This document shows positions 1 to 46,404 of a DNA stretch of 46,404 nucleotides, piece after piece. Below the pieces are notes generated by a model. The model made no database searches, was not told where the DNA came from, and saw only the letters and a list, made by a program, of their open reading frames with translations. Location: positions 1 through 46,404 of the forward strand of contig VBEF01000055.1 of NCBI GenBank assembly GCA_005881275.1, written 5' to 3'. How positions within the stretch are numbered: the stretch's first letter is position 1; each line of letters opens with the position of its first letter. The translations under genes and the position numbers were made by a program. The DNA comes from Chloroflexota bacterium. Lineage in GTDB: Bacteria > Chloroflexota > Dormibacteria > Dormibacterales > Dormibacteraceae.

Positions 1-1
1 C

Positions 2-415
2 CTTGCCGTCGGTCTGGTCGAATTCGCTTACTTCGAACGACCGGGCGAAGGCAGCGGCGTCAAGGCCCACATCGTCGGGGTCTATCAGTTCGACCCCGAC
101 ACCAAGCAACCGGTCGGTCCGGACCGCTCCGAATTTCACCGCACCGAGGAGTTCGCGGCGGTCGTCGACTGGAGCTCGATTCCGTCGAACATGATCGTTG
201 ACGCGCGCTGGTACAACTCCTTCGGCTCGATCGAAGGCCAGGTCGGCCCGGCGGCGCCAACAGAGCTTGCGGACAAATCAGTGATTCCAGTGGAGGTGCC
301 CTCGGGCCTGCATTACGTGTTGCCCGGCCGCTACACGTTCGTCGTCGAGCGGCTGGAGGACGGCGTACCGGTCGAGGTGCTGGGACGCCGCTTTGTCGTG
401 GTCGAACGGTCGTGA
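2..415 (+). CDS. Hypothetical protein, 3' end only
   Basis: An open frame enters from the left edge and ends at TGA 413-415, giving about 137 visible residues. The visible part looks like a soluble beta-rich or extracytoplasmic domain: it has alternating Val/Phe/Tyr strands and no membrane segment or recognised catalytic motif. I do not recognise the family. Its stop overlaps the GTG start of the next gene in the four-base pattern GTGA, so the two are probably translated together as one operon. The start and any signal peptide lie outside the window. Confidence 0.6.
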   Translation, partial: LAVGLVEFAYFERPGEGSGVKAHIVGVYQFDPDTKQPVGPDRSEFHRTEEFAAVVDWSSIPSNMIVDARWYNSFGSIEGQVGPAAPTELADKSVIPVEVPSGLHYVLPGRYTFVVERLEDGVPVEVLGRRFVVVERS

Positions 416-1791
416 TCACCTCAACGACACCGCCGGCGGCCGACCCCCAATCGAGGCTCCGGCCGGCGCGATACGGCATCGCGCTCGCCCTCGCCGCGCT
501 GGTCATCGTGGCCCTGATCGTCAGCTCGATCCTCAACTACGTCTTCCTCGACACGATTCCAGGTCGCACGTCTCTCTACGGCCTGCTCGCTGTGGCGCTG
601 ATCACACTCGGCACCTTCATCCTGGTGCGCACCTTCAATCGCGACCGCGCGATGCGCCGCAAGCACCTGATCCGGGCCGGCGTGCTGATCGGACTCGGCG
701 TCCTGCTCTGGCTGCTGGTGATCGACGTCTTTCTGTTCACCCAGTCGGCCGGTCCCGGCGTGGCTGCGATCTGCGCGCTGGCCTGCCTGCCAACGACTGC
801 GTTCGGACTGTTCGTGGTCCGGCGCATGGACCGCAATCACAAAGAGCCCTGGCGGCTCGTGCTCGTCGCGGCCGCGTGGGGCGCCATCGTGGCGACCAGC
901 CTTGTCGTCTGGGGCGAGACGATCTGGGAGCAGTCGGCGCAGCACGCGCTTGTGCCTGGCCCCGGGCTCGACACCTCGCTCGCGTTTATGGCAGGCATCC
1001 TCGAAGAGCTGGCCAAGGGACTGGCGGTCCTGATGCTCTTCCTGATCATGCGCAACGAGTTCGACGACGTCGTGGACGGAATCGTCTACGGGGCGGCGGT
1101 CGGGCTCGGCTTCAACTTCCTGGAATCGATCAGCTACATGACGAACCTGTACTCGGTGTTTTCGGCAGAGGGAGCCGGCTGGGTCGCCGCCGGCATCCAG
1201 TGGTATGGGCGGCAAGTGCTCGGCCTGTTCTTCGGCCACGCGACGTACACCGCCTTCATCGGAGCGGGGGTCGGCATCGCGCGCCAGCTGCCGAGCGTGC
1301 GCCAGAAGGTGATGGCGATCGTGGCCGGCTTCATCATCGCGATCGCTGGGCACTTCGCCTGGGACGCGTGGGCGACCATCTTCCCGATCCAGAACACGCT
1401 GTTCGGCCTGGTCGAGATTCACCTGCGCACGCTGATCATGACCGGGCCGTTCACGGCCGGCGTGATCGCACTTTTGATCTTTGGCATCCGCTACGAAGGG
1501 CAGAACCTACTCGACCAGATGCGCAAGGAGGCGGCGACCGCTTCGGGCGCGATTCTGCCCGACGAGGTGCCAATTCTCGCCAGCCCATGGCAGCGCTTGA
1601 GGCAGCGGCTGCAGGCCTTGAGCCGCCAGGGCTTGCCGGGGTATTTTCGAGTTTCGCGCCTGCAAACCGCACAGCTCGACCTGGCGATGGAGCGCTGGCA
1701 CCGCGAGCGCAAAGAGATCGACACGCCGCTCGAGGCGGAGCAGCAGCTGCGCGACCGGGTCATGCAGCTGCGGCACTGGATCGCCGCCTAA
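412..1791 (+). CDS. PrsW-family intramembrane metalloprotease
   Basis: A 459-residue membrane protein with about eight to ten hydrophobic segments. It carries the signature of the PrsW/CPBP-like protease family: an EE pair at residues 198-199 in GILEELAKGL, His276 in FFGHATYTAF and His314 in AIAGHFAWDAW. These are the expected metal-binding and catalytic residues inside the membrane. Family members cleave membrane-bound substrates such as anti-sigma factors (PrsW and RsiW in Bacillus); no anti-sigma gene is visible next to this one, so the substrate is unknown. The C-terminal ~100 residues are polar and alpha-helical, with heptad-like Leu/Arg patterns, and are probably cytoplasmic. The GTG start overlaps the previous stop, which suggests coupled translation. 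Confidence 0.85.
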   Translation: MITSTTPPAADPQSRLRPARYGIALALAALVIVALIVSSILNYVFLDTIPGRTSLYGLLAVALITLGTFILVRTFNRDRAMRRKHLIRAGVLIGLGVLLWLLVIDVFLFTQSAGPGVAAICALACLPTTAFGLFVVRRMDRNHKEPWRLVLVAAAWGAIVATSLVVWGETIWEQSAQHALVPGPGLDTSLAFMAGILEELAKGLAVLMLFLIMRNEFDDVVDGIVYGAAVGLGFNFLESISYMTNLYSVFSAEGAGWVAAGIQWYGRQVLGLFFGHATYTAFIGAGVGIARQLPSVRQKVMAIVAGFIIAIAGHFAWDAWATIFPIQNTLFGLVEIHLRTLIMTGPFTAGVIALLIFGIRYEGQNLLDQMRKEAATASGAILPDEVPILASPWQRLRQRLQALSRQGLPGYFRVSRLQTAQLDLAMERWHRERKEIDTPLEAEQQLRDRVMQLRHWIAA

Positions 1792-1798
1792 CCCCGGC

Positions 1799-2335
1799 TC
1801 AGGCGGGCAGGCGGCCGCCCAAGAGACGGGCCAGGCCCAGCGTCAACAGCGCGGCGGCTGTGCCCCACGTGATCGCGGACACGACCGGATCGTCGAAATC
1901 GGTCCCGCTCAGCGCTGCGTGGAGAAAGACCAGCGCGAAAGCCGCATATGCGAGTCGATGCACCCACAGCCACAGCTCTTTTCTCATGCGCCGCTTCAGA
2001 TATGCGGTCACCGTCACGACCGCCAACACATCGACCGACAACGCCCCAACGCCGATCGCCAGCGTGCCGTAGGTCGAGTGGAACGGCACCACCAGGTCGA
2101 GCAGCCCGATGCGCGCTGTGGCGTCCATCAGAAGGGATACGAGATGGATCGCGGCCAGCGGGATCCACAACACGGTCGTGTACTCGTGCACGGAACGGAC
2201 CACTCGGTTGTTGCCCAGCCAGTCGAACACCGCGGTGCGCAGAGCGATACCCGTCACCAGAGCGACGGCTAGCGCGGCGTACGAGCCAAGCCCCGCAACG
2301 CGGGCCAGAACCCAGAGGAACTGATCAGTCGTCAT
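1799..2335 (-). CDS. Ferric-reductase-like transmembrane protein
   Basis: A 178-residue integral membrane protein with about five or six hydrophobic helices and His residues spaced as in the ferric reductase-like heme domain (HEYTT, IHLVSLL, HSTYG, HRLAYAAF, LHAAL). These proteins hold b-type heme and carry electrons across the membrane. I chose ATG 2335 because it gives the natural N-terminus just before the first helix; the longer reading frame upstream is low-complexity read-through of apbE. It overlaps the upstream apbE-like gene by 11 bp and is the last gene of a minus-strand operon. It has no NAD- or FAD-binding reductase domain, so it would need partners such as the neighbouring flavin system. 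Confidence 0.8.
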   Translation of the reverse strand: MTTDQFLWVLARVAGLGSYAALAVALVTGIALRTAVFDWLGNNRVVRSVHEYTTVLWIPLAAIHLVSLLMDATARIGLLDLVVPFHSTYGTLAIGVGALSVDVLAVVTVTAYLKRRMRKELWLWVHRLAYAAFALVFLHAALSGTDFDDPVVSAITWGTAAALLTLGLARLLGGRLPA

Positions 2336-2999
2336 CAGGCCCCGCCAGCCACCATGCCATCGCGTGCGCCGCGCAGTACGCGGGCGCGAAGTCCGGACCG
2401 AGGAGCAGCGCGGTCTTGGCCACGACCTCCGCCTCGACGACCGGCCATCCGTCCCCGGCGGGACCAGGTCCGACCGCGCGCAGGTCGCCCCCAAGATTGG
2501 CGATGGCGTTGGGTCCGAGCATCTCGCACAACCGGTCGGCCATCCAGCCCTTGGCGATCCCACCGAGGTCGATGCCGCAGCCGGCGTGGACGCACGCCAC
2601 GCCGGCTCTCACCTCGAGGACTTCGCGCAAGGGGGGCAGAGGACGGGCGCCATCGAGCAGCGCAACCGTTGGGCCTTCAGCGAACGGACGGGTGTAGCCG
2701 ACGGCGAGCATCGATGGAAGCACGGCGGCATTCACAAGACCCGCGCTCATCTCGTGCGCATGCAGAGCGGCACGAAGGATGACCTCCATCTCGTCGCTGA
2801 TTCCCGTCCACTGGCCGGCGTTGCGATTGAGCCGCGAAAGCTCGCTGTCCGTTGAAAACCGGGTCAGACGAGCGCCAAGGCGCCGGACCCAGAACTCGCC
2901 CTCGAGCAAACGCGTGCGTGATTGACCACCCGCGAACAGGCTGCAGCTGGTGCCAAGTGCTTCGAAGTGATGTGACGCGACTGGGCCATCAGGACGCAT
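2325..2999 (-). CDS. apbE: ApbE-like FAD:protein FMN transferase
   Basis: A 224-residue protein of the ApbE family, which attaches FMN through a phosphoester bond to Thr/Ser of target proteins outside the cytoplasm. Visible family motifs are the SELSRLN segment near residue 55, CGIDLGGIAKGWMADRL near 145 and AIANLGGDLRAVGP near 165, which bind flavin and divalent metal. It is shorter than the roughly 300-350 residues of proteobacterial ApbE and has no clear signal peptide, as in the compact actinobacterial form. It overlaps the small anchored protein upstream (start 2999, previous stop 2989) and the heme membrane protein downstream. No obvious flavinylation acceptor domain is encoded in the operon. 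Confidence 0.85.
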   Translation of the reverse strand: MRPDGPVASHHFEALGTSCSLFAGGQSRTRLLEGEFWVRRLGARLTRFSTDSELSRLNRNAGQWTGISDEMEVILRAALHAHEMSAGLVNAAVLPSMLAVGYTRPFAEGPTVALLDGARPLPPLREVLEVRAGVACVHAGCGIDLGGIAKGWMADRLCEMLGPNAIANLGGDLRAVGPGPAGDGWPVVEAEVVAKTALLLGPDFAPAYCAAHAMAWWLAGPDDD

Positions 3000-3213
3000 A
3001 GGTCGATGTCATCGGCTCCACATCGGTTGCTTGAACAGAAGGGCCGACGTTGAGCGTGCCGCCCAGCGCGGCCGCGGTGGAGCCGGCGTTCACAACCGGC
3101 GGCTGCAGCGGCGCCGCGGGATTCTTGAGGTGAGAGGTCACGAACAGAGCGGACGCGACAGTCGCGCCGATCGTCAGGAAGGTGGCCGCCGCCTTGAGGA
3201 GCACGGTCCTCAT
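2989..3213 (-). CDS. Small membrane-anchored protein of the ApbE operon
   Basis: A 74-residue protein with one N-terminal hydrophobic segment (about residues 7-26) followed by a polar Pro/Ala/Gly tail that would lie outside the membrane. Its start sits one base after the DUF1501 stop and its end overlaps the apbE-like start, so it is firmly within the operon. Genes in this position next to ApbE often encode a secreted FMN-binding protein. The N-terminus fits that plan, but I cannot find the SGAT-type acceptor motif, so this may be a shortened remnant or an unrelated linker protein. No family assigned. Confidence 0.6.
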   Translation of the reverse strand: MRTVLLKAAATFLTIGATVASALFVTSHLKNPAAPLQPPVVNAGSTAAALGGTLNVGPSVQATDVEPMTSTYAS

Positions 3214-3214
3214 C

Positions 3215-4510
3215 TCAGACGACGACCGGAGCCTTCAAGAATGGAATGCGGTCGAAGGACGAACCGAGGATCTTCGGCGCGTCCGCGCCGAGGTGTCCGC
3301 TGAGGATCTCCTGGTACACCGATCGGAAGTCAACCGAGTACTTGAGATTGCCCGTGTTGTCGAGGCTGGTGAGGCTCGGCTCCGCGCCGTACAGACCGCC
3401 GTTCACCGGGTCTCCTATGAGGAGCAGCGGCGCTGCCGCGCCGTGGTCCGTGCCGCCGCTCGCGTTTTCTTTGGGCCGCCGTCCGAACTCCGACCATGTG
3501 GCGATGAGGACCTTGTCCGCCATGTTGTGCGCGGCCAGGTCCTTGTAGAAGGCGGAGACGGCTGAGTCGAGGTAGCCCATGAGATCGTCATGCCGGTTGA
3601 GCTCGGTGTAGTGCGTGTCGAAGCCGCCCAGCGTGACGTGCAGGAGCTTGACGCCCGTACCGGTGACGATAAGCTCGGCCGCAAGCTGCAGCGCCGCGGC
3701 GAGCTGGTTCTTTGACGAGTAGACGAGCTTGACCTGGTCGGTGTAGTCAGCCATGGGGTGATAGGTCGAGGCCGATGTGCGCAGTGTCGCCATCGTCTCG
3801 GTCGCCGTTGCGATGGCGGTGTCGAACAGCGCGCCATAGATGCCGGGCGTTCCTTTGTAGAGAGCACCAACCGCCGCTTCGACCTCGGTGCCACCGGTGA
3901 AGCCGAACGTCTTCTGGTTCTGGATAACCGTCAGAGTCGCCTGCAGGTCGCGCAGCGCTCCCGGCGCGTCGGTCGCTCCGCAGGCGCAGCCGGTCAGCGG
4001 ATGTCCGTTGGAGTCGTAGTTGGTGGCCAGCGTCCGACCGAGCCATCCATCCACCTGGCGTCGCGAGGGATCGCCCGTCTCCCAAATCCTGATCGATTCG
4101 AAGTGAGAGAAGGTTGGATTCGAATAGCCGACGCCCTGCACGATGGCGACCTTTCCCTTGTCCCAAAGTCCCTTGATGCCGCCCAGGTTGTGATTCAGGC
4201 CGTACTGCGAGTTGAGGGGAAGCGCCTGGGAGACCATCGGCCCCGCGAGCTTCGGCCGCAGGTCGTGCAGCGAAGGATCAGCGAGCGGGACGAGAGTCCG
4301 CAGGCCGTCGTTGCCGCCGGCGAGCTGGATCATGACCAGGATGTTTTCGTTTGTCATTCCTTCTTTCTTGGCGGCGTAGACGGCGCGCGCGAACGCATCG
4401 GGCACCGCCGCATATCCCGCGGCGAGGCCTGACGCGCCGGCGCCGAAGACGAGACCCGCTTTGAGAAAGTCGCGGCGCTTGAGCTGGTTGATCCCGGCTT
4501 CTTTGTTCAT
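3215..4510 (-). CDS. DUF1501 protein, Tat-exported
   Basis: A 431-residue protein of the DUF1501 family, an alkaline-phosphatase/sulfatase-like fold of unknown activity. It begins with a twin-arginine signal (KRRDFLKAG) followed by a hydrophobic stretch, so it is probably exported folded. Family blocks visible include NILVMIQLAGGNDGLRTL, TLGGFDTHYTEL and ATWSEFGRRPKEN with GGTDHGAA, which resemble metal-binding positions. I chose ATG 4510 because it places the Tat signal at the N-terminus; the longer frame to 4564 adds residues that overlap DUF1800. It lies 11 bp downstream of the DUF1800 gene, its usual partner across many phyla. Confidence 0.88.
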   Translation of the reverse strand: MNKEAGINQLKRRDFLKAGLVFGAGASGLAAGYAAVPDAFARAVYAAKKEGMTNENILVMIQLAGGNDGLRTLVPLADPSLHDLRPKLAGPMVSQALPLNSQYGLNHNLGGIKGLWDKGKVAIVQGVGYSNPTFSHFESIRIWETGDPSRRQVDGWLGRTLATNYDSNGHPLTGCACGATDAPGALRDLQATLTVIQNQKTFGFTGGTEVEAAVGALYKGTPGIYGALFDTAIATATETMATLRTSASTYHPMADYTDQVKLVYSSKNQLAAALQLAAELIVTGTGVKLLHVTLGGFDTHYTELNRHDDLMGYLDSAVSAFYKDLAAHNMADKVLIATWSEFGRRPKENASGGTDHGAAAPLLLIGDPVNGGLYGAEPSLTSLDNTGNLKYSVDFRSVYQEILSGHLGADAPKILGSSFDRIPFLKAPVVV

Positions 4511-4521
4511 GCTTCGTGCAC

Positions 4522-6003
4522 CTACTTGAGCTGAAATTCCGGCGAGGCCAGCGCGATGAACCATCGCGCGCGATCATCGGCGGCCTGGTTGAGCAGGCTT
4601 GCGGTCTGCGGGCTGAGTACGCCGTCGAGATGTCGGTGGATTGCGTCGGACGCAGGCGGCAGCGAACTTTTCACCTGACCCAGAGCCGCGGTGACGAAGT
4701 TGACCCGTTCGACCACCGTGTTGGACGAGATCCATGCCTCGTTGTTCGGCCAGCCGTTCACATCGGGCGGGTCAAAAAGGGTCTGCCCCATGCCGGATCC
4801 GTGACCGGCGACCAGCTTCGAGAACGAGGACACGCCAAGCGCGCGACCCGCGTGAACCATGAACTCGGTCGGCGACTTCACGAGACTTCGATAGCTCTGG
4901 TCCGCCACGAACTCAGGGCCGGTGAAGATCGCCCGCATCAGAGTCTTCATGTCGTATTTGCTGCGGCGAAACGTGTCGCCGAGGTTCTTGACGTAGGCGG
5001 GGCTCGGTCGCGCGGTCACGAAGCTCTGCGCGACCTTGTTGGCGATGAGCGGCGCTGTGGTGGGCTGGGCCAGGATTCGGTCGATCACGCCCTGGGTGTC
5101 GAGCTGGCCAGTTTTGCCGAGGAAGGTGACGCTTCCTTTGTATGCGCGTCGCGGGTTGAAGACGCCTGACTTCTGGCCCGAATAGACGGGGAGCTTTCGC
5201 GTCACATTGTTCTTGGCGTCGACCACGACCGTGGCCGTCGCGTCGGGCTGCGGCACCTGCCATCCCGCGAGCGCCTTGGCACCCTCGCGCACATCCGACT
5301 CGGTGTAGTTGCCCGCACCCATCGTGAAGAGCTCCATCAACTCCCGCGAATAGTTTTCGTTGGGGCTCTGGCCGGTCGACGTCGCCAGGTCGAGGTAGCG
5401 AAGCATCGCCGGGTCGACCGTGACCTGGAGGAGCATCGAGCGAAGGTCGGTCATCGCCATGCGCCGCCAGGTGAGGTTCTGCCAGTACATGAATGTGTCG
5501 TCGGCCGCCTTGCGGTAGTCGCTTGTGAAGTGGCCGTGCCAGAAGAGCGTCATGCGCTCGGCGAAAGGGGTCGACGTGCTGAACATGTGGTCGATCCACC
5601 ACTGCTGGAGCTGGGCGATCGGGAAACGACCGCCCGGAGCGTTTGCGGCCGCGAGGGTCGGCGGTTCAGCCGGCGCCGTTTCGATCAGCCGATCGATGGT
5701 CTTGTTGAATCCGTCGGACAGCGCGGCGTCGAGCTGGGCAGGTGTGTGGCCGAAGCTCGTTCGCCGCAGCAGATGCATCACGCGCGCCGACTCGGTTTTA
5801 AGGGGCGAGATCCAGTCCGTCGTCGTGCCCGTGCGAGGCGCGGCGATGTGCTGCATCGACCCGCCCAGGAGGCGAACCACCCCCACACCGACGCCGGTGG
5901 CGACCGCGGCGCCGAGCGCCTGCCGCCGGGTGATGCCACGAGTCTTTGCCGCGGCGCTGTCGGCCTGGTCGTGAGTTGGTGCGAGGCTCACGAGCTCATT
6001 CAA
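4522..6003 (-). CDS. DUF1800 protein, Tat-exported
   Basis: A 493-residue protein of the DUF1800 family, nearly always paired with DUF1501. It has a Tat-like signal (ITRRQALGAA) and then the family start (RVMHLLRRTSFGHTPAQLDAAL). Other recognisable blocks are ERMTLFWHGHFTS and NENYSRELMELFTMG, typical of this alpha-helical family. Function is unknown; some DUF1501/DUF1800 pairs are linked to surface or polysaccharide phenotypes. The track start is TTG at 6003; GTG at 5991 is an alternative and both leave the signal intact. It is the first gene of a five-gene minus-strand operon ending at 1799. Confidence 0.88.
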   Translation of the reverse strand: MNELVSLAPTHDQADSAAAKTRGITRRQALGAAVATGVGVGVVRLLGGSMQHIAAPRTGTTTDWISPLKTESARVMHLLRRTSFGHTPAQLDAALSDGFNKTIDRLIETAPAEPPTLAAANAPGGRFPIAQLQQWWIDHMFSTSTPFAERMTLFWHGHFTSDYRKAADDTFMYWQNLTWRRMAMTDLRSMLLQVTVDPAMLRYLDLATSTGQSPNENYSRELMELFTMGAGNYTESDVREGAKALAGWQVPQPDATATVVVDAKNNVTRKLPVYSGQKSGVFNPRRAYKGSVTFLGKTGQLDTQGVIDRILAQPTTAPLIANKVAQSFVTARPSPAYVKNLGDTFRRSKYDMKTLMRAIFTGPEFVADQSYRSLVKSPTEFMVHAGRALGVSSFSKLVAGHGSGMGQTLFDPPDVNGWPNNEAWISSNTVVERVNFVTAALGQVKSSLPPASDAIHRHLDGVLSPQTASLLNQAADDRARWFIALASPEFQLK

Positions 6004-6063
6004 GCCCGCCAGGCGGCCGTTGACATTAGGTGGATGTGAAAAATTCGTAAGCGCCGTAAGGCG

Positions 6064-6567
6064 TCAGCAGGCCGAGCGGACTCCGGTCAAGCAGGCGTAG
6101 GAGTCGATGGCCAGGTGGGCCACGAAGGCACCTCCGATCAGCAGCGCGGCGAGGACGACCACAAGGTGGAGCGGGGCGAACTCGAGCGCCAGCAGGCCTT
6201 CGAGAGATCGCGCGTCCCGCCGCAGCCCGACCCGCGTGATCCTCCAGAGGTTCATCGCGATCGCGACAGGGATGCCGATGAAGAGGCTGATGGCCGCGGC
6301 GATGATCGCGGTCGGAGAGGAGGCAAGCAATTCGTACGGCGCTGTCAGGCCGAGGGCGCGCAGCAGGCCTGCGGCGAGCAGGGCGATGAACGGCGCGAGG
6401 AGGAGCAGGCCGATGATGGCGGCCCAGGTGCGCTCGGGGCGTTGCGTTCTGGCCCATCCGTCGGGAAGCTCGCCGAGGGTGATCGTCAGGGTGAACCGAG
6501 GCGGGCGGCGTTCCAGGTGCGCGCTGATCGAGATCCACTCACCTATGTGTTGCTTGATCCAGCTCAC
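6064..6567 (-). CDS. Hypothetical four-helix membrane protein
   Basis: A 167-residue protein with a polar N-terminal ~45 residues and then about four hydrophobic segments (roughly residues 50-70, 82-107, 128-150 and a short last one). The start is GTG 6567. I do not recognise the family; the layout suggests a small integral membrane protein of unknown role. It lies 60 bp upstream of the DUF1800 start in the same direction, so it could share that transcript. A palindromic repeat (6612-6667) sits just before its start. Confidence 0.6.
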   Translation of the reverse strand: MSWIKQHIGEWISISAHLERRPPRFTLTITLGELPDGWARTQRPERTWAAIIGLLLLAPFIALLAAGLLRALGLTAPYELLASSPTAIIAAAISLFIGIPVAIAMNLWRITRVGLRRDARSLEGLLALEFAPLHLVVVLAALLIGGAFVAHLAIDSYACLTGVRSAC

Positions 6568-6611
6568 GGCCGATCCCCTATCGCGAGCTTACGTGAGAGG
6601 CGTCAACAGCT

Positions 6612-6667
6612 TCGGCCCCTCCGGCGCCTTTTCGGCGCCACCTCCCCACTACATAGGGAGGAGTTTG
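6612..6667. repeat. Double-hairpin palindromic repeat, copy 1
   Basis: About 56 bp made of CGGCCCCTCC, then a GGCGCC/GGCGCC hairpin, then CACCTCCC and a second imperfect hairpin around CTCCCCAC...AGGGAGGAG. The same two-hairpin unit recurs at 34084-34220, 34604-34757, 38889-38943 and, in shortened form, at 44235-44265. It lies in the divergent gap between the four-helix protein and the Mop regulator. Confidence 0.8.
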
Positions 6668-6706
6668 TCTTAACATTAGCTGGCTGCTGCTAGCATTTTC
6701 GGCACA

Positions 6707-7102
6707 ATGCCTGGCTATCGGCTCGGGGAGGCGGCAAAGATGCTCGGGGTCAGCGTCGATACCGTGCGCCGCATGGTCGACGACGGCCGGCTCGTCGCGG
6801 TGCGCACGCCAGGGGGACAGCGCCTCATCGAAGGCGAGTCGCTGGCGGCGGTTGCCAGGCCAAGGCGAGCGACCAAGCGCGATGAGCCCGTCAAGCAATC
6901 CGCGCGCAATCGGTTCCCTGGCATCGTCACGCGCGTGATCAAGGACCGGGTCGCGGCGCAGGTCGAGATCCAGGCCGGCCCGCATCGCCTCGTCTCGCTG
7001 CTGACGCGTGAGGCGGTCGACGAGCTCGACCTCAAACCCGGCATGCCCGCAATCGCCATCGTCAAGGCGACCAACGTGCAGGTTGAGCTGCCGCGTGATT
7101 AG
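6707..7102 (+). CDS. HTH plus Mop (TOBE) domain molybdate-responsive regulator
   Basis: A 131-residue two-domain protein. Residues 3-50 are an excisionase/MerR-type helix-turn-helix (YRLGEAAKMLGVSVDTVRRMVDDGRL, then TPGGQRLI). Residues 65-130 are a Mop/TOBE domain (NRFPGIVTRVIKDRVAAQVEIQAG ... VDELDLKPGMPAIAIVKATNVQVEL) that binds molybdate or tungstate. Unlike ModE it has one Mop copy and a different DNA-binding domain. It overlaps the start of modA by 8 bp, so it is the first gene of the molybdate operon and probably senses intracellular molybdate to control it. A possible -10 (TAGCAT, 6691-6696) precedes the ATG. Confidence 0.88.
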   Translation: MPGYRLGEAAKMLGVSVDTVRRMVDDGRLVAVRTPGGQRLIEGESLAAVARPRRATKRDEPVKQSARNRFPGIVTRVIKDRVAAQVEIQAGPHRLVSLLTREAVDELDLKPGMPAIAIVKATNVQVELPRD

Positions 7103-7838
7103 GCGCGTGCTCGCCCTCGGAGCATTCGTATTCGTGACCTCATGCGGGGGTTCGGGCGACGGGCCGGCTCCCGCATCGTTGACGGTGTTCGCCGCTGCGT
7201 CGCTGCAGCCCGCTTTCGAAAAGATAGGCAAGGACCTGCAATCGAAAGACAGCCTCCACGTGACGTACAACTACGCGGGAACCCAGACTCTGACCAGTCA
7301 GCTCACGCAGGGCGCGCAGGGCGACGTCTTCGCCTCCGCCGACACAGCCCACATGACCACGGTGGTTGAGGCCGGTTTGATCGAAGGCACCCCAAAGGTC
7401 TTCGCCCACAATCGCCTCGAGATCGCCGTCGCCAAAGGCAACCCGAAGGGAATTCACAGCCTCGCGGACCTTGCGCGCAGTGGTCTGGTCGTGGTCCTCG
7501 CCGATCCTTCGGTCCCGGCGGGTAAGTACGCCCAGCAGGCTCTGGCCAAAGCTGGAGTCAGCGTCCGGCCCGCGAGCCTCGAGCTTCAGGTCACGGCCGT
7601 ATTGACGAAAGTGTCACTGGGCGAGGCGGACGCGGGAATCGTCTACGTCAGCGACGTGAGGACCAGCGGCAAGGTCGATGGGGTCGCGATCCCGGACCCG
7701 TACAACGTCGTGGCGGACTATCCGATCGCGATCCTGAAGCACGCTCAGGATTCGAACGCGGCATTCGCTTTCGAGGCGCTGGTCCTCTCACCCACCGGTC
7801 AATCCATCCTCGTCGCGGAGGGGTTCGAAGGAGCTTGA
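7095..7838 (+). CDS. modA: Molybdate ABC transporter substrate-binding protein ModA
   Basis: A 247-residue periplasmic-type binding protein. From GTG 7095 it has a short hydrophobic signal ending in a lipobox-like TSC at Cys17, so it is probably a lipoprotein. The ModA signature is clear: LTVFAAASLQPAFEKIG, then YAGTQTLTSQLTQGAQGDVFASAD, then ADPSVPAGKYAQQAL and GEADAGIVYVSDV. It captures molybdate or tungstate outside the cell and hands it to ModB. It overlaps the regulator upstream and ModB downstream; GTG 7107 is an alternative start. It belongs to a four-gene operon, regulator-modA-modB-modC. Confidence 0.93.
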   Translation: MIRRVLALGAFVFVTSCGGSGDGPAPASLTVFAAASLQPAFEKIGKDLQSKDSLHVTYNYAGTQTLTSQLTQGAQGDVFASADTAHMTTVVEAGLIEGTPKVFAHNRLEIAVAKGNPKGIHSLADLARSGLVVVLADPSVPAGKYAQQALAKAGVSVRPASLELQVTAVLTKVSLGEADAGIVYVSDVRTSGKVDGVAIPDPYNVVADYPIAILKHAQDSNAAFAFEALVLSPTGQSILVAEGFEGA

Positions 7839-8620
7839 TCAGGGCAAGGGTCCCCGCGCCGCTCATGGCGCTCGCGGCGGCTGGACTCCTCCTTTTCCTC
7901 CTTCCGCTCGCGGGCCTGATCGCGCGCGCGCCCTGGAATCAGGTCGGGACCGAGCTCGTCGCAACAGAGACAGCCACAGCGCTTGGCCTCTCCCTCTTTT
8001 GCTCGCTCACGGCGACCGCGGTCGCGCTGGTGCTCGGAATTCCGCTCGCTCTCGTTCTTTCCAGAACCACCGGGACGCTGCGTGGGGTTTTGCGCGCGCT
8101 GACGACGCTCCCGATGGTTCTGCCTCCGGTTGTCGGCGGTGTGGCGCTGCTGCTCGCCTTCGGCCGGAGCGGGCTGATCGGCTCGCCGCTGCACCAGCTC
8201 TTCGGCCTCCAGATTCCGTTCACCACCACGGCCGCCGTCATTGCGGAGACATTCGTCGCGATGCCCTTTCTCGTGATCGCCGTGGAGGGTGGGCTGCGCT
8301 CGCTCGACTCTCGCTACGAGGAGTCGGCGCGTGCCCTCGGCGCGAACAGCTGGAAGGTGTTCGCGCGGGTCACCCTGCCATTGCTGAGACCCGCGATCTT
8401 TTCCGGCGCGGTGTTGTGCTGGGCGAGAGCGCTTGGCGAGTTCGGCGCCACGATCACGTTCGCCGGGAACCTTCCTGGCCGCACCCAGACGATTCCCCTG
8501 GCCGTTTACGTCGCGCTGGAAACCCGTCCCGACGGCGCGATCGTCCTGAGTCTCATCCTGCTCGCGGTCTCGCTCGCGATCCTCATCGGCCTGCGGGATC
8601 GTTGGCTGGGGGCTCCATGA
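7835..8620 (+). CDS. modB: Molybdate ABC transporter permease ModB
   Basis: A 261-residue permease with about six transmembrane helices and the EAA loop that contacts the ATPase (EESARALGANSWKVFARVTLPLLRPAIF). Family blocks TLPMVLPPVVGGVALLLAFG and GEFGATITFAGNLPGRTQTIPLAVY are typical of ModB/CysT-type permeases. The start is TTG 7835, overlapping the modA stop as TTGA and preceded by an AAGGAG ribosome site at 7828-7833. The ModC start overlaps its end as ATGA. Confidence 0.93.
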   Translation: MIRARVPAPLMALAAAGLLLFLLPLAGLIARAPWNQVGTELVATETATALGLSLFCSLTATAVALVLGIPLALVLSRTTGTLRGVLRALTTLPMVLPPVVGGVALLLAFGRSGLIGSPLHQLFGLQIPFTTTAAVIAETFVAMPFLVIAVEGGLRSLDSRYEESARALGANSWKVFARVTLPLLRPAIFSGAVLCWARALGEFGATITFAGNLPGRTQTIPLAVYVALETRPDGAIVLSLILLAVSLAILIGLRDRWLGAP

Positions 8621-9648
8621 GCCTGCATGCGGTCATCGAGGTCGAGCGCGGCGGGTTCAGCCTCGACATCGACCTGACCGTCGAGGCCGGAGAGACCGTC
8701 GCGGTGCTCGGACCCAATGGCGCCGGCAAGACGACTCTTCTGCGGGCGCTCGCGGGTCTCGTTCCAATCGCAGGGCGGGTCGAGCTCGACGGAGATGTGC
8801 TCGACGATTCGGCCGTGGGGCGCCACGTTCCGACCGAGGAGCGACGGGTCGGCATCGTCTTTCAGGACCACGTCCTTTTCCCGCACATGACGGTGCTCGA
8901 GAACGTCGCGTTTGGATTGAAGCGGGATCGGTCGCGCGTCGCGCGCGGCTGGCTGGATCGCTCCGGCCTGGGCGACAAAGCCGGCGTCATGCCGGGCGAG
9001 CTGTCGGGAGGCCAGGCGCAGCGCGTCGCTCTGCTGCGGACCCTCGTCACGGAGCCGCGGCTGCTGTTGCTCGACGAGCCCCTGGCGGCGCTCGACGTTA
9101 GCGTCCGCGCCGAGGTCCGCCGCGAGCTTTCGCGCCAGCTCGCCGGCTTCACCGGGATTCGAATCCTCGTCACCCATGACCCACTCGAAGCGATCGCGCT
9201 CGCCGACCGGCTGGTCGTTCTCGAGCAAGGCAAGGTCGTCCAGACCGGACTCCCCAGCGAGGTCACCGCCCGCCCACGCTCGCGGTTCGTGGCCGACCTC
9301 GCCGGCGTGAATCTCCTGAGAGGCACAGGCAAGGACGACCATATCGAGCTCGACGGCGGAGAGGTCCTCGCCGCGCCGGAATCAGGCGAGGGTGACGTCT
9401 TCGCGGTGATCCACCCGCGGGCGGTCGCGCTCTACCTCGCTCGCCCGGAAGGCACGCCGCGCAATGTTTGGCGCGCGAGGGCCGAAGACCTCGACCTGCG
9501 TGGCGAGCGGGTCCGGGTTCGCCTGAGCGGGCCGGTGCCGCTCGTGGCCGAGGTGACACCGTCAGCTGTGCGCGACCTCCGGCTCGACGCCGGCGCCGAG
9601 GTGTGGGTCGCGGTCAAGGCCACGGAAATCTCGGTCTATCCGGCGTAG
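8617..9648 (+). CDS. modC: Molybdate ABC transporter ATP-binding protein ModC
   Basis: A 343-residue ATPase. Walker A is GPNGAGKT at residues 32-39, the ABC signature is LSGGQAQRVALLRTL, Walker B is LLLLDEPLAALD and the switch His is in LVTHDPLEA. The last ~100 residues form a TOBE/Mop-like regulatory domain (VFAVIHPRAVALY ... VWVAVKATEISVYPA), which in ModC binds molybdate and gates transport. ATG 8617 overlaps the modB stop. It is the last gene of the operon; a 27-bp gap separates it from the HtrA-type gene, which could be co-transcribed. Confidence 0.92.
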   Translation: MSLHAVIEVERGGFSLDIDLTVEAGETVAVLGPNGAGKTTLLRALAGLVPIAGRVELDGDVLDDSAVGRHVPTEERRVGIVFQDHVLFPHMTVLENVAFGLKRDRSRVARGWLDRSGLGDKAGVMPGELSGGQAQRVALLRTLVTEPRLLLLDEPLAALDVSVRAEVRRELSRQLAGFTGIRILVTHDPLEAIALADRLVVLEQGKVVQTGLPSEVTARPRSRFVADLAGVNLLRGTGKDDHIELDGGEVLAAPESGEGDVFAVIHPRAVALYLARPEGTPRNVWRARAEDLDLRGERVRVRLSGPVPLVAEVTPSAVRDLRLDAGAEVWVAVKATEISVYPA

Positions 9649-9675
9649 TCTGCAACGTCGTAATCTTGTAACACT

Positions 9676-10623
9676 ATGGTTGAGACACCCACTGAGGAAG
9701 AGGCGCTAGACGCGTATTCGGTCATCGTCAGCTCGGTCGCGGAGGCAGTTCTGCCGTCGGTCGCCAGCCTGCGCATCGGGCGCGGCGGACGTGGTTTCGG
9801 CGGTGCGGGCTCCGGCGTCGTCATCACACCCGACGGCTTTCTCGTCACCTCCGCCCACGTCGTCGCGGCCGGCCGCGCCGCGAGCGCTTCCTTCATCGAC
9901 GGCACTGAGTACGACGTCGACGTGGTCGGCGCGGATCCTCTTTCGGACCTCGCGGTCGCGCGCGCCCGCGCCGCGACCCTGAACGCGATCCGCGTCGGCA
10001 ACGCCGACCAGCTGCGCGTCGGACAGCTCGTGGTTGCGATCGGCAACCCGATGGGTTTTTCGGGCTCGGTCACGTCCGGGGTCGTCAGCGGGTTAGGCCG
10101 CTCGCTGGCGACCGCAGACGGCAACGGCAACCGGCGCTTCATCGAGGACGTGATCCAGACGGACGCTGCCCTCAACCCCGGCAATTCGGGAGGCGCGCTC
10201 GCGGACTCCCACGCCAGGCTCATCGGTGTCAACACCGCCGTCGCCGGCATGGGTCTCGGCCTGGCTGTGCCGATGAACGCCACGACGCAGGCCATCCTCG
10301 CCGCGCTGATGCGCAACGGCCGCGTGCGCCGCGCCTACCTCGGCATCGCGGGAGGCACTCGCCCGCTTCCTCCGCCGATCGCGGAAAAGCTCGGTCGCAA
10401 AGCCGGAGTCGAAGTCCACGAGGTGGTGAGCGGCAGCCCTGCCGCGGGCGGCCAGCTGCGCAGCGGTGATGTCATCGTCTCCGTCGGAGAGGTCGGCGTC
10501 AGCAAGGCAGGAGACCTGCAGCGCCTGATGGTCGAAGGCAAGATCGGCTCGAAGCTGCCGATCACGGTGATGCGCGGCGACCAGCTGCTCAACCTGACGG
10601 TCGTCCCGGTGGAGCTCACCTAG
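9676..10623 (+). CDS. HtrA/DegP-type trypsin-like protease with one PDZ domain
   Basis: A 315-residue S1C serine protease. The catalytic triad is visible: His61 in TSAHVV, Asp91 in DLAV and Ser171 in GNSGG. Residues 225-312 form one PDZ domain (AYLGIAGG ... GVEVHEVVSGSPAAGGQLRSGDVIVSV). Unlike most HtrA proteins it has no signal peptide or N-terminal membrane anchor: the first 30 residues are acidic and polar, so it is probably cytoplasmic or exported by another route. It lies between modC and a PPK2 gene, both on the same strand with short gaps. Confidence 0.9.
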   Translation: MVETPTEEEALDAYSVIVSSVAEAVLPSVASLRIGRGGRGFGGAGSGVVITPDGFLVTSAHVVAAGRAASASFIDGTEYDVDVVGADPLSDLAVARARAATLNAIRVGNADQLRVGQLVVAIGNPMGFSGSVTSGVVSGLGRSLATADGNGNRRFIEDVIQTDAALNPGNSGGALADSHARLIGVNTAVAGMGLGLAVPMNATTQAILAALMRNGRVRRAYLGIAGGTRPLPPPIAEKLGRKAGVEVHEVVSGSPAAGGQLRSGDVIVSVGEVGVSKAGDLQRLMVEGKIGSKLPITVMRGDQLLNLTVVPVELT

Positions 10624-10643
10624 GCTCCGGATACACTCGCGCC

Positions 10644-11477
10644 GTGGCGAAGGGGGAGATCCGCGACCTCTTGCGCGCGCAACCGCGCGGCGGCCTCTTC
10701 CGGATGGCCGGCGTCAACCCCGACTCGACTCCGGGACTGAGGGGCGGGGACAAGAAGGCGCTTCGCGAAATCAAGAAGCATCGGGATGAGCTGTTCGAGC
10801 TGCACGAGCGTCTTTACGCCGAGCGCAAGCGCTCGCTCCTGATCGTCCTACAGGCCATGGATACGGGCGGAAAGGACGGCACGGTCACGCACGTGGTTCG
10901 CAACTTCAACCCGCAGGGCGTCGTCATCACACCGTTCAAGGCGCCAACCCCGGAAGAGCGCCGCCATGGATTTCTGTGGCGCATCCGACGCCGTCTGCCG
11001 GACACCGGCTTCATAGGCGTCTTCAACCGCTCGCATTACGAGGATGTGCTGGTCGCGCGCGTGCACGACCTGACGCGGCCCTCGGTGATCGAGCGGCGCT
11101 ACGGCCAGATCAACGACTTCGAGAAGGGGCTCGGCCGCAACGGAACGACGGTGGTCAAGCTCTGTCTGCACATCTCATACGACGAGCAACGCAGGCGGCT
11201 GATCGACCGCCTCAAGGACCCGAACAAACGCTGGAAGTTCAACCCGCACGACATCGAGGAGCGGGCGCGCTGGGACGATTACATGAGCGCCTACGGCCTG
11301 GCGATCGGGCGCTGCTCCACCCGGCAGGCGCCGTGGTACGTGATACCGGCCAACGACAAGGTCTACCGGAACTGGGCGGTCACGAAGATTCTGATCGAGA
11401 CCCTCCGCGAGATGGACCCCCGGTACCCGCAGCCCAAGCTCGAGGTCCCCAAGCTGCTTCAGAAGTTGCGGGCCTAG
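10644..11477 (+). CDS. ppk2: PPK2-family polyphosphate kinase
   Basis: A 277-residue P-loop protein of the PPK2 family, which moves phosphate between inorganic polyphosphate and nucleotides. Walker A is MDTGGKDG (about residues 72-79), Walker B is in VFNRSHYEDVLVARV, and the lid region has the basic FNPHDIEERARWDDYM segment. Single-domain length matches the polyphosphate:nucleotide phosphotransferase subgroup; which nucleotide it prefers cannot be read from sequence. The start is GTG 10644, 20 bp after the protease stop. No polyphosphate-related genes are adjacent. Confidence 0.92.
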   Translation: MAKGEIRDLLRAQPRGGLFRMAGVNPDSTPGLRGGDKKALREIKKHRDELFELHERLYAERKRSLLIVLQAMDTGGKDGTVTHVVRNFNPQGVVITPFKAPTPEERRHGFLWRIRRRLPDTGFIGVFNRSHYEDVLVARVHDLTRPSVIERRYGQINDFEKGLGRNGTTVVKLCLHISYDEQRRRLIDRLKDPNKRWKFNPHDIEERARWDDYMSAYGLAIGRCSTRQAPWYVIPANDKVYRNWAVTKILIETLREMDPRYPQPKLEVPKLLQKLRA

Positions 11478-11534
11478 CTGCGACCCCAGGTTTGATAAGT
11501 TAAAGAATCGCTAAGTTTGGTATGGGGGACTGAA

Positions 11535-12740
11535 ATGAACCGCACGCGCCTGTTCGGCTGGTTGGTGGCAACCCTCCTGGTCGCGGCCTGTGGATCCACC
11601 GGCGGAGGCGGAGGCGGGAATGCCAACTCCTACTCGGGGAAGACCATCAAGTTCGGCGCCGTGCTTTCGATCACCGGCGCGGGCGGCGTGTACGGACCGC
11701 AAAGCCGGGACGGCGCGAAGCTGGCCGTCAAGGAGATCAACGCCTCAGGCGGCGTGAACGGAGCTCAGATCGAGCTGACGGTCGAGGACGACGCCTCCGA
11801 CAAGGCGCAGTCCCAGCAGAAGGCGCAGACCCTGATCACCTCCAACAACGTGTTGGCATTTCTGGGCCCGACGCTCTCCAACTCGGCTGTTGCGGTTCAC
11901 CCGCTCGCCGAAAGCCTGAAGACGCCGGTCCTGGCCGTCAGCACGACCGGCATCCACATCGTCCCCGACTGCAAGTTCCCGGAGACGACGCCGTGCAAGT
12001 ACGTGTTCCGCGACAGCCTGGGCGAAGAGACGGCGATCCCCGCCAACATCAAGGCCTACGCGGCTGACTCGCATCCCAAGACCGGCGTACTGCTCGTGGC
12101 GCAGGATGACAAGTTCTCGAGTGACGGCGGCACCATAGTTCAGAAGACCGTCGCGCAGTACAACATCGACCTGCTCAAGACGATCCCCTTCAGCAAGAAC
12201 GACGCCGACCTGTCGCCTTACGTGACGCAGGCGGTGCAGCTCAAGCCCGACGTCATCTTCATCACGTCGCTGGGCGGCATTCCCGCCAAGATCATGACCG
12301 CCGCGCGCAACCAGGGATGGCAGGGCCAGTTCCTCGGCGGCAACGGCTTCAACACCGCGACCGTCTCCAAGCAGGCCGGCGCCGCCGGCACCGGCGCGCG
12401 CAGCGCAAGCGCGTGGTACATCGGCAACGAATTTGCCTCCAACAAAGACTTCGTGACCGCGTACAAGAACGAGTACAGCAAGGACCCCGACCAGTTCGCG
12501 GCGCAGGGTTACACCGGATTGAAGATCCTGGCCGACGCCGCCAAGCGCGCCAACCTGACCTTCACCGACACAGCGGGCGACCGCGACAAGCTGCGCGCCG
12601 CGATCGAGACAGTCAACATCCAGTCCCCGCTCGGCCCCTTCCAGTTCACCTCGAGCCATGACGTCAAGCAGACGGTCTGGATCATTCAGATGGACGGCGC
12701 CGGCGGGTTCAAGCTCGTCCACGAAGTCAAAGCGAGCTAA
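11535..12740 (+). CDS. Branched-chain amino acid type ABC substrate-binding lipoprotein
   Basis: A 401-residue binding protein of the LivJ/LivK type (periplasmic binding fold type I). The N-terminus has a lipoprotein signal with lipobox VAAC at Cys19, followed by a Gly-rich linker. Family segments include IKFGAVLSITGAGGVYGPQ, VKEINASGGVNGAQIEL and LGPTLSNSAVAVHPLAE. I prefer ATG 11535, which follows a GGGGGA ribosome site at 11524-11529, over the TTG at 11517. It binds a small ligand, probably an amino acid or related compound, and delivers it to the LivH/M permease encoded downstream. A strong hairpin follows the stop. Confidence 0.92.
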   Translation: MNRTRLFGWLVATLLVAACGSTGGGGGGNANSYSGKTIKFGAVLSITGAGGVYGPQSRDGAKLAVKEINASGGVNGAQIELTVEDDASDKAQSQQKAQTLITSNNVLAFLGPTLSNSAVAVHPLAESLKTPVLAVSTTGIHIVPDCKFPETTPCKYVFRDSLGEETAIPANIKAYAADSHPKTGVLLVAQDDKFSSDGGTIVQKTVAQYNIDLLKTIPFSKNDADLSPYVTQAVQLKPDVIFITSLGGIPAKIMTAARNQGWQGQFLGGNGFNTATVSKQAGAAGTGARSASAWYIGNEFASNKDFVTAYKNEYSKDPDQFAAQGYTGLKILADAAKRANLTFTDTAGDRDKLRAAIETVNIQSPLGPFQFTSSHDVKQTVWIIQMDGAGGFKLVHEVKAS

Positions 12741-12746
12741 CGGAAT

Positions 12747-12771
12747 GGGGGGAGCACCAACCGCTCCCCCC
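12747..12771 (+). terminator. Intercistronic GC hairpin after the binding-protein gene
   Basis: A perfect 9-bp stem, GGGGGGAGC (12747-12755) with GCTCCCCCC (12763-12771), and a 7-nt loop, starting 7 nt after the stop codon. There is no U-run behind it, so it is more likely an attenuator or mRNA 3'-end stabiliser than a full terminator. Such hairpins often keep binding-protein levels above permease levels. Confidence 0.65.
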
Positions 12772-12792
12772 ACTCCCTAGTCTCACGCGACC

Positions 12793-13707
12793 GTGGACCA
12801 GCAGATCGTCAACGCGATCTTCATCGGCTCCATCTATGCGTTATTCGCCGTCGGTTACACGCTCGTCTTTGGCATCCTCGACATTCTCAACCTCGCGCAC
12901 AGCGCCGTCTTCATGCTCGGAGCCGCGACCACCTACACGCTCGTGGTCAAGTACGGACAGGTCTTCTGGGTCGCCTCCGTGGTTGGCATCGCCGCCTCGG
13001 CTCTGATGGGCCTCGTCATCGAGCATGTCTGCCTGCGGCCTCTGCGTCGCCGGCAGGCGCCACCCATCGCGGCGCTGATCTCCACGATCGGATTGGCGCT
13101 CATCATCGTGGCGGCGGTCGAGCAGGGCAAGCAGGGCAGCCTCTTCTCGTGGCTGTGGGTGGACGGCGCAAACTCTGTCGCCTTTCCCGCCGGCACGATC
13201 CCGAATCCGACATGGCACGTCGCCGACTTGAGTCTCGACGCGAGCAAGGTCGTGATCATCCCGGTCTCGATCGCGCTGATGCTCGTGCTCGGCTACGTGA
13301 TGCGCTACACGCAGATTGGACGCGGCCTTCGCGCGGTTGCGGAAAACCCGCGGGCGGCGCGCCTGATGGGCCTCGACGTGGACCGGATGATCACGCTGAC
13401 CCTGGTCATCTCCTCGGCGCTCGGCGGCCTGGCGGGAATTCTGTTTGGCGTGGCGCTGGGCGATATCAGCCCGTACATCGGCCGTGACAACGTCGAAGTC
13501 CGAGGCCTGGCGGTGATCGTTCTGGGCGGCATGGGCAGCATCCCGGGCGCGGTGATCGGCGGCTACCTGCTCGGTCTGGTCGAGATCCTAGCGGTCGTCA
13601 CGTTCGGCAGCAGCGTCCGCGGCGGCGTGGCCTTCGCCGCGCTTTTCCTTCTCCTGATCCTGCGGCCGCAGGGATTGTTCGGCACGCGCCTACGCGAGCG
13701 CATCTGA
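12793..13707 (+). CDS. livH: Branched-chain amino acid ABC permease LivH
   Basis: A 304-residue permease with about eight hydrophobic helices. Family blocks are IYALFAVGYTLVFGILDILNLAHSAVFMLGA near the N-terminus, MRYTQIGRGLRAVAENPRAARLMGLDVDRM in the cytoplasmic loop that contacts the ATPase, and VIVLGGMGSIPGAVIGGYLLGLVE near the C-terminus. The start is GTG 12793. It pairs with LivM to form the membrane channel, and lies between the binding protein and livM on the same strand. Confidence 0.93.
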   Translation: MDQQIVNAIFIGSIYALFAVGYTLVFGILDILNLAHSAVFMLGAATTYTLVVKYGQVFWVASVVGIAASALMGLVIEHVCLRPLRRRQAPPIAALISTIGLALIIVAAVEQGKQGSLFSWLWVDGANSVAFPAGTIPNPTWHVADLSLDASKVVIIPVSIALMLVLGYVMRYTQIGRGLRAVAENPRAARLMGLDVDRMITLTLVISSALGGLAGILFGVALGDISPYIGRDNVEVRGLAVIVLGGMGSIPGAVIGGYLLGLVEILAVVTFGSSVRGGVAFAALFLLLILRPQGLFGTRLRERI

Positions 13708-13766
13708 GGCGTGGACTTTTTCATCACCTCTATTCAGGTCAGCTGTCGCTGGCCGCGCCGGGATTC

Positions 13767-14517
13767 ATGGCAATCGGCGCCTATGTGTCTGTGCTGATGA
13801 GCAACTACTGGCACACGCCAGGTGTGGTCAGCACGATCGCCGCAGCCCTCCTCGCCGGCGTGATCGGTTTTCTCGTCGGCCTGCCGGTGCTCCGTTTGCG
13901 CGGCGTGTTCCTGGCGATTGCGACGATCGGCTTCATCGAGGCGCTCCGTCTCGGCGTCATCCTCAACGTGCCCATCACCGGCGAGGGTCTCGGCTTGAGC
14001 AACACGAGGAGCGCTGATCCTCTGGGAGCGATCAACTTCATCTTGGTCTCGCTCATCGTCATCGTCTTCGTCGTGTGGCGCTTGACCAAGGGCCGTCTCG
14101 GCAACGCGTGGGCGGCGATCAGGCAGGACGAGCTGGCGGCCCTGAGCCAGGGCATCGACGTCGCGCGCTACAAGATGATCGCCTTCGTCCTCAGCGCGCT
14201 GATGGCCGGTTACGCCGGCGCGCTGGAGGCTCACCTCTTCTTCAACATCGATCCGGGTGACGCGCAGTACGGCGTGACGCGCGCTGTGCAGGTACTGACG
14301 TTCGCGGTCCTGGGCGGGAGCGGCTTCGTGCTCGGCCCGGTGGTCGGAGCGCTCATCATCACGCTGCTTCCATACATCTTCCAGGGCGCCGGCGACTACA
14401 TCAACATCCTCGCCGGCGTCTTCCTGATCGCCGTCATCGTGTTCCGACCGCAAGGCATAGTCGGCCGCGGCGGGCTCGCCCTGGTGCGGCCGGCCTGGTG
14501 GCCGAAAGCGAGAGTGA

Positions 14518-14537
<20 letters not shown>
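13767..14537 (+). CDS. livM: Branched-chain amino acid ABC permease LivM, N-terminus damaged
   Basis: A 256-residue reading frame with typical LivM segments (FMAIGAYVSVLM, GLPVLRLRGVFLAIATIGFIEALRL, ALSQGIDVARYKMIAFVLSALMAGYAGALEAH). The family is usually about 40 or more residues longer at the N-terminus. Upstream, GTG 13711 opens a short frame reading VDFFITSIQV, a normal LivM start, while the downstream frame reads YSGQLSLAAPGF just before this ATG. The two frames meet at TATTCAGGTC (13731-13740), which serves both. So ~20 residues with a transmembrane helix appear to have been lost between short repeats, or collapsed in assembly. As it stands, translation would have to start at ATG 13767. 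The stop overlaps the livGF fusion start. Confidence 0.85.
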
Positions 14538-16066
<1,529 letters not shown>

Positions 16067-16086
<20 letters not shown>

Positions 16087-16317
16087 AACCCCGGATAGTC
16101 CGGACTTTGCGGCCCTAGCCCTGGTCCAATCCCCGGTTAGTCCGGACTATCCGATGTGCCAGCGGGAAAAAGGCCCGAGCTTTACTGGTCGGGCCTACCT
16201 GGGAGGCTGAAACCCGGATAGTCCGGACTTTGCGCCCCTCGCCCAGGTCCAGTCCCCGGTTAGTCCGGACTATCCGATGTGCCACCGGGAAAAGAGAAAG
16301 GCCCGAGCCTTGCGGCT
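16067..16317. repeat. Tandem duplication of ~124 bp, including the livGF 3' end
   Basis: Unit 1 (16067-16190) and unit 2 (from 16191) both begin with GGGCCTACCTGGGAGGCTGA, the last codons and stop of livGF. Both contain the inverted pair CGGATAGTCCGGACT / AGTCCGGACTATCCG (16092-16106 with 16139-16153; 16215-16229 with 16262-16276). Both end in a GGCCCGAG-type terminator stem. Unit 2 differs by a 1-nt deletion and scattered substitutions, so the duplication is not brand new. Confidence 0.85.
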
Positions 16318-16325
16318 CGGGCCTT
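16298..16325. terminator. Bidirectional rho-independent terminator
   Basis: A perfect 12-bp stem, AAGGCCCGAGCC (16298-16309) with GGCTCGGGCCTT (16314-16325), and a TTGC loop. It sits between the convergent livGF and cold-shock genes. On the minus strand it is followed by a pyrimidine/U-rich run, so it best ends the cold-shock transcript, and it can also stop livGF. A weaker relic of the same stem is at 16172-16195. Confidence 0.85.
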
Positions 16326-16340
16326 CTGGTTGTCGGAGCT

Positions 16341-16538
16341 TTAGGCTACGCGGACGCTCTTGGCGCGCGGGCCCTTCGGGCTCGACTCGATTTCGAACTG
16401 AACCTTCTCGCCACCCTGGAGGCCGTCGAAGTCACCTTCGGTGCCACTGCGGTGGAAGAAGTATTCCTGTCCGTCCTCGGCCTTGATAAATCCAAAGCCA
16501 CGATCCGAAACCAGCTTTTTGATGGTGCCAGTCGGCAT
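16341..16538 (-). CDS. Cold-shock domain protein (CspA family)
   Basis: A 65-residue single cold-shock domain. The RNA-binding motifs RNP1 (DRGFGFIKAED) and RNP2 (EYFFHRSG) are intact, and the tail is GPRAKSVRV, as in CspA-like proteins that bind single-stranded RNA and act as RNA chaperones. I chose ATG 16538 because AGGAG lies at 16546-16550 just before it; the longer frame to 16577 reads the untranslated leader. A terminator follows directly. The leader carries a 10-bp hairpin immediately upstream of the ribosome site. Confidence 0.95.
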   Translation of the reverse strand: MPTGTIKKLVSDRGFGFIKAEDGQEYFFHRSGTEGDFDGLQGGEKVQFEIESSPKGPRAKSVRVA

Positions 16539-16553
16539 TTCCCATCTCCTATC

Positions 16554-16596
16554 TCTCGAACGGCGGGGCCAACTCATCTAGCGGGCCCGTTCGAGA
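16554..16596 (-). promoter_or_regulatory. Hairpin in the cold-shock mRNA leader
   Basis: The arms TCTCGAACGG (16554-16563) and CCGTTCGAGA (16587-16596) form a perfect 10-bp stem with a 23-nt loop, ending 3 nt before the ribosome site of the cold-shock gene. Leaders of csp genes often fold to control translation by temperature; that role here is an inference from position only. Confidence 0.55.
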
Positions 16597-16664
16597 AGAT
16601 AGAAGCCTGCGGTGAGCGCCGACGCTTCGCCGGCTGCATGGAGTATACCCCGATTCGGCGAGGC

Positions 16665-18503
<1,839 letters not shown>

Positions 18504-18533
18504 GGACGGCACGAGGCAATATACGGACTGCCG

Positions 18534-20333
18534 ATGAGAGTTCGAGCCGCCAGGCTGGCAATCGCCGCGTTCGCCTCCTCGCTCGTGATCGCGATCTCAG
18601 GTGGAAGCGCGAGCGCCGACGAGGCGTGGGTCATCAACTCGTTCCAGTCCACGATCCGCGTCAATACGAACTCGACGATCGCCGTGGTCGAGGACATCCG
18701 GGTCGACTTCGGCGGCGTGCAGAAGCACGGGATCTTTCGCACCATCCCGGTGCGTTATGTGTACGACAACCGGCAGGACCGCTACTACAACCTGAACATC
18801 AACTCGGTGACCGACGGCACCTCGCCGCTGCAGTACGACGCGTACACCAGCGGGCCGGACGAGGTGATCAAGATCGGCGACCCCAACCGAACGGTCAGCG
18901 GCGCCCAGCGCTACGTCATCAGCTACACGGTGCAGGGGGCGCTGAACAGATTCAGCGACCGCGACGAGCTGTTCTGGAACGTCGACGGCGACATGTGGCC
19001 GGTGCCGAAGCAATCCGTCACCGCAAGCGTCGAGCTGCCCGCGGGATCGTTTGTCGAGGCGGCGTGCTACCAGGGGCCGCGGGGCTCACGCGAGGGTTGC
19101 AAGGTGGCCGGCCTCAACAACTTCTTTACGTACACCGCTACACGCCCGCTCGCTTCAGGCGAGCAGATGTCGATTGCGGTCAGCCTCGTCAAGGGAGCCG
19201 TCAATGTGCCACCGCCGCTGCTCACCGCCCGCGATCGCGAGTTCCCCCAGGACGCGTTCGACGTCAACCCGGTGACGGTCGGGCTGAGTCTCTTGATCCT
19301 CCTGGGTGGGATCGCCGCCATCGCATGGAGCTGGTGGCAGCGCGGCCGCGACCGCGCCTACCTCGGGCACTACTACCAGGCTCCGGCAACGGCGCCCGAG
19401 CAGCCGGAACCCCTCTTCCAGCACGAACCCGTGGTGGTGGAGTTCGAGCCGCCCGAGAACCTGAAGCCTGCCCAACTGGGCCTGATCCTGGACGAGAGCG
19501 CCGACCCCAAGGACGTGACCGCTACGATCGTCGACCTCGCCGTCCGTGGCTACCTCACGATCACGGACATTCCCCACATATTCGGGTTCCACGACTGGCT
19601 GCTGACCCAGAAGCAAGGTGACGTCACCAAGCTGCTGCCGTATGAGTCAACGCTCCTGAACGGGCTGTTCGCCGGGCGCGAGCAGGTCAAGGTCTCGGAG
19701 CTCAAGGGCAAGTTCGGGTCCACGCTGCAGGCGGCGGAAGGCCAGATCGTGTCCGACGCCATGTCGCGCCGGTTCTTCACCGTCAAGCCAGAGTACGCGC
19801 GCCTCTTCTGGGGAGGACTCGGCTGGGCGGCCATCATCGCCGGCGGCTTTGCCACGTACCAGCTGGGGATCCATTTCGGCTGGGGATTGATTGGCGCCGC
19901 GATCCTGCTGCTCGGTCTGGTGCTGATCGTCACCGCAAGGGTCATGCCGCAGCGCACGGCAAGAGGCCGCGCCGTCCTGCAGAAAACGCTGGGCTTTCGC
20001 CTCTACATGAACACCGCCGAGAAATACCGCCAGCAGTTCGCGGAGAAGGCGGAGATCTTCACCCAGCTCCTTCCCTACGCGATCGTGTTCGGGGTCGTCG
20101 ACCGCTGGGCCAAGGCATTCGAGGGCATCGACACCAGCGGCGCGTCGAACGGCTGGTACGTCGGCAATGCGCCATTTCAGGCGGCGCTGCTCTCGAGCAG
20201 CCTGCAGTCGTTGAACAACAACATCTCGAGCGCGATCTCAGCCTCGCCGCCAAGCTCAGGCAGCGGGAGCGGATTCGGCGGCGGCGGTTCCTCAGGCGGC
20301 GGTGGAGGCGGGGGCGGCGGAGGGTCTTGGTGA
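18534..20333 (+). CDS. DUF2207 membrane protein with Gly-rich tail
   Basis: A 599-residue protein. A signal peptide (about residues 1-28) is followed by the extracellular DUF2207 domain (VINSFQSTIRVNTNSTIAVVEDIRVDFGG ... HGIFRTIPVRY), a membrane helix near residues 243-262, a cytoplasmic winged-helix-like region, and two more helices around 425-470. The last ~30 residues are almost all Gly and Ser and end in GGGSW, as is usual in this family. Function is unknown; members are widespread predicted membrane proteins. It is divergent from typA and shares its short promoter gap. Confidence 0.88.
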   Translation: MRVRAARLAIAAFASSLVIAISGGSASADEAWVINSFQSTIRVNTNSTIAVVEDIRVDFGGVQKHGIFRTIPVRYVYDNRQDRYYNLNINSVTDGTSPLQYDAYTSGPDEVIKIGDPNRTVSGAQRYVISYTVQGALNRFSDRDELFWNVDGDMWPVPKQSVTASVELPAGSFVEAACYQGPRGSREGCKVAGLNNFFTYTATRPLASGEQMSIAVSLVKGAVNVPPPLLTARDREFPQDAFDVNPVTVGLSLLILLGGIAAIAWSWWQRGRDRAYLGHYYQAPATAPEQPEPLFQHEPVVVEFEPPENLKPAQLGLILDESADPKDVTATIVDLAVRGYLTITDIPHIFGFHDWLLTQKQGDVTKLLPYESTLLNGLFAGREQVKVSELKGKFGSTLQAAEGQIVSDAMSRRFFTVKPEYARLFWGGLGWAAIIAGGFATYQLGIHFGWGLIGAAILLLGLVLIVTARVMPQRTARGRAVLQKTLGFRLYMNTAEKYRQQFAEKAEIFTQLLPYAIVFGVVDRWAKAFEGIDTSGASNGWYVGNAPFQAALLSSSLQSLNNNISSAISASPPSSGSGSGFGGGGSSGGGGGGGGGGSW

Positions 20334-20403
20334 ACTTGCAAACCTGACCCGATAGGTCTTGAATTAGTCTCGGCTTCGGTCGGCGTCTTTAGGGGGGAGA
20401 TAG

Positions 20404-22323
20404 ATGAACGTCTTTTTGGCGTTCCATCAGACCTACGAGCCCGTTCTGGGCAGCATTTTCCTGTCGGCGATCGTCGCAGGCGTTCCGCTCTACGTCTTGT
20501 TCGTCATGCTGGCCGTCCTGCGTCTGCCGGCGTGGATGTGCGCCGTGGCGTCCATGCTCACGGCCGCGGTCCTGGGCTGGATCGTGTGGGGCATGCCCCT
20601 CGGCGTGACGCTCGGGGCGGCCACGGAGGGCATGGCTTTCGGCCTCTGGCCCATCAGCTGGATCGTTCTCAATGCTGTCTTCTTCCATAACCTGACGGTC
20701 GCGAGCGGCGACTTCGACGTCATCAAGCGCGCGCTCTCCCGTCTGACCGTCGACCGCCGGCTGCAGGCGCTGCTGGTCGCATTCAGCTTCGGGGCGCTGA
20801 TCGAGGGCATCGCAGGCTTCGGTGCGCCGGTCGCGATCTCGGCCTCGATCCTGGCCAGCCTCGGCTTCGAGCCGGTCACCGCCGCGGTCCTCGCCCTGCT
20901 GGCGAACACCGCTCCGGTGGCGTTCGGCTCGATCGGCATCCCGGTGGTCACGCTCGGCCGGTTGGTGGCGCCGGTGCTCGGCCATGCCGACCCGACGTCG
21001 ACCACCCTCGCCCTCTCGGCCATGGTCGGGCGGCAGCTGCCGGTTTTTTCGATCATCATCCCGGCCTACCTGATCGTCGTCCTGGCCGGCTGGCGCCGGA
21101 TGCGGGAAGTCCTCCCCGCGGTTCTGGTCACGGGCGTGTCGTTCGCGATCGTCCAGTTCCTGATCTCGAACTTTGTGGGCCCGGAGCTGACCGACATCAT
21201 CGCGGCGCTCGTTTCGATGGGCTGCCTCGCGGCGCTCCTTCGCTTCTGGAAGCCCCGCGAGGTGTGGCAGTTCGCTCACGAAGCGCCTGCACCGGTCAGC
21301 GGCCTTCAACCGCGTCGCGTGATGGGAGGCTCCGATCTGCCCGCACGCGCGGTGGCTTCGGGCCGATCCGTCGACGCGGCCGATCCCCCGTCGCGCATCG
21401 TTCGCGCCTTCTCCATGTACCTGGTTCTGGTGGTCGTGATCCTGATCGGCCAGATGGGCAACCTGCCTTGGTGGTCGGGCCACCCGGTAGGAGACGTCAA
21501 GACGGCGCTCGCGGCGCCGGCCAACATCACCGCCGACTTCAAATGCGGCAACCCTGGGTTCAAGCTGTGCCCGCTGCCGTGGATCGGACCCGACCCGGCC
21601 AAAAACCGCCAGGCCTTCAAGTTCCCGTACTGGAGCTTCTACTGGCCGGGAACTTATGAGCTGGACAAGAAGGGTCAGCCCGTGTCGGTCGTGTTCAACG
21701 AGAAGCCCATCGTGGCCAAGTCGGCGCCCTACAACAACCCGTTCAACTGGGACTTTCTCGCCGCCGCCGGCACCCTGGTCTTGCTGGCCACGATCGTCGC
21801 CTATGCGCTGATGTGGATCTCGGGCTCCCGCTTCAACTACTTCGCCGTGTACGCGCGCACGCTGCGGCAGCTCGCGCTGCCGGTCGTGACCATCGCGTTC
21901 ATCCTCGGGATCGCGTACCTGATGAACTTCTCGGGCATGACGTCCAGCCTGGCCATCGCCTTCTCGAAGACGGGGTTCGTGTTCCCGTTCGTCGCCGCAT
22001 TCCTGGGATGGCTGGGCGTATTCCTCACCGGCAGCGACACGTCGTCGAACACGCTGTTCGGCCCGCTCCAGGCACAGACCGCCCAGCAGCTGCACAACGT
22101 CAGCCCGATCCTGACCGCCGCCACGAACTCGTCCGGCGGCGTGATGGGCAAGATGATCAGCCCGCAGAACCTGTCGGTCGGGGCCGCCGGAGTGAACAAG
22201 GTTGGAGCCGAGGGCGACATCTTCCGTCGCGTGATCGGCTACAGCCTGATCCTCACCAGCGCGATGGGCCTCCTGGCGATGCTCGAGGCGTACGTGCTGC
22301 CGGGAATCGTCCCCTCGCCGTAA
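20404..22323 (+). CDS. lctP: L-lactate permease (LctP family)
   Basis: A 639-residue transporter with about 12-14 membrane helices. Diagnostic blocks are FGALIEGIAGFGAPVAIS near residue 130, SDTSSNTLFGPLQAQTA near 545 and TNSSGGVMGKMISPQNLSVGA near 575. It moves lactate or glycolate with protons. It is longer than the usual ~550 residues because of a loop at about 365-450 with Cys pairs, probably outside the membrane. ATG 20404 follows a strong GGGGGGAG site. No lactate-use genes are adjacent, although a LUD protein lies far away at 34772. Confidence 0.93.
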   Translation: MNVFLAFHQTYEPVLGSIFLSAIVAGVPLYVLFVMLAVLRLPAWMCAVASMLTAAVLGWIVWGMPLGVTLGAATEGMAFGLWPISWIVLNAVFFHNLTVASGDFDVIKRALSRLTVDRRLQALLVAFSFGALIEGIAGFGAPVAISASILASLGFEPVTAAVLALLANTAPVAFGSIGIPVVTLGRLVAPVLGHADPTSTTLALSAMVGRQLPVFSIIIPAYLIVVLAGWRRMREVLPAVLVTGVSFAIVQFLISNFVGPELTDIIAALVSMGCLAALLRFWKPREVWQFAHEAPAPVSGLQPRRVMGGSDLPARAVASGRSVDAADPPSRIVRAFSMYLVLVVVILIGQMGNLPWWSGHPVGDVKTALAAPANITADFKCGNPGFKLCPLPWIGPDPAKNRQAFKFPYWSFYWPGTYELDKKGQPVSVVFNEKPIVAKSAPYNNPFNWDFLAAAGTLVLLATIVAYALMWISGSRFNYFAVYARTLRQLALPVVTIAFILGIAYLMNFSGMTSSLAIAFSKTGFVFPFVAAFLGWLGVFLTGSDTSSNTLFGPLQAQTAQQLHNVSPILTAATNSSGGVMGKMISPQNLSVGAAGVNKVGAEGDIFRRVIGYSLILTSAMGLLAMLEAYVLPGIVPSP

Positions 22324-22356
22324 CCCCTCCAGCCGCAGCGACCGTTCTACCCGCCG

Positions 22357-22443
22357 TGGTGCCGAGAGCGGGAGTCGAACCCGCACGTCCTTGCGGACAT
22401 CGGTTTTTGAGACCGACGCGTCTGCCTGTTCCGCCACCTCGGC
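22357..22443 (-). tRNA. tRNA-Leu (anticodon CAA)
   Basis: The full cloverleaf can be drawn on the minus strand. The acceptor GCCGAGG pairs with TCTCGGC, the D-arm begins GCGG, the anticodon stem TCGGT/ACCGA encloses CTCAAAA (anticodon CAA), the long class II variable arm is GTCC-GCAA-GGAC, and the T-arm is GCGGG-TTCGACT-CCCGC. CCA is encoded at 22357-22359. It reads UUG codons. Confidence 0.95.
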
Positions 22444-22478
22444 GCACTCCAGAGGGGTCTCGACCATACCATTGGCCG

Positions 22479-23075
22479 GTGCGAGCCGGACTGGCGCTGC
22501 TGGTGATCTCGATTCTGACCGCCTGCGGGCCGCAGCTCGCCCAGACCGCGTCGGTCACCCCAGGCGCAACCGGCGCCGCCAACGCCTCGGGCCCCCGCAT
22601 CTCTCAACCGCCCGTCGCGCCGCCGACCCCTCCTGGGACCAACCTTCCCGACTTCGCCTGCACCGACTTCTCAGGCGGCAAGACGGGTGTCGCCAACACC
22701 ATCACCGCGCGCGTGGGCGAGCTGGCGACCTACGACCGGTTCGTCCTCCAGTTCGAGTCGATCGTACCCACCTACAGCGTCACGCGACAGGACAAGCCCG
22801 TCTTCCCCCTCGGCGCGAGCGGCCAGACCGTGACGCTCAGCGGAACCGCCGGCGTGCTGGTTCGTGTGCACTCGGCGACCGGCGCGACGACCTTCACCGG
22901 CTCGACCGACCTGATCCATCCCGAGTTCCAGGTCTTGAAAGAGGCCCGCCAGACCGAGGACTTCGAGGGCTACGTGTCCTGGGGGCTCGGCGTGAGCAAG
23001 CCGACCTGCATTCGAGCGTTCGCGCTCAACGATCCGGCGCGCTTGGTCGTCGATTTGCGCATACCCACCAGCTAA
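22479..23075 (+). CDS. Lipoprotein with AMIN-like domain
   Basis: A 198-residue exported protein. From GTG 22479 it has a short signal ending in lipobox LTAC, then a Pro/Thr-rich linker, then a domain of about 130 residues (TITARVGELATYDRFVLQF ... GTAGVLVRVHSATG ... FEGYVSWGLGVSKPTCIRAF ... RLVVDLRI). That pattern matches the AMIN-like beta-sandwich of actinobacterial lipoproteins, thought to bind the cell envelope. The start lacks a good ribosome site, so it is uncertain. It is followed after a short gap by two FecR-domain genes on the same strand. Confidence 0.7.
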   Translation: MRAGLALLVISILTACGPQLAQTASVTPGATGAANASGPRISQPPVAPPTPPGTNLPDFACTDFSGGKTGVANTITARVGELATYDRFVLQFESIVPTYSVTRQDKPVFPLGASGQTVTLSGTAGVLVRVHSATGATTFTGSTDLIHPEFQVLKEARQTEDFEGYVSWGLGVSKPTCIRAFALNDPARLVVDLRIPTS

Positions 23076-23207
23076 TCTCCCGGGCGATGGCGATCCAGCC
23101 GCCGCCCGCGCCAGCCGTCCCTCAGCAAGCCGCACCTCCTCCTTCGGCGCAGGTCTGGCTGTTTCGGTCGCGGGTGCGGCTTCGGTTGTGGCGGATGCCT
23201 CGTCGCG

Positions 23208-24512
23208 GTGATCCTTGCGGTGCTGCTCATCGTGGGCGGCGGATGGTGGTTCTTCGTGGTCCAGGCATCAGCCGCGGTGACGGCGCCCGCGACGCTCATC
23301 GTCTACAACCAGACGGTGACGGTCAACGGCAGCGGCGGCACGGCGGGCCAGGCGCTCAACGCCAACGACGACGTCAAGACCCAAACCGGCCACGCCGCAA
23401 TCCAGTTCCCCGACGGCTCTTACGTCCGGATGTCGCCCAACACCGAGGTCCAGATCACCAGGGTCCAGCTCCAGAAGGCCGGCAACCTGGACGCGGTCGA
23501 GGTGGCGCAGAAGGCGGGCCGGACCCTGGTGAACGTCCAGCACCTCGCCAGCGGTTCGTCGTTCAAGATCGACGGTCACTCCGTCAGCGCCGAGGTGCGC
23601 GGGACTCAGTTCGAGGTGCTGGTTCGGCAGAACAACACCAACCTCTTCAAGGTGTTCGCCGGCTCGATAAGCGTGAGCGGCACGACGAGGCAGGCCGTCA
23701 ACGCCGGGCAGGAGGTCGACGTCAGCGCCGGCGGTGTGCTCGGGCCGGTGCGGCCCATCCAGCGCGACCCGCAGGACCCGTACGCACTCACGGCCCAGTG
23801 CGCCAATGCGGTGGCGGCGGGCACGACGCAGGGCACGCTGCAGGTCTCGACGGGCGACCCGATCTCGACCGGTCAGACGGCGGAGTTCGGCTATGACTCC
23901 TCGGGAGGCGCGCTCACATTCGCGCTCTGCTACCCCGGCAGCTTCATGACGCTCTCGGTTTTCAGCCCCGATGGCGTCGAGCACGCCTCACGCAATGGAA
24001 CCTCAGGCGTGGCCAACCACATCGAGGGCAAGGCGGGTCACTGGCGGGCCGTTGTTCACGCCGTCACGGTTGCGCCCGCCGAGGCCTTCGTCGTGGCGTT
24101 CGCCGGCAACGCGCCGTGCTCCGCGGCGAATGTCGACGATGGGACGATCGTGCGGCAGACGCTCAGCAACTCGCAGATCTCCAAGGCGCTCGCGGATTCG
24201 GGCGCCGGCGGCGTGACGATCGCCGTGCAGGGCACGTCGCCCACATCGGCGCACGTCGTCTATCACTCGGACATCGGCGGGATCGAGATCTCCTGGATCA
24301 TCGACTTCTACGCCGCGACGCCCAACCTCGGCGCGGTCATCACGCAGGTGACCGTGCGCGGGATCAACGTCACGACTCAGGTCATCAAGAACCTGAGCTC
24401 TTTCGGCGGTAAGTCGATCAGCTCGATCCCCTCAGGATTCACCGTCGACCGCGTCTACTCATGCGCGGTCGGGGGCGGCGACAACATGATGGTGGTCGAG
24501 GGCCACAGGTAA
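23208..24512 (+). CDS. FecR-domain membrane protein 1, N-terminus frameshifted
   Basis: A 434-residue protein with an N-terminal membrane helix (VILAVLLIVGGGWWFFV) and a FecR domain (about residues 25-170: NDDVKTQTGHAAIQFPDGSYVRM ... VNVQHLASGSSFKIDG ... VRGTQFEVLV). A long C-terminal domain is shared with its neighbour. The ORF begins at GTG 23208, inside the membrane helix. Upstream, ATG 23087 opens a Pro-rich start (MAIQPPPAPAVPQQ) in another frame, while this frame reads back as a Gly/Cys-rich stretch (GCGFGCGGCLVA). So a 1-nt shift between 23087 and 23207 probably breaks the real N-terminus. It is a paralogue of the next gene. Confidence 0.78.
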   Translation: MILAVLLIVGGGWWFFVVQASAAVTAPATLIVYNQTVTVNGSGGTAGQALNANDDVKTQTGHAAIQFPDGSYVRMSPNTEVQITRVQLQKAGNLDAVEVAQKAGRTLVNVQHLASGSSFKIDGHSVSAEVRGTQFEVLVRQNNTNLFKVFAGSISVSGTTRQAVNAGQEVDVSAGGVLGPVRPIQRDPQDPYALTAQCANAVAAGTTQGTLQVSTGDPISTGQTAEFGYDSSGGALTFALCYPGSFMTLSVFSPDGVEHASRNGTSGVANHIEGKAGHWRAVVHAVTVAPAEAFVVAFAGNAPCSAANVDDGTIVRQTLSNSQISKALADSGAGGVTIAVQGTSPTSAHVVYHSDIGGIEISWIIDFYAATPNLGAVITQVTVRGINVTTQVIKNLSSFGGKSISSIPSGFTVDRVYSCAVGGGDNMMVVEGHR

Positions 24513-24565
24513 GGAGCCTAAGCGGGGGGAGTTAGCCGTGCTTTGAGCTATCTTTCCTCGGCAGC

Positions 24566-25957
24566 ATGGCAACCGTAGCCGCCAAGGCGCCACCCAGACG
24601 TCGCGGCGGACGCCGCCTGCTGATCCTGTTTTTGATCCTCATCGTCGCCGTCGTGGGCGTGGTCGTCTGGCTGAACGTGGCCGCATCGGCGCAGGTCAAC
24701 GCGTCGGCGACCCTCACCGTTTATCAGCCCGCCGCCTCGACCTCGAGCAACGGCAGTGACTTTCTTACGGCCACGACCGGGGCGGTGGTCCACGCCGGCG
24801 CCTCGGTGAAGACGGACGCCAAGGGACGCGCCGCGATAACGCTGCCCGACGGCACCCTGACCCGGCTCGCCAGCGATACCACCCTCAAATTCGACTCCGC
24901 CCATTTCACCAAGAGCGGCAGCCTCCATGACGTGACCCTCAGCCAGAAGATCGGCCGGACGTTCACCAACGTGCAGCACCTCGCCTCAGGCGCAACCTTC
25001 GACGTCAACGGCGCGTCCGCGACAGCCAGCGTGCGCGGCACGAAGTTCGAGATCTACATCCTCGCCGACGGCACCATGACGGTCAAAGTCTTCGTCGGAA
25101 CCGTGCGCCTGCACAACGCAACCGCCTCCGTTCAGATCAACGCCGGCCAGCAGGCGACCGCGAATCCAAACGGGACGATCAGCCAACCGATCCCCATCGT
25201 CCCGGACTCCACCGATCCCTTCGGACCCGCCCTCGCGGCGTCCGACGCGGTCGCGATAGGCACGACGCCCGGAACGGAGCAGGACTTTATCGGCGCGCCG
25301 CTCCACAACGGCGAACAGCAGCAGTACACCTACAGCTACGCGGGCGGCAGCCTTGTCAAAGCCTCGCTTGGTTATCCGGGCAGCGCGATGAAGCTGACCG
25401 TCCAGGCCCCTGACAACCAGAAGTACGTGGCTACTGGAACTCTGCCGACGGTCGAGGTGCACAACGCTCCGCCCGGCGTCTACAAGATCATCGTCGACGG
25501 CGTGAGCGGACTCGGCACCGCCGGTGAGGAACCCTTTATCGCCGTCGCATCGCTGGAGTCCTGCGCCAGCGCGGATGTCCAGCAGAACGGTGCGGTGCAC
25601 CGCGGTTACACCTCCCAGGACCTGATCGACGCCGTTCAGTCGGGCCAGGTATCAGGCATCTCGAACCTCAAGCTGAGGATCAACGACGACTCTGCCGCCG
25701 GCGCGATCATCACCGGCGGCGGCACCTATAACGGGGTCGGCTGGAGCGGTTCGGTGGTGCTGGTCGCGCACAACGGCGTGCTCGACATCATGCCGACAGG
25801 GGGCAGCGTGTTCGGCATGAACGTGCCGGCACAGCAGGTCGTGCAGCAGATCGCCGCCGCGATCGGACAGGATCCCTCGAACCTGAGCCCTGGATTCATG
25901 GTCGACCGGCTCTTCACCTGCAAGTCGGTGATGATCGTCGACGGCCGGGTCCGCTAG
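24566..25957 (+). CDS. FecR-domain membrane protein 2
   Basis: A 463-residue protein. It has a short basic cytoplasmic start (PPRRRGGRR), one membrane helix (about residues 18-38) and a FecR domain (AGASVKTDAKGRAAITLPDGTLTRL ... VRGTKFEIYILADG). The C-terminal region ends in FMVDRLFTCKSVMIVDGRVR, matching FTVDRVYSC ... MMVVEGHR in the previous gene. The two are full-length paralogues from a tandem gene duplication. FecR domains usually sense or signal across the envelope, but no sigma factor is present here. Its stop overlaps the convergent kinase-like gene by 4 bp. Confidence 0.85.
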   Translation: MATVAAKAPPRRRGGRRLLILFLILIVAVVGVVVWLNVAASAQVNASATLTVYQPAASTSSNGSDFLTATTGAVVHAGASVKTDAKGRAAITLPDGTLTRLASDTTLKFDSAHFTKSGSLHDVTLSQKIGRTFTNVQHLASGATFDVNGASATASVRGTKFEIYILADGTMTVKVFVGTVRLHNATASVQINAGQQATANPNGTISQPIPIVPDSTDPFGPALAASDAVAIGTTPGTEQDFIGAPLHNGEQQQYTYSYAGGSLVKASLGYPGSAMKLTVQAPDNQKYVATGTLPTVEVHNAPPGVYKIIVDGVSGLGTAGEEPFIAVASLESCASADVQQNGAVHRGYTSQDLIDAVQSGQVSGISNLKLRINDDSAAGAIITGGGTYNGVGWSGSVVLVAHNGVLDIMPTGGSVFGMNVPAQQVVQQIAAAIGQDPSNLSPGFMVDRLFTCKSVMIVDGRVR

Positions 25958-26994
25958 CCCGCTCCGAACACCTTCAGAAGCAGTTTTAGTCCCGAGCCCT
26001 CGAAGAGCCATACGGCTTCCGCGACGCCGATGACCACGACCAGCACGGCACCGACGCCGACGCCTCTCACCCGGATCGCAGGCTTCGTCATCCGCGTTCC
26101 GGATTCGGCTTTGCCGTTGGGCGAAGTGATCGCTGATTCCAGCCTGTCGAGCAGCTCGCTCGCGCTCGCGGGACGCCGGCTGGGGTCGCGGTCCATCGCC
26201 TGCTGCAGGATGATCGCGAAAGCGGCAGGCAGGTCCGGCACGACCTCGCGCACGTTCGGCGGCGGCTCGTAAAGACGCCGGCTCAGCGTCTCGATCCAGC
26301 TCTTGGACGAGAAGGGCCTGCGGCCGGTCGTCGCCTGGAAGATGACGGCCGCCAGCGAGTAGACGTCGGCCCGTCCGTCGACCTCGCGGCCGACGAGCCG
26401 CTCCGGCGCGACATAGTCGGGTGCCACCGCCCCGCTTGCGCCGGGGCCCGTGTTGAAAGACGCCACCGTGCCGAGGCCAAACCCTGTCAGCAAGGTCCGG
26501 CCGTCGTGCGCGAGCAGGATGTTCGCCGGCTTGACGTCGCGGTGGATGGTCGCGCGCGAATGCGCGTAGTCGAGCGCGCTCGCGATTGGACGCAGCAGCG
26601 AGACGATGCCCAACGGTTCGTACCGCTGACCGTCGCCCATCGATTTGTCGAGGGTGTCACCCGCGACCAGCTCGGTCACCAGGTAGGGCGACTCGCCGTC
26701 ATACGCCAGCTCGTAGACACGCGGAATCGCCTCGTGCTCGAGCGCCGTATACGAGCGCAGCTCCAGCATGAAGCGGCGCGAAAAGCTCACATCACGCGCG
26801 ACGCCGGTGCCGATGGTGCGCACCGCCACCCGGCGGTGCAGGCGCGGATGCTCAGCCTCGTAGACGGAGCCGAGGCTGTCGGTGTCCAGCTCGCGCACCA
26901 GGCGATATCCGCCGACGTGCTGGTGACCGTTGCTTTCGGGCTTCCCGTCGCTTTTTGGCTGCGTTCCGTTCTCGTGCGGGGCTTCCTGTCCCAC
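25954..26994 (-). CDS. Degenerate Ser/Thr protein kinase (predicted pseudokinase)
   Basis: A 346-residue protein with a PknB-like kinase fold (about residues 30-290), one membrane helix (311-331) and a 13-residue external tail. Several catalytic parts are altered. The Gly-rich loop reads DTDSLGSVYEA without the usual Gly pattern, the VAIK lysine is Arg59 (VAVRT), and the DFG aspartate is Gly171 (TGFGLG). The HRDVKPAN loop (151-158), with Asp153 and Asn158, and the APE-like PERL remain. Loss of both the ATP-orienting Lys and the Mg-binding Asp argues against normal phosphotransfer, so it may act as a scaffold. It is convergent with the FecR genes. Confidence 0.85.
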   Translation of the reverse strand: MGQEAPHENGTQPKSDGKPESNGHQHVGGYRLVRELDTDSLGSVYEAEHPRLHRRVAVRTIGTGVARDVSFSRRFMLELRSYTALEHEAIPRVYELAYDGESPYLVTELVAGDTLDKSMGDGQRYEPLGIVSLLRPIASALDYAHSRATIHRDVKPANILLAHDGRTLLTGFGLGTVASFNTGPGASGAVAPDYVAPERLVGREVDGRADVYSLAAVIFQATTGRRPFSSKSWIETLSRRLYEPPPNVREVVPDLPAAFAIILQQAMDRDPSRRPASASELLDRLESAITSPNGKAESGTRMTKPAIRVRGVGVGAVLVVVIGVAEAVWLFEGSGLKLLLKVFGAG

Positions 26995-27025
26995 GAATCC
27001 TGAACTTTAGGCCACCTGGCCGAAT

Positions 27026-29005
27026 TCAGGCGCCGCCATCCGAACACAGATTCGTGTCGGCGAGAGGATTTGAACCTCCACGCCCTTTCGGGCACCAGCT
27101 CCTAAGGCTGGCGCGTCTGCCATTCCGCCACGCCGACGCCAGCTCTCCCTCGAACGCGCGGCGGATGTTCTTGTCCTGCCGGAACCCATGCTGCTCCCCC
27201 TGGAAAAGGACGTAGGCGTAGGGCAGGTGGTTTCTCCTGCACGCCTCGACGAAGCTCTCCGCCTGGTCGGGCGGCACGATCATGTCCTCGTCGCCCTGGA
27301 AGAGGATGACGGGGCACCTCATCTGGTCCGCGAAGTGGATCGCGGAGCGTTCTCGATAGACATCCGCGCGCTCGGGATATGGACCGACCAGGGTCTCGCC
27401 GTAGTGCGATTCGAACTTGTGCGTCTCCTTGACGAAAAGCTCGAGGTCGCCGATCCCGTAGTGGCTCGCGCCCGCGTTGTAGAAGTCGCGCCTGGTGAGC
27501 GACAGCAGAGCGGTGAAACCGCCGGCCGAGCCGCCCGTGATCGAGACCCGGCCCGGGTCGGCGAGACCCTGGTCGACCAGATGGCGCGCAGCGTTGATGC
27601 AATCGTCGACGTCGACGACGCCCCAGTTCCCGTTGAGTCGCTGCCTGTAGGCGCGTCCGTAGCCAGTCGAGCCGCCGTAGTTGACGTCGACCAGCGCCAG
27701 GCCGCGGCTGGTCCAGTACTGGTACTCGAAGGGATACGTAGGGCCCGCCGATCCGGTCGGCCCACCGTGGCAATGCACGACCAGGGGCGGCTTCTCTCCC
27801 GCCGGTGGCTCGTGGTCCTGGTTCCGCGGCGGGTAGTAGATGGCGTGCGCGGTCAGGCCGTGCTCGGTTGGAAACTCAATCGGCTTCGGAAGGCTGAAGA
27901 AGCCCGATTCGATGTGCGCCGGGTTCGCCACCTTGACGACCTCTTGCGCGAACGTGTCGAGGTCGAGGACGAGCACGCGCTCGGCGAGGGTCGACGAGCC
28001 CGCGAACATCGCAGCTGTCTTGCCCGACACCTGGACGCTGCCAAGGGTCGAGTAGAACAGCTCGATGTGGTGCAGCTTGCCGGTGTGGAGGTCGATCCTG
28101 CCGAGCTTTGCGCCACCCGGGTCGGAGTAGATGCAGACGATCTCGTCTGGGCCGGAGAACGCATAGAAGCGCTGTCCGAAAACCCACTGCGGCGCGCCGA
28201 ACTCGGCGTCACGGCGGCACACGGGCTCGTCGCCCTCACCGCGCGCGCGATAGAGGTTCCACCAATCGTTGCGGTCGGAGACGAAGTACAGCTCGCCCGA
28301 CGGCGACCATTCCGGCTGCAGCACCGATTCGTTGTGACCGCCGGCAACCTTGCGCGATGAGACGACGTTGCCGTCGCGGTCGAGCTCGCCGACCCAGATC
28401 TCGCTTCCGTCCCACGGCATGTTCGGGTGATTCCACGTCTGCCACGCGATGCGCTTGCCGTCGGGGCTGAGCTTCGGTGACGAGTAGAAGTCGTTGCCGG
28501 ATGCGATGGTGATCGGCTCGCGCTGGCCGTGCGCGTCGAGCGCCACGATGGTGTTGACCGCCTCGGGCGTCCCGGCCGTGTGGTCCTCGCGGACGGCGAT
28601 GACGCGGTCGCGATCGACGTCGATGACCATGTCGGCGTGGCGGATGTCATCCTCCGGAGTGATGGCCCTCGGCGCGCCATCCCGTTCCTGCCGGTAGAGA
28701 CGCTGGTCCTTGAAGTTGGTGAAGAAAACGGTGCCGCCTGTCACCGCGTAGTGCCCGCCGCCGTATTCGTGGACGCGGCTGCGCGCGTTGAAGCCGGTCG
28801 GCGTCACGTCGGCGATCTTGCCGTCCGCTCCACGGCGGCACACGACGATGCGGCCTCCCTCGTACGGCCGAAGCTCGGACCAGTACAGGTCGTCGCCGTC
28901 CCAACGGATCATCTGGTTGCGCATGTGGACGGTGCCCTTGAGAAGAAGGTCCGGCGTGATGGGGGACGCCCACGCCCCGTATCGAGCGGTCTTTTTTTCG
29001 CCCAT
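27026..29005 (-). CDS. S9-family prolyl-oligopeptidase-like peptidase
   Basis: A 659-residue protein. The N-terminal two thirds is a beta-propeller with TolB-like repeats (KLSPDGKRIAWQTWNHPNMPWDG, PEWSPSGELYFVSD), and the C-terminal third is an alpha/beta-hydrolase. The catalytic residues are Ser in TGGSAGGF, Asp in QGDEDMIVPPDQA and His in GEQHGFR. There is no signal peptide, so it is probably a cytoplasmic dipeptidyl or acylaminoacyl peptidase. ATG 29005 overlaps the thiolase stop by one base. The last 36 residues are encoded by the tRNA-Leu gene and the sequence beyond it; the usual family C-terminal tail after EGEL is missing, so the gene appears to have been cut by the tRNA locus. Confidence 0.87.
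   Translation of the reverse strand: MGEKKTARYGAWASPITPDLLLKGTVHMRNQMIRWDGDDLYWSELRPYEGGRIVVCRRGADGKIADVTPTGFNARSRVHEYGGGHYAVTGGTVFFTNFKDQRLYRQERDGAPRAITPEDDIRHADMVIDVDRDRVIAVREDHTAGTPEAVNTIVALDAHGQREPITIASGNDFYSSPKLSPDGKRIAWQTWNHPNMPWDGSEIWVGELDRDGNVVSSRKVAGGHNESVLQPEWSPSGELYFVSDRNDWWNLYRARGEGDEPVCRRDAEFGAPQWVFGQRFYAFSGPDEIVCIYSDPGGAKLGRIDLHTGKLHHIELFYSTLGSVQVSGKTAAMFAGSSTLAERVLVLDLDTFAQEVVKVANPAHIESGFFSLPKPIEFPTEHGLTAHAIYYPPRNQDHEPPAGEKPPLVVHCHGGPTGSAGPTYPFEYQYWTSRGLALVDVNYGGSTGYGRAYRQRLNGNWGVVDVDDCINAARHLVDQGLADPGRVSITGGSAGGFTALLSLTRRDFYNAGASHYGIGDLELFVKETHKFESHYGETLVGPYPERADVYRERSAIHFADQMRCPVILFQGDEDMIVPPDQAESFVEACRRNHLPYAYVLFQGEQHGFRQDKNIRRAFEGELASAWRNGRRASLRSWCPKGRGGSNPLADTNLCSDGGA
27055..27137 (-). 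tRNA. tRNA-Leu (anticodon UAG)
   Basis: A minus-strand cloverleaf. The acceptor GTCGGCG pairs with CGCCGAC, the anticodon stem CCAGC/GCTGG encloses CTTAGGA (anticodon TAG), the class II variable arm is GCCCGAAAGGGC and the T-arm loop is TTCAAAT. CCA is not encoded. It reads CUA/CUN codons. It lies entirely inside the 3' end of the S9 peptidase reading frame, on the same strand. Confidence 0.94.
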
Positions 29006-30162
29006 CACCGCGGACGGCGGACGATCAGCGCGTCGCCCTGTCCGCCACCGCCGCACAGCGCCGCCGCGCCGGTGCTCAGGCCGCGCCGCTTGAGCTCGTT
29101 CGCGAGCGTCAGCACGAGGCGTGCGCCGCTCGCGCCGATCGGGTGTCCCAGCGCGACGGCGCCGCCGTTGACGTTCACCCGGTCCTCGTCGATCGCGAGC
29201 ATCCGCGTCGCGTTCAGCGCCACGGCGGCGAACGCCTCGTTGACCTCGACCAGGTCGAGATCGTCGACTTCGAGCCCGGCTTTCTTGAGGGCATTGCTCA
29301 GCGCGAGGGCCGGCACCGTGTGCAGCCATGCGTAGCGGTCGGCGCTCATGCCGTGCGCGACGATCTCGACCAGCGGCTCCGCGCCCATCTTTTTTGCTCG
29401 TTCCTTCGACATGACGACCACAGCGGCCGCGCCATCTGAGATCTGCGATGCGTTGCCGGCTGTGATCGTGCCTTCCTTCTTGAAAGCGGGCGCAAGCTTG
29501 CTCAGCGTTTCTACAGTCGTGTCGGGCCGAATGCCTTCATCGCGGTCGAGCTTGAGAACGGGTACGACCTCGTCCTTCAGCACACCACCGTTCGACCAGG
29601 CCCTGGCGGCCCTTTGATGGGACCGAGCCGCCCAGGCATCCTGGTCCTCGCGGCTGATCTCCAGCTCGGCGTTCACCTCATCAGAGCTCTCGCCCATATG
29701 CTGCTCCAGGAAGGTCGACCACAACCCGTCGTGGACCATCGAGTCGACGATCTCCGTGTTGCCCATTCGCGCGCCAAATCGCGCCTTCGGAAACAGATAC
29801 GGAGCCTCGGACATCGACTCCATGCCGCCGGCGACCACGACCTCGACCTCGCCGGCGCGGATCAGCTGGTCGGCCAGCGCGATCGCATTCAGGCCGGAGA
29901 GGCAGACCTTGTTGATGGTGATCGCCGGCACTTCCTGCGGGATGCCGGCTTCGATGGCGGCCTGGCGAGAGGTGATCTGGCCCGCGCCCGCCTGCAGGAC
30001 CTGGCCCATGATCACGTAGTCGACGTCCTTGCCCTCGACGCCGGAGCGCTCGAGCGCGGCCCGGATCGCATGCGCTCCGAGGCTCTTGGCGGGGACGTCT
30101 TTGAAAGCGCCGCCGAACTTGCCAAACGGGGTTCGCGCGCCCGCTACTATCACGGAGGCCAT
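29005..30162 (-). CDS. Acetyl-CoA acetyltransferase (thiolase)
   Basis: A 385-residue thiolase. Active-site residues are in place: Cys87 in NKVCLSGLNA (the usual CGSG reads CLSG), His340 in GHPIGASGAR and Cys370 in LCGGGGQG. The enzyme makes or splits acetoacetyl-CoA, or shortens 3-ketoacyl-CoA; which way cannot be told. ATG 30162 is chosen because the family starts here (ASVIVAGARTPFGKF). A -10 box, TACACT (30170-30175), lies exactly 7 nt upstream, so the mRNA may be leaderless. It is divergent from the nicotinamidase, with only 16 bp between start codons, and translationally coupled to the peptidase downstream. Confidence 0.92.
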   Translation of the reverse strand: MASVIVAGARTPFGKFGGAFKDVPAKSLGAHAIRAALERSGVEGKDVDYVIMGQVLQAGAGQITSRQAAIEAGIPQEVPAITINKVCLSGLNAIALADQLIRAGEVEVVVAGGMESMSEAPYLFPKARFGARMGNTEIVDSMVHDGLWSTFLEQHMGESSDEVNAELEISREDQDAWAARSHQRAARAWSNGGVLKDEVVPVLKLDRDEGIRPDTTVETLSKLAPAFKKEGTITAGNASQISDGAAAVVVMSKERAKKMGAEPLVEIVAHGMSADRYAWLHTVPALALSNALKKAGLEVDDLDLVEVNEAFAAVALNATRMLAIDEDRVNVNGGAVALGHPIGASGARLVLTLANELKRRGLSTGAAALCGGGGQGDALIVRRPR

Positions 30163-30178
30163 AACGGCCAGTGTAAGC

Positions 30179-30763
30179 ATGAGAAACGCGCTGCTCGTGG
30201 TTGACGTCCAGGTGGATTTCGTCGAGGGGGGAAGCCTCGGCGTGCAGGGTGGGCTCTCGGTCGCGGCGATGATCGCTCGCCACGTCCGTCACTTCAGGAA
30301 CGAATACCAGTTCATCGTCGCGTCGCGCGACTATCACGAGAGCGCGCCAGACCACATCTCAGACCACCCCGACTTCGTCAACACATGGCCGCCGCACTGC
30401 ATGGTCGGCACGCCGGGCGCCGCGTTCGTCCCCACGATCCAGAACCTGGTGCGCGAGAAGTACATCCACGCCGTCGTGACGAAGGGTCGTACCGCCGCCG
30501 CCTATTCCGCCTTTGACGGTTACGACCCGCGCGGCCACAAGCTGCTCGACGTGTTGAAGGAAAACGGCATCGACCACATCGACGTGTGCGGCATCGCCAC
30601 CGATTACTGCGTGCGCGCGAGCGCGCTGGACGCGCGCACCAACCAGTTCCAGGTGCGCGTCCTGGTGAACCTGTGCGCGGCGGTCAAAGAGGAGACCGGC
30701 CTGCAGGCCCTCGAGGAGATGAAAGCCGCCGGGGTCCAGCTACAGGCCGCGACCGCTCCCTAG
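30179..30763 (+). CDS. pncA: Nicotinamidase (isochorismatase family)
   Basis: A 194-residue cysteine hydrolase. The triad Asp9 (VVDVQVDF), Lys102 (VTKGR) and Cys144 (TDYCVRAS) is present, with metal ligands Asp51 and His53 (RDYHES). It turns nicotinamide into nicotinate for NAD recycling. ATG 30179 gives the natural N-terminus. A possible -10 (TACTAT, 30145-30150) lies inside the divergent thiolase gene. Its stop overlaps the convergent dodecin gene by 4 bp. Confidence 0.92.
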   Translation: MRNALLVVDVQVDFVEGGSLGVQGGLSVAAMIARHVRHFRNEYQFIVASRDYHESAPDHISDHPDFVNTWPPHCMVGTPGAAFVPTIQNLVREKYIHAVVTKGRTAAAYSAFDGYDPRGHKLLDVLKENGIDHIDVCGIATDYCVRASALDARTNQFQVRVLVNLCAAVKEETGLQALEEMKAAGVQLQAATAP

Positions 30764-31008
30764 CGCTTCTTCGGAGCGGCCCTCCGGGTCGGGCTTGCTT
30801 CCGGGACGTACTTGAACGAAACGTTCAGCTTCACCCGATAGCTCGTGACCTTGCCGTTCTCGATGGTCAGGTCCTGCTCCACCACCTCGGCCACACGGAG
30901 GTCGCGCAGCGTCTTGGCCGCGGTCTGCACGGCGGTCCGGGCCGCCGACTCCCAGGATTGGCTGCTGGTCCCTATGAGCTCTGTGACGCGATAAACGCTG
31001 TCGGGCAC
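30760..31008 (-). CDS. Dodecin
   Basis: An 82-residue dodecin: VYRVTELIGTSSQSWESAARTAVQTAAKTLRDLRVAEVVEQDL ... YRVKLNVSFKY. Dodecins form 12-subunit shells that store flavin or CoA ligands. The start is GTG 31008, supported by a near-perfect AAGGAGG site 7 nt upstream. The tail is unusually basic (RRAAPKKR). It converges with pncA, with a 4-bp overlap. Confidence 0.92.
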   Translation of the reverse strand: MPDSVYRVTELIGTSSQSWESAARTAVQTAAKTLRDLRVAEVVEQDLTIENGKVTSYRVKLNVSFKYVPEASPTRRAAPKKR

Positions 31009-31042
31009 CTCGACCTCCTTGATGAACTGACGGCGACATGAA

Positions 31043-31525
31043 CTATTGTCGCGCCGCCAGCACCTTCGCGAGTCGCACCAGCTCGCCCTCTCTACCCATG
31101 ACCGCCAGCTTCGTCCAGTGGTCGTCGTGCATCGATTCGAAGGTCAGGACCATTCGCACGGCGTCGCCTACTTGTTCGAGGTGGATCACGGTTTCGACCT
31201 CGTAGGTCTCGACGTCGGGGATGAAGTCGACCTTCTCCATGTAGGTGAGGCGCCGCGGAGGATCGACCTCCGTGAACCTGATGCTGTGCTCGTTCGAAAC
31301 CGGCATGCCGGCCTTCCGCATGTAGTCGATCATCTCGGGCGCAACCGCGCTCATCGTGTAGGCGAGGCCGTGGCCGGGACGGAGATCCAGCTCGCGCACG
31401 ACGACGCTGAATCCCTCCGGGCCCCACCACGATTCGATTCCCTCTTTCGTCGTCCAGAGCTCCCAGACCTCGTCGATCGAAGCCTGGAACGTGCGCTCGA
31501 GGGTGAGCTTGGGCCGGACCTTCAC
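31043..31525 (-). CDS. SRPBCC (AHSA1-like) domain protein
   Basis: A 160-residue helix-grip protein. AHSA1/activator of Hsp90 ATPase-like features are LERTFQASIDEVWELWTTKEGIESWWGP near the start and DDHWTKLAVMGREGELVRLAKVL at the end. The family binds hydrophobic ligands; a role in stress or xenobiotic response is common when it is paired with ArsR. GTG 31525 overlaps the VOC gene stop as GTGA. It is the last gene of an ArsR-VOC-SRPBCC operon. Confidence 0.88.
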   Translation of the reverse strand: MKVRPKLTLERTFQASIDEVWELWTTKEGIESWWGPEGFSVVVRELDLRPGHGLAYTMSAVAPEMIDYMRKAGMPVSNEHSIRFTEVDPPRRLTYMEKVDFIPDVETYEVETVIHLEQVGDAVRMVLTFESMHDDHWTKLAVMGREGELVRLAKVLAARQ

Positions 31526-32004
31526 GCGACGGCGCTGCCCCGGTACGCCTTCTCCAGCTCCGCGATGTCCAGCTTCTTCATCTTGAGCATCGCCTGCATG
31601 GCCGCTTCGGAGTTGCCGGACTTCGAGTCGCTGAGCATCTGGCCCAGCACCTCGGGCACGATCTGCCACGAAACACCGAACCGATCCTTCAGCCATCCGC
31701 ACGGCCCTTCCTCGCCGCCGCCCTCGGTCAGCTTGGTCCAGTACCTGTCGACCTCCTGCTGCGTCTTGCACAGCACCATCAGTGAGAAGCCTTCGGAAAA
31801 GTTGAAGGTCGGGCCGCCGTCGAACGCGACGTACTCACGGCCGTCCAGCTCGAACGTGGCGTTGAGCACCTTGCCCTTGGGGATCGGCCCTCCGTCGCTC
31901 TCCACGCGCTGCATGCTCACGATCTTCGAGTTTGGAAAGACGGAGACGTAGAGCTTCACCGCTTCCTCGGCACGATCGACGAACGTCAAACACGGTCTGA
32001 TCAT
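31522..32004 (-). CDS. VOC-family (PhnB-like) protein
   Basis: A 160-residue protein of the PhnB/3-demethylubiquinone methyltransferase-like VOC group (LTFVDRAEEAVKLYVSVFPNSKI ... FELDGREYVAFDGGP ... CGWLKDRFGVSWQIVPEVL). The conserved CGWL...G.SWQ block is the family hallmark; the precise reaction is unknown. Start and stop overlap the neighbouring genes by 4 bp on each side, giving a tightly coupled three-gene operon headed by an ArsR regulator. Confidence 0.9.
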   Translation of the reverse strand: MIRPCLTFVDRAEEAVKLYVSVFPNSKIVSMQRVESDGGPIPKGKVLNATFELDGREYVAFDGGPTFNFSEGFSLMVLCKTQQEVDRYWTKLTEGGGEEGPCGWLKDRFGVSWQIVPEVLGQMLSDSKSGNSEAAMQAMLKMKKLDIAELEKAYRGSAVA

Positions 32005-32330
32005 TTGCGCTTCTCCTTGTTGTTCTTACGCCGCCGGTCGAGCTCGGCGGCAAACCTGTCGAGTCGCCCCTCCCAGATGGTCCGGTACGCGGTCACGAAC
32101 TGCGAGAGCTCGCGAAACGGCTCCGGGCGGAGCGAGTACAGCCGTCTCCGGCCCTCGGGCCGCACGATCACGAAGTCGGCGCCTTCCAGGATCGCCAGCT
32201 GCCGCGAGACACCCGGCTGGCCGATGTCAACCATCTCTACCAGCTCGTTGACCGAGCGTTCTCCCTCGCGGAGGGCGTCGATCAGACGGCGCCGGGTCGG
32301 GTCGGCCAGGATCTGGAACACGTCGGGCAT
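32001..32330 (-). CDS. ArsR-family transcriptional regulator 1
   Basis: A 109-residue winged-helix repressor (DVFQILADPTRRRLIDALREGERSVNELVEMVDIGQPGVSRQLAILEGADFVIVRPEGRRRLYSL). It lacks the Cys pairs of metal sensors, so it is probably of the SRPBCC-associated type. A near-consensus promoter ends 7 nt before the ATG, so the mRNA is probably leaderless, and an inverted repeat straddles that promoter. It likely represses its own operon with the VOC and SRPBCC genes. Confidence 0.92.
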   Translation of the reverse strand: MPDVFQILADPTRRRLIDALREGERSVNELVEMVDIGQPGVSRQLAILEGADFVIVRPEGRRRLYSLRPEPFRELSQFVTAYRTIWEGRLDRFAAELDRRRKNNKEKRK

Positions 32331-32331
32331 G

Positions 32332-32377
32332 ACGACATATTACTAGAGCGAGATATAACGTGTCAACAATATGTCGT
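32332..32377 (-). promoter_or_regulatory. Promoter and operator of the ArsR1 operon
   Basis: On the minus strand, TTGACA (32366-32361), an 18-nt spacer and TAATAT (32342-32337) end 7 nt before the ATG, predicting a leaderless start. A perfect 10-bp inverted repeat, ACGACATATT / AATATGTCGT (32332-32341 and 32368-32377), covers the -10 and flanks the -35, a natural place for ArsR1 to bind. Confidence 0.75.
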
Positions 32378-33237
32378 TATGAGGCGACGCGCTGCAGGCG
32401 CCGAAGCTCGGGCAGGGCCTCGGCGATCTTCTCCGCCAGCCCTACGGGGTCGTCACCACGCAAGTAGACGACCTGCTCCGTGACGCCGAGCTCCAACAAC
32501 TTTCCAGACAGGTCGACTAGCTCGTTTCGGTCCTTGCCATCCCAACCGAACTGGAGCGAGCGGCGGACCTCGGCGGGGTTGCGGCCCACCGCAGCGCAGG
32601 CATCGTCGAATTTCTTGATGACCTCCGCCACGAACTCGGGATCGCCACCCGAGATGTTCCAAACATCCGCGTGGCGAGCGGTCAACCGGAGCGTGGTCTC
32701 GCCCTGGGCGCCGATCCAGATCGGCGGGTGGGGCTTCTGGATGGGCTTGGGATTCGCGATCGCGTCCGTGAAGCGGTAGTAACGACCCTCGAAGTTCGTG
32801 CGCTCCTGTGTGAAGAGCGACTTGATGATCTGCAGCGATTCGCTGAGCCGCCCGACGCGGTGGTCGAGGCCCTCGATCCCGTACATCTGGTGCTCGATCT
32901 CGGCCCAGGCGGCGCCGATGCCGAACTCGAGCCGGCCACCCGACAGGTGGTCGACCGTGACGGCGAGCTTGGCGAGCACGACGGGGTGACGGTACGTGTT
33001 GCCCGTGACCAGGCATCCGATGCGCACGCGTTTGGTCGCCTCGGCCATCGCGGCCTGGAGGGCCCAGCCCTCGTAGATCGGCCGGTCGGGACCGCCGGGA
33101 CCGATGGACGCCAGGTGGTCGAAGTCCCAAACGTGGTCGAATCCGCTCTCTTCGGCGAGGCGCCAGACAGCGCGCAGGTCCTCGATGGAGATGGCCTGAC
33201 CCGATGCCTTCAGCCCGAAACGAAGCGGATGCGCCAT
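32377..33237 (-). CDS. LLM-class F420-dependent oxidoreductase
   Basis: A 286-residue TIM-barrel protein of the luciferase-like family, F420 group ([38 protein letters not shown] ... [39 protein letters not shown]). The barrel and the conserved DHLS.GR block are intact; the substrate is unknown. ATG 33237 overlaps the stop of the PPOX gene by one base, so the two F420-type enzymes are co-translated. Its end abuts the ArsR1 promoter. Confidence 0.9.
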
Positions 33238-33623
33238 CAGTGGAACCGCAGCTTCCGCACCCGGATCGGATATCTGTAATTCGCGGCGAAGTCCTCGACC
33301 GACATGCCGAGGTTGAGGATCTGGCTTCGATACTTGCGCAGGTAAGCGCGGTCCCTGCTGGCCGGCGGTTGCGACTTGGGGATGGTTGCGTTGCCCGAAA
33401 CCCGAACGACGTCCTCCCCCGCCTCGTCGGTATTCAGGTGGAGCTCGACGTTCGGGTTTTCCCGTACGTGCCTCACCTTGATCCCAGGCTGCGCATAGAT
33501 AAGGAAGGAGGTGCCGTCCCATACGTACCAGACGGGCACGGCTTGCGGTTGGAGATCGCGCCCCGCCGTCACCAGCCAGATCGCGTTCTCTCGCTTGAGC
33601 CGAGTCTGGGTGTGCCTGTCCAC
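33237..33623 (-). CDS. PPOX-class F420-dependent protein (pyridoxamine oxidase fold)
   Basis: A 128-residue split-barrel protein ([56 protein letters not shown]). It resembles the F420-dependent actinobacterial Rv3369-like group rather than true PdxH. It binds a flavin or F420 cofactor; the substrate is unknown. The start is GTG 33623. It is divergent from msrB and co-operonic with the LLM gene downstream. Confidence 0.85.
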
Positions 33624-33671
33624 CTCTACCTATTAGTTTGCCGCTTCCCCAAACGTGGCAGATTAGAGGCG

Positions 33672-34070
33672 ATGAAGAAGAGCGAAGTCCAGAAGAGCGC
33701 AGACGAGTGGAAGCGAGACCTGACCCCGACCCAGTACCACGTGCTGCGTGAGAAGGGCACCGAGCGGCCCTTCACCGGCGAGTACTGGGACACCAAGACG
33801 CCTGGCTCCTACCTGTGCGCGGGCTGCGGCGCGAAGCTGTTCGAGTCCGAGACCAAGTTCGACGCCCACTGCGGGTGGCCGAGCTTTTATGCCCCGGCCG
33901 AGGGCGCGCCCATCGAGGAGACGACGGATGACTCGCACTTTATGATCCGGACCGAGGTCACGTGCGCGAACTGCGGTGGGCACCTGGGCCACGTCTTCGA
34001 CGACGGACCCCAGCCGACCGGGCTGCGCTACTGCATCAATTCCGCCTCGATCAAGCTAGACCCGAAGTAG
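33672..34070 (+). CDS. msrB: Peptide-methionine (R)-S-oxide reductase MsrB
   Basis: A 132-residue enzyme that repairs oxidised methionine in proteins. It has two zinc CxxC pairs (Cys49/52 and Cys98/101) and the catalytic Cys121 in GLRYCINS, with CGWPSFY at residues 67-73. It has no signal peptide, so it is cytoplasmic. ATG 33672 is chosen as the natural domain start; the upstream extension is an artefact over the divergent PPOX gene. Its 3' end overlaps the convergent DUF559 frame by 20 bp. Confidence 0.95.
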
Positions 34071-34545
34071 CGTCGTCGAGTAACTCCTCCCCACGAAGTG
34101 GGGAGGTGGCGGCGCAGCCGCCGGAGGGGCCGGTAGGTTGGCCCTGCGACAAGTCCTCCCCACTTTTATGGGGAGGTGGCCGGCGCAGCCGGCCGGGGGG
34201 GCCGCTAGGTAGGTTGGCCCGGATCCTGTCCATCACCTGGCTGAGGTCGTGGCCTATATCCGAGACGGGGATTGTCAGTACTCGATAGCCCTCGGCTTCA
34301 AGCCATGCTTTCCGGCGAGCGTCGTATGCCCACCTCGTTTCGCGGTCGTGAACAGGCCCGTCGACTTCGATTACGAGCCAGGCGGCAGGGCAGTAGAAGT
34401 CAACGAAGTACGGACCAATTGGTTTCTGGCGCCGGAACCTCCATCCATCAAGTTTTCCGCCCCGCAGTCGGGTCCAGATGAGCGCTTCGGTTCCGCTCAT
34501 CGTCGTCCTGAGGCGTCGCGAGATCCGCGTTCGGCGTGCCGGCAT
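34051..34545 (-). CDS. DUF559 nuclease-like protein with repeat-encoded tail
   Basis: A 164-residue protein. Residues 6-105 are a DUF559 domain of the PD-(D/E)XK/Vsr-like fold ([20 protein letters not shown], then [16 protein letters not shown] and WLVIEVDG), with Asp49, Glu60 and Asp62 as probable catalytic acids. From about residue 111 the frame runs through two palindromic repeats, giving a Pro/Gly/Arg tail ([18 protein letters not shown] ...) with no relation to the domain. I chose ATG 34545; GTG 34575 is possible. Repeats in opposite orientation lie on both sides, which suggests a mobile cassette. Biochemical function is unproven for the family. Confidence 0.8.
34084..34144. repeat. Palindromic repeat, left copy L1
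   Basis: CTCCTCCCCAC-GAA-GTGGGGAGG hairpin, then a GGCGGC/GCCGCC hairpin, then GGAGGGGCCG and GTAGGTTGGCCC. It faces outward from the DUF559 gene and forms the 3' end of its reading frame and the end of msrB's downstream region. Confidence 0.88.
34154..34220. repeat. Palindromic repeat, left copy L2
   Basis: Same unit as L1 and in the same orientation, with loop TTTTA in the first hairpin and a CCGGC/GCCGG second hairpin, again followed by GTAGGTTGGCCC. It encodes about residues 110-131 of the DUF559 protein. Confidence 0.88.
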
Positions 34546-34603
34546 CTCGTCACGATGCCCGGACGGGCGGCACACGCCAACTCAGGCTGTTAATTGGCTA
34601 ACA

Positions 34604-34660
34604 GTTGGTCGGCCCCTCCGTCCGGCTTCGCCGGCCACCTCCCCACTTCGTGGGGAGGAG
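34604..34660. repeat. Palindromic repeat, right copy R1
   Basis: CGGCCCCTCCG, a CCGGC/GCCGG hairpin, then CACCTCCCCAC-TTC-GTGGGGAGGAG. It is the reverse complement of the left copies, so the two sides of the DUF559 gene carry inverted ends. Confidence 0.88.
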
Positions 34661-34665
34661 TGAAG

Positions 34666-34696
34666 TTAGTCGGCGCCCCACGTCGTGGGGAGGAGT
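34666..34696. repeat. Palindromic repeat, right partial copy R2
   Basis: A shortened unit with only the CGGCGCCCCAC-GTC-GTGGGGAGGAG hairpin; the inner hairpin is missing. It lies between R1 and R3 in the same orientation. Confidence 0.75.
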
Positions 34697-34699
34697 TGC

Positions 34700-34757
34700 T
34701 GCCAGCTCGGCCCTCCGTCCGGCTGCGCCGGACACCTCCCCACTTCGTGGGGAGGAG
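34700..34757. repeat. Palindromic repeat, right copy R3
   Basis: A full unit: CGGCCCTCCG, a TCCGGC/GCCGGA hairpin, then CACCTCCCCAC-TTC-GTGGGGAGGAG. It lies just beyond the LUD gene stop at 34772. Confidence 0.88.
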
Positions 34758-34771
34758 TTTTCCTGGACTGG

Positions 34772-35395
34772 TTAGACGCCGATTGGTTCGCGGACCAGGA
34801 TGATCGTGGTCCGGCCGGGCATGAAGTCCTGATCCAGGATCAGCGTGCGCGTGATCTTTGTCCCCACGCCCATCGTTTCCCGCAGCCGCGCGTCCTCATA
34901 TGGAAAGACGTGCTCGCGGATCCGGCGAAACGCCGTGTCCAGGTCCGGGACGATCTTCTGGCTGCCGATGACGAGGATCAGCTGCCCGGCGCCTGAGGCG
35001 ATCGGCCCGATCTGGCTGCCGCTGGCCGAGGTGACAACGATCTGACCTTCCTCGGTCACGGCGTGCGCGCTGTTGACCATGATGTCCGGCGCGGCACCGG
35101 CCCGGCGTATGTCGTCACGCTGCGTCTTCTGGTCCATCTTCATCGTCCGCCGGCGGACGAAGTCGTACTTCTCGTTGCCCATGAACTCTTTGAACAGGCC
35201 CGCGTCCTCGAGCGTCTTCGACTTGCCCGAGTGGACCTGCGCACCCTCCGGGATCCGCTTCAGCACCTCGGCCTTCGCCTCGGCCCCGTCATTCACGATC
35301 ACGACCTCGAAGTTCCGGGCGCGCAGCTTCTCCGCCAGCGCCTCCAACTGGGATTCCGATGCCGGCTCAGCGAACTCAACAGCAGCCATCGCCAT
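34772..35395 (-). CDS. LUD-domain protein (LutC-like)
   Basis: A 207-residue single LUD (DUF162) domain (HSGKSKTLEDAGLFKEF ... VNSAHAVTEEGQIVVTSASGSQIGPIASGAGQLILVIGSQKIVPDLDTAFRRI). LutC and related proteins work in lactate oxidation with LutA/LutB, but those partners are absent here, so the role is open. ATG 35395 follows an AGGAG site. It is divergent from a MarR regulator, with a palindrome in the 49-bp gap, suggesting direct control. Confidence 0.88.
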   Translation of the reverse strand: MAMAAVEFAEPASESQLEALAEKLRARNFEVVIVNDGAEAKAEVLKRIPEGAQVHSGKSKTLEDAGLFKEFMGNEKYDFVRRRTMKMDQKTQRDDIRRAGAAPDIMVNSAHAVTEEGQIVVTSASGSQIGPIASGAGQLILVIGSQKIVPDLDTAFRRIREHVFPYEDARLRETMGVGTKITRTLILDQDFMPGRTTIILVREPIGV

Positions 35396-35415
35396 AAGTC
35401 TTCTCCTTACAATAT

Positions 35416-35427
35416 TTGCTAGAGCAA
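35416..35427. promoter_or_regulatory. Palindrome in the LUD/MarR divergent gap (predicted MarR operator)
   Basis: TTGCT-AG-AGCAA is a perfect 5+5 palindrome with weaker symmetry extending to ATA/TAT, placed centrally between the two divergent starts. MarR proteins usually bind such sites and repress both genes. Confidence 0.65.
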
Positions 35428-35444
35428 CTATATAAGGAACAAGA

Positions 35445-35987
35445 TTGCGCCCTCAACCTATTCCAGATAGCGTGAGCGACGTGACGGTGAAGGTCCGGGC
35501 GGCGAACCGAGTCCAGGTCACGACCTGGATCAACCTGCACCAGACCGCGCGCGTCATCCAGGCCAAGATCGAGGAGCGGCTGCGAGCGACCACCGACCTC
35601 TCCTGGCCCGAGTTCGAGCTGTTGATGCGTCTCCAGGTCCGGTCCGCCCACCCGCTGCAGATGAGCGAGATCGCGGCTCAGCTGGTGGGCAGCCCGAGCG
35701 GGACGACCCGCATCGCCGACCGGCTGGAGAAGGACGGCCTCATCGTCCGCGAGACTCCTCGCGAGAACCGAAGGATCGTGCGCGTCCAGCTCACCGATCG
35801 CGGCCGCGCCGTGCTCGCCGAGGCCGACGAGACCTTCCGCGTCATCCTCCAGGAGACCTTCGGCGACCATCTGGCAGAGGGCGAGGTGTCGGAGCTACGC
35901 CAATCCCTGCGCAAGCTGCTGGAGAAGAACGGCGCCTGGCAGGAGGCTAGGTGCGACCCTGGGCTCGCGACTCCAGAAGCTTCCTGA
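35445..35987 (+). CDS. MarR-family transcriptional regulator
   Basis: A 180-residue winged-helix protein (LSWPEFELLMRLQVRSAHPLQMSEIAAQLVGSPSGTTRIADRLEKDGLIVRETPRENRRIVRVQLTDRGR). Residues 20-45 and 130-160 form the dimer helices. The start is TTG 35445, supported by AAGGA at 35434-35438; GTG 35472 is an alternative. It probably controls the divergent LUD gene and itself. Its last 41 bp overlap the convergent selenoprotein gene. Confidence 0.88.
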   Translation: MRPQPIPDSVSDVTVKVRAANRVQVTTWINLHQTARVIQAKIEERLRATTDLSWPEFELLMRLQVRSAHPLQMSEIAAQLVGSPSGTTRIADRLEKDGLIVRETPRENRRIVRVQLTDRGRAVLAEADETFRVILQETFGDHLAEGEVSELRQSLRKLLEKNGAWQEARCDPGLATPEAS

Positions 35988-36810
35988 CGATCGGGCTTGG
36001 CTCTTTCGGCTGCCACGCCTTGTAGGCCTCGCGAAGCGGCACCGGCCACTCCTGATCGAAGTCGACCCGGGCCCCGCTCGATGACGCGCCCGCGAGCACG
36101 CGCAGCGCAAGCTCGAGCACTCGCCGCTGCATGGCCTTGTCGTTCGGCACGCCGAACGCGTGGCCGAACGGGAACTCCACCCCGACGATTCGCGGCGCCC
36201 TCCGCTCCTCAGCGACCGCCGGCATCATCGTCACGACCACCGTCGGGATTCCCGCCGCCTCGATCCATCGCGCCAGCACGGGCACGTTCGAGCAGCAGTC
36301 GGGTCAAGCCGGCGCAAGGATGAGACCGCCCGCGCCCTGCTCCCTTAGATGCTCCACGATCTCGGGCGCGGTCTTGCGACGCCACTCCTCCAGGCCGCGA
36401 TCCTGATAGCCCATCACAGCGACGTGATTTGCCACGGCTCCGCCGACGATTCCTTGCTCTGCGAGCTCGGCGAGTCCGCGCATGGGAAGCGCGATCTCGG
36501 GATCGGCGAGCACGTCCTCGTCATTTATATGTAGGTGAGCGACGGCGATGTCGTCGGAACCTGCGGTTGCCGGTATCGAGCGCCAGGTCGAGTCGCCCCA
36601 CTCCGGATTCGCCTGCTCGCGATCGAGGTCGAAGGTCGACTGGCTCGCCTTCATGTAGATCCCGGCTGAGGTCAGCAGCGCGATGCGCGAGTCGGCGAGC
36701 CTGTTCTCGAACGGCGCCCAGACAGGTGATTCCTCGCCCGGGAACGCTCCGCGTCCCTCATATAAAGGACGGAAGCTGCGCGGCAGGAACCTGTAGCTGT
36801 CGACCAGCAC
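35947..36810 (-). CDS. GrdB-like reductase, predicted selenoprotein (in-frame UGA)
   Basis: A 287-residue protein of the glycine/sarcosine/betaine reductase B-like family, read through an in-frame UGA at 36306-36304 (codon 169). On the N-terminal side the frame ends in GGLILAPA; after UGA it continues without a shift as PDCC, SNVPVLARWIEAAGIPTVVVT, so residue 169 forms U-P-D-C. Cys homologues typically have CPDC here, so selenocysteine fits a UxxC redox centre. A SECIS-like hairpin follows at a suitable distance. The start is GTG 36810, overlapping the PhzF stop as TAGTG. It is the last gene of a four-gene operon. No sel genes are in the window; a simple nonsense mutation is the alternative. 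Confidence 0.8.
36259..36292 (-). promoter_or_regulatory. SECIS-like hairpin after the in-frame UGA
   Basis: On the minus-strand mRNA, 11 nt after UGA, CUCGA (36292-36288) pairs with UCGAG (36263-36259), and inside it CGUGCC (36286-36281) pairs with GGCGCG (36274-36269). The 6-nt apical loop CGUGCU contains the GU typical of bacterial SECIS, about 24 nt from UGA, inside the usual range. Confidence 0.6.
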
Positions 36811-37700
36811 TAAGAAAATTCAGCGAGCGTGCCGCTGACCACGGGCATCACGGAGCCGCCGACCTCGATTCGCTCGGGGATGTCCTTCGACTCGCCGTAC
36901 GCGAGCTCGATGTGGACGAAGCTCTGCCGCCCCATCTTCGTGCCCTGCTCGCTGACGATCTCGACCTTCGGCGCCCGCTCGATGAGGCCGTACTTGACCG
37001 CGTAGGCGCCGAGCGGCCCGCTGGCCGATCCCGTTGCGGGATCCTCGGACGTGTCGAGCGCGAACGCACGGCTGTAGAGCCGATTTGGCCCGTTCGCCGC
37101 GGTCAGAAAGACCGCGTCCGTGAGCCGTCGCGGCAAGAGCTTCTCCAGCCGGGATCGGTCAGACGTCGCCTGATCCACGGCGCTCGGGTCTCGCAGCGCC
37201 ACGAACAGAAACGGTAGGCCGGTGCTTGCAATCTGCGCAGGCGCGCTGGGCACGACATCCGCCACGTCAACCCCGATCGCGGCCGCAACCTGGGCGTGCG
37301 GAAAAACCTGGCCGAACGTGACTGTCGGATGCGTCATCCAGAACATCAGCCGCTGCGCCTCCTGGGTGCATCTCACCTTCACTGGCCCCACGCTTTCCTC
37401 GAGGACGAACTCAGCCGCGCCTTCCGGGACCGCACCTTCAGTCGCGAGCACCCACGCGGTCCCGATCGTGGGATGGCCCGCGAACGGCACTTCCTTGTGA
37501 GGGGTGAAGATCCGGACCCTGGCGGCGTTGGCGGGATCCTTTGGCGGGAGCACGAAGGTGGTCTCGGAGAAGTTCATCTCACGCGCGATTCGCTGCATGA
37601 GCTTGATCGGCATGCCCTTGGCGTCGAGGACGACGGCAAGCTGGTTGCCGAAGAGCGGTTTGTCGGTGAAGACGTCGACGATCCGGACCTTTCGCGTCAT
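36810..37700 (-). CDS. PhzF-family isomerase/epimerase-like protein
   Basis: A 296-residue protein of the PhzF fold (RKVRIVDVFTDKPLFGNQLAVVLDA ... MNFSETTFVL ... RIFTPHKEVPFAGHPTIGTAWVL ... DTSEDPATGSASGPLGAY). The conserved Glu in NFSET and the GHPTIG and EDPATGSA blocks are present, so it is probably catalytically active; the substrate is unknown. ATG 37700 overlaps the thioesterase stop as ATGA. It sits upstream of the selenoprotein in one operon. Confidence 0.92.
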   Translation of the reverse strand: MTRKVRIVDVFTDKPLFGNQLAVVLDAKGMPIKLMQRIAREMNFSETTFVLPPKDPANAARVRIFTPHKEVPFAGHPTIGTAWVLATEGAVPEGAAEFVLEESVGPVKVRCTQEAQRLMFWMTHPTVTFGQVFPHAQVAAAIGVDVADVVPSAPAQIASTGLPFLFVALRDPSAVDQATSDRSRLEKLLPRRLTDAVFLTAANGPNRLYSRAFALDTSEDPATGSASGPLGAYAVKYGLIERAPKVEIVSEQGTKMGRQSFVHIELAYGESKDIPERIEVGGSVMPVVSGTLAEFS

Positions 37701-38188
37701 TGCGCTGGAACGATGAGACATGTCGTTGTCCCATGCGCCAGGAGCTTGCCTGTGCTCAACGCGACCAGCTTGCCCTCGGCCGTCGCGATGGTGCCGCCGC
37801 GATGGATCACGATGCCTTCGCACCGGACCCGGCCCGTATCGAGCGTGATGGGTCGAACAAAGTTCGCTTTGACCTCGAGCGTGGTGTATCGCTCGCCCAC
37901 CCCGAGCGTCGAGTGAACGGCGCAGCCCATCGCCGAATCGAGCAGGGTCATCGCAAACCCGCCGTGGACCACGCCGATCGGGTTGTACAGGTGCTCGCCG
38001 GGTTCGCCCTCGAAAACGGCCTTGCCCTCCTCGACGTGCACCCCTGTGAAGCCCATCGTCTCGGCGATCGGCGGCGCCGGCAACCTGCCCTCGAACACTT
38101 CTTTGAGGATTTCGAGGCCGGTGCGGCCCGGCGCGGCCTGGAGCAGGAGGAACGGGTCCTCCCAGCTGACCGTGCGCGAGCGCTTCAT
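37697..38188 (-). CDS. PaaI-family hotdog thioesterase
   Basis: A 163-residue hotdog-fold protein (MGFTGVHVEEGKAVFEGEPGEHLYNPIGVVHGGFAMTLLDSAMGCAVHSTL ... RGGTIATAEGKLV). The VHGG motif is the usual active-site region of PaaI-like acyl-CoA thioesterases. ATG 38188 is supported by GGAG 6 nt upstream; ATG 38200, which overlaps the LysE stop, is an alternative. It is coupled to PhzF downstream. Confidence 0.88.
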   Translation of the reverse strand: MKRSRTVSWEDPFLLLQAAPGRTGLEILKEVFEGRLPAPPIAETMGFTGVHVEEGKAVFEGEPGEHLYNPIGVVHGGFAMTLLDSAMGCAVHSTLGVGERYTTLEVKANFVRPITLDTGRVRCEGIVIHRGGTIATAEGKLVALSTGKLLAHGTTTCLIVPAQ

Positions 38189-38199
38189 CCCCGTCTCCA

Positions 38200-38823
38200 T
38201 CACAAACCTGAAAAGGCCGATATCACGGCCAAAATTCCGAGCCCCGCGATGGCCGCGCCGCTGAAGACGCTGATCCCGCGCACAACCGCCGGTGTCAGCC
38301 GGGCCCTCAGCAGGGAGGCCGCGAGCACCAGGATGCACCACCAGGCGGCCGAGCCGAGCAGCACGCCGGCGACCACCAGCGCAGGCCCGCTGAACGAGCG
38401 GCCGGTGGCGAAGCCCAGGGTCGCCGCGAGCGCCGCGAACGAGAGGATCGTCGCAGGGTTGGTGATCGTCAGGCCGAGCGTCGACGCGTAGGCCCAGGCG
38501 AGACCGCGCCCTGTCGGGCCGCCCGCCGCTTCAACGTTTCGTCCTCGTTCGAGCAGGATGCGGAGCCCGAAACCCAGCAGGATGGCTCCGCCGACAACGG
38601 CCAGCGGCCGCCGCCCCGCGGCGAACGCAGCCGTCAGCGCGGCGACGCCGAACGTCGCGATGGCGGCGTAGAAGGCGTCCGCGGTCGCGACTCCGAAGCC
38701 CGAGAACAGGCCGGCGAGCCGGCCTTGCAGGAGCGTGCGCCTAACGCACAGGAAGAAGATCGGCCCGGGCGACGCGGCGATGGCCAGGCCCAGGACGAAG
38801 CCCCTGAGCAGCAGGCTGAACAC
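38200..38823 (-). CDS. LysE-family exporter
   Basis: A 207-residue membrane protein with about six helices (GFVLGLAIAASPGPIFFLCVRRTLLQGRLAGLFSGFGVATADAFYAAIATFG ... SAAWWCILVLAASLLR). It belongs to the LysE/RhtB translocators, which export amino acids or similar compounds. The start is GTG 38823, with AAGGG upstream. It is the first gene of the LysE-thioesterase-PhzF-GrdB-like operon. Confidence 0.9.
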   Translation of the reverse strand: MFSLLLRGFVLGLAIAASPGPIFFLCVRRTLLQGRLAGLFSGFGVATADAFYAAIATFGVAALTAAFAAGRRPLAVVGGAILLGFGLRILLERGRNVEAAGGPTGRGLAWAYASTLGLTITNPATILSFAALAATLGFATGRSFSGPALVVAGVLLGSAAWWCILVLAASLLRARLTPAVVRGISVFSGAAIAGLGILAVISAFSGL

Positions 38824-38888
38824 CGCATCCCTTCATGGCCGGGCAATTGTAGAAGTCGGAAGCCCCACCGGCCGCAGCCCCTCCGGCG

Positions 38889-38943
38889 GCAGCCCCTCCG
38901 GCGCCTTCGGCGCCACCTCCCCATAAAAATGGGGAGGAGTTTG
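38889..38943. repeat. Double-hairpin palindromic repeat, isolated copy
   Basis: CAGCCCCTCC, GGCGCC-TTC-GGCGCC, then CACCTCCCCA-TAAAAA-TGGGGAGGAGTTT. Same family as the copies around DUF559 and at 6612. Just upstream, 38862-38888 holds extra GGC-rich half units, probably a decayed neighbour copy. Confidence 0.82.
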
Positions 38944-38954
38944 CCGCCAGTGTG

Positions 38955-39335
38955 TTACTGACCTCCCAGGGCTCGGTATTGCGCTGCGTCGTAGAGCAGC
39001 TTGATCGACTTGATCCGATCCTCGCCGATCTCAAAGAACTCGGCGAAGCGCATCGTTCCCTCGGGAATGTCCGCGTCGTAAAGGACCGCTGCCCGGTGGC
39101 CGGCGTCAACCTGTTGAAGGACGTGGATCGGCGCTTGCAGGCCCTCGACAAAGCGCTTGAGGCCTCCGACGAAGCCGGCTGCGCCTCGGCGCTTTCCGGC
39201 GATCGGTCCCTCGAAGTCGAGATCGTCGTCGAGGACCCCTCGTACGCGGGTCTCATCGAATGACGCGATCCCGTCCCTCCAGCTGCCGTAGTAGTTCTCG
39301 ATCAGCTCAGCCGTCTTCGTGTTGGCGATGCCCAT
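38955..39335 (-). CDS. SnoaL-like/NTF2-fold protein
   Basis: A 126-residue small alpha+beta protein (AELIENYYGSWRDGIASFDETRVRGVLDDDLDFEGPIAGKRRGAAGFVGGLKRFVEGL). This is the SnoaL-like NTF2 fold found in small ligand-binding or isomerase-like proteins; function unknown. ATG 39335 follows an AAGGAG site. It lies 11 bp downstream of an SRPBCC gene, in the ArsR2 operon. Confidence 0.82.
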   Translation of the reverse strand: MGIANTKTAELIENYYGSWRDGIASFDETRVRGVLDDDLDFEGPIAGKRRGAAGFVGGLKRFVEGLQAPIHVLQQVDAGHRAAVLYDADIPEGTMRFAEFFEIGEDRIKSIKLLYDAAQYRALGGQ

Positions 39336-39346
39336 GTCTTGTCTCC

Positions 39347-39796
39347 TTATCCAGGCGAGATTCCGCTTGCCACCGGGATCCAGTTGTCGGGACCCGGATC
39401 GATTCCAGTTGCGGCCGCACCCAACCGCGTCAGGTAGTTGCCCCACCCGAGGCCATGCGTTGCGGCGCGCGTGTCGGGAAGGCCGGTGTGACGGAGGTTC
39501 AGATTGGTGCCGCTGGCGGTGGGCGTGAGGACGAACTCGACTCGGGACGCGCCGGGCGGAAGATCCTCGGCGCCGGCCATCCCCCACGCGAGGACCACCC
39601 GGCGGGGCGGATCGACCTCGAGGTACTGGCCGCGGATGAGGTAGCCGTTGATATCGACCGCAAACTCTCCCCCTGGGACCGGCTCCAGGCGCGCGTGCTG
39701 GCCCATCCAGGACACCATCCGGTCGGCCGAAACAAGATGAGCAAAGACAACGTCGGGCGGCGCATCGATGTCGATCGAGGTTGTGAACTCAGCCAT
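39347..39796 (-). CDS. SRPBCC (AHSA1-like) domain protein
   Basis: A 149-residue helix-grip protein (MAEFTTSIDIDAPPDVVFAHLVSADRMVSWMGQHARLEPVPGGEFAVDINGYLIRGQYLEVDPPRRVVLAWGM). This layout is typical of ArsR-linked AHSA1 proteins. It overlaps the ArsR2 stop by 8 bp and is followed by the SnoaL-like gene. Confidence 0.9.
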   Translation of the reverse strand: MAEFTTSIDIDAPPDVVFAHLVSADRMVSWMGQHARLEPVPGGEFAVDINGYLIRGQYLEVDPPRRVVLAWGMAGAEDLPPGASRVEFVLTPTASGTNLNLRHTGLPDTRAATHGLGWGNYLTRLGAAATGIDPGPDNWIPVASGISPG

Positions 39797-40130
39797 GGTT
39801 CCGTCCGTGGCGTCGTGCTTCCGCCTCGGCGGATCGCTTCAGGCCTTCGAGGTGCGCCGGCCAAAATCCGTCGAGGAAATCGCGCACAGCGGCGAGGCCG
39901 TCGGTGCGCACGACGAACAAGTGGCGAGTGCGCTCGCGCCGCTCGGTGACGAGGCCCGCCGTCCGAAGGACCCTCAGGTGGTGGGAAACGATCTGTTGCG
40001 AGATTCCGAGCTGGAGCGCTATCTCGCCAACCGCCAAGGGGCGGTCGCGGACCCGGGCGAGGACGCGGCGGCGGGTGCTGTCAGACAGCGCCTGCAACGC
40101 TCCGTCAACAGCTGCTGCGCGCGGGGCCAC
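39789..40130 (-). CDS. ArsR-family transcriptional regulator 2
   Basis: A 113-residue winged-helix repressor (ALQALSDSTRRRVLARVRDRPLAVGEIALQLGISQQIVSHHLRVLRTAGLVTERRERTRHLFVV). No metal-binding Cys pair is seen. The start is GTG 40130, 7 nt after a -10 box, so the mRNA is probably leaderless. A 14-bp palindrome overlaps the promoter spacer. It heads the ArsR-SRPBCC-SnoaL operon. Confidence 0.92.
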   Translation of the reverse strand: MAPRAAAVDGALQALSDSTRRRVLARVRDRPLAVGEIALQLGISQQIVSHHLRVLRTAGLVTERRERTRHLFVVRTDGLAAVRDFLDGFWPAHLEGLKRSAEAEARRHGRNHG

Positions 40131-40137
40131 GACAACA

Positions 40138-40166
40138 ATTCAAGCAGTCATTTGTACAAATGTCAA
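40138..40166 (-). promoter_or_regulatory. Promoter and operator of the ArsR2 operon
   Basis: On the minus strand, TTGACA (40166-40161), a 17-nt spacer and TTGAAT (40143-40138) end 7 nt before GTG 40130. The spacer contains the perfect palindrome CATTTGTACAAATG (40149-40162), the likely binding site of ArsR2. Confidence 0.75.
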
Positions 40167-40200
40167 CTTGTGGAATGGAGGGCGTGCGCTGCTTGACCGG

Positions 40201-40629
40201 TCAGGGGAAGAACGGCGCCGGCTTGCCTGTCTCTGCGTATTTCTTGAGCCGGCCGACGACCCGGCCCCACGTGTAGTTGACGGAGGCCAGGTCTTTCGCC
40301 GGCAGCTCGTCGGGCCAGCCCTCGTGGTTGAACGTCACCTCGTGGCCGCCGTCCTTCGCCGGCTCGATCTCCCAGGTCACGGTCGTTCCGTTCCACTGAG
40401 GGAATCCGCCGTGGGTCGACCAGCGGACGCGCTTGCCGGGCTCGAGCGTCTCGACCTTCATTTCGAGCACCGGTCCATGGAAACCAAACTTCGCGATCGA
40501 GCCGACCTTGGGTTCGGCGTGGCTGTCGGCGGTCCAGAAGCTCGCCAGCCCTTTCGCAGTCGAGAGCGCCTCGTAGATCTTGTTCGCGTCGGCGTCGATC
40601 GCAACCATGTGCATCAGCGGCCCAGCCAT
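40201..40629 (-). CDS. SRPBCC (AHSA1-like) domain protein
   Basis: A 142-residue helix-grip protein (MVAIDADANKIYEALSTAKGLASFWTADSHAEPKVGSIAKFGFHGPVLEMKVETLEPGKRVRWSTHGGFPQWNGTTVTWEIEP). ATG 40629 is preceded by AGGAGG about 9 nt upstream, which favours it over TTG 40638. It is divergent from ArsR3, with a shared palindrome in the gap. Confidence 0.9.
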   Translation of the reverse strand: MAGPLMHMVAIDADANKIYEALSTAKGLASFWTADSHAEPKVGSIAKFGFHGPVLEMKVETLEPGKRVRWSTHGGFPQWNGTTVTWEIEPAKDGGHEVTFNHEGWPDELPAKDLASVNYTWGRVVGRLKKYAETGKPAPFFP

Positions 40630-40645
40630 CCCAACCAACCTCCTA

Positions 40646-40673
40646 AAGATTTGGCTTAATTAAGCAATATCTT
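40646..40673. promoter_or_regulatory. 28-bp imperfect palindrome between SRPBCC and ArsR3
   Basis: The core GCTTAATTAAGC (40654-40665) is a perfect palindrome, flanked symmetrically by AAGAT (40646-40650) and ATCTT (40669-40673); only two positions on each side break the symmetry. On the plus strand a -10 TAGAAT (40673-40678) ends 7 nt before the ArsR3 ATG. A likely operator controlling both divergent genes. Confidence 0.7.
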
Positions 40674-40685
40674 AGAATAGGAGCG

Positions 40686-41018
40686 ATGGCGCCGCAACCT
40701 GCAGTTCGCGATCCCCTTCTCGCCCTGTCCAGCCCGCGCCGGCGCGAGATCCTCCGCCTGGTCTGGACCGAAGAGCGATCGGCAGGCGACATCGCGGGTG
40801 CGTTCGAGGTGACGTGGCCCGCCATCTCGCAGAACCTGCGCGTGCTGAAGGATGCGGGACTGATCAAGGAGCGCAGGGTCGGGACCAGCCGCCTCTACCG
40901 CGCCGACCGGACGGCGCTGAAGCCGCTCGAGTCCTATCTTCGCGGCATGTGGTCGCGCAACATCGACCGCTTGCGGTTGCTGGCCGAGGCCGAGGAGCGC
41001 GGGAAATCGAAGCGCTGA
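40686..41018 (+). CDS. ArsR-family transcriptional regulator 3
   Basis: A 110-residue winged-helix repressor (LLALSSPRRREILRLVWTEERSAGDIAGAFEVTWPAISQNLRVLKDAGLIKERRVGTSRLYRA). It is of the AHSA1-associated type, without metal-binding Cys. Its ATG follows a -10 box by 7 nt, so it may be leaderless. Its stop overlaps the next SRPBCC gene if that gene starts at CTG. Confidence 0.92.
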   Translation: MAPQPAVRDPLLALSSPRRREILRLVWTEERSAGDIAGAFEVTWPAISQNLRVLKDAGLIKERRVGTSRLYRADRTALKPLESYLRGMWSRNIDRLRLLAEAEERGKSKR

Positions 41019-41401
41019 TCGAGCAGCGAATCGCGGCGTCGGTGACGACCGTCTTCTCCTATCTCGTCGATCCCACCAAGCTCGTGCAGTGGATGGGCGT
41101 GTCGGCGCAGATCGATCCGCGACCAGGCGGCGAGTTCCGGCTCGACGTAGACGGCGAGCATGTCGCGATCGGCCAGTACAAGCTGGTCGAGCCTCCGCGC
41201 CGAATTGTCTTCAGCTGGGGATGGGAAGGCGACGCCGAAGTGGCGCCAGGCTCGACGACCGTCGAGATCACCCTCACACCCGACGGATCCGGCACGCTGC
41301 TCCGGCTCCGGCACAGCGACCTGCCCAACGAGCAGCAGCAGGCCATCCATCAAGAGGGGTGGCGGATGTATACCGCGAGGTTGGCCGAGCTGAAGGCGTA
41401 G
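41015..41401 (+). CDS. SRPBCC (AHSA1-like) domain protein, probable CTG start
   Basis: A 128-residue helix-grip protein (IEQRIAASVTTVFSYLVDPTKLVQWMGVSAQIDPRPGGEFRLDVDG ... HSDLPNEQQQAIHQEGW). The domain's first strand begins right after CTG 41015, which overlaps the ArsR3 stop as CTGA, the same overlap style as the ATGA, GTGA and TTGA junctions elsewhere. The nearest ordinary start, GTG 41042, would remove that strand. In-frame starts further upstream (GTG 40814, GTG 40949) lie inside ArsR3 and add unrelated residues. Confidence 0.8.
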   Translation: MIEQRIAASVTTVFSYLVDPTKLVQWMGVSAQIDPRPGGEFRLDVDGEHVAIGQYKLVEPPRRIVFSWGWEGDAEVAPGSTTVEITLTPDGSGTLLRLRHSDLPNEQQQAIHQEGWRMYTARLAELKA

Positions 41402-41463
41402 GCGGCTCGCGGCCAATCCTTTACCCGCCTTTAGTCTCGGGGCTCGTAACCTGAACACTCCCA

Positions 41464-42663
41464 ATGGAAATCATCCGCAATGTCGCGCGCCACAAGCTGC
41501 GCAGCTTCCTGACCATCTCCGGCATCGTCATTGGCGTGCTCGCCCTGACGACGATGGGCGCGATGGCCGAGAACTTCAACGCGCTGCTGAACGGAGGCGT
41601 CGCCTACTTCGGCCAGAACGTTCAGGTCGGCCCGCCGGACGGCCAGTCGGCCGCGCTCCTGCCGCTTTCCAAGATCGACGAGATCAAGGCCGTCGATGGA
41701 GTCGCCGCCGCCTTCCCGAGCTACGGGTTTCAGGCCAAGCCGGGAGCTCCGCCATCGTTCAGCTTCGGCGTCCCCGACTCGATCGTCGCCGGTGATCCGG
41801 CGGAGAACGACTGGGCCGGGCTGAAGACGACGTTCGCGTCGGGACACCAGATCGACGCCGGCTCGAGTGGCCAGGTCGTGCTGGGCTCCAGCATCTCCAA
41901 GGAGTTCGGCAAGAAGGTCGGAGACAGCATCGACCTGCCGATCAGGCCGGTCGATGCCAGGCCGGACTTCGTGAACCACTCGTTCACGGTCGTCGGAATC
42001 CTGAACGTGACGCGCACGGCGCCTGACAACTTCGCCTACATCAACACCGCGGACGGCCAGATGCTGCTGAAGGACAGCCTTCCGATCGCGATCCGCGATC
42101 AGGTCGACGTCAGCAAGATCACGCAGTCGGTCGACGTCTACGCCAAGCCCGGAACCTCGCTTGCGGCGCTGGACAGCATCGCCAACCGAATCAACAGCCA
42201 GGTCACGGGAGTCAAGGCGACCAAGCCGAGCGAAACGGTCAACGCGTTCAAGTCGGGCGGCGCGATCTTCACCGCCATCACGACCGCGGCCGCGCTTCTC
42301 GCGCTGATCATCGGCGGCCTGTCGGTGGTGAACACCATGTTCATGGCGGTCGCCGAGCGCGTGCGCGAGATCGGGCTGAAAAAGGCGGTGGGCGCCACCA
42401 CGTACAACGTGATGAGCGAGTTCCTGCTCGAGGCGACGCTGATCGGCCTCGTCGGAGGCCTGATCGGCTACGGCATCGGGGCGGCGATCACGATCATCGT
42501 CAACGGCACGACGCCGCCTGGGCAGTCGACGCTGTTCCTGCTCACGCCTGCGCTCACGATCTTTGCGATCGGCTTTGCGACGTTGCTCGGCGCGGTGGCC
42601 GGCGTGCTGCCCGCCTGGCGCGCGGCCCGGCTCGACCCCGTGATCGCGCTGAGGAACGAGTAA
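41464..42663 (+). CDS. MacB-type ABC transporter permease
   Basis: A 399-residue FtsX/MacB-like permease. One N-terminal helix (LRSFLTISGIVIGVLALTTMG) is followed by a large external MacB periplasmic-core domain (about residues 35-265) and three C-terminal helices, including the FtsX block VAERVREIGLKKAVGATTYNVMSEFLLEATLIGLVGG. Members move peptides, lipoproteins or antibiotics rather than small solutes. Its ATPase follows directly. No membrane-fusion protein is beside it, as expected for a one-membrane cell. Confidence 0.9.
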   Translation: MEIIRNVARHKLRSFLTISGIVIGVLALTTMGAMAENFNALLNGGVAYFGQNVQVGPPDGQSAALLPLSKIDEIKAVDGVAAAFPSYGFQAKPGAPPSFSFGVPDSIVAGDPAENDWAGLKTTFASGHQIDAGSSGQVVLGSSISKEFGKKVGDSIDLPIRPVDARPDFVNHSFTVVGILNVTRTAPDNFAYINTADGQMLLKDSLPIAIRDQVDVSKITQSVDVYAKPGTSLAALDSIANRINSQVTGVKATKPSETVNAFKSGGAIFTAITTAAALLALIIGGLSVVNTMFMAVAERVREIGLKKAVGATTYNVMSEFLLEATLIGLVGGLIGYGIGAAITIIVNGTTPPGQSTLFLLTPALTIFAIGFATLLGAVAGVLPAWRAARLDPVIALRNE

Positions 42664-43365
42664 GTGCAGGGCATCAGGCTCGAAGGGCTGACGAAGCATT
42701 ACAAGCGCGGCGGCGAGATCATCCGCGCGCTCGACGGCGTCACGCTCGACATCGAGCCGGGTGAGTTCATCGCCGTGGTCGGGCGGTCCGGCAGCGGCAA
42801 GACCACGATGCTCGACCTGCTGGGGCTGCTGCTCAAACCGACGGCGGGCAAGCTCTTCATCGACGACGTCGATACGGCCCAGCTCGGCGACCGGCAGCGG
42901 GCGCAGATGCGGGCGCGCAAGGTCGGTTTTGTGTTTCAGGAGTACAACCTGCTCTCCGGGCTGAACGTGCTCGAGAACGTCATGCTGCCGCTGCGTTACG
43001 TCAAGAACGGTAAGGACGGCAAGCAGCACGCGATCGAGCTCATCGACCGCGTCGGGCTCAGCGACCGTCTGAAGCACCGGCCCGCCGAGCTCTCCGGCGG
43101 TCAGGCGCAGCGCGTGGCGATCGCGCGGTCGATGGTCAACAGGCCGTCGATCATCCTGCTCGACGAGCCGACCGGGGCCGTCGACACCGAGACAGCCCAA
43201 CAGCTGGTCGATCTCTTGAAGAGGCTCAACCGAGAGGAGCACGTCACGCTCGTCCTCGTCACCCACGACACGGATATCGCGGGCCAGGCCACGCGCCAGA
43301 TCCGATTGAAGGACGGCAAGGTGCTGACCGACGAGAAAGTCGAGGAGTTGGTTCCGGTAGCGTAA
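42664..43365 (+). CDS. MacB/LolD-type ABC ATP-binding protein
   Basis: A 233-residue ATPase. Walker A is GRSGSGKTT (near residue 41), the Q-loop is FVFQEYNLLSGLNVLENVMLPL, the signature is LSGGQAQRVAIARSM, Walker B is IILLDEPTGAVD and the switch His is in LVTHD. The start is GTG 42664, immediately after the permease stop, so the pair is one transporter. The downstream LLM frame appears to begin a few bases after its end. Confidence 0.93.
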   Translation: MQGIRLEGLTKHYKRGGEIIRALDGVTLDIEPGEFIAVVGRSGSGKTTMLDLLGLLLKPTAGKLFIDDVDTAQLGDRQRAQMRARKVGFVFQEYNLLSGLNVLENVMLPLRYVKNGKDGKQHAIELIDRVGLSDRLKHRPAELSGGQAQRVAIARSMVNRPSIILLDEPTGAVDTETAQQLVDLLKRLNREEHVTLVLVTHDTDIAGQATRQIRLKDGKVLTDEKVEELVPVA

Positions 43366-43370
43366 GCAGC

Positions 43371-44228
43371 CTGAAGATCGGTCTCGGGCTTCCCAACTCC
43401 GCCAAGAGTCTGCGCAACGGACGCCTGCTCGTCGACATCGCCCGGCGCGCCGAGGAGCTTGGCTTTTCGACGCTCGGCACCATCGGCCGTGCGTTGTATC
43501 CGACCTACGAAGAGCTCGTGACCCTCGGCGCGGCGGCGGCCGTGACTCAACGCATCGGCCTCATGACCGACATCCTCCTCGCCGCCACGCGCGAGCCCGT
43601 CCTCCTGGCCAAGCAAGCGGCAACGCTCGACCAGATCTCAGGCGGGCGCTTCATCCTCGGCATCGGCGCCGGCGGCCGGGAGGACGACTTCACGGTGAGC
43701 GGCCGCGGCTTCCACGACCGCGGCAAGCGGCTGGACGGGGACCTGGAGCTCATGCACAAGGCCTGGCGAGGGGAACCGCTTCCGGGAACGACCCATCCGG
43801 TGACGCCCCTGCCCACCAACGGGCACTCGGTGCCGATCGCCTTCGGGGGCTTCGCCGAGGCTGTGATCCGGCGCATCGTCAAGTACGGCGTGGGCTACAC
43901 GCTCGGCGGCGGGACGCCGGAGGCCCTCGCCAAGCAGGTCACGCGGGTCACCGAAGCCTGGAAGGAGGCCGGCCGGGAGGGCAAGCCGCGCTTCTGGGCT
44001 CTCACCTACTTCGCCATCGGCGAGGAGGTCGCCAAGGAGGCGGAGGAGAACCTGACCGGCTACTACGGCGAGTACGCGCCGAGGGTCTTCGGCGCGGCGG
44101 TCAAGACCCCGGCGGACGCCAAGGCGCGCGTGCAGGCGTTCGAGGCGGTCGGCTGCGACGAGTTCATGTTCTTCATGTCTGCGCCGGCGGTCGAGCAGGC
44201 GGAGAGGCTGGCGGAAGCGGTTCTGTAG
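43371..44228 (+). CDS. LLM-class F420-dependent oxidoreductase, probable CTG start
   Basis: A 285-residue luciferase-like TIM-barrel protein (KIGLGLPNSAKSLRNGRLLVDIARRAEELGFSTLGTIGRALYPTYEELV ... ISGGRFILGIGAGGREDDF). The barrel's first strand (KIGLGLPN) begins directly after CTG 43371, and no in-frame ATG, GTG or TTG exists from the last upstream stop until TTG 43494, which would remove 41 conserved residues. So CTG is the best start, unless there is a sequence error. It follows the ABC ATPase stop by 5 bp. The substrate is unknown. Confidence 0.85.
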   Translation: MKIGLGLPNSAKSLRNGRLLVDIARRAEELGFSTLGTIGRALYPTYEELVTLGAAAAVTQRIGLMTDILLAATREPVLLAKQAATLDQISGGRFILGIGAGGREDDFTVSGRGFHDRGKRLDGDLELMHKAWRGEPLPGTTHPVTPLPTNGHSVPIAFGGFAEAVIRRIVKYGVGYTLGGGTPEALAKQVTRVTEAWKEAGREGKPRFWALTYFAIGEEVAKEAEENLTGYYGEYAPRVFGAAVKTPADAKARVQAFEAVGCDEFMFFMSAPAVEQAERLAEAVL

Positions 44229-44234
44229 GAAAGC

Positions 44235-44265
44235 AACTCCTCCCCATTCATGGAGGGGCCGAGGG
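44235..44265. repeat. Shortened palindromic repeat copy
   Basis: AACTCCTCCCCA-TTCA-TGGAGGGGCCGAGG, a deletion derivative of the same repeat family, in the left-type orientation, just after the LLM stop. Confidence 0.65.
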
Positions 44266-44287
44266 CGATAATTTCCGTCAAGCAACC

Positions 44288-44776
44288 ATGGGTCGCCGCG
44301 TGCTCACCAGCGTCGGAATCGTCGTCGGCCTGATCGCGGCCTCCTTCGTCGCGGCCGCGGCCTACACCGCGTTGAAGTCTCCCCTCCAGACCAAACCGAA
44401 CAGCAACCTGGCGCCGGACAACTGCTCGCCAGGACCGTGCGCCAACGTGAACGGCTACAAGATCTGGATCTCCAGCGTGAGGATCGAGAGCGACGTGGTC
44501 CGCATGACGGTCAAGTTCCAGAACTCGAGCAGCTCCACGCACGCCTCGCCTGAGGACCTGCAGCTCATCGACACGGGCCGCCGGTCCTCCCTGATGGTGA
44601 CCGACGCTGCGGCGTGCAAGACGTTCACGCGCAACGACTTCAAGGGCGGGGCCTTTTTCGGCCCGGTCGACATCTGTTTCCGCGTGAGCAACTCGACGCC
44701 GCCTTTCATCCTGCACTGGTCGCCCGACCTCGGCGCGTTCTGCTGTCAGAAGGACATCACGATCTGGCCGACCTGA
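44288..44776 (+). CDS. Membrane-anchored hypothetical protein
   Basis: A 162-residue protein with an N-terminal membrane helix (VLTSVGIVVGLIAASFVAAAAY, about residues 5-26) and an external domain with Cys residues near 46, 51, 109 and 130 and a Cys-Cys pair near 153, perhaps disulphide-bonded. The domain (IWISSVRIESDVVRMTVKFQNSS) looks like an immunoglobulin-type beta-sandwich such as DUF4352, but I cannot assign it firmly. Its end overlaps the convergent GDPD gene by 20 bp. Confidence 0.65.
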   Translation: MGRRVLTSVGIVVGLIAASFVAAAAYTALKSPLQTKPNSNLAPDNCSPGPCANVNGYKIWISSVRIESDVVRMTVKFQNSSSSTHASPEDLQLIDTGRRSSLMVTDAAACKTFTRNDFKGGAFFGPVDICFRVSNSTPPFILHWSPDLGAFCCQKDITIWPT

Positions 44777-45314
44777 GCTTCATCGCCCGGTCGGGCCGGT
44801 TGGTGATGAGGCACTCGACCCTGGGGTCTGCGATCAAGCGCTTCATCTGCTTTTTGTCATCCACGGTCCAGATCCACACCGGGATCGCGTTGCGCCGGCA
44901 GTACGCGAGCGCGTCGTCGGTCGCGTGGACCAGTTCGAGTGAGACGAAATCGGCATTGCCTCGCTCGACCTGCTGTCGAGAGGCGCCGACGCGGACCTGC
45001 GGAAAATGGCTCTTGATGATGTTGATCGACGAGTCGTGCTCGGTGGTCACGACGAGCTTTTCAGGTTTCATGCGGTCCAGCGCCGCCATGACGACCTCGG
45101 GTTCGTAACCGGCCTCCTTGAGGTCGAGCTGAAACCCGATCCGCCCCCCGGCAATCTCCAGAACATGCGCCAACGTCACGGGGTTGTCGCCAGGCTTCAG
45201 CTCGTCATGGGCAAGAACCACCACGCCGGACGCGTCGCGCCGGATGTCGATCTCGATGAAGTCAGCGCCGGAGTTGATCCATCGCGGGTAACCCGAATGC
45301 GCGCTGATCAGCAC
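44757..45314 (-). CDS. Short glycerophosphodiester phosphodiesterase-like protein
   Basis: A 185-residue GDPD TIM-barrel protein (GADFIEIDIRRDASGVVVLAHDEL ... IGFQLDLKE ... LSLE-like FVSLELVHATDDALAYCRRNAIPVWIWTVDD). The usual N-terminal HRG..PENT block is shortened to AHSGYPRWINS, losing the Arg and the Glu of PENT, so activity is doubtful. Full-length members have about 230-250 residues. The start is GTG 45314, only 9 bp from the divergent SDR start. Confidence 0.8.
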   Translation of the reverse strand: MLISAHSGYPRWINSGADFIEIDIRRDASGVVVLAHDELKPGDNPVTLAHVLEIAGGRIGFQLDLKEAGYEPEVVMAALDRMKPEKLVVTTEHDSSINIIKSHFPQVRVGASRQQVERGNADFVSLELVHATDDALAYCRRNAIPVWIWTVDDKKQMKRLIADPRVECLITNRPDRAMKLRSARS

Positions 45315-45323
45315 ACTTAAAGC

Positions 45324-46076
45324 ATGCCAACAGTCGTTGTCACGGGAGCGACAGGTGCCGTCGGGTCGGCTGCCGTTGCGGAGTTGCAGAGGCGCAGGGC
45401 GCAGGTCGTGTCTCTCTCACGCCCGTCGTTCGACCTCTCCTCGATGGCCTCGGTGCGCGCGGCCGCGCGGGAGCTGAACCGTTCCGCTCGCCACATCGAC
45501 GCGCTGCTGAACATCGCCGCGGTGTACCGGCCGACGTATGAGAAGTCGGCCGACGGTCTCGAGTCGATGCTCGCGACGAATCACCTCGGGCCATTTCTCC
45601 TGACGAACCTGCTGCGCGATCAGCTGTCGGGCGGCGGGCGGGTGATCACAGTCAGCGCTCCGTCGGGGACGCATGTCGATGTCGATCGGCTGCTCAATCG
45701 CGATCGCTTCGGCGCCTTTCATTCGTTTGGTGCCACCAAGGCGGCAAACCTGATGTTCACCTTCGAGCTGGCGCGCCGGGCGAAGCGTTGGGACGTGAAG
45801 GCCAACGCGTTCTACCCAGGCCTGGTGCGCTCGGAGCTGATGCGCGAATCGCCAAGGCCGCTTCGTCTCCTGTTACGCCCGTTCTCGAGCAAACCGGAGC
45901 GGGCGGCCCACGACCTGGTCGACCTGGCCCTGTCCCCCGCCTTCGCCGGCACGACGGGGTGGTTCTTCAAGGGCACGCGCCGCATCGACCCGCCGAAATC
46001 GACGCTCGACATCGGCCAGCAGAGCAGGCTGTGGACGCGAAGCGCGGAGCTGGTGGAGCTGGAAGGCGGCTTCTGA
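45324..46076 (+). CDS. Short-chain dehydrogenase-like protein lacking the catalytic Tyr
   Basis: A 250-residue Rossmann protein of the retinol-dehydrogenase-like SDR type. The NAD(P) motif TGATGAVG (residues 7-14) and the N-A-A-like LLNIAAVY are present, and the GRVITVSAPSG strand gives the Ser. The YxxxK site reads FGATK in FHSFGATKAANLMFTFELARR: the catalytic Tyr is Phe, while the Lys remains. This suggests a non-classical or inactive SDR. ATG 45324 is 9 bp from the divergent GDPD start. Confidence 0.88.
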   Translation: MPTVVVTGATGAVGSAAVAELQRRRAQVVSLSRPSFDLSSMASVRAAARELNRSARHIDALLNIAAVYRPTYEKSADGLESMLATNHLGPFLLTNLLRDQLSGGGRVITVSAPSGTHVDVDRLLNRDRFGAFHSFGATKAANLMFTFELARRAKRWDVKANAFYPGLVRSELMRESPRPLRLLLRPFSSKPERAAHDLVDLALSPAFAGTTGWFFKGTRRIDPPKSTLDIGQQSRLWTRSAELVELEGGF

Positions 46077-46092
46077 GTTCTTCGTAAAGCAT

Positions 46093-46114
46093 TCACAACT
46101 CCCTCACAACTCCC
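46093..46114 (+). promoter_or_regulatory. Direct-repeat operator (OmpR/PhoB-type pattern)
   Basis: Two perfect copies of TCACAACTCCC in tandem with an 11-bp period, 60 bp upstream of the last gene. Response regulators of the OmpR/PhoB class bind such one-turn direct repeats, so a two-component system beyond the right edge may control the membrane protein. Confidence 0.6.
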
Positions 46115-46173
46115 AGGAAGGATGAGAGGTGCGCGGAAGCAAATCTCGTTCACACAAAAGGAGTGAGTCGACG

Positions 46174-46404
46174 ATGAGACGCGGTTTCGGTTTGATCGGA
46201 TTGCTGGGCACAGTGATCCTGCTCGTCATCGTGGGCGCGATCGCCTACAACGTCGGATGGTCGGAGGGCGTGAACACCCACCTGCCGGCGGCGACCCAGG
46301 CCGGCGACGGGGCGCCGTACTTCTACGGCCCGCACTACTGGGGCGGCGGCTTCGGCTTCGGCCTGTTTGGAATCTTCTGGTTCCTGCTGATCGTGTTCGG
46401 CCTG
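46174..46404 (+). CDS. Small membrane protein, 5' part only
   Basis: The first 77 residues of a protein that runs off the right edge. An N-terminal hydrophobic helix (LIGLLGTVILLVIVGAIAYNVGW) is followed by a short external loop with Gly/Tyr/His (YFYGPHYWGGGFGFG) and a second helix (LFGIFWFLLIVFGL). ATG 46174 follows AAAGGAG. Similar small proteins often precede two-component systems, which would fit the direct-repeat operator upstream. Family not assigned. Confidence 0.7.
   Translation, partial: MRRGFGLIGLLGTVILLVIVGAIAYNVGWSEGVNTHLPAATQAGDGAPYFYGPHYWGGGFGFGLFGIFWFLLIVFGL

Follow-up and report, generated by a model that had tools for sequence, protein, structure and literature searches.

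A putative selenoprotein of the GrdB/PrdB superfamily with a UPDCC motif, encoded beside a phzF-like gene in Dormibacteria

The locus and its reading frame

The window, i.e., the whole 46,404-nucleotide stretch of the Chloroflexota (Dormibacteria) contig VBEF01000055.1 analysed here, carries on its minus strand a candidate selenoprotein gene preceded by ORFs for a PhzF-like isomerase, a Hotdog-fold thioesterase and a LysE-type exporter (Table 1). Translation of the frame from its GTG start to its TAG stop yields 287 residues with one inner TGA; as a sequence-only reading of this DNA had pointed out, the frame is open on both sides of this codon (36306-36304), which occupies position 169 in the motif GGLILAPA-U-PDCC-SNVPVLARW. 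The predicted second residue of the UxxC pair, Cys172, is directly followed by Cys173 (36294-36292), which among the rows aligned is confined to those with UPDCC. Ordinary ORF calling splits such a gene at the UGA, here into a 168-residue piece and a 112-residue piece beginning at an internal GTG (36285), so that the enzyme is liable to be overlooked or read as a pseudogene.

Table 1. Features of the candidate selenoprotein locus (window coordinates)
Feature	Position	Strand	Remarks
Candidate selenoprotein gene, PrdB/GrdB-like, 287 aa	35947..36810	-	GTG at 36810, TAG 35949-35947
In-frame TGA, predicted Sec169 of the UPDCC motif	36304..36306	-	codon 169; TGA in 24/24 orthologues
Cys172, predicted second residue of the UxxC pair	36295..36297	-	invariant in 27-row alignment
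Putative bacterial SECIS hairpin	36269..36286	-	6-bp upper stem, 6-nt loop CGUGCU, UGA-to-loop 23 nt
phzF-like isomerase ORF	36810..37823	-	PF02567 7.5e-58; true start may be further in
Hotdog thioesterase (4HBT) ORF	37697..38341	-	upstream of phzF, many same-family loci
LysE-type exporter ORF	38200..38823	-	present in many same-family loci

Neither a Pfam scan at E 0.001 nor a sequence search of the PDB returned a match for the 287-residue protein. A PDB match for the alignment A1 covered 28 residues of a designed protein and was taken as spurious, and the sole Rfam match between 34.5 and 38.5 kb, a sub-threshold Guanidine-II, was ignored. The AlphaFold model (15 sequences) is poor, with a mean pLDDT of 52.6, and therefore the predicted fold is no test of the mechanism considered below.

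Superfamily placement, partner subunits and Sec/Cys exchange

The best NCBIfam match is the PrdB model TIGR04483 (127.5 bits, E 5.4e-37, against a cut-off of 300), which recognises two annotated PrdBs at 310.2 and 408.2 bits. GrdB-type models come next (E 2e-10 to 7e-8), all below cut-off; the broad TIGR01918 reaches 34.7 bits vs a cut-off of 65.45, and Pfam GRDB, in a looser scan, 18.3 bits with a cut-off of 22. A UxxC or CxxC is present in the aligned column. By these profile and motif matches the protein is a member of the selenoprotein B (GrdB/PrdB) superfamily, an established one, in which it falls below every curated cut-off. The original label ‘GrdB-like’ stands at the superfamily level, whereas the best model is PrdB and neither known reductase fits. 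Homology to PrdB extends over residues 28-247, with Sec in the equivalent column; however, one PrdB from Peptoclostridium and one from Ligilactobacillus have UGTC in place of UPDCC and are 237 and 241 residues long, without the extra N- and C-terminal stretches of the window protein. Further, the Ligilactobacillus gene lies in a prd cluster, unlike the window gene, which sits beside phzF without a PF09338 partner. With GrdB, GrdF and GrdH (PF07355, TIGR01917/01918) the likeness is that of a common superfamily, but the GrdB models span 431-435 positions. In a tree of 47 proteins, nine of the 24 orthologues described below among them, the 11 UPDCC rows group together on a stem of 0.68 with support 100/99, and are separate from the two PrdBs and from the CPLC group, the deep placements lying on long branches.

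PrdA carries a pyruvoyl group with a role in D-proline reductase, and glycine reductase needs both GrdA and GrdE. The PrdA/GrdE-type domain PF09338, whose profile recognised an annotated PrdA at 76.3 bits, had no match in 25 of the 26 carrier genomes, including the window's own (86% complete). GRDA over cut-off was likewise absent from 25 of the 26, the window's genome again among them, the match in G376 being below cut-off. The one carrier with both partners over cut-off is G010, in which they lie near each other on a contig other than that of the gene, and their detection establishes that the search does find such genes. As far as the draft genomes show, the protein appears to be a stand-alone member of the superfamily. 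In G010 the partners (G010:C196:54785-59218; L115 and L116), a gene with the PF09338 domain and a GrdA gene that has a TGA in frame, flank a selenoprotein B match in what is apparently a glycine reductase cluster. The plasmid EAL2_808p of Peptoclostridium acidaminophilum carries an annotated prdB with an in-frame TGA (2989-3702; 310.2 bits, over cut-off) that is perhaps another orphan: the gene table, which is incomplete, shows no prdA within 3 kb of it.

A genuine PrdB subunit of D-proline reductase is what the best NCBIfam match might suggest, as might the PhzF-like neighbour, which matches proline racemase just over the cut-off; moreover, a distant prdA is possible in principle, the Peptoclostridium prdB too having none listed within 3 kb. 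Nevertheless, the gap between 127.5 bits and the scores of annotated PrdBs, the absence of PF09338 from all but one carrier and the separate, well-supported UPDCC clade render this identity very improbable, and we favour a stand-alone selenoprotein of the superfamily.

Homologues occur in 98 of 400 sampled genomes of the phylum. The residue-level comparison, which among the rows without an inner TGA leaves aside G421 and some fragments from G376 and G251, finds either Sec or Cys aligned with residue 169, in line with the alignment that the sequence-only reading had proposed. Each of the 16 Cys-form rows compared has its Cys there; the CPDC expected of such relatives was not found, the motif being CPLC in all 16, and CPIC and CPVC in two proteobacterial rows. 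Of ten further rows, drawn from three families and neighbours, nine carry Sec, eight of them in UPLC and one in UPHIC, and the tenth carries Cys. The CPLC and UPLC proteins of the same phylum (L094-L109, L122-L130) are homologous to the window protein and exchange Cys and Sec at column 169, but in the tree the 16 CPLC rows group by themselves, next to PrdB and on long branches, and the UPLC rows are assigned by motif rather than by tree. Among the rows examined, the UPDCC clade yielded no Cys form. G396 has one TGA listed, yet Cys in the Sec169 column.

In family f12, the Cys forms come from G117, G233 and G310 (92, 79 and 80% complete), in which neither a selA match nor selB was seen, and the Sec forms from G146 and G177, both with selA and selB. 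In family f19, the Cys forms are found in genomes having selA and selB; therefore, Cys is not simply the mark of lost machinery. A PrdB-like ORF on the plus strand of G374:C266 (L110) has two in-frame TGAs at about 2411-2425, reading UPIUH, a possible UxxU double-selenocysteine site.

These homologues bear on a second alternative, namely that the locus holds two genes, one for a 168-residue protein ending at the TGA and one for a 112-residue protein from the GTG at 36285. The ORF listing does yield both pieces, but the Cys homologues, like the PrdB model, run across the junction as one protein, and the U/C-x-x-C motif would fall in the gap between the pieces. This leaves two separate genes hardly tenable beside a single frame read through the TGA.

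Conservation of the TGA codon, the hairpin and the selenocysteine machinery

Within the class, 110 genomes were searched and 27 gave matches at E <=1e-10, of which the 24 spanning the Sec site, with the window's genome among them, constitute the orthologue set. One locus was counted per genome (L021-L034 are loci among L036-L056, as their coordinates and identities match). The 23 other orthologues are 62-83% identical to the window protein, and those relatives that bear a name are MAGs recorded as ‘Chloroflexi bacterium’ and ‘Candidatus Dormiibacterota’. Codon 169 is TGA, followed by PDCC, in every one of the 24. Outside the class, UPDCC is also seen in G419 and in a fragment in G376. Of the other three matching genomes, G025 and G092 have distant homologues with a TGA at the equivalent place (UPIC, UPVC); G074 has a second, distant copy with UTTC. 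The third, G088, whose genome has selA, contains a copy that has lost a large internal part, the Sec site included; both of its fragments (L060/L063, G088:C33) were excluded from every orthologue count.

Compared with the 23 orthologues, the window gene has a median dN/dS of 0.22 5' of the TGA and 0.15 3' of it, the purifying value of the latter part being best explained by in-frame translation of the second half of the gene. Across the 24 orthologues, synonymous variation is minimal around the TGA: mean synonymous entropy is 0.21 bit for the 10 conserved codons of 170-180 vs 1.09 for 119 conserved codons elsewhere (Mann-Whitney p 3.9e-6, to be taken as indicative since codons of related genes are non-independent). 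Codons 175-179 (AAC GTG CCC GTG CTG) are identical in all 24, and the base 3' of the TGA is invariably C, giving a UGAC context. On the other side of the TGA, the preceding codon (36307-36309) is GCT in 22 of the 22 orthologues with Ala there. GCT is a minority codon at most other Ala columns shown, with codon 200 (12/24) as an exception; before the TGA it forms a conserved sequence context on the 5' side of the Sec codon.

The bSECIS model specifies a loop of 3-9 nt with G in the first two positions, a stem of 4-16 bp, a distance of 16-37 nt from the UGA and an MFE of -7.5 kcal/mol or lower (PMC13188914). Downstream of the window's TGA, a hairpin with an upper stem of six pairs (36286-36281/36274-36269) and the loop CGUGCU (36280-36275) agrees with these published values: the loop is of 6 nt with G second, the distance is 23 nt and the MFE -8.4 kcal/mol. 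The hairpin with a GU-containing loop noticed in the sequence-only reading is thereby confirmed; its start 11 nt from the UGA is not a conserved feature, as the lower stem is complete in just 6 of the 24 orthologues and the conserved part begins 17 nt after the UGA. All six upper-stem pairs and the identical loop are retained in 24/24; the stem changes amount to a single pair that is U-A in 21 and the wobble U-G in 3, with no two-sided compensatory changes. In the GC-rich window gene on its own, a hairpin with the published properties lies 3' of 39 of 257 codon positions, and therefore the hairpin alone is no evidence; it is its conservation that is. In a scan of 252 codon positions (unbroken stems, last 35 alignment columns left out), such a hairpin is present in all 24 genes at the seven positions 165-171, and it is always the one at 36286-36269. 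Among the distant homologues, L059, L061 and L062 each show a 7-bp hairpin, with GUG or GUA as its loop, at 18 nt from the TGA.

The selenocysteine genes that the sequence-only reading had named for a check are all in the window's genome (2.94 Mb, 127 contigs): a tRNA-Sec (69.3 bits, over cut-off; anticodon TCA by ARAGORN), selA (504.7 bits) adjoining selB (341.3 bits), and selD (287.7 bits), cut by a contig end. This selD (L018, G000:C118:19484-20254) has its own in-frame TGA, in GAG-U-ACK, and looks like a selenoprotein gene itself. Over the 24 orthologue genomes, selA is above cut-off in 22 and selB, at a threshold of E 1e-60, in 21. At these thresholds, both are absent from G073 (95% complete) and G075 (80%); in G083 (86%), selB was not found and selA ends at a contig edge. 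These gaps likely reflect draft assemblies and missing contigs, and they count against a strict association of gene and machinery. By itself, selA is non-discriminating, being over cut-off in 321 of the 400 genomes sampled from the phylum.

That tRNA(Sec) can be charged with Cys is known in principle, and with Cys homologues in existence a mischarged tRNA, or some other one, could decode the UGA as Cys or as a different amino acid; the presence of selA, selB, selC and selD and the conserved SECIS speak against this, and we regard decoding as anything other than selenocysteine as scarcely credible. The weakest alternative would see here an ordinary Cys protein hit by a nonsense mutation or by an error of sequencing, for which the single TGA and the wrecked copy in G088 might be cited; it is all but excluded by the TGA in 24/24 orthologues of separate assemblies, the purifying selection 3' of it, the conserved hairpin and the Sec machinery. 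Thus, the conserved TGA, the hairpin, the downstream selection, the machinery and the Sec/Cys column together argue for a selenoprotein, as had been proposed from the DNA letters, rather than for a nonsense mutation. The TGA of codon 169 is almost certainly read as selenocysteine, and at the level of comparative genomics the selenoprotein call can be considered secure.

Predicted mechanism and the gene neighbourhood

As a whole, the locus is best explained, with a probability of about 0.95, as encoding a selenoprotein of the superfamily with SECIS-directed Sec at position 169, apparently functioning as a stand-alone reductase. The conserved hairpin and the machinery suggest that SelB would deliver Sec-tRNA(Sec) to the UGA under the direction of the hairpin. 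By analogy with UxxC chemistry, Sec169 would most likely attack an electrophilic substrate as a selenolate, the intermediate being resolved by Cys172, or perhaps by Cys173, and the enzyme re-reduced by a cellular dithiol. We infer that the protein acts as a Sec/Cys reductase that would operate without a PrdA/GrdE pyruvoyl-type subunit and without GrdA, and that would be neither D-proline nor glycine reductase.

The phzF-like gene directly precedes the selenoprotein gene, its TAG stop sharing one base with the GTG start of the latter, and its product scores 27.9 bits (cut-off 27) against proline racemase, PF05544. Of 22 same-family loci, 19 have the pair overlapping or at most 10 nt apart; in the remaining three the gaps are 420, 423 and 1603 nt. 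Two f2 genomes, with about 1.5 kb upstream covered, and G419 yielded no phzF near the gene. The linkage is a lineage-specific hint rather than a defining feature. The isomerase may supply the substrate of the reductase or act on it. A more speculative proposal, which we consider unlikely but spell out, is that the UPDCC protein and the PhzF-like isomerase constitute an undescribed two-enzyme selenium-dependent reductive pathway of soil bacteria, with a non-proline substrate and no pyruvoyl subunit. If so, an isomerase or epimerase would prepare the substrate that the selenoprotein then cleaves reductively, in a functional parallel to proline racemase and D-proline reductase.

PrdB-type UxxC selenoproteins named by homology, with both Sec and Cys forms, have been reported from marine metagenomes, where they are among the most abundant in the surveys (PMC1088965, PMC2398784); the portions of these reports available to us mention neither a UxxCC group nor a PhzF neighbour. 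Among open-licence papers, searches that did not use the UxxCC motif itself as a term found none on selenocysteine in Dormibacteria (under this spelling), on selenoprotein B together with phzF, or on the UxxCC clade and its apparent lack of partner subunits. The superfamily itself is known; what is new is the UxxCC clade, the apparent lack of partner subunits and the phzF neighbour. An uncultured soil-bacterial lineage would retain a selenoprotein here, and the UxxCC clade, together with the isomerase linked to it, offers a concrete lead to the role of PrdB-type selenoproteins without PrdA.

The thioesterase and LysE-type ORFs probably belong to the same operon as the selenoprotein gene. Downstream, same-family loci contain msrB, PNPOx-like and luciferase-like genes, joined in some by lutC and marR. 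In the window, 34775-35395 and 35445-35984 hold a gene for a LUD-domain (LutC-like) protein and a divergent MarR regulator, a pair that is syntenic with the selenoprotein gene in some relatives and not in others.
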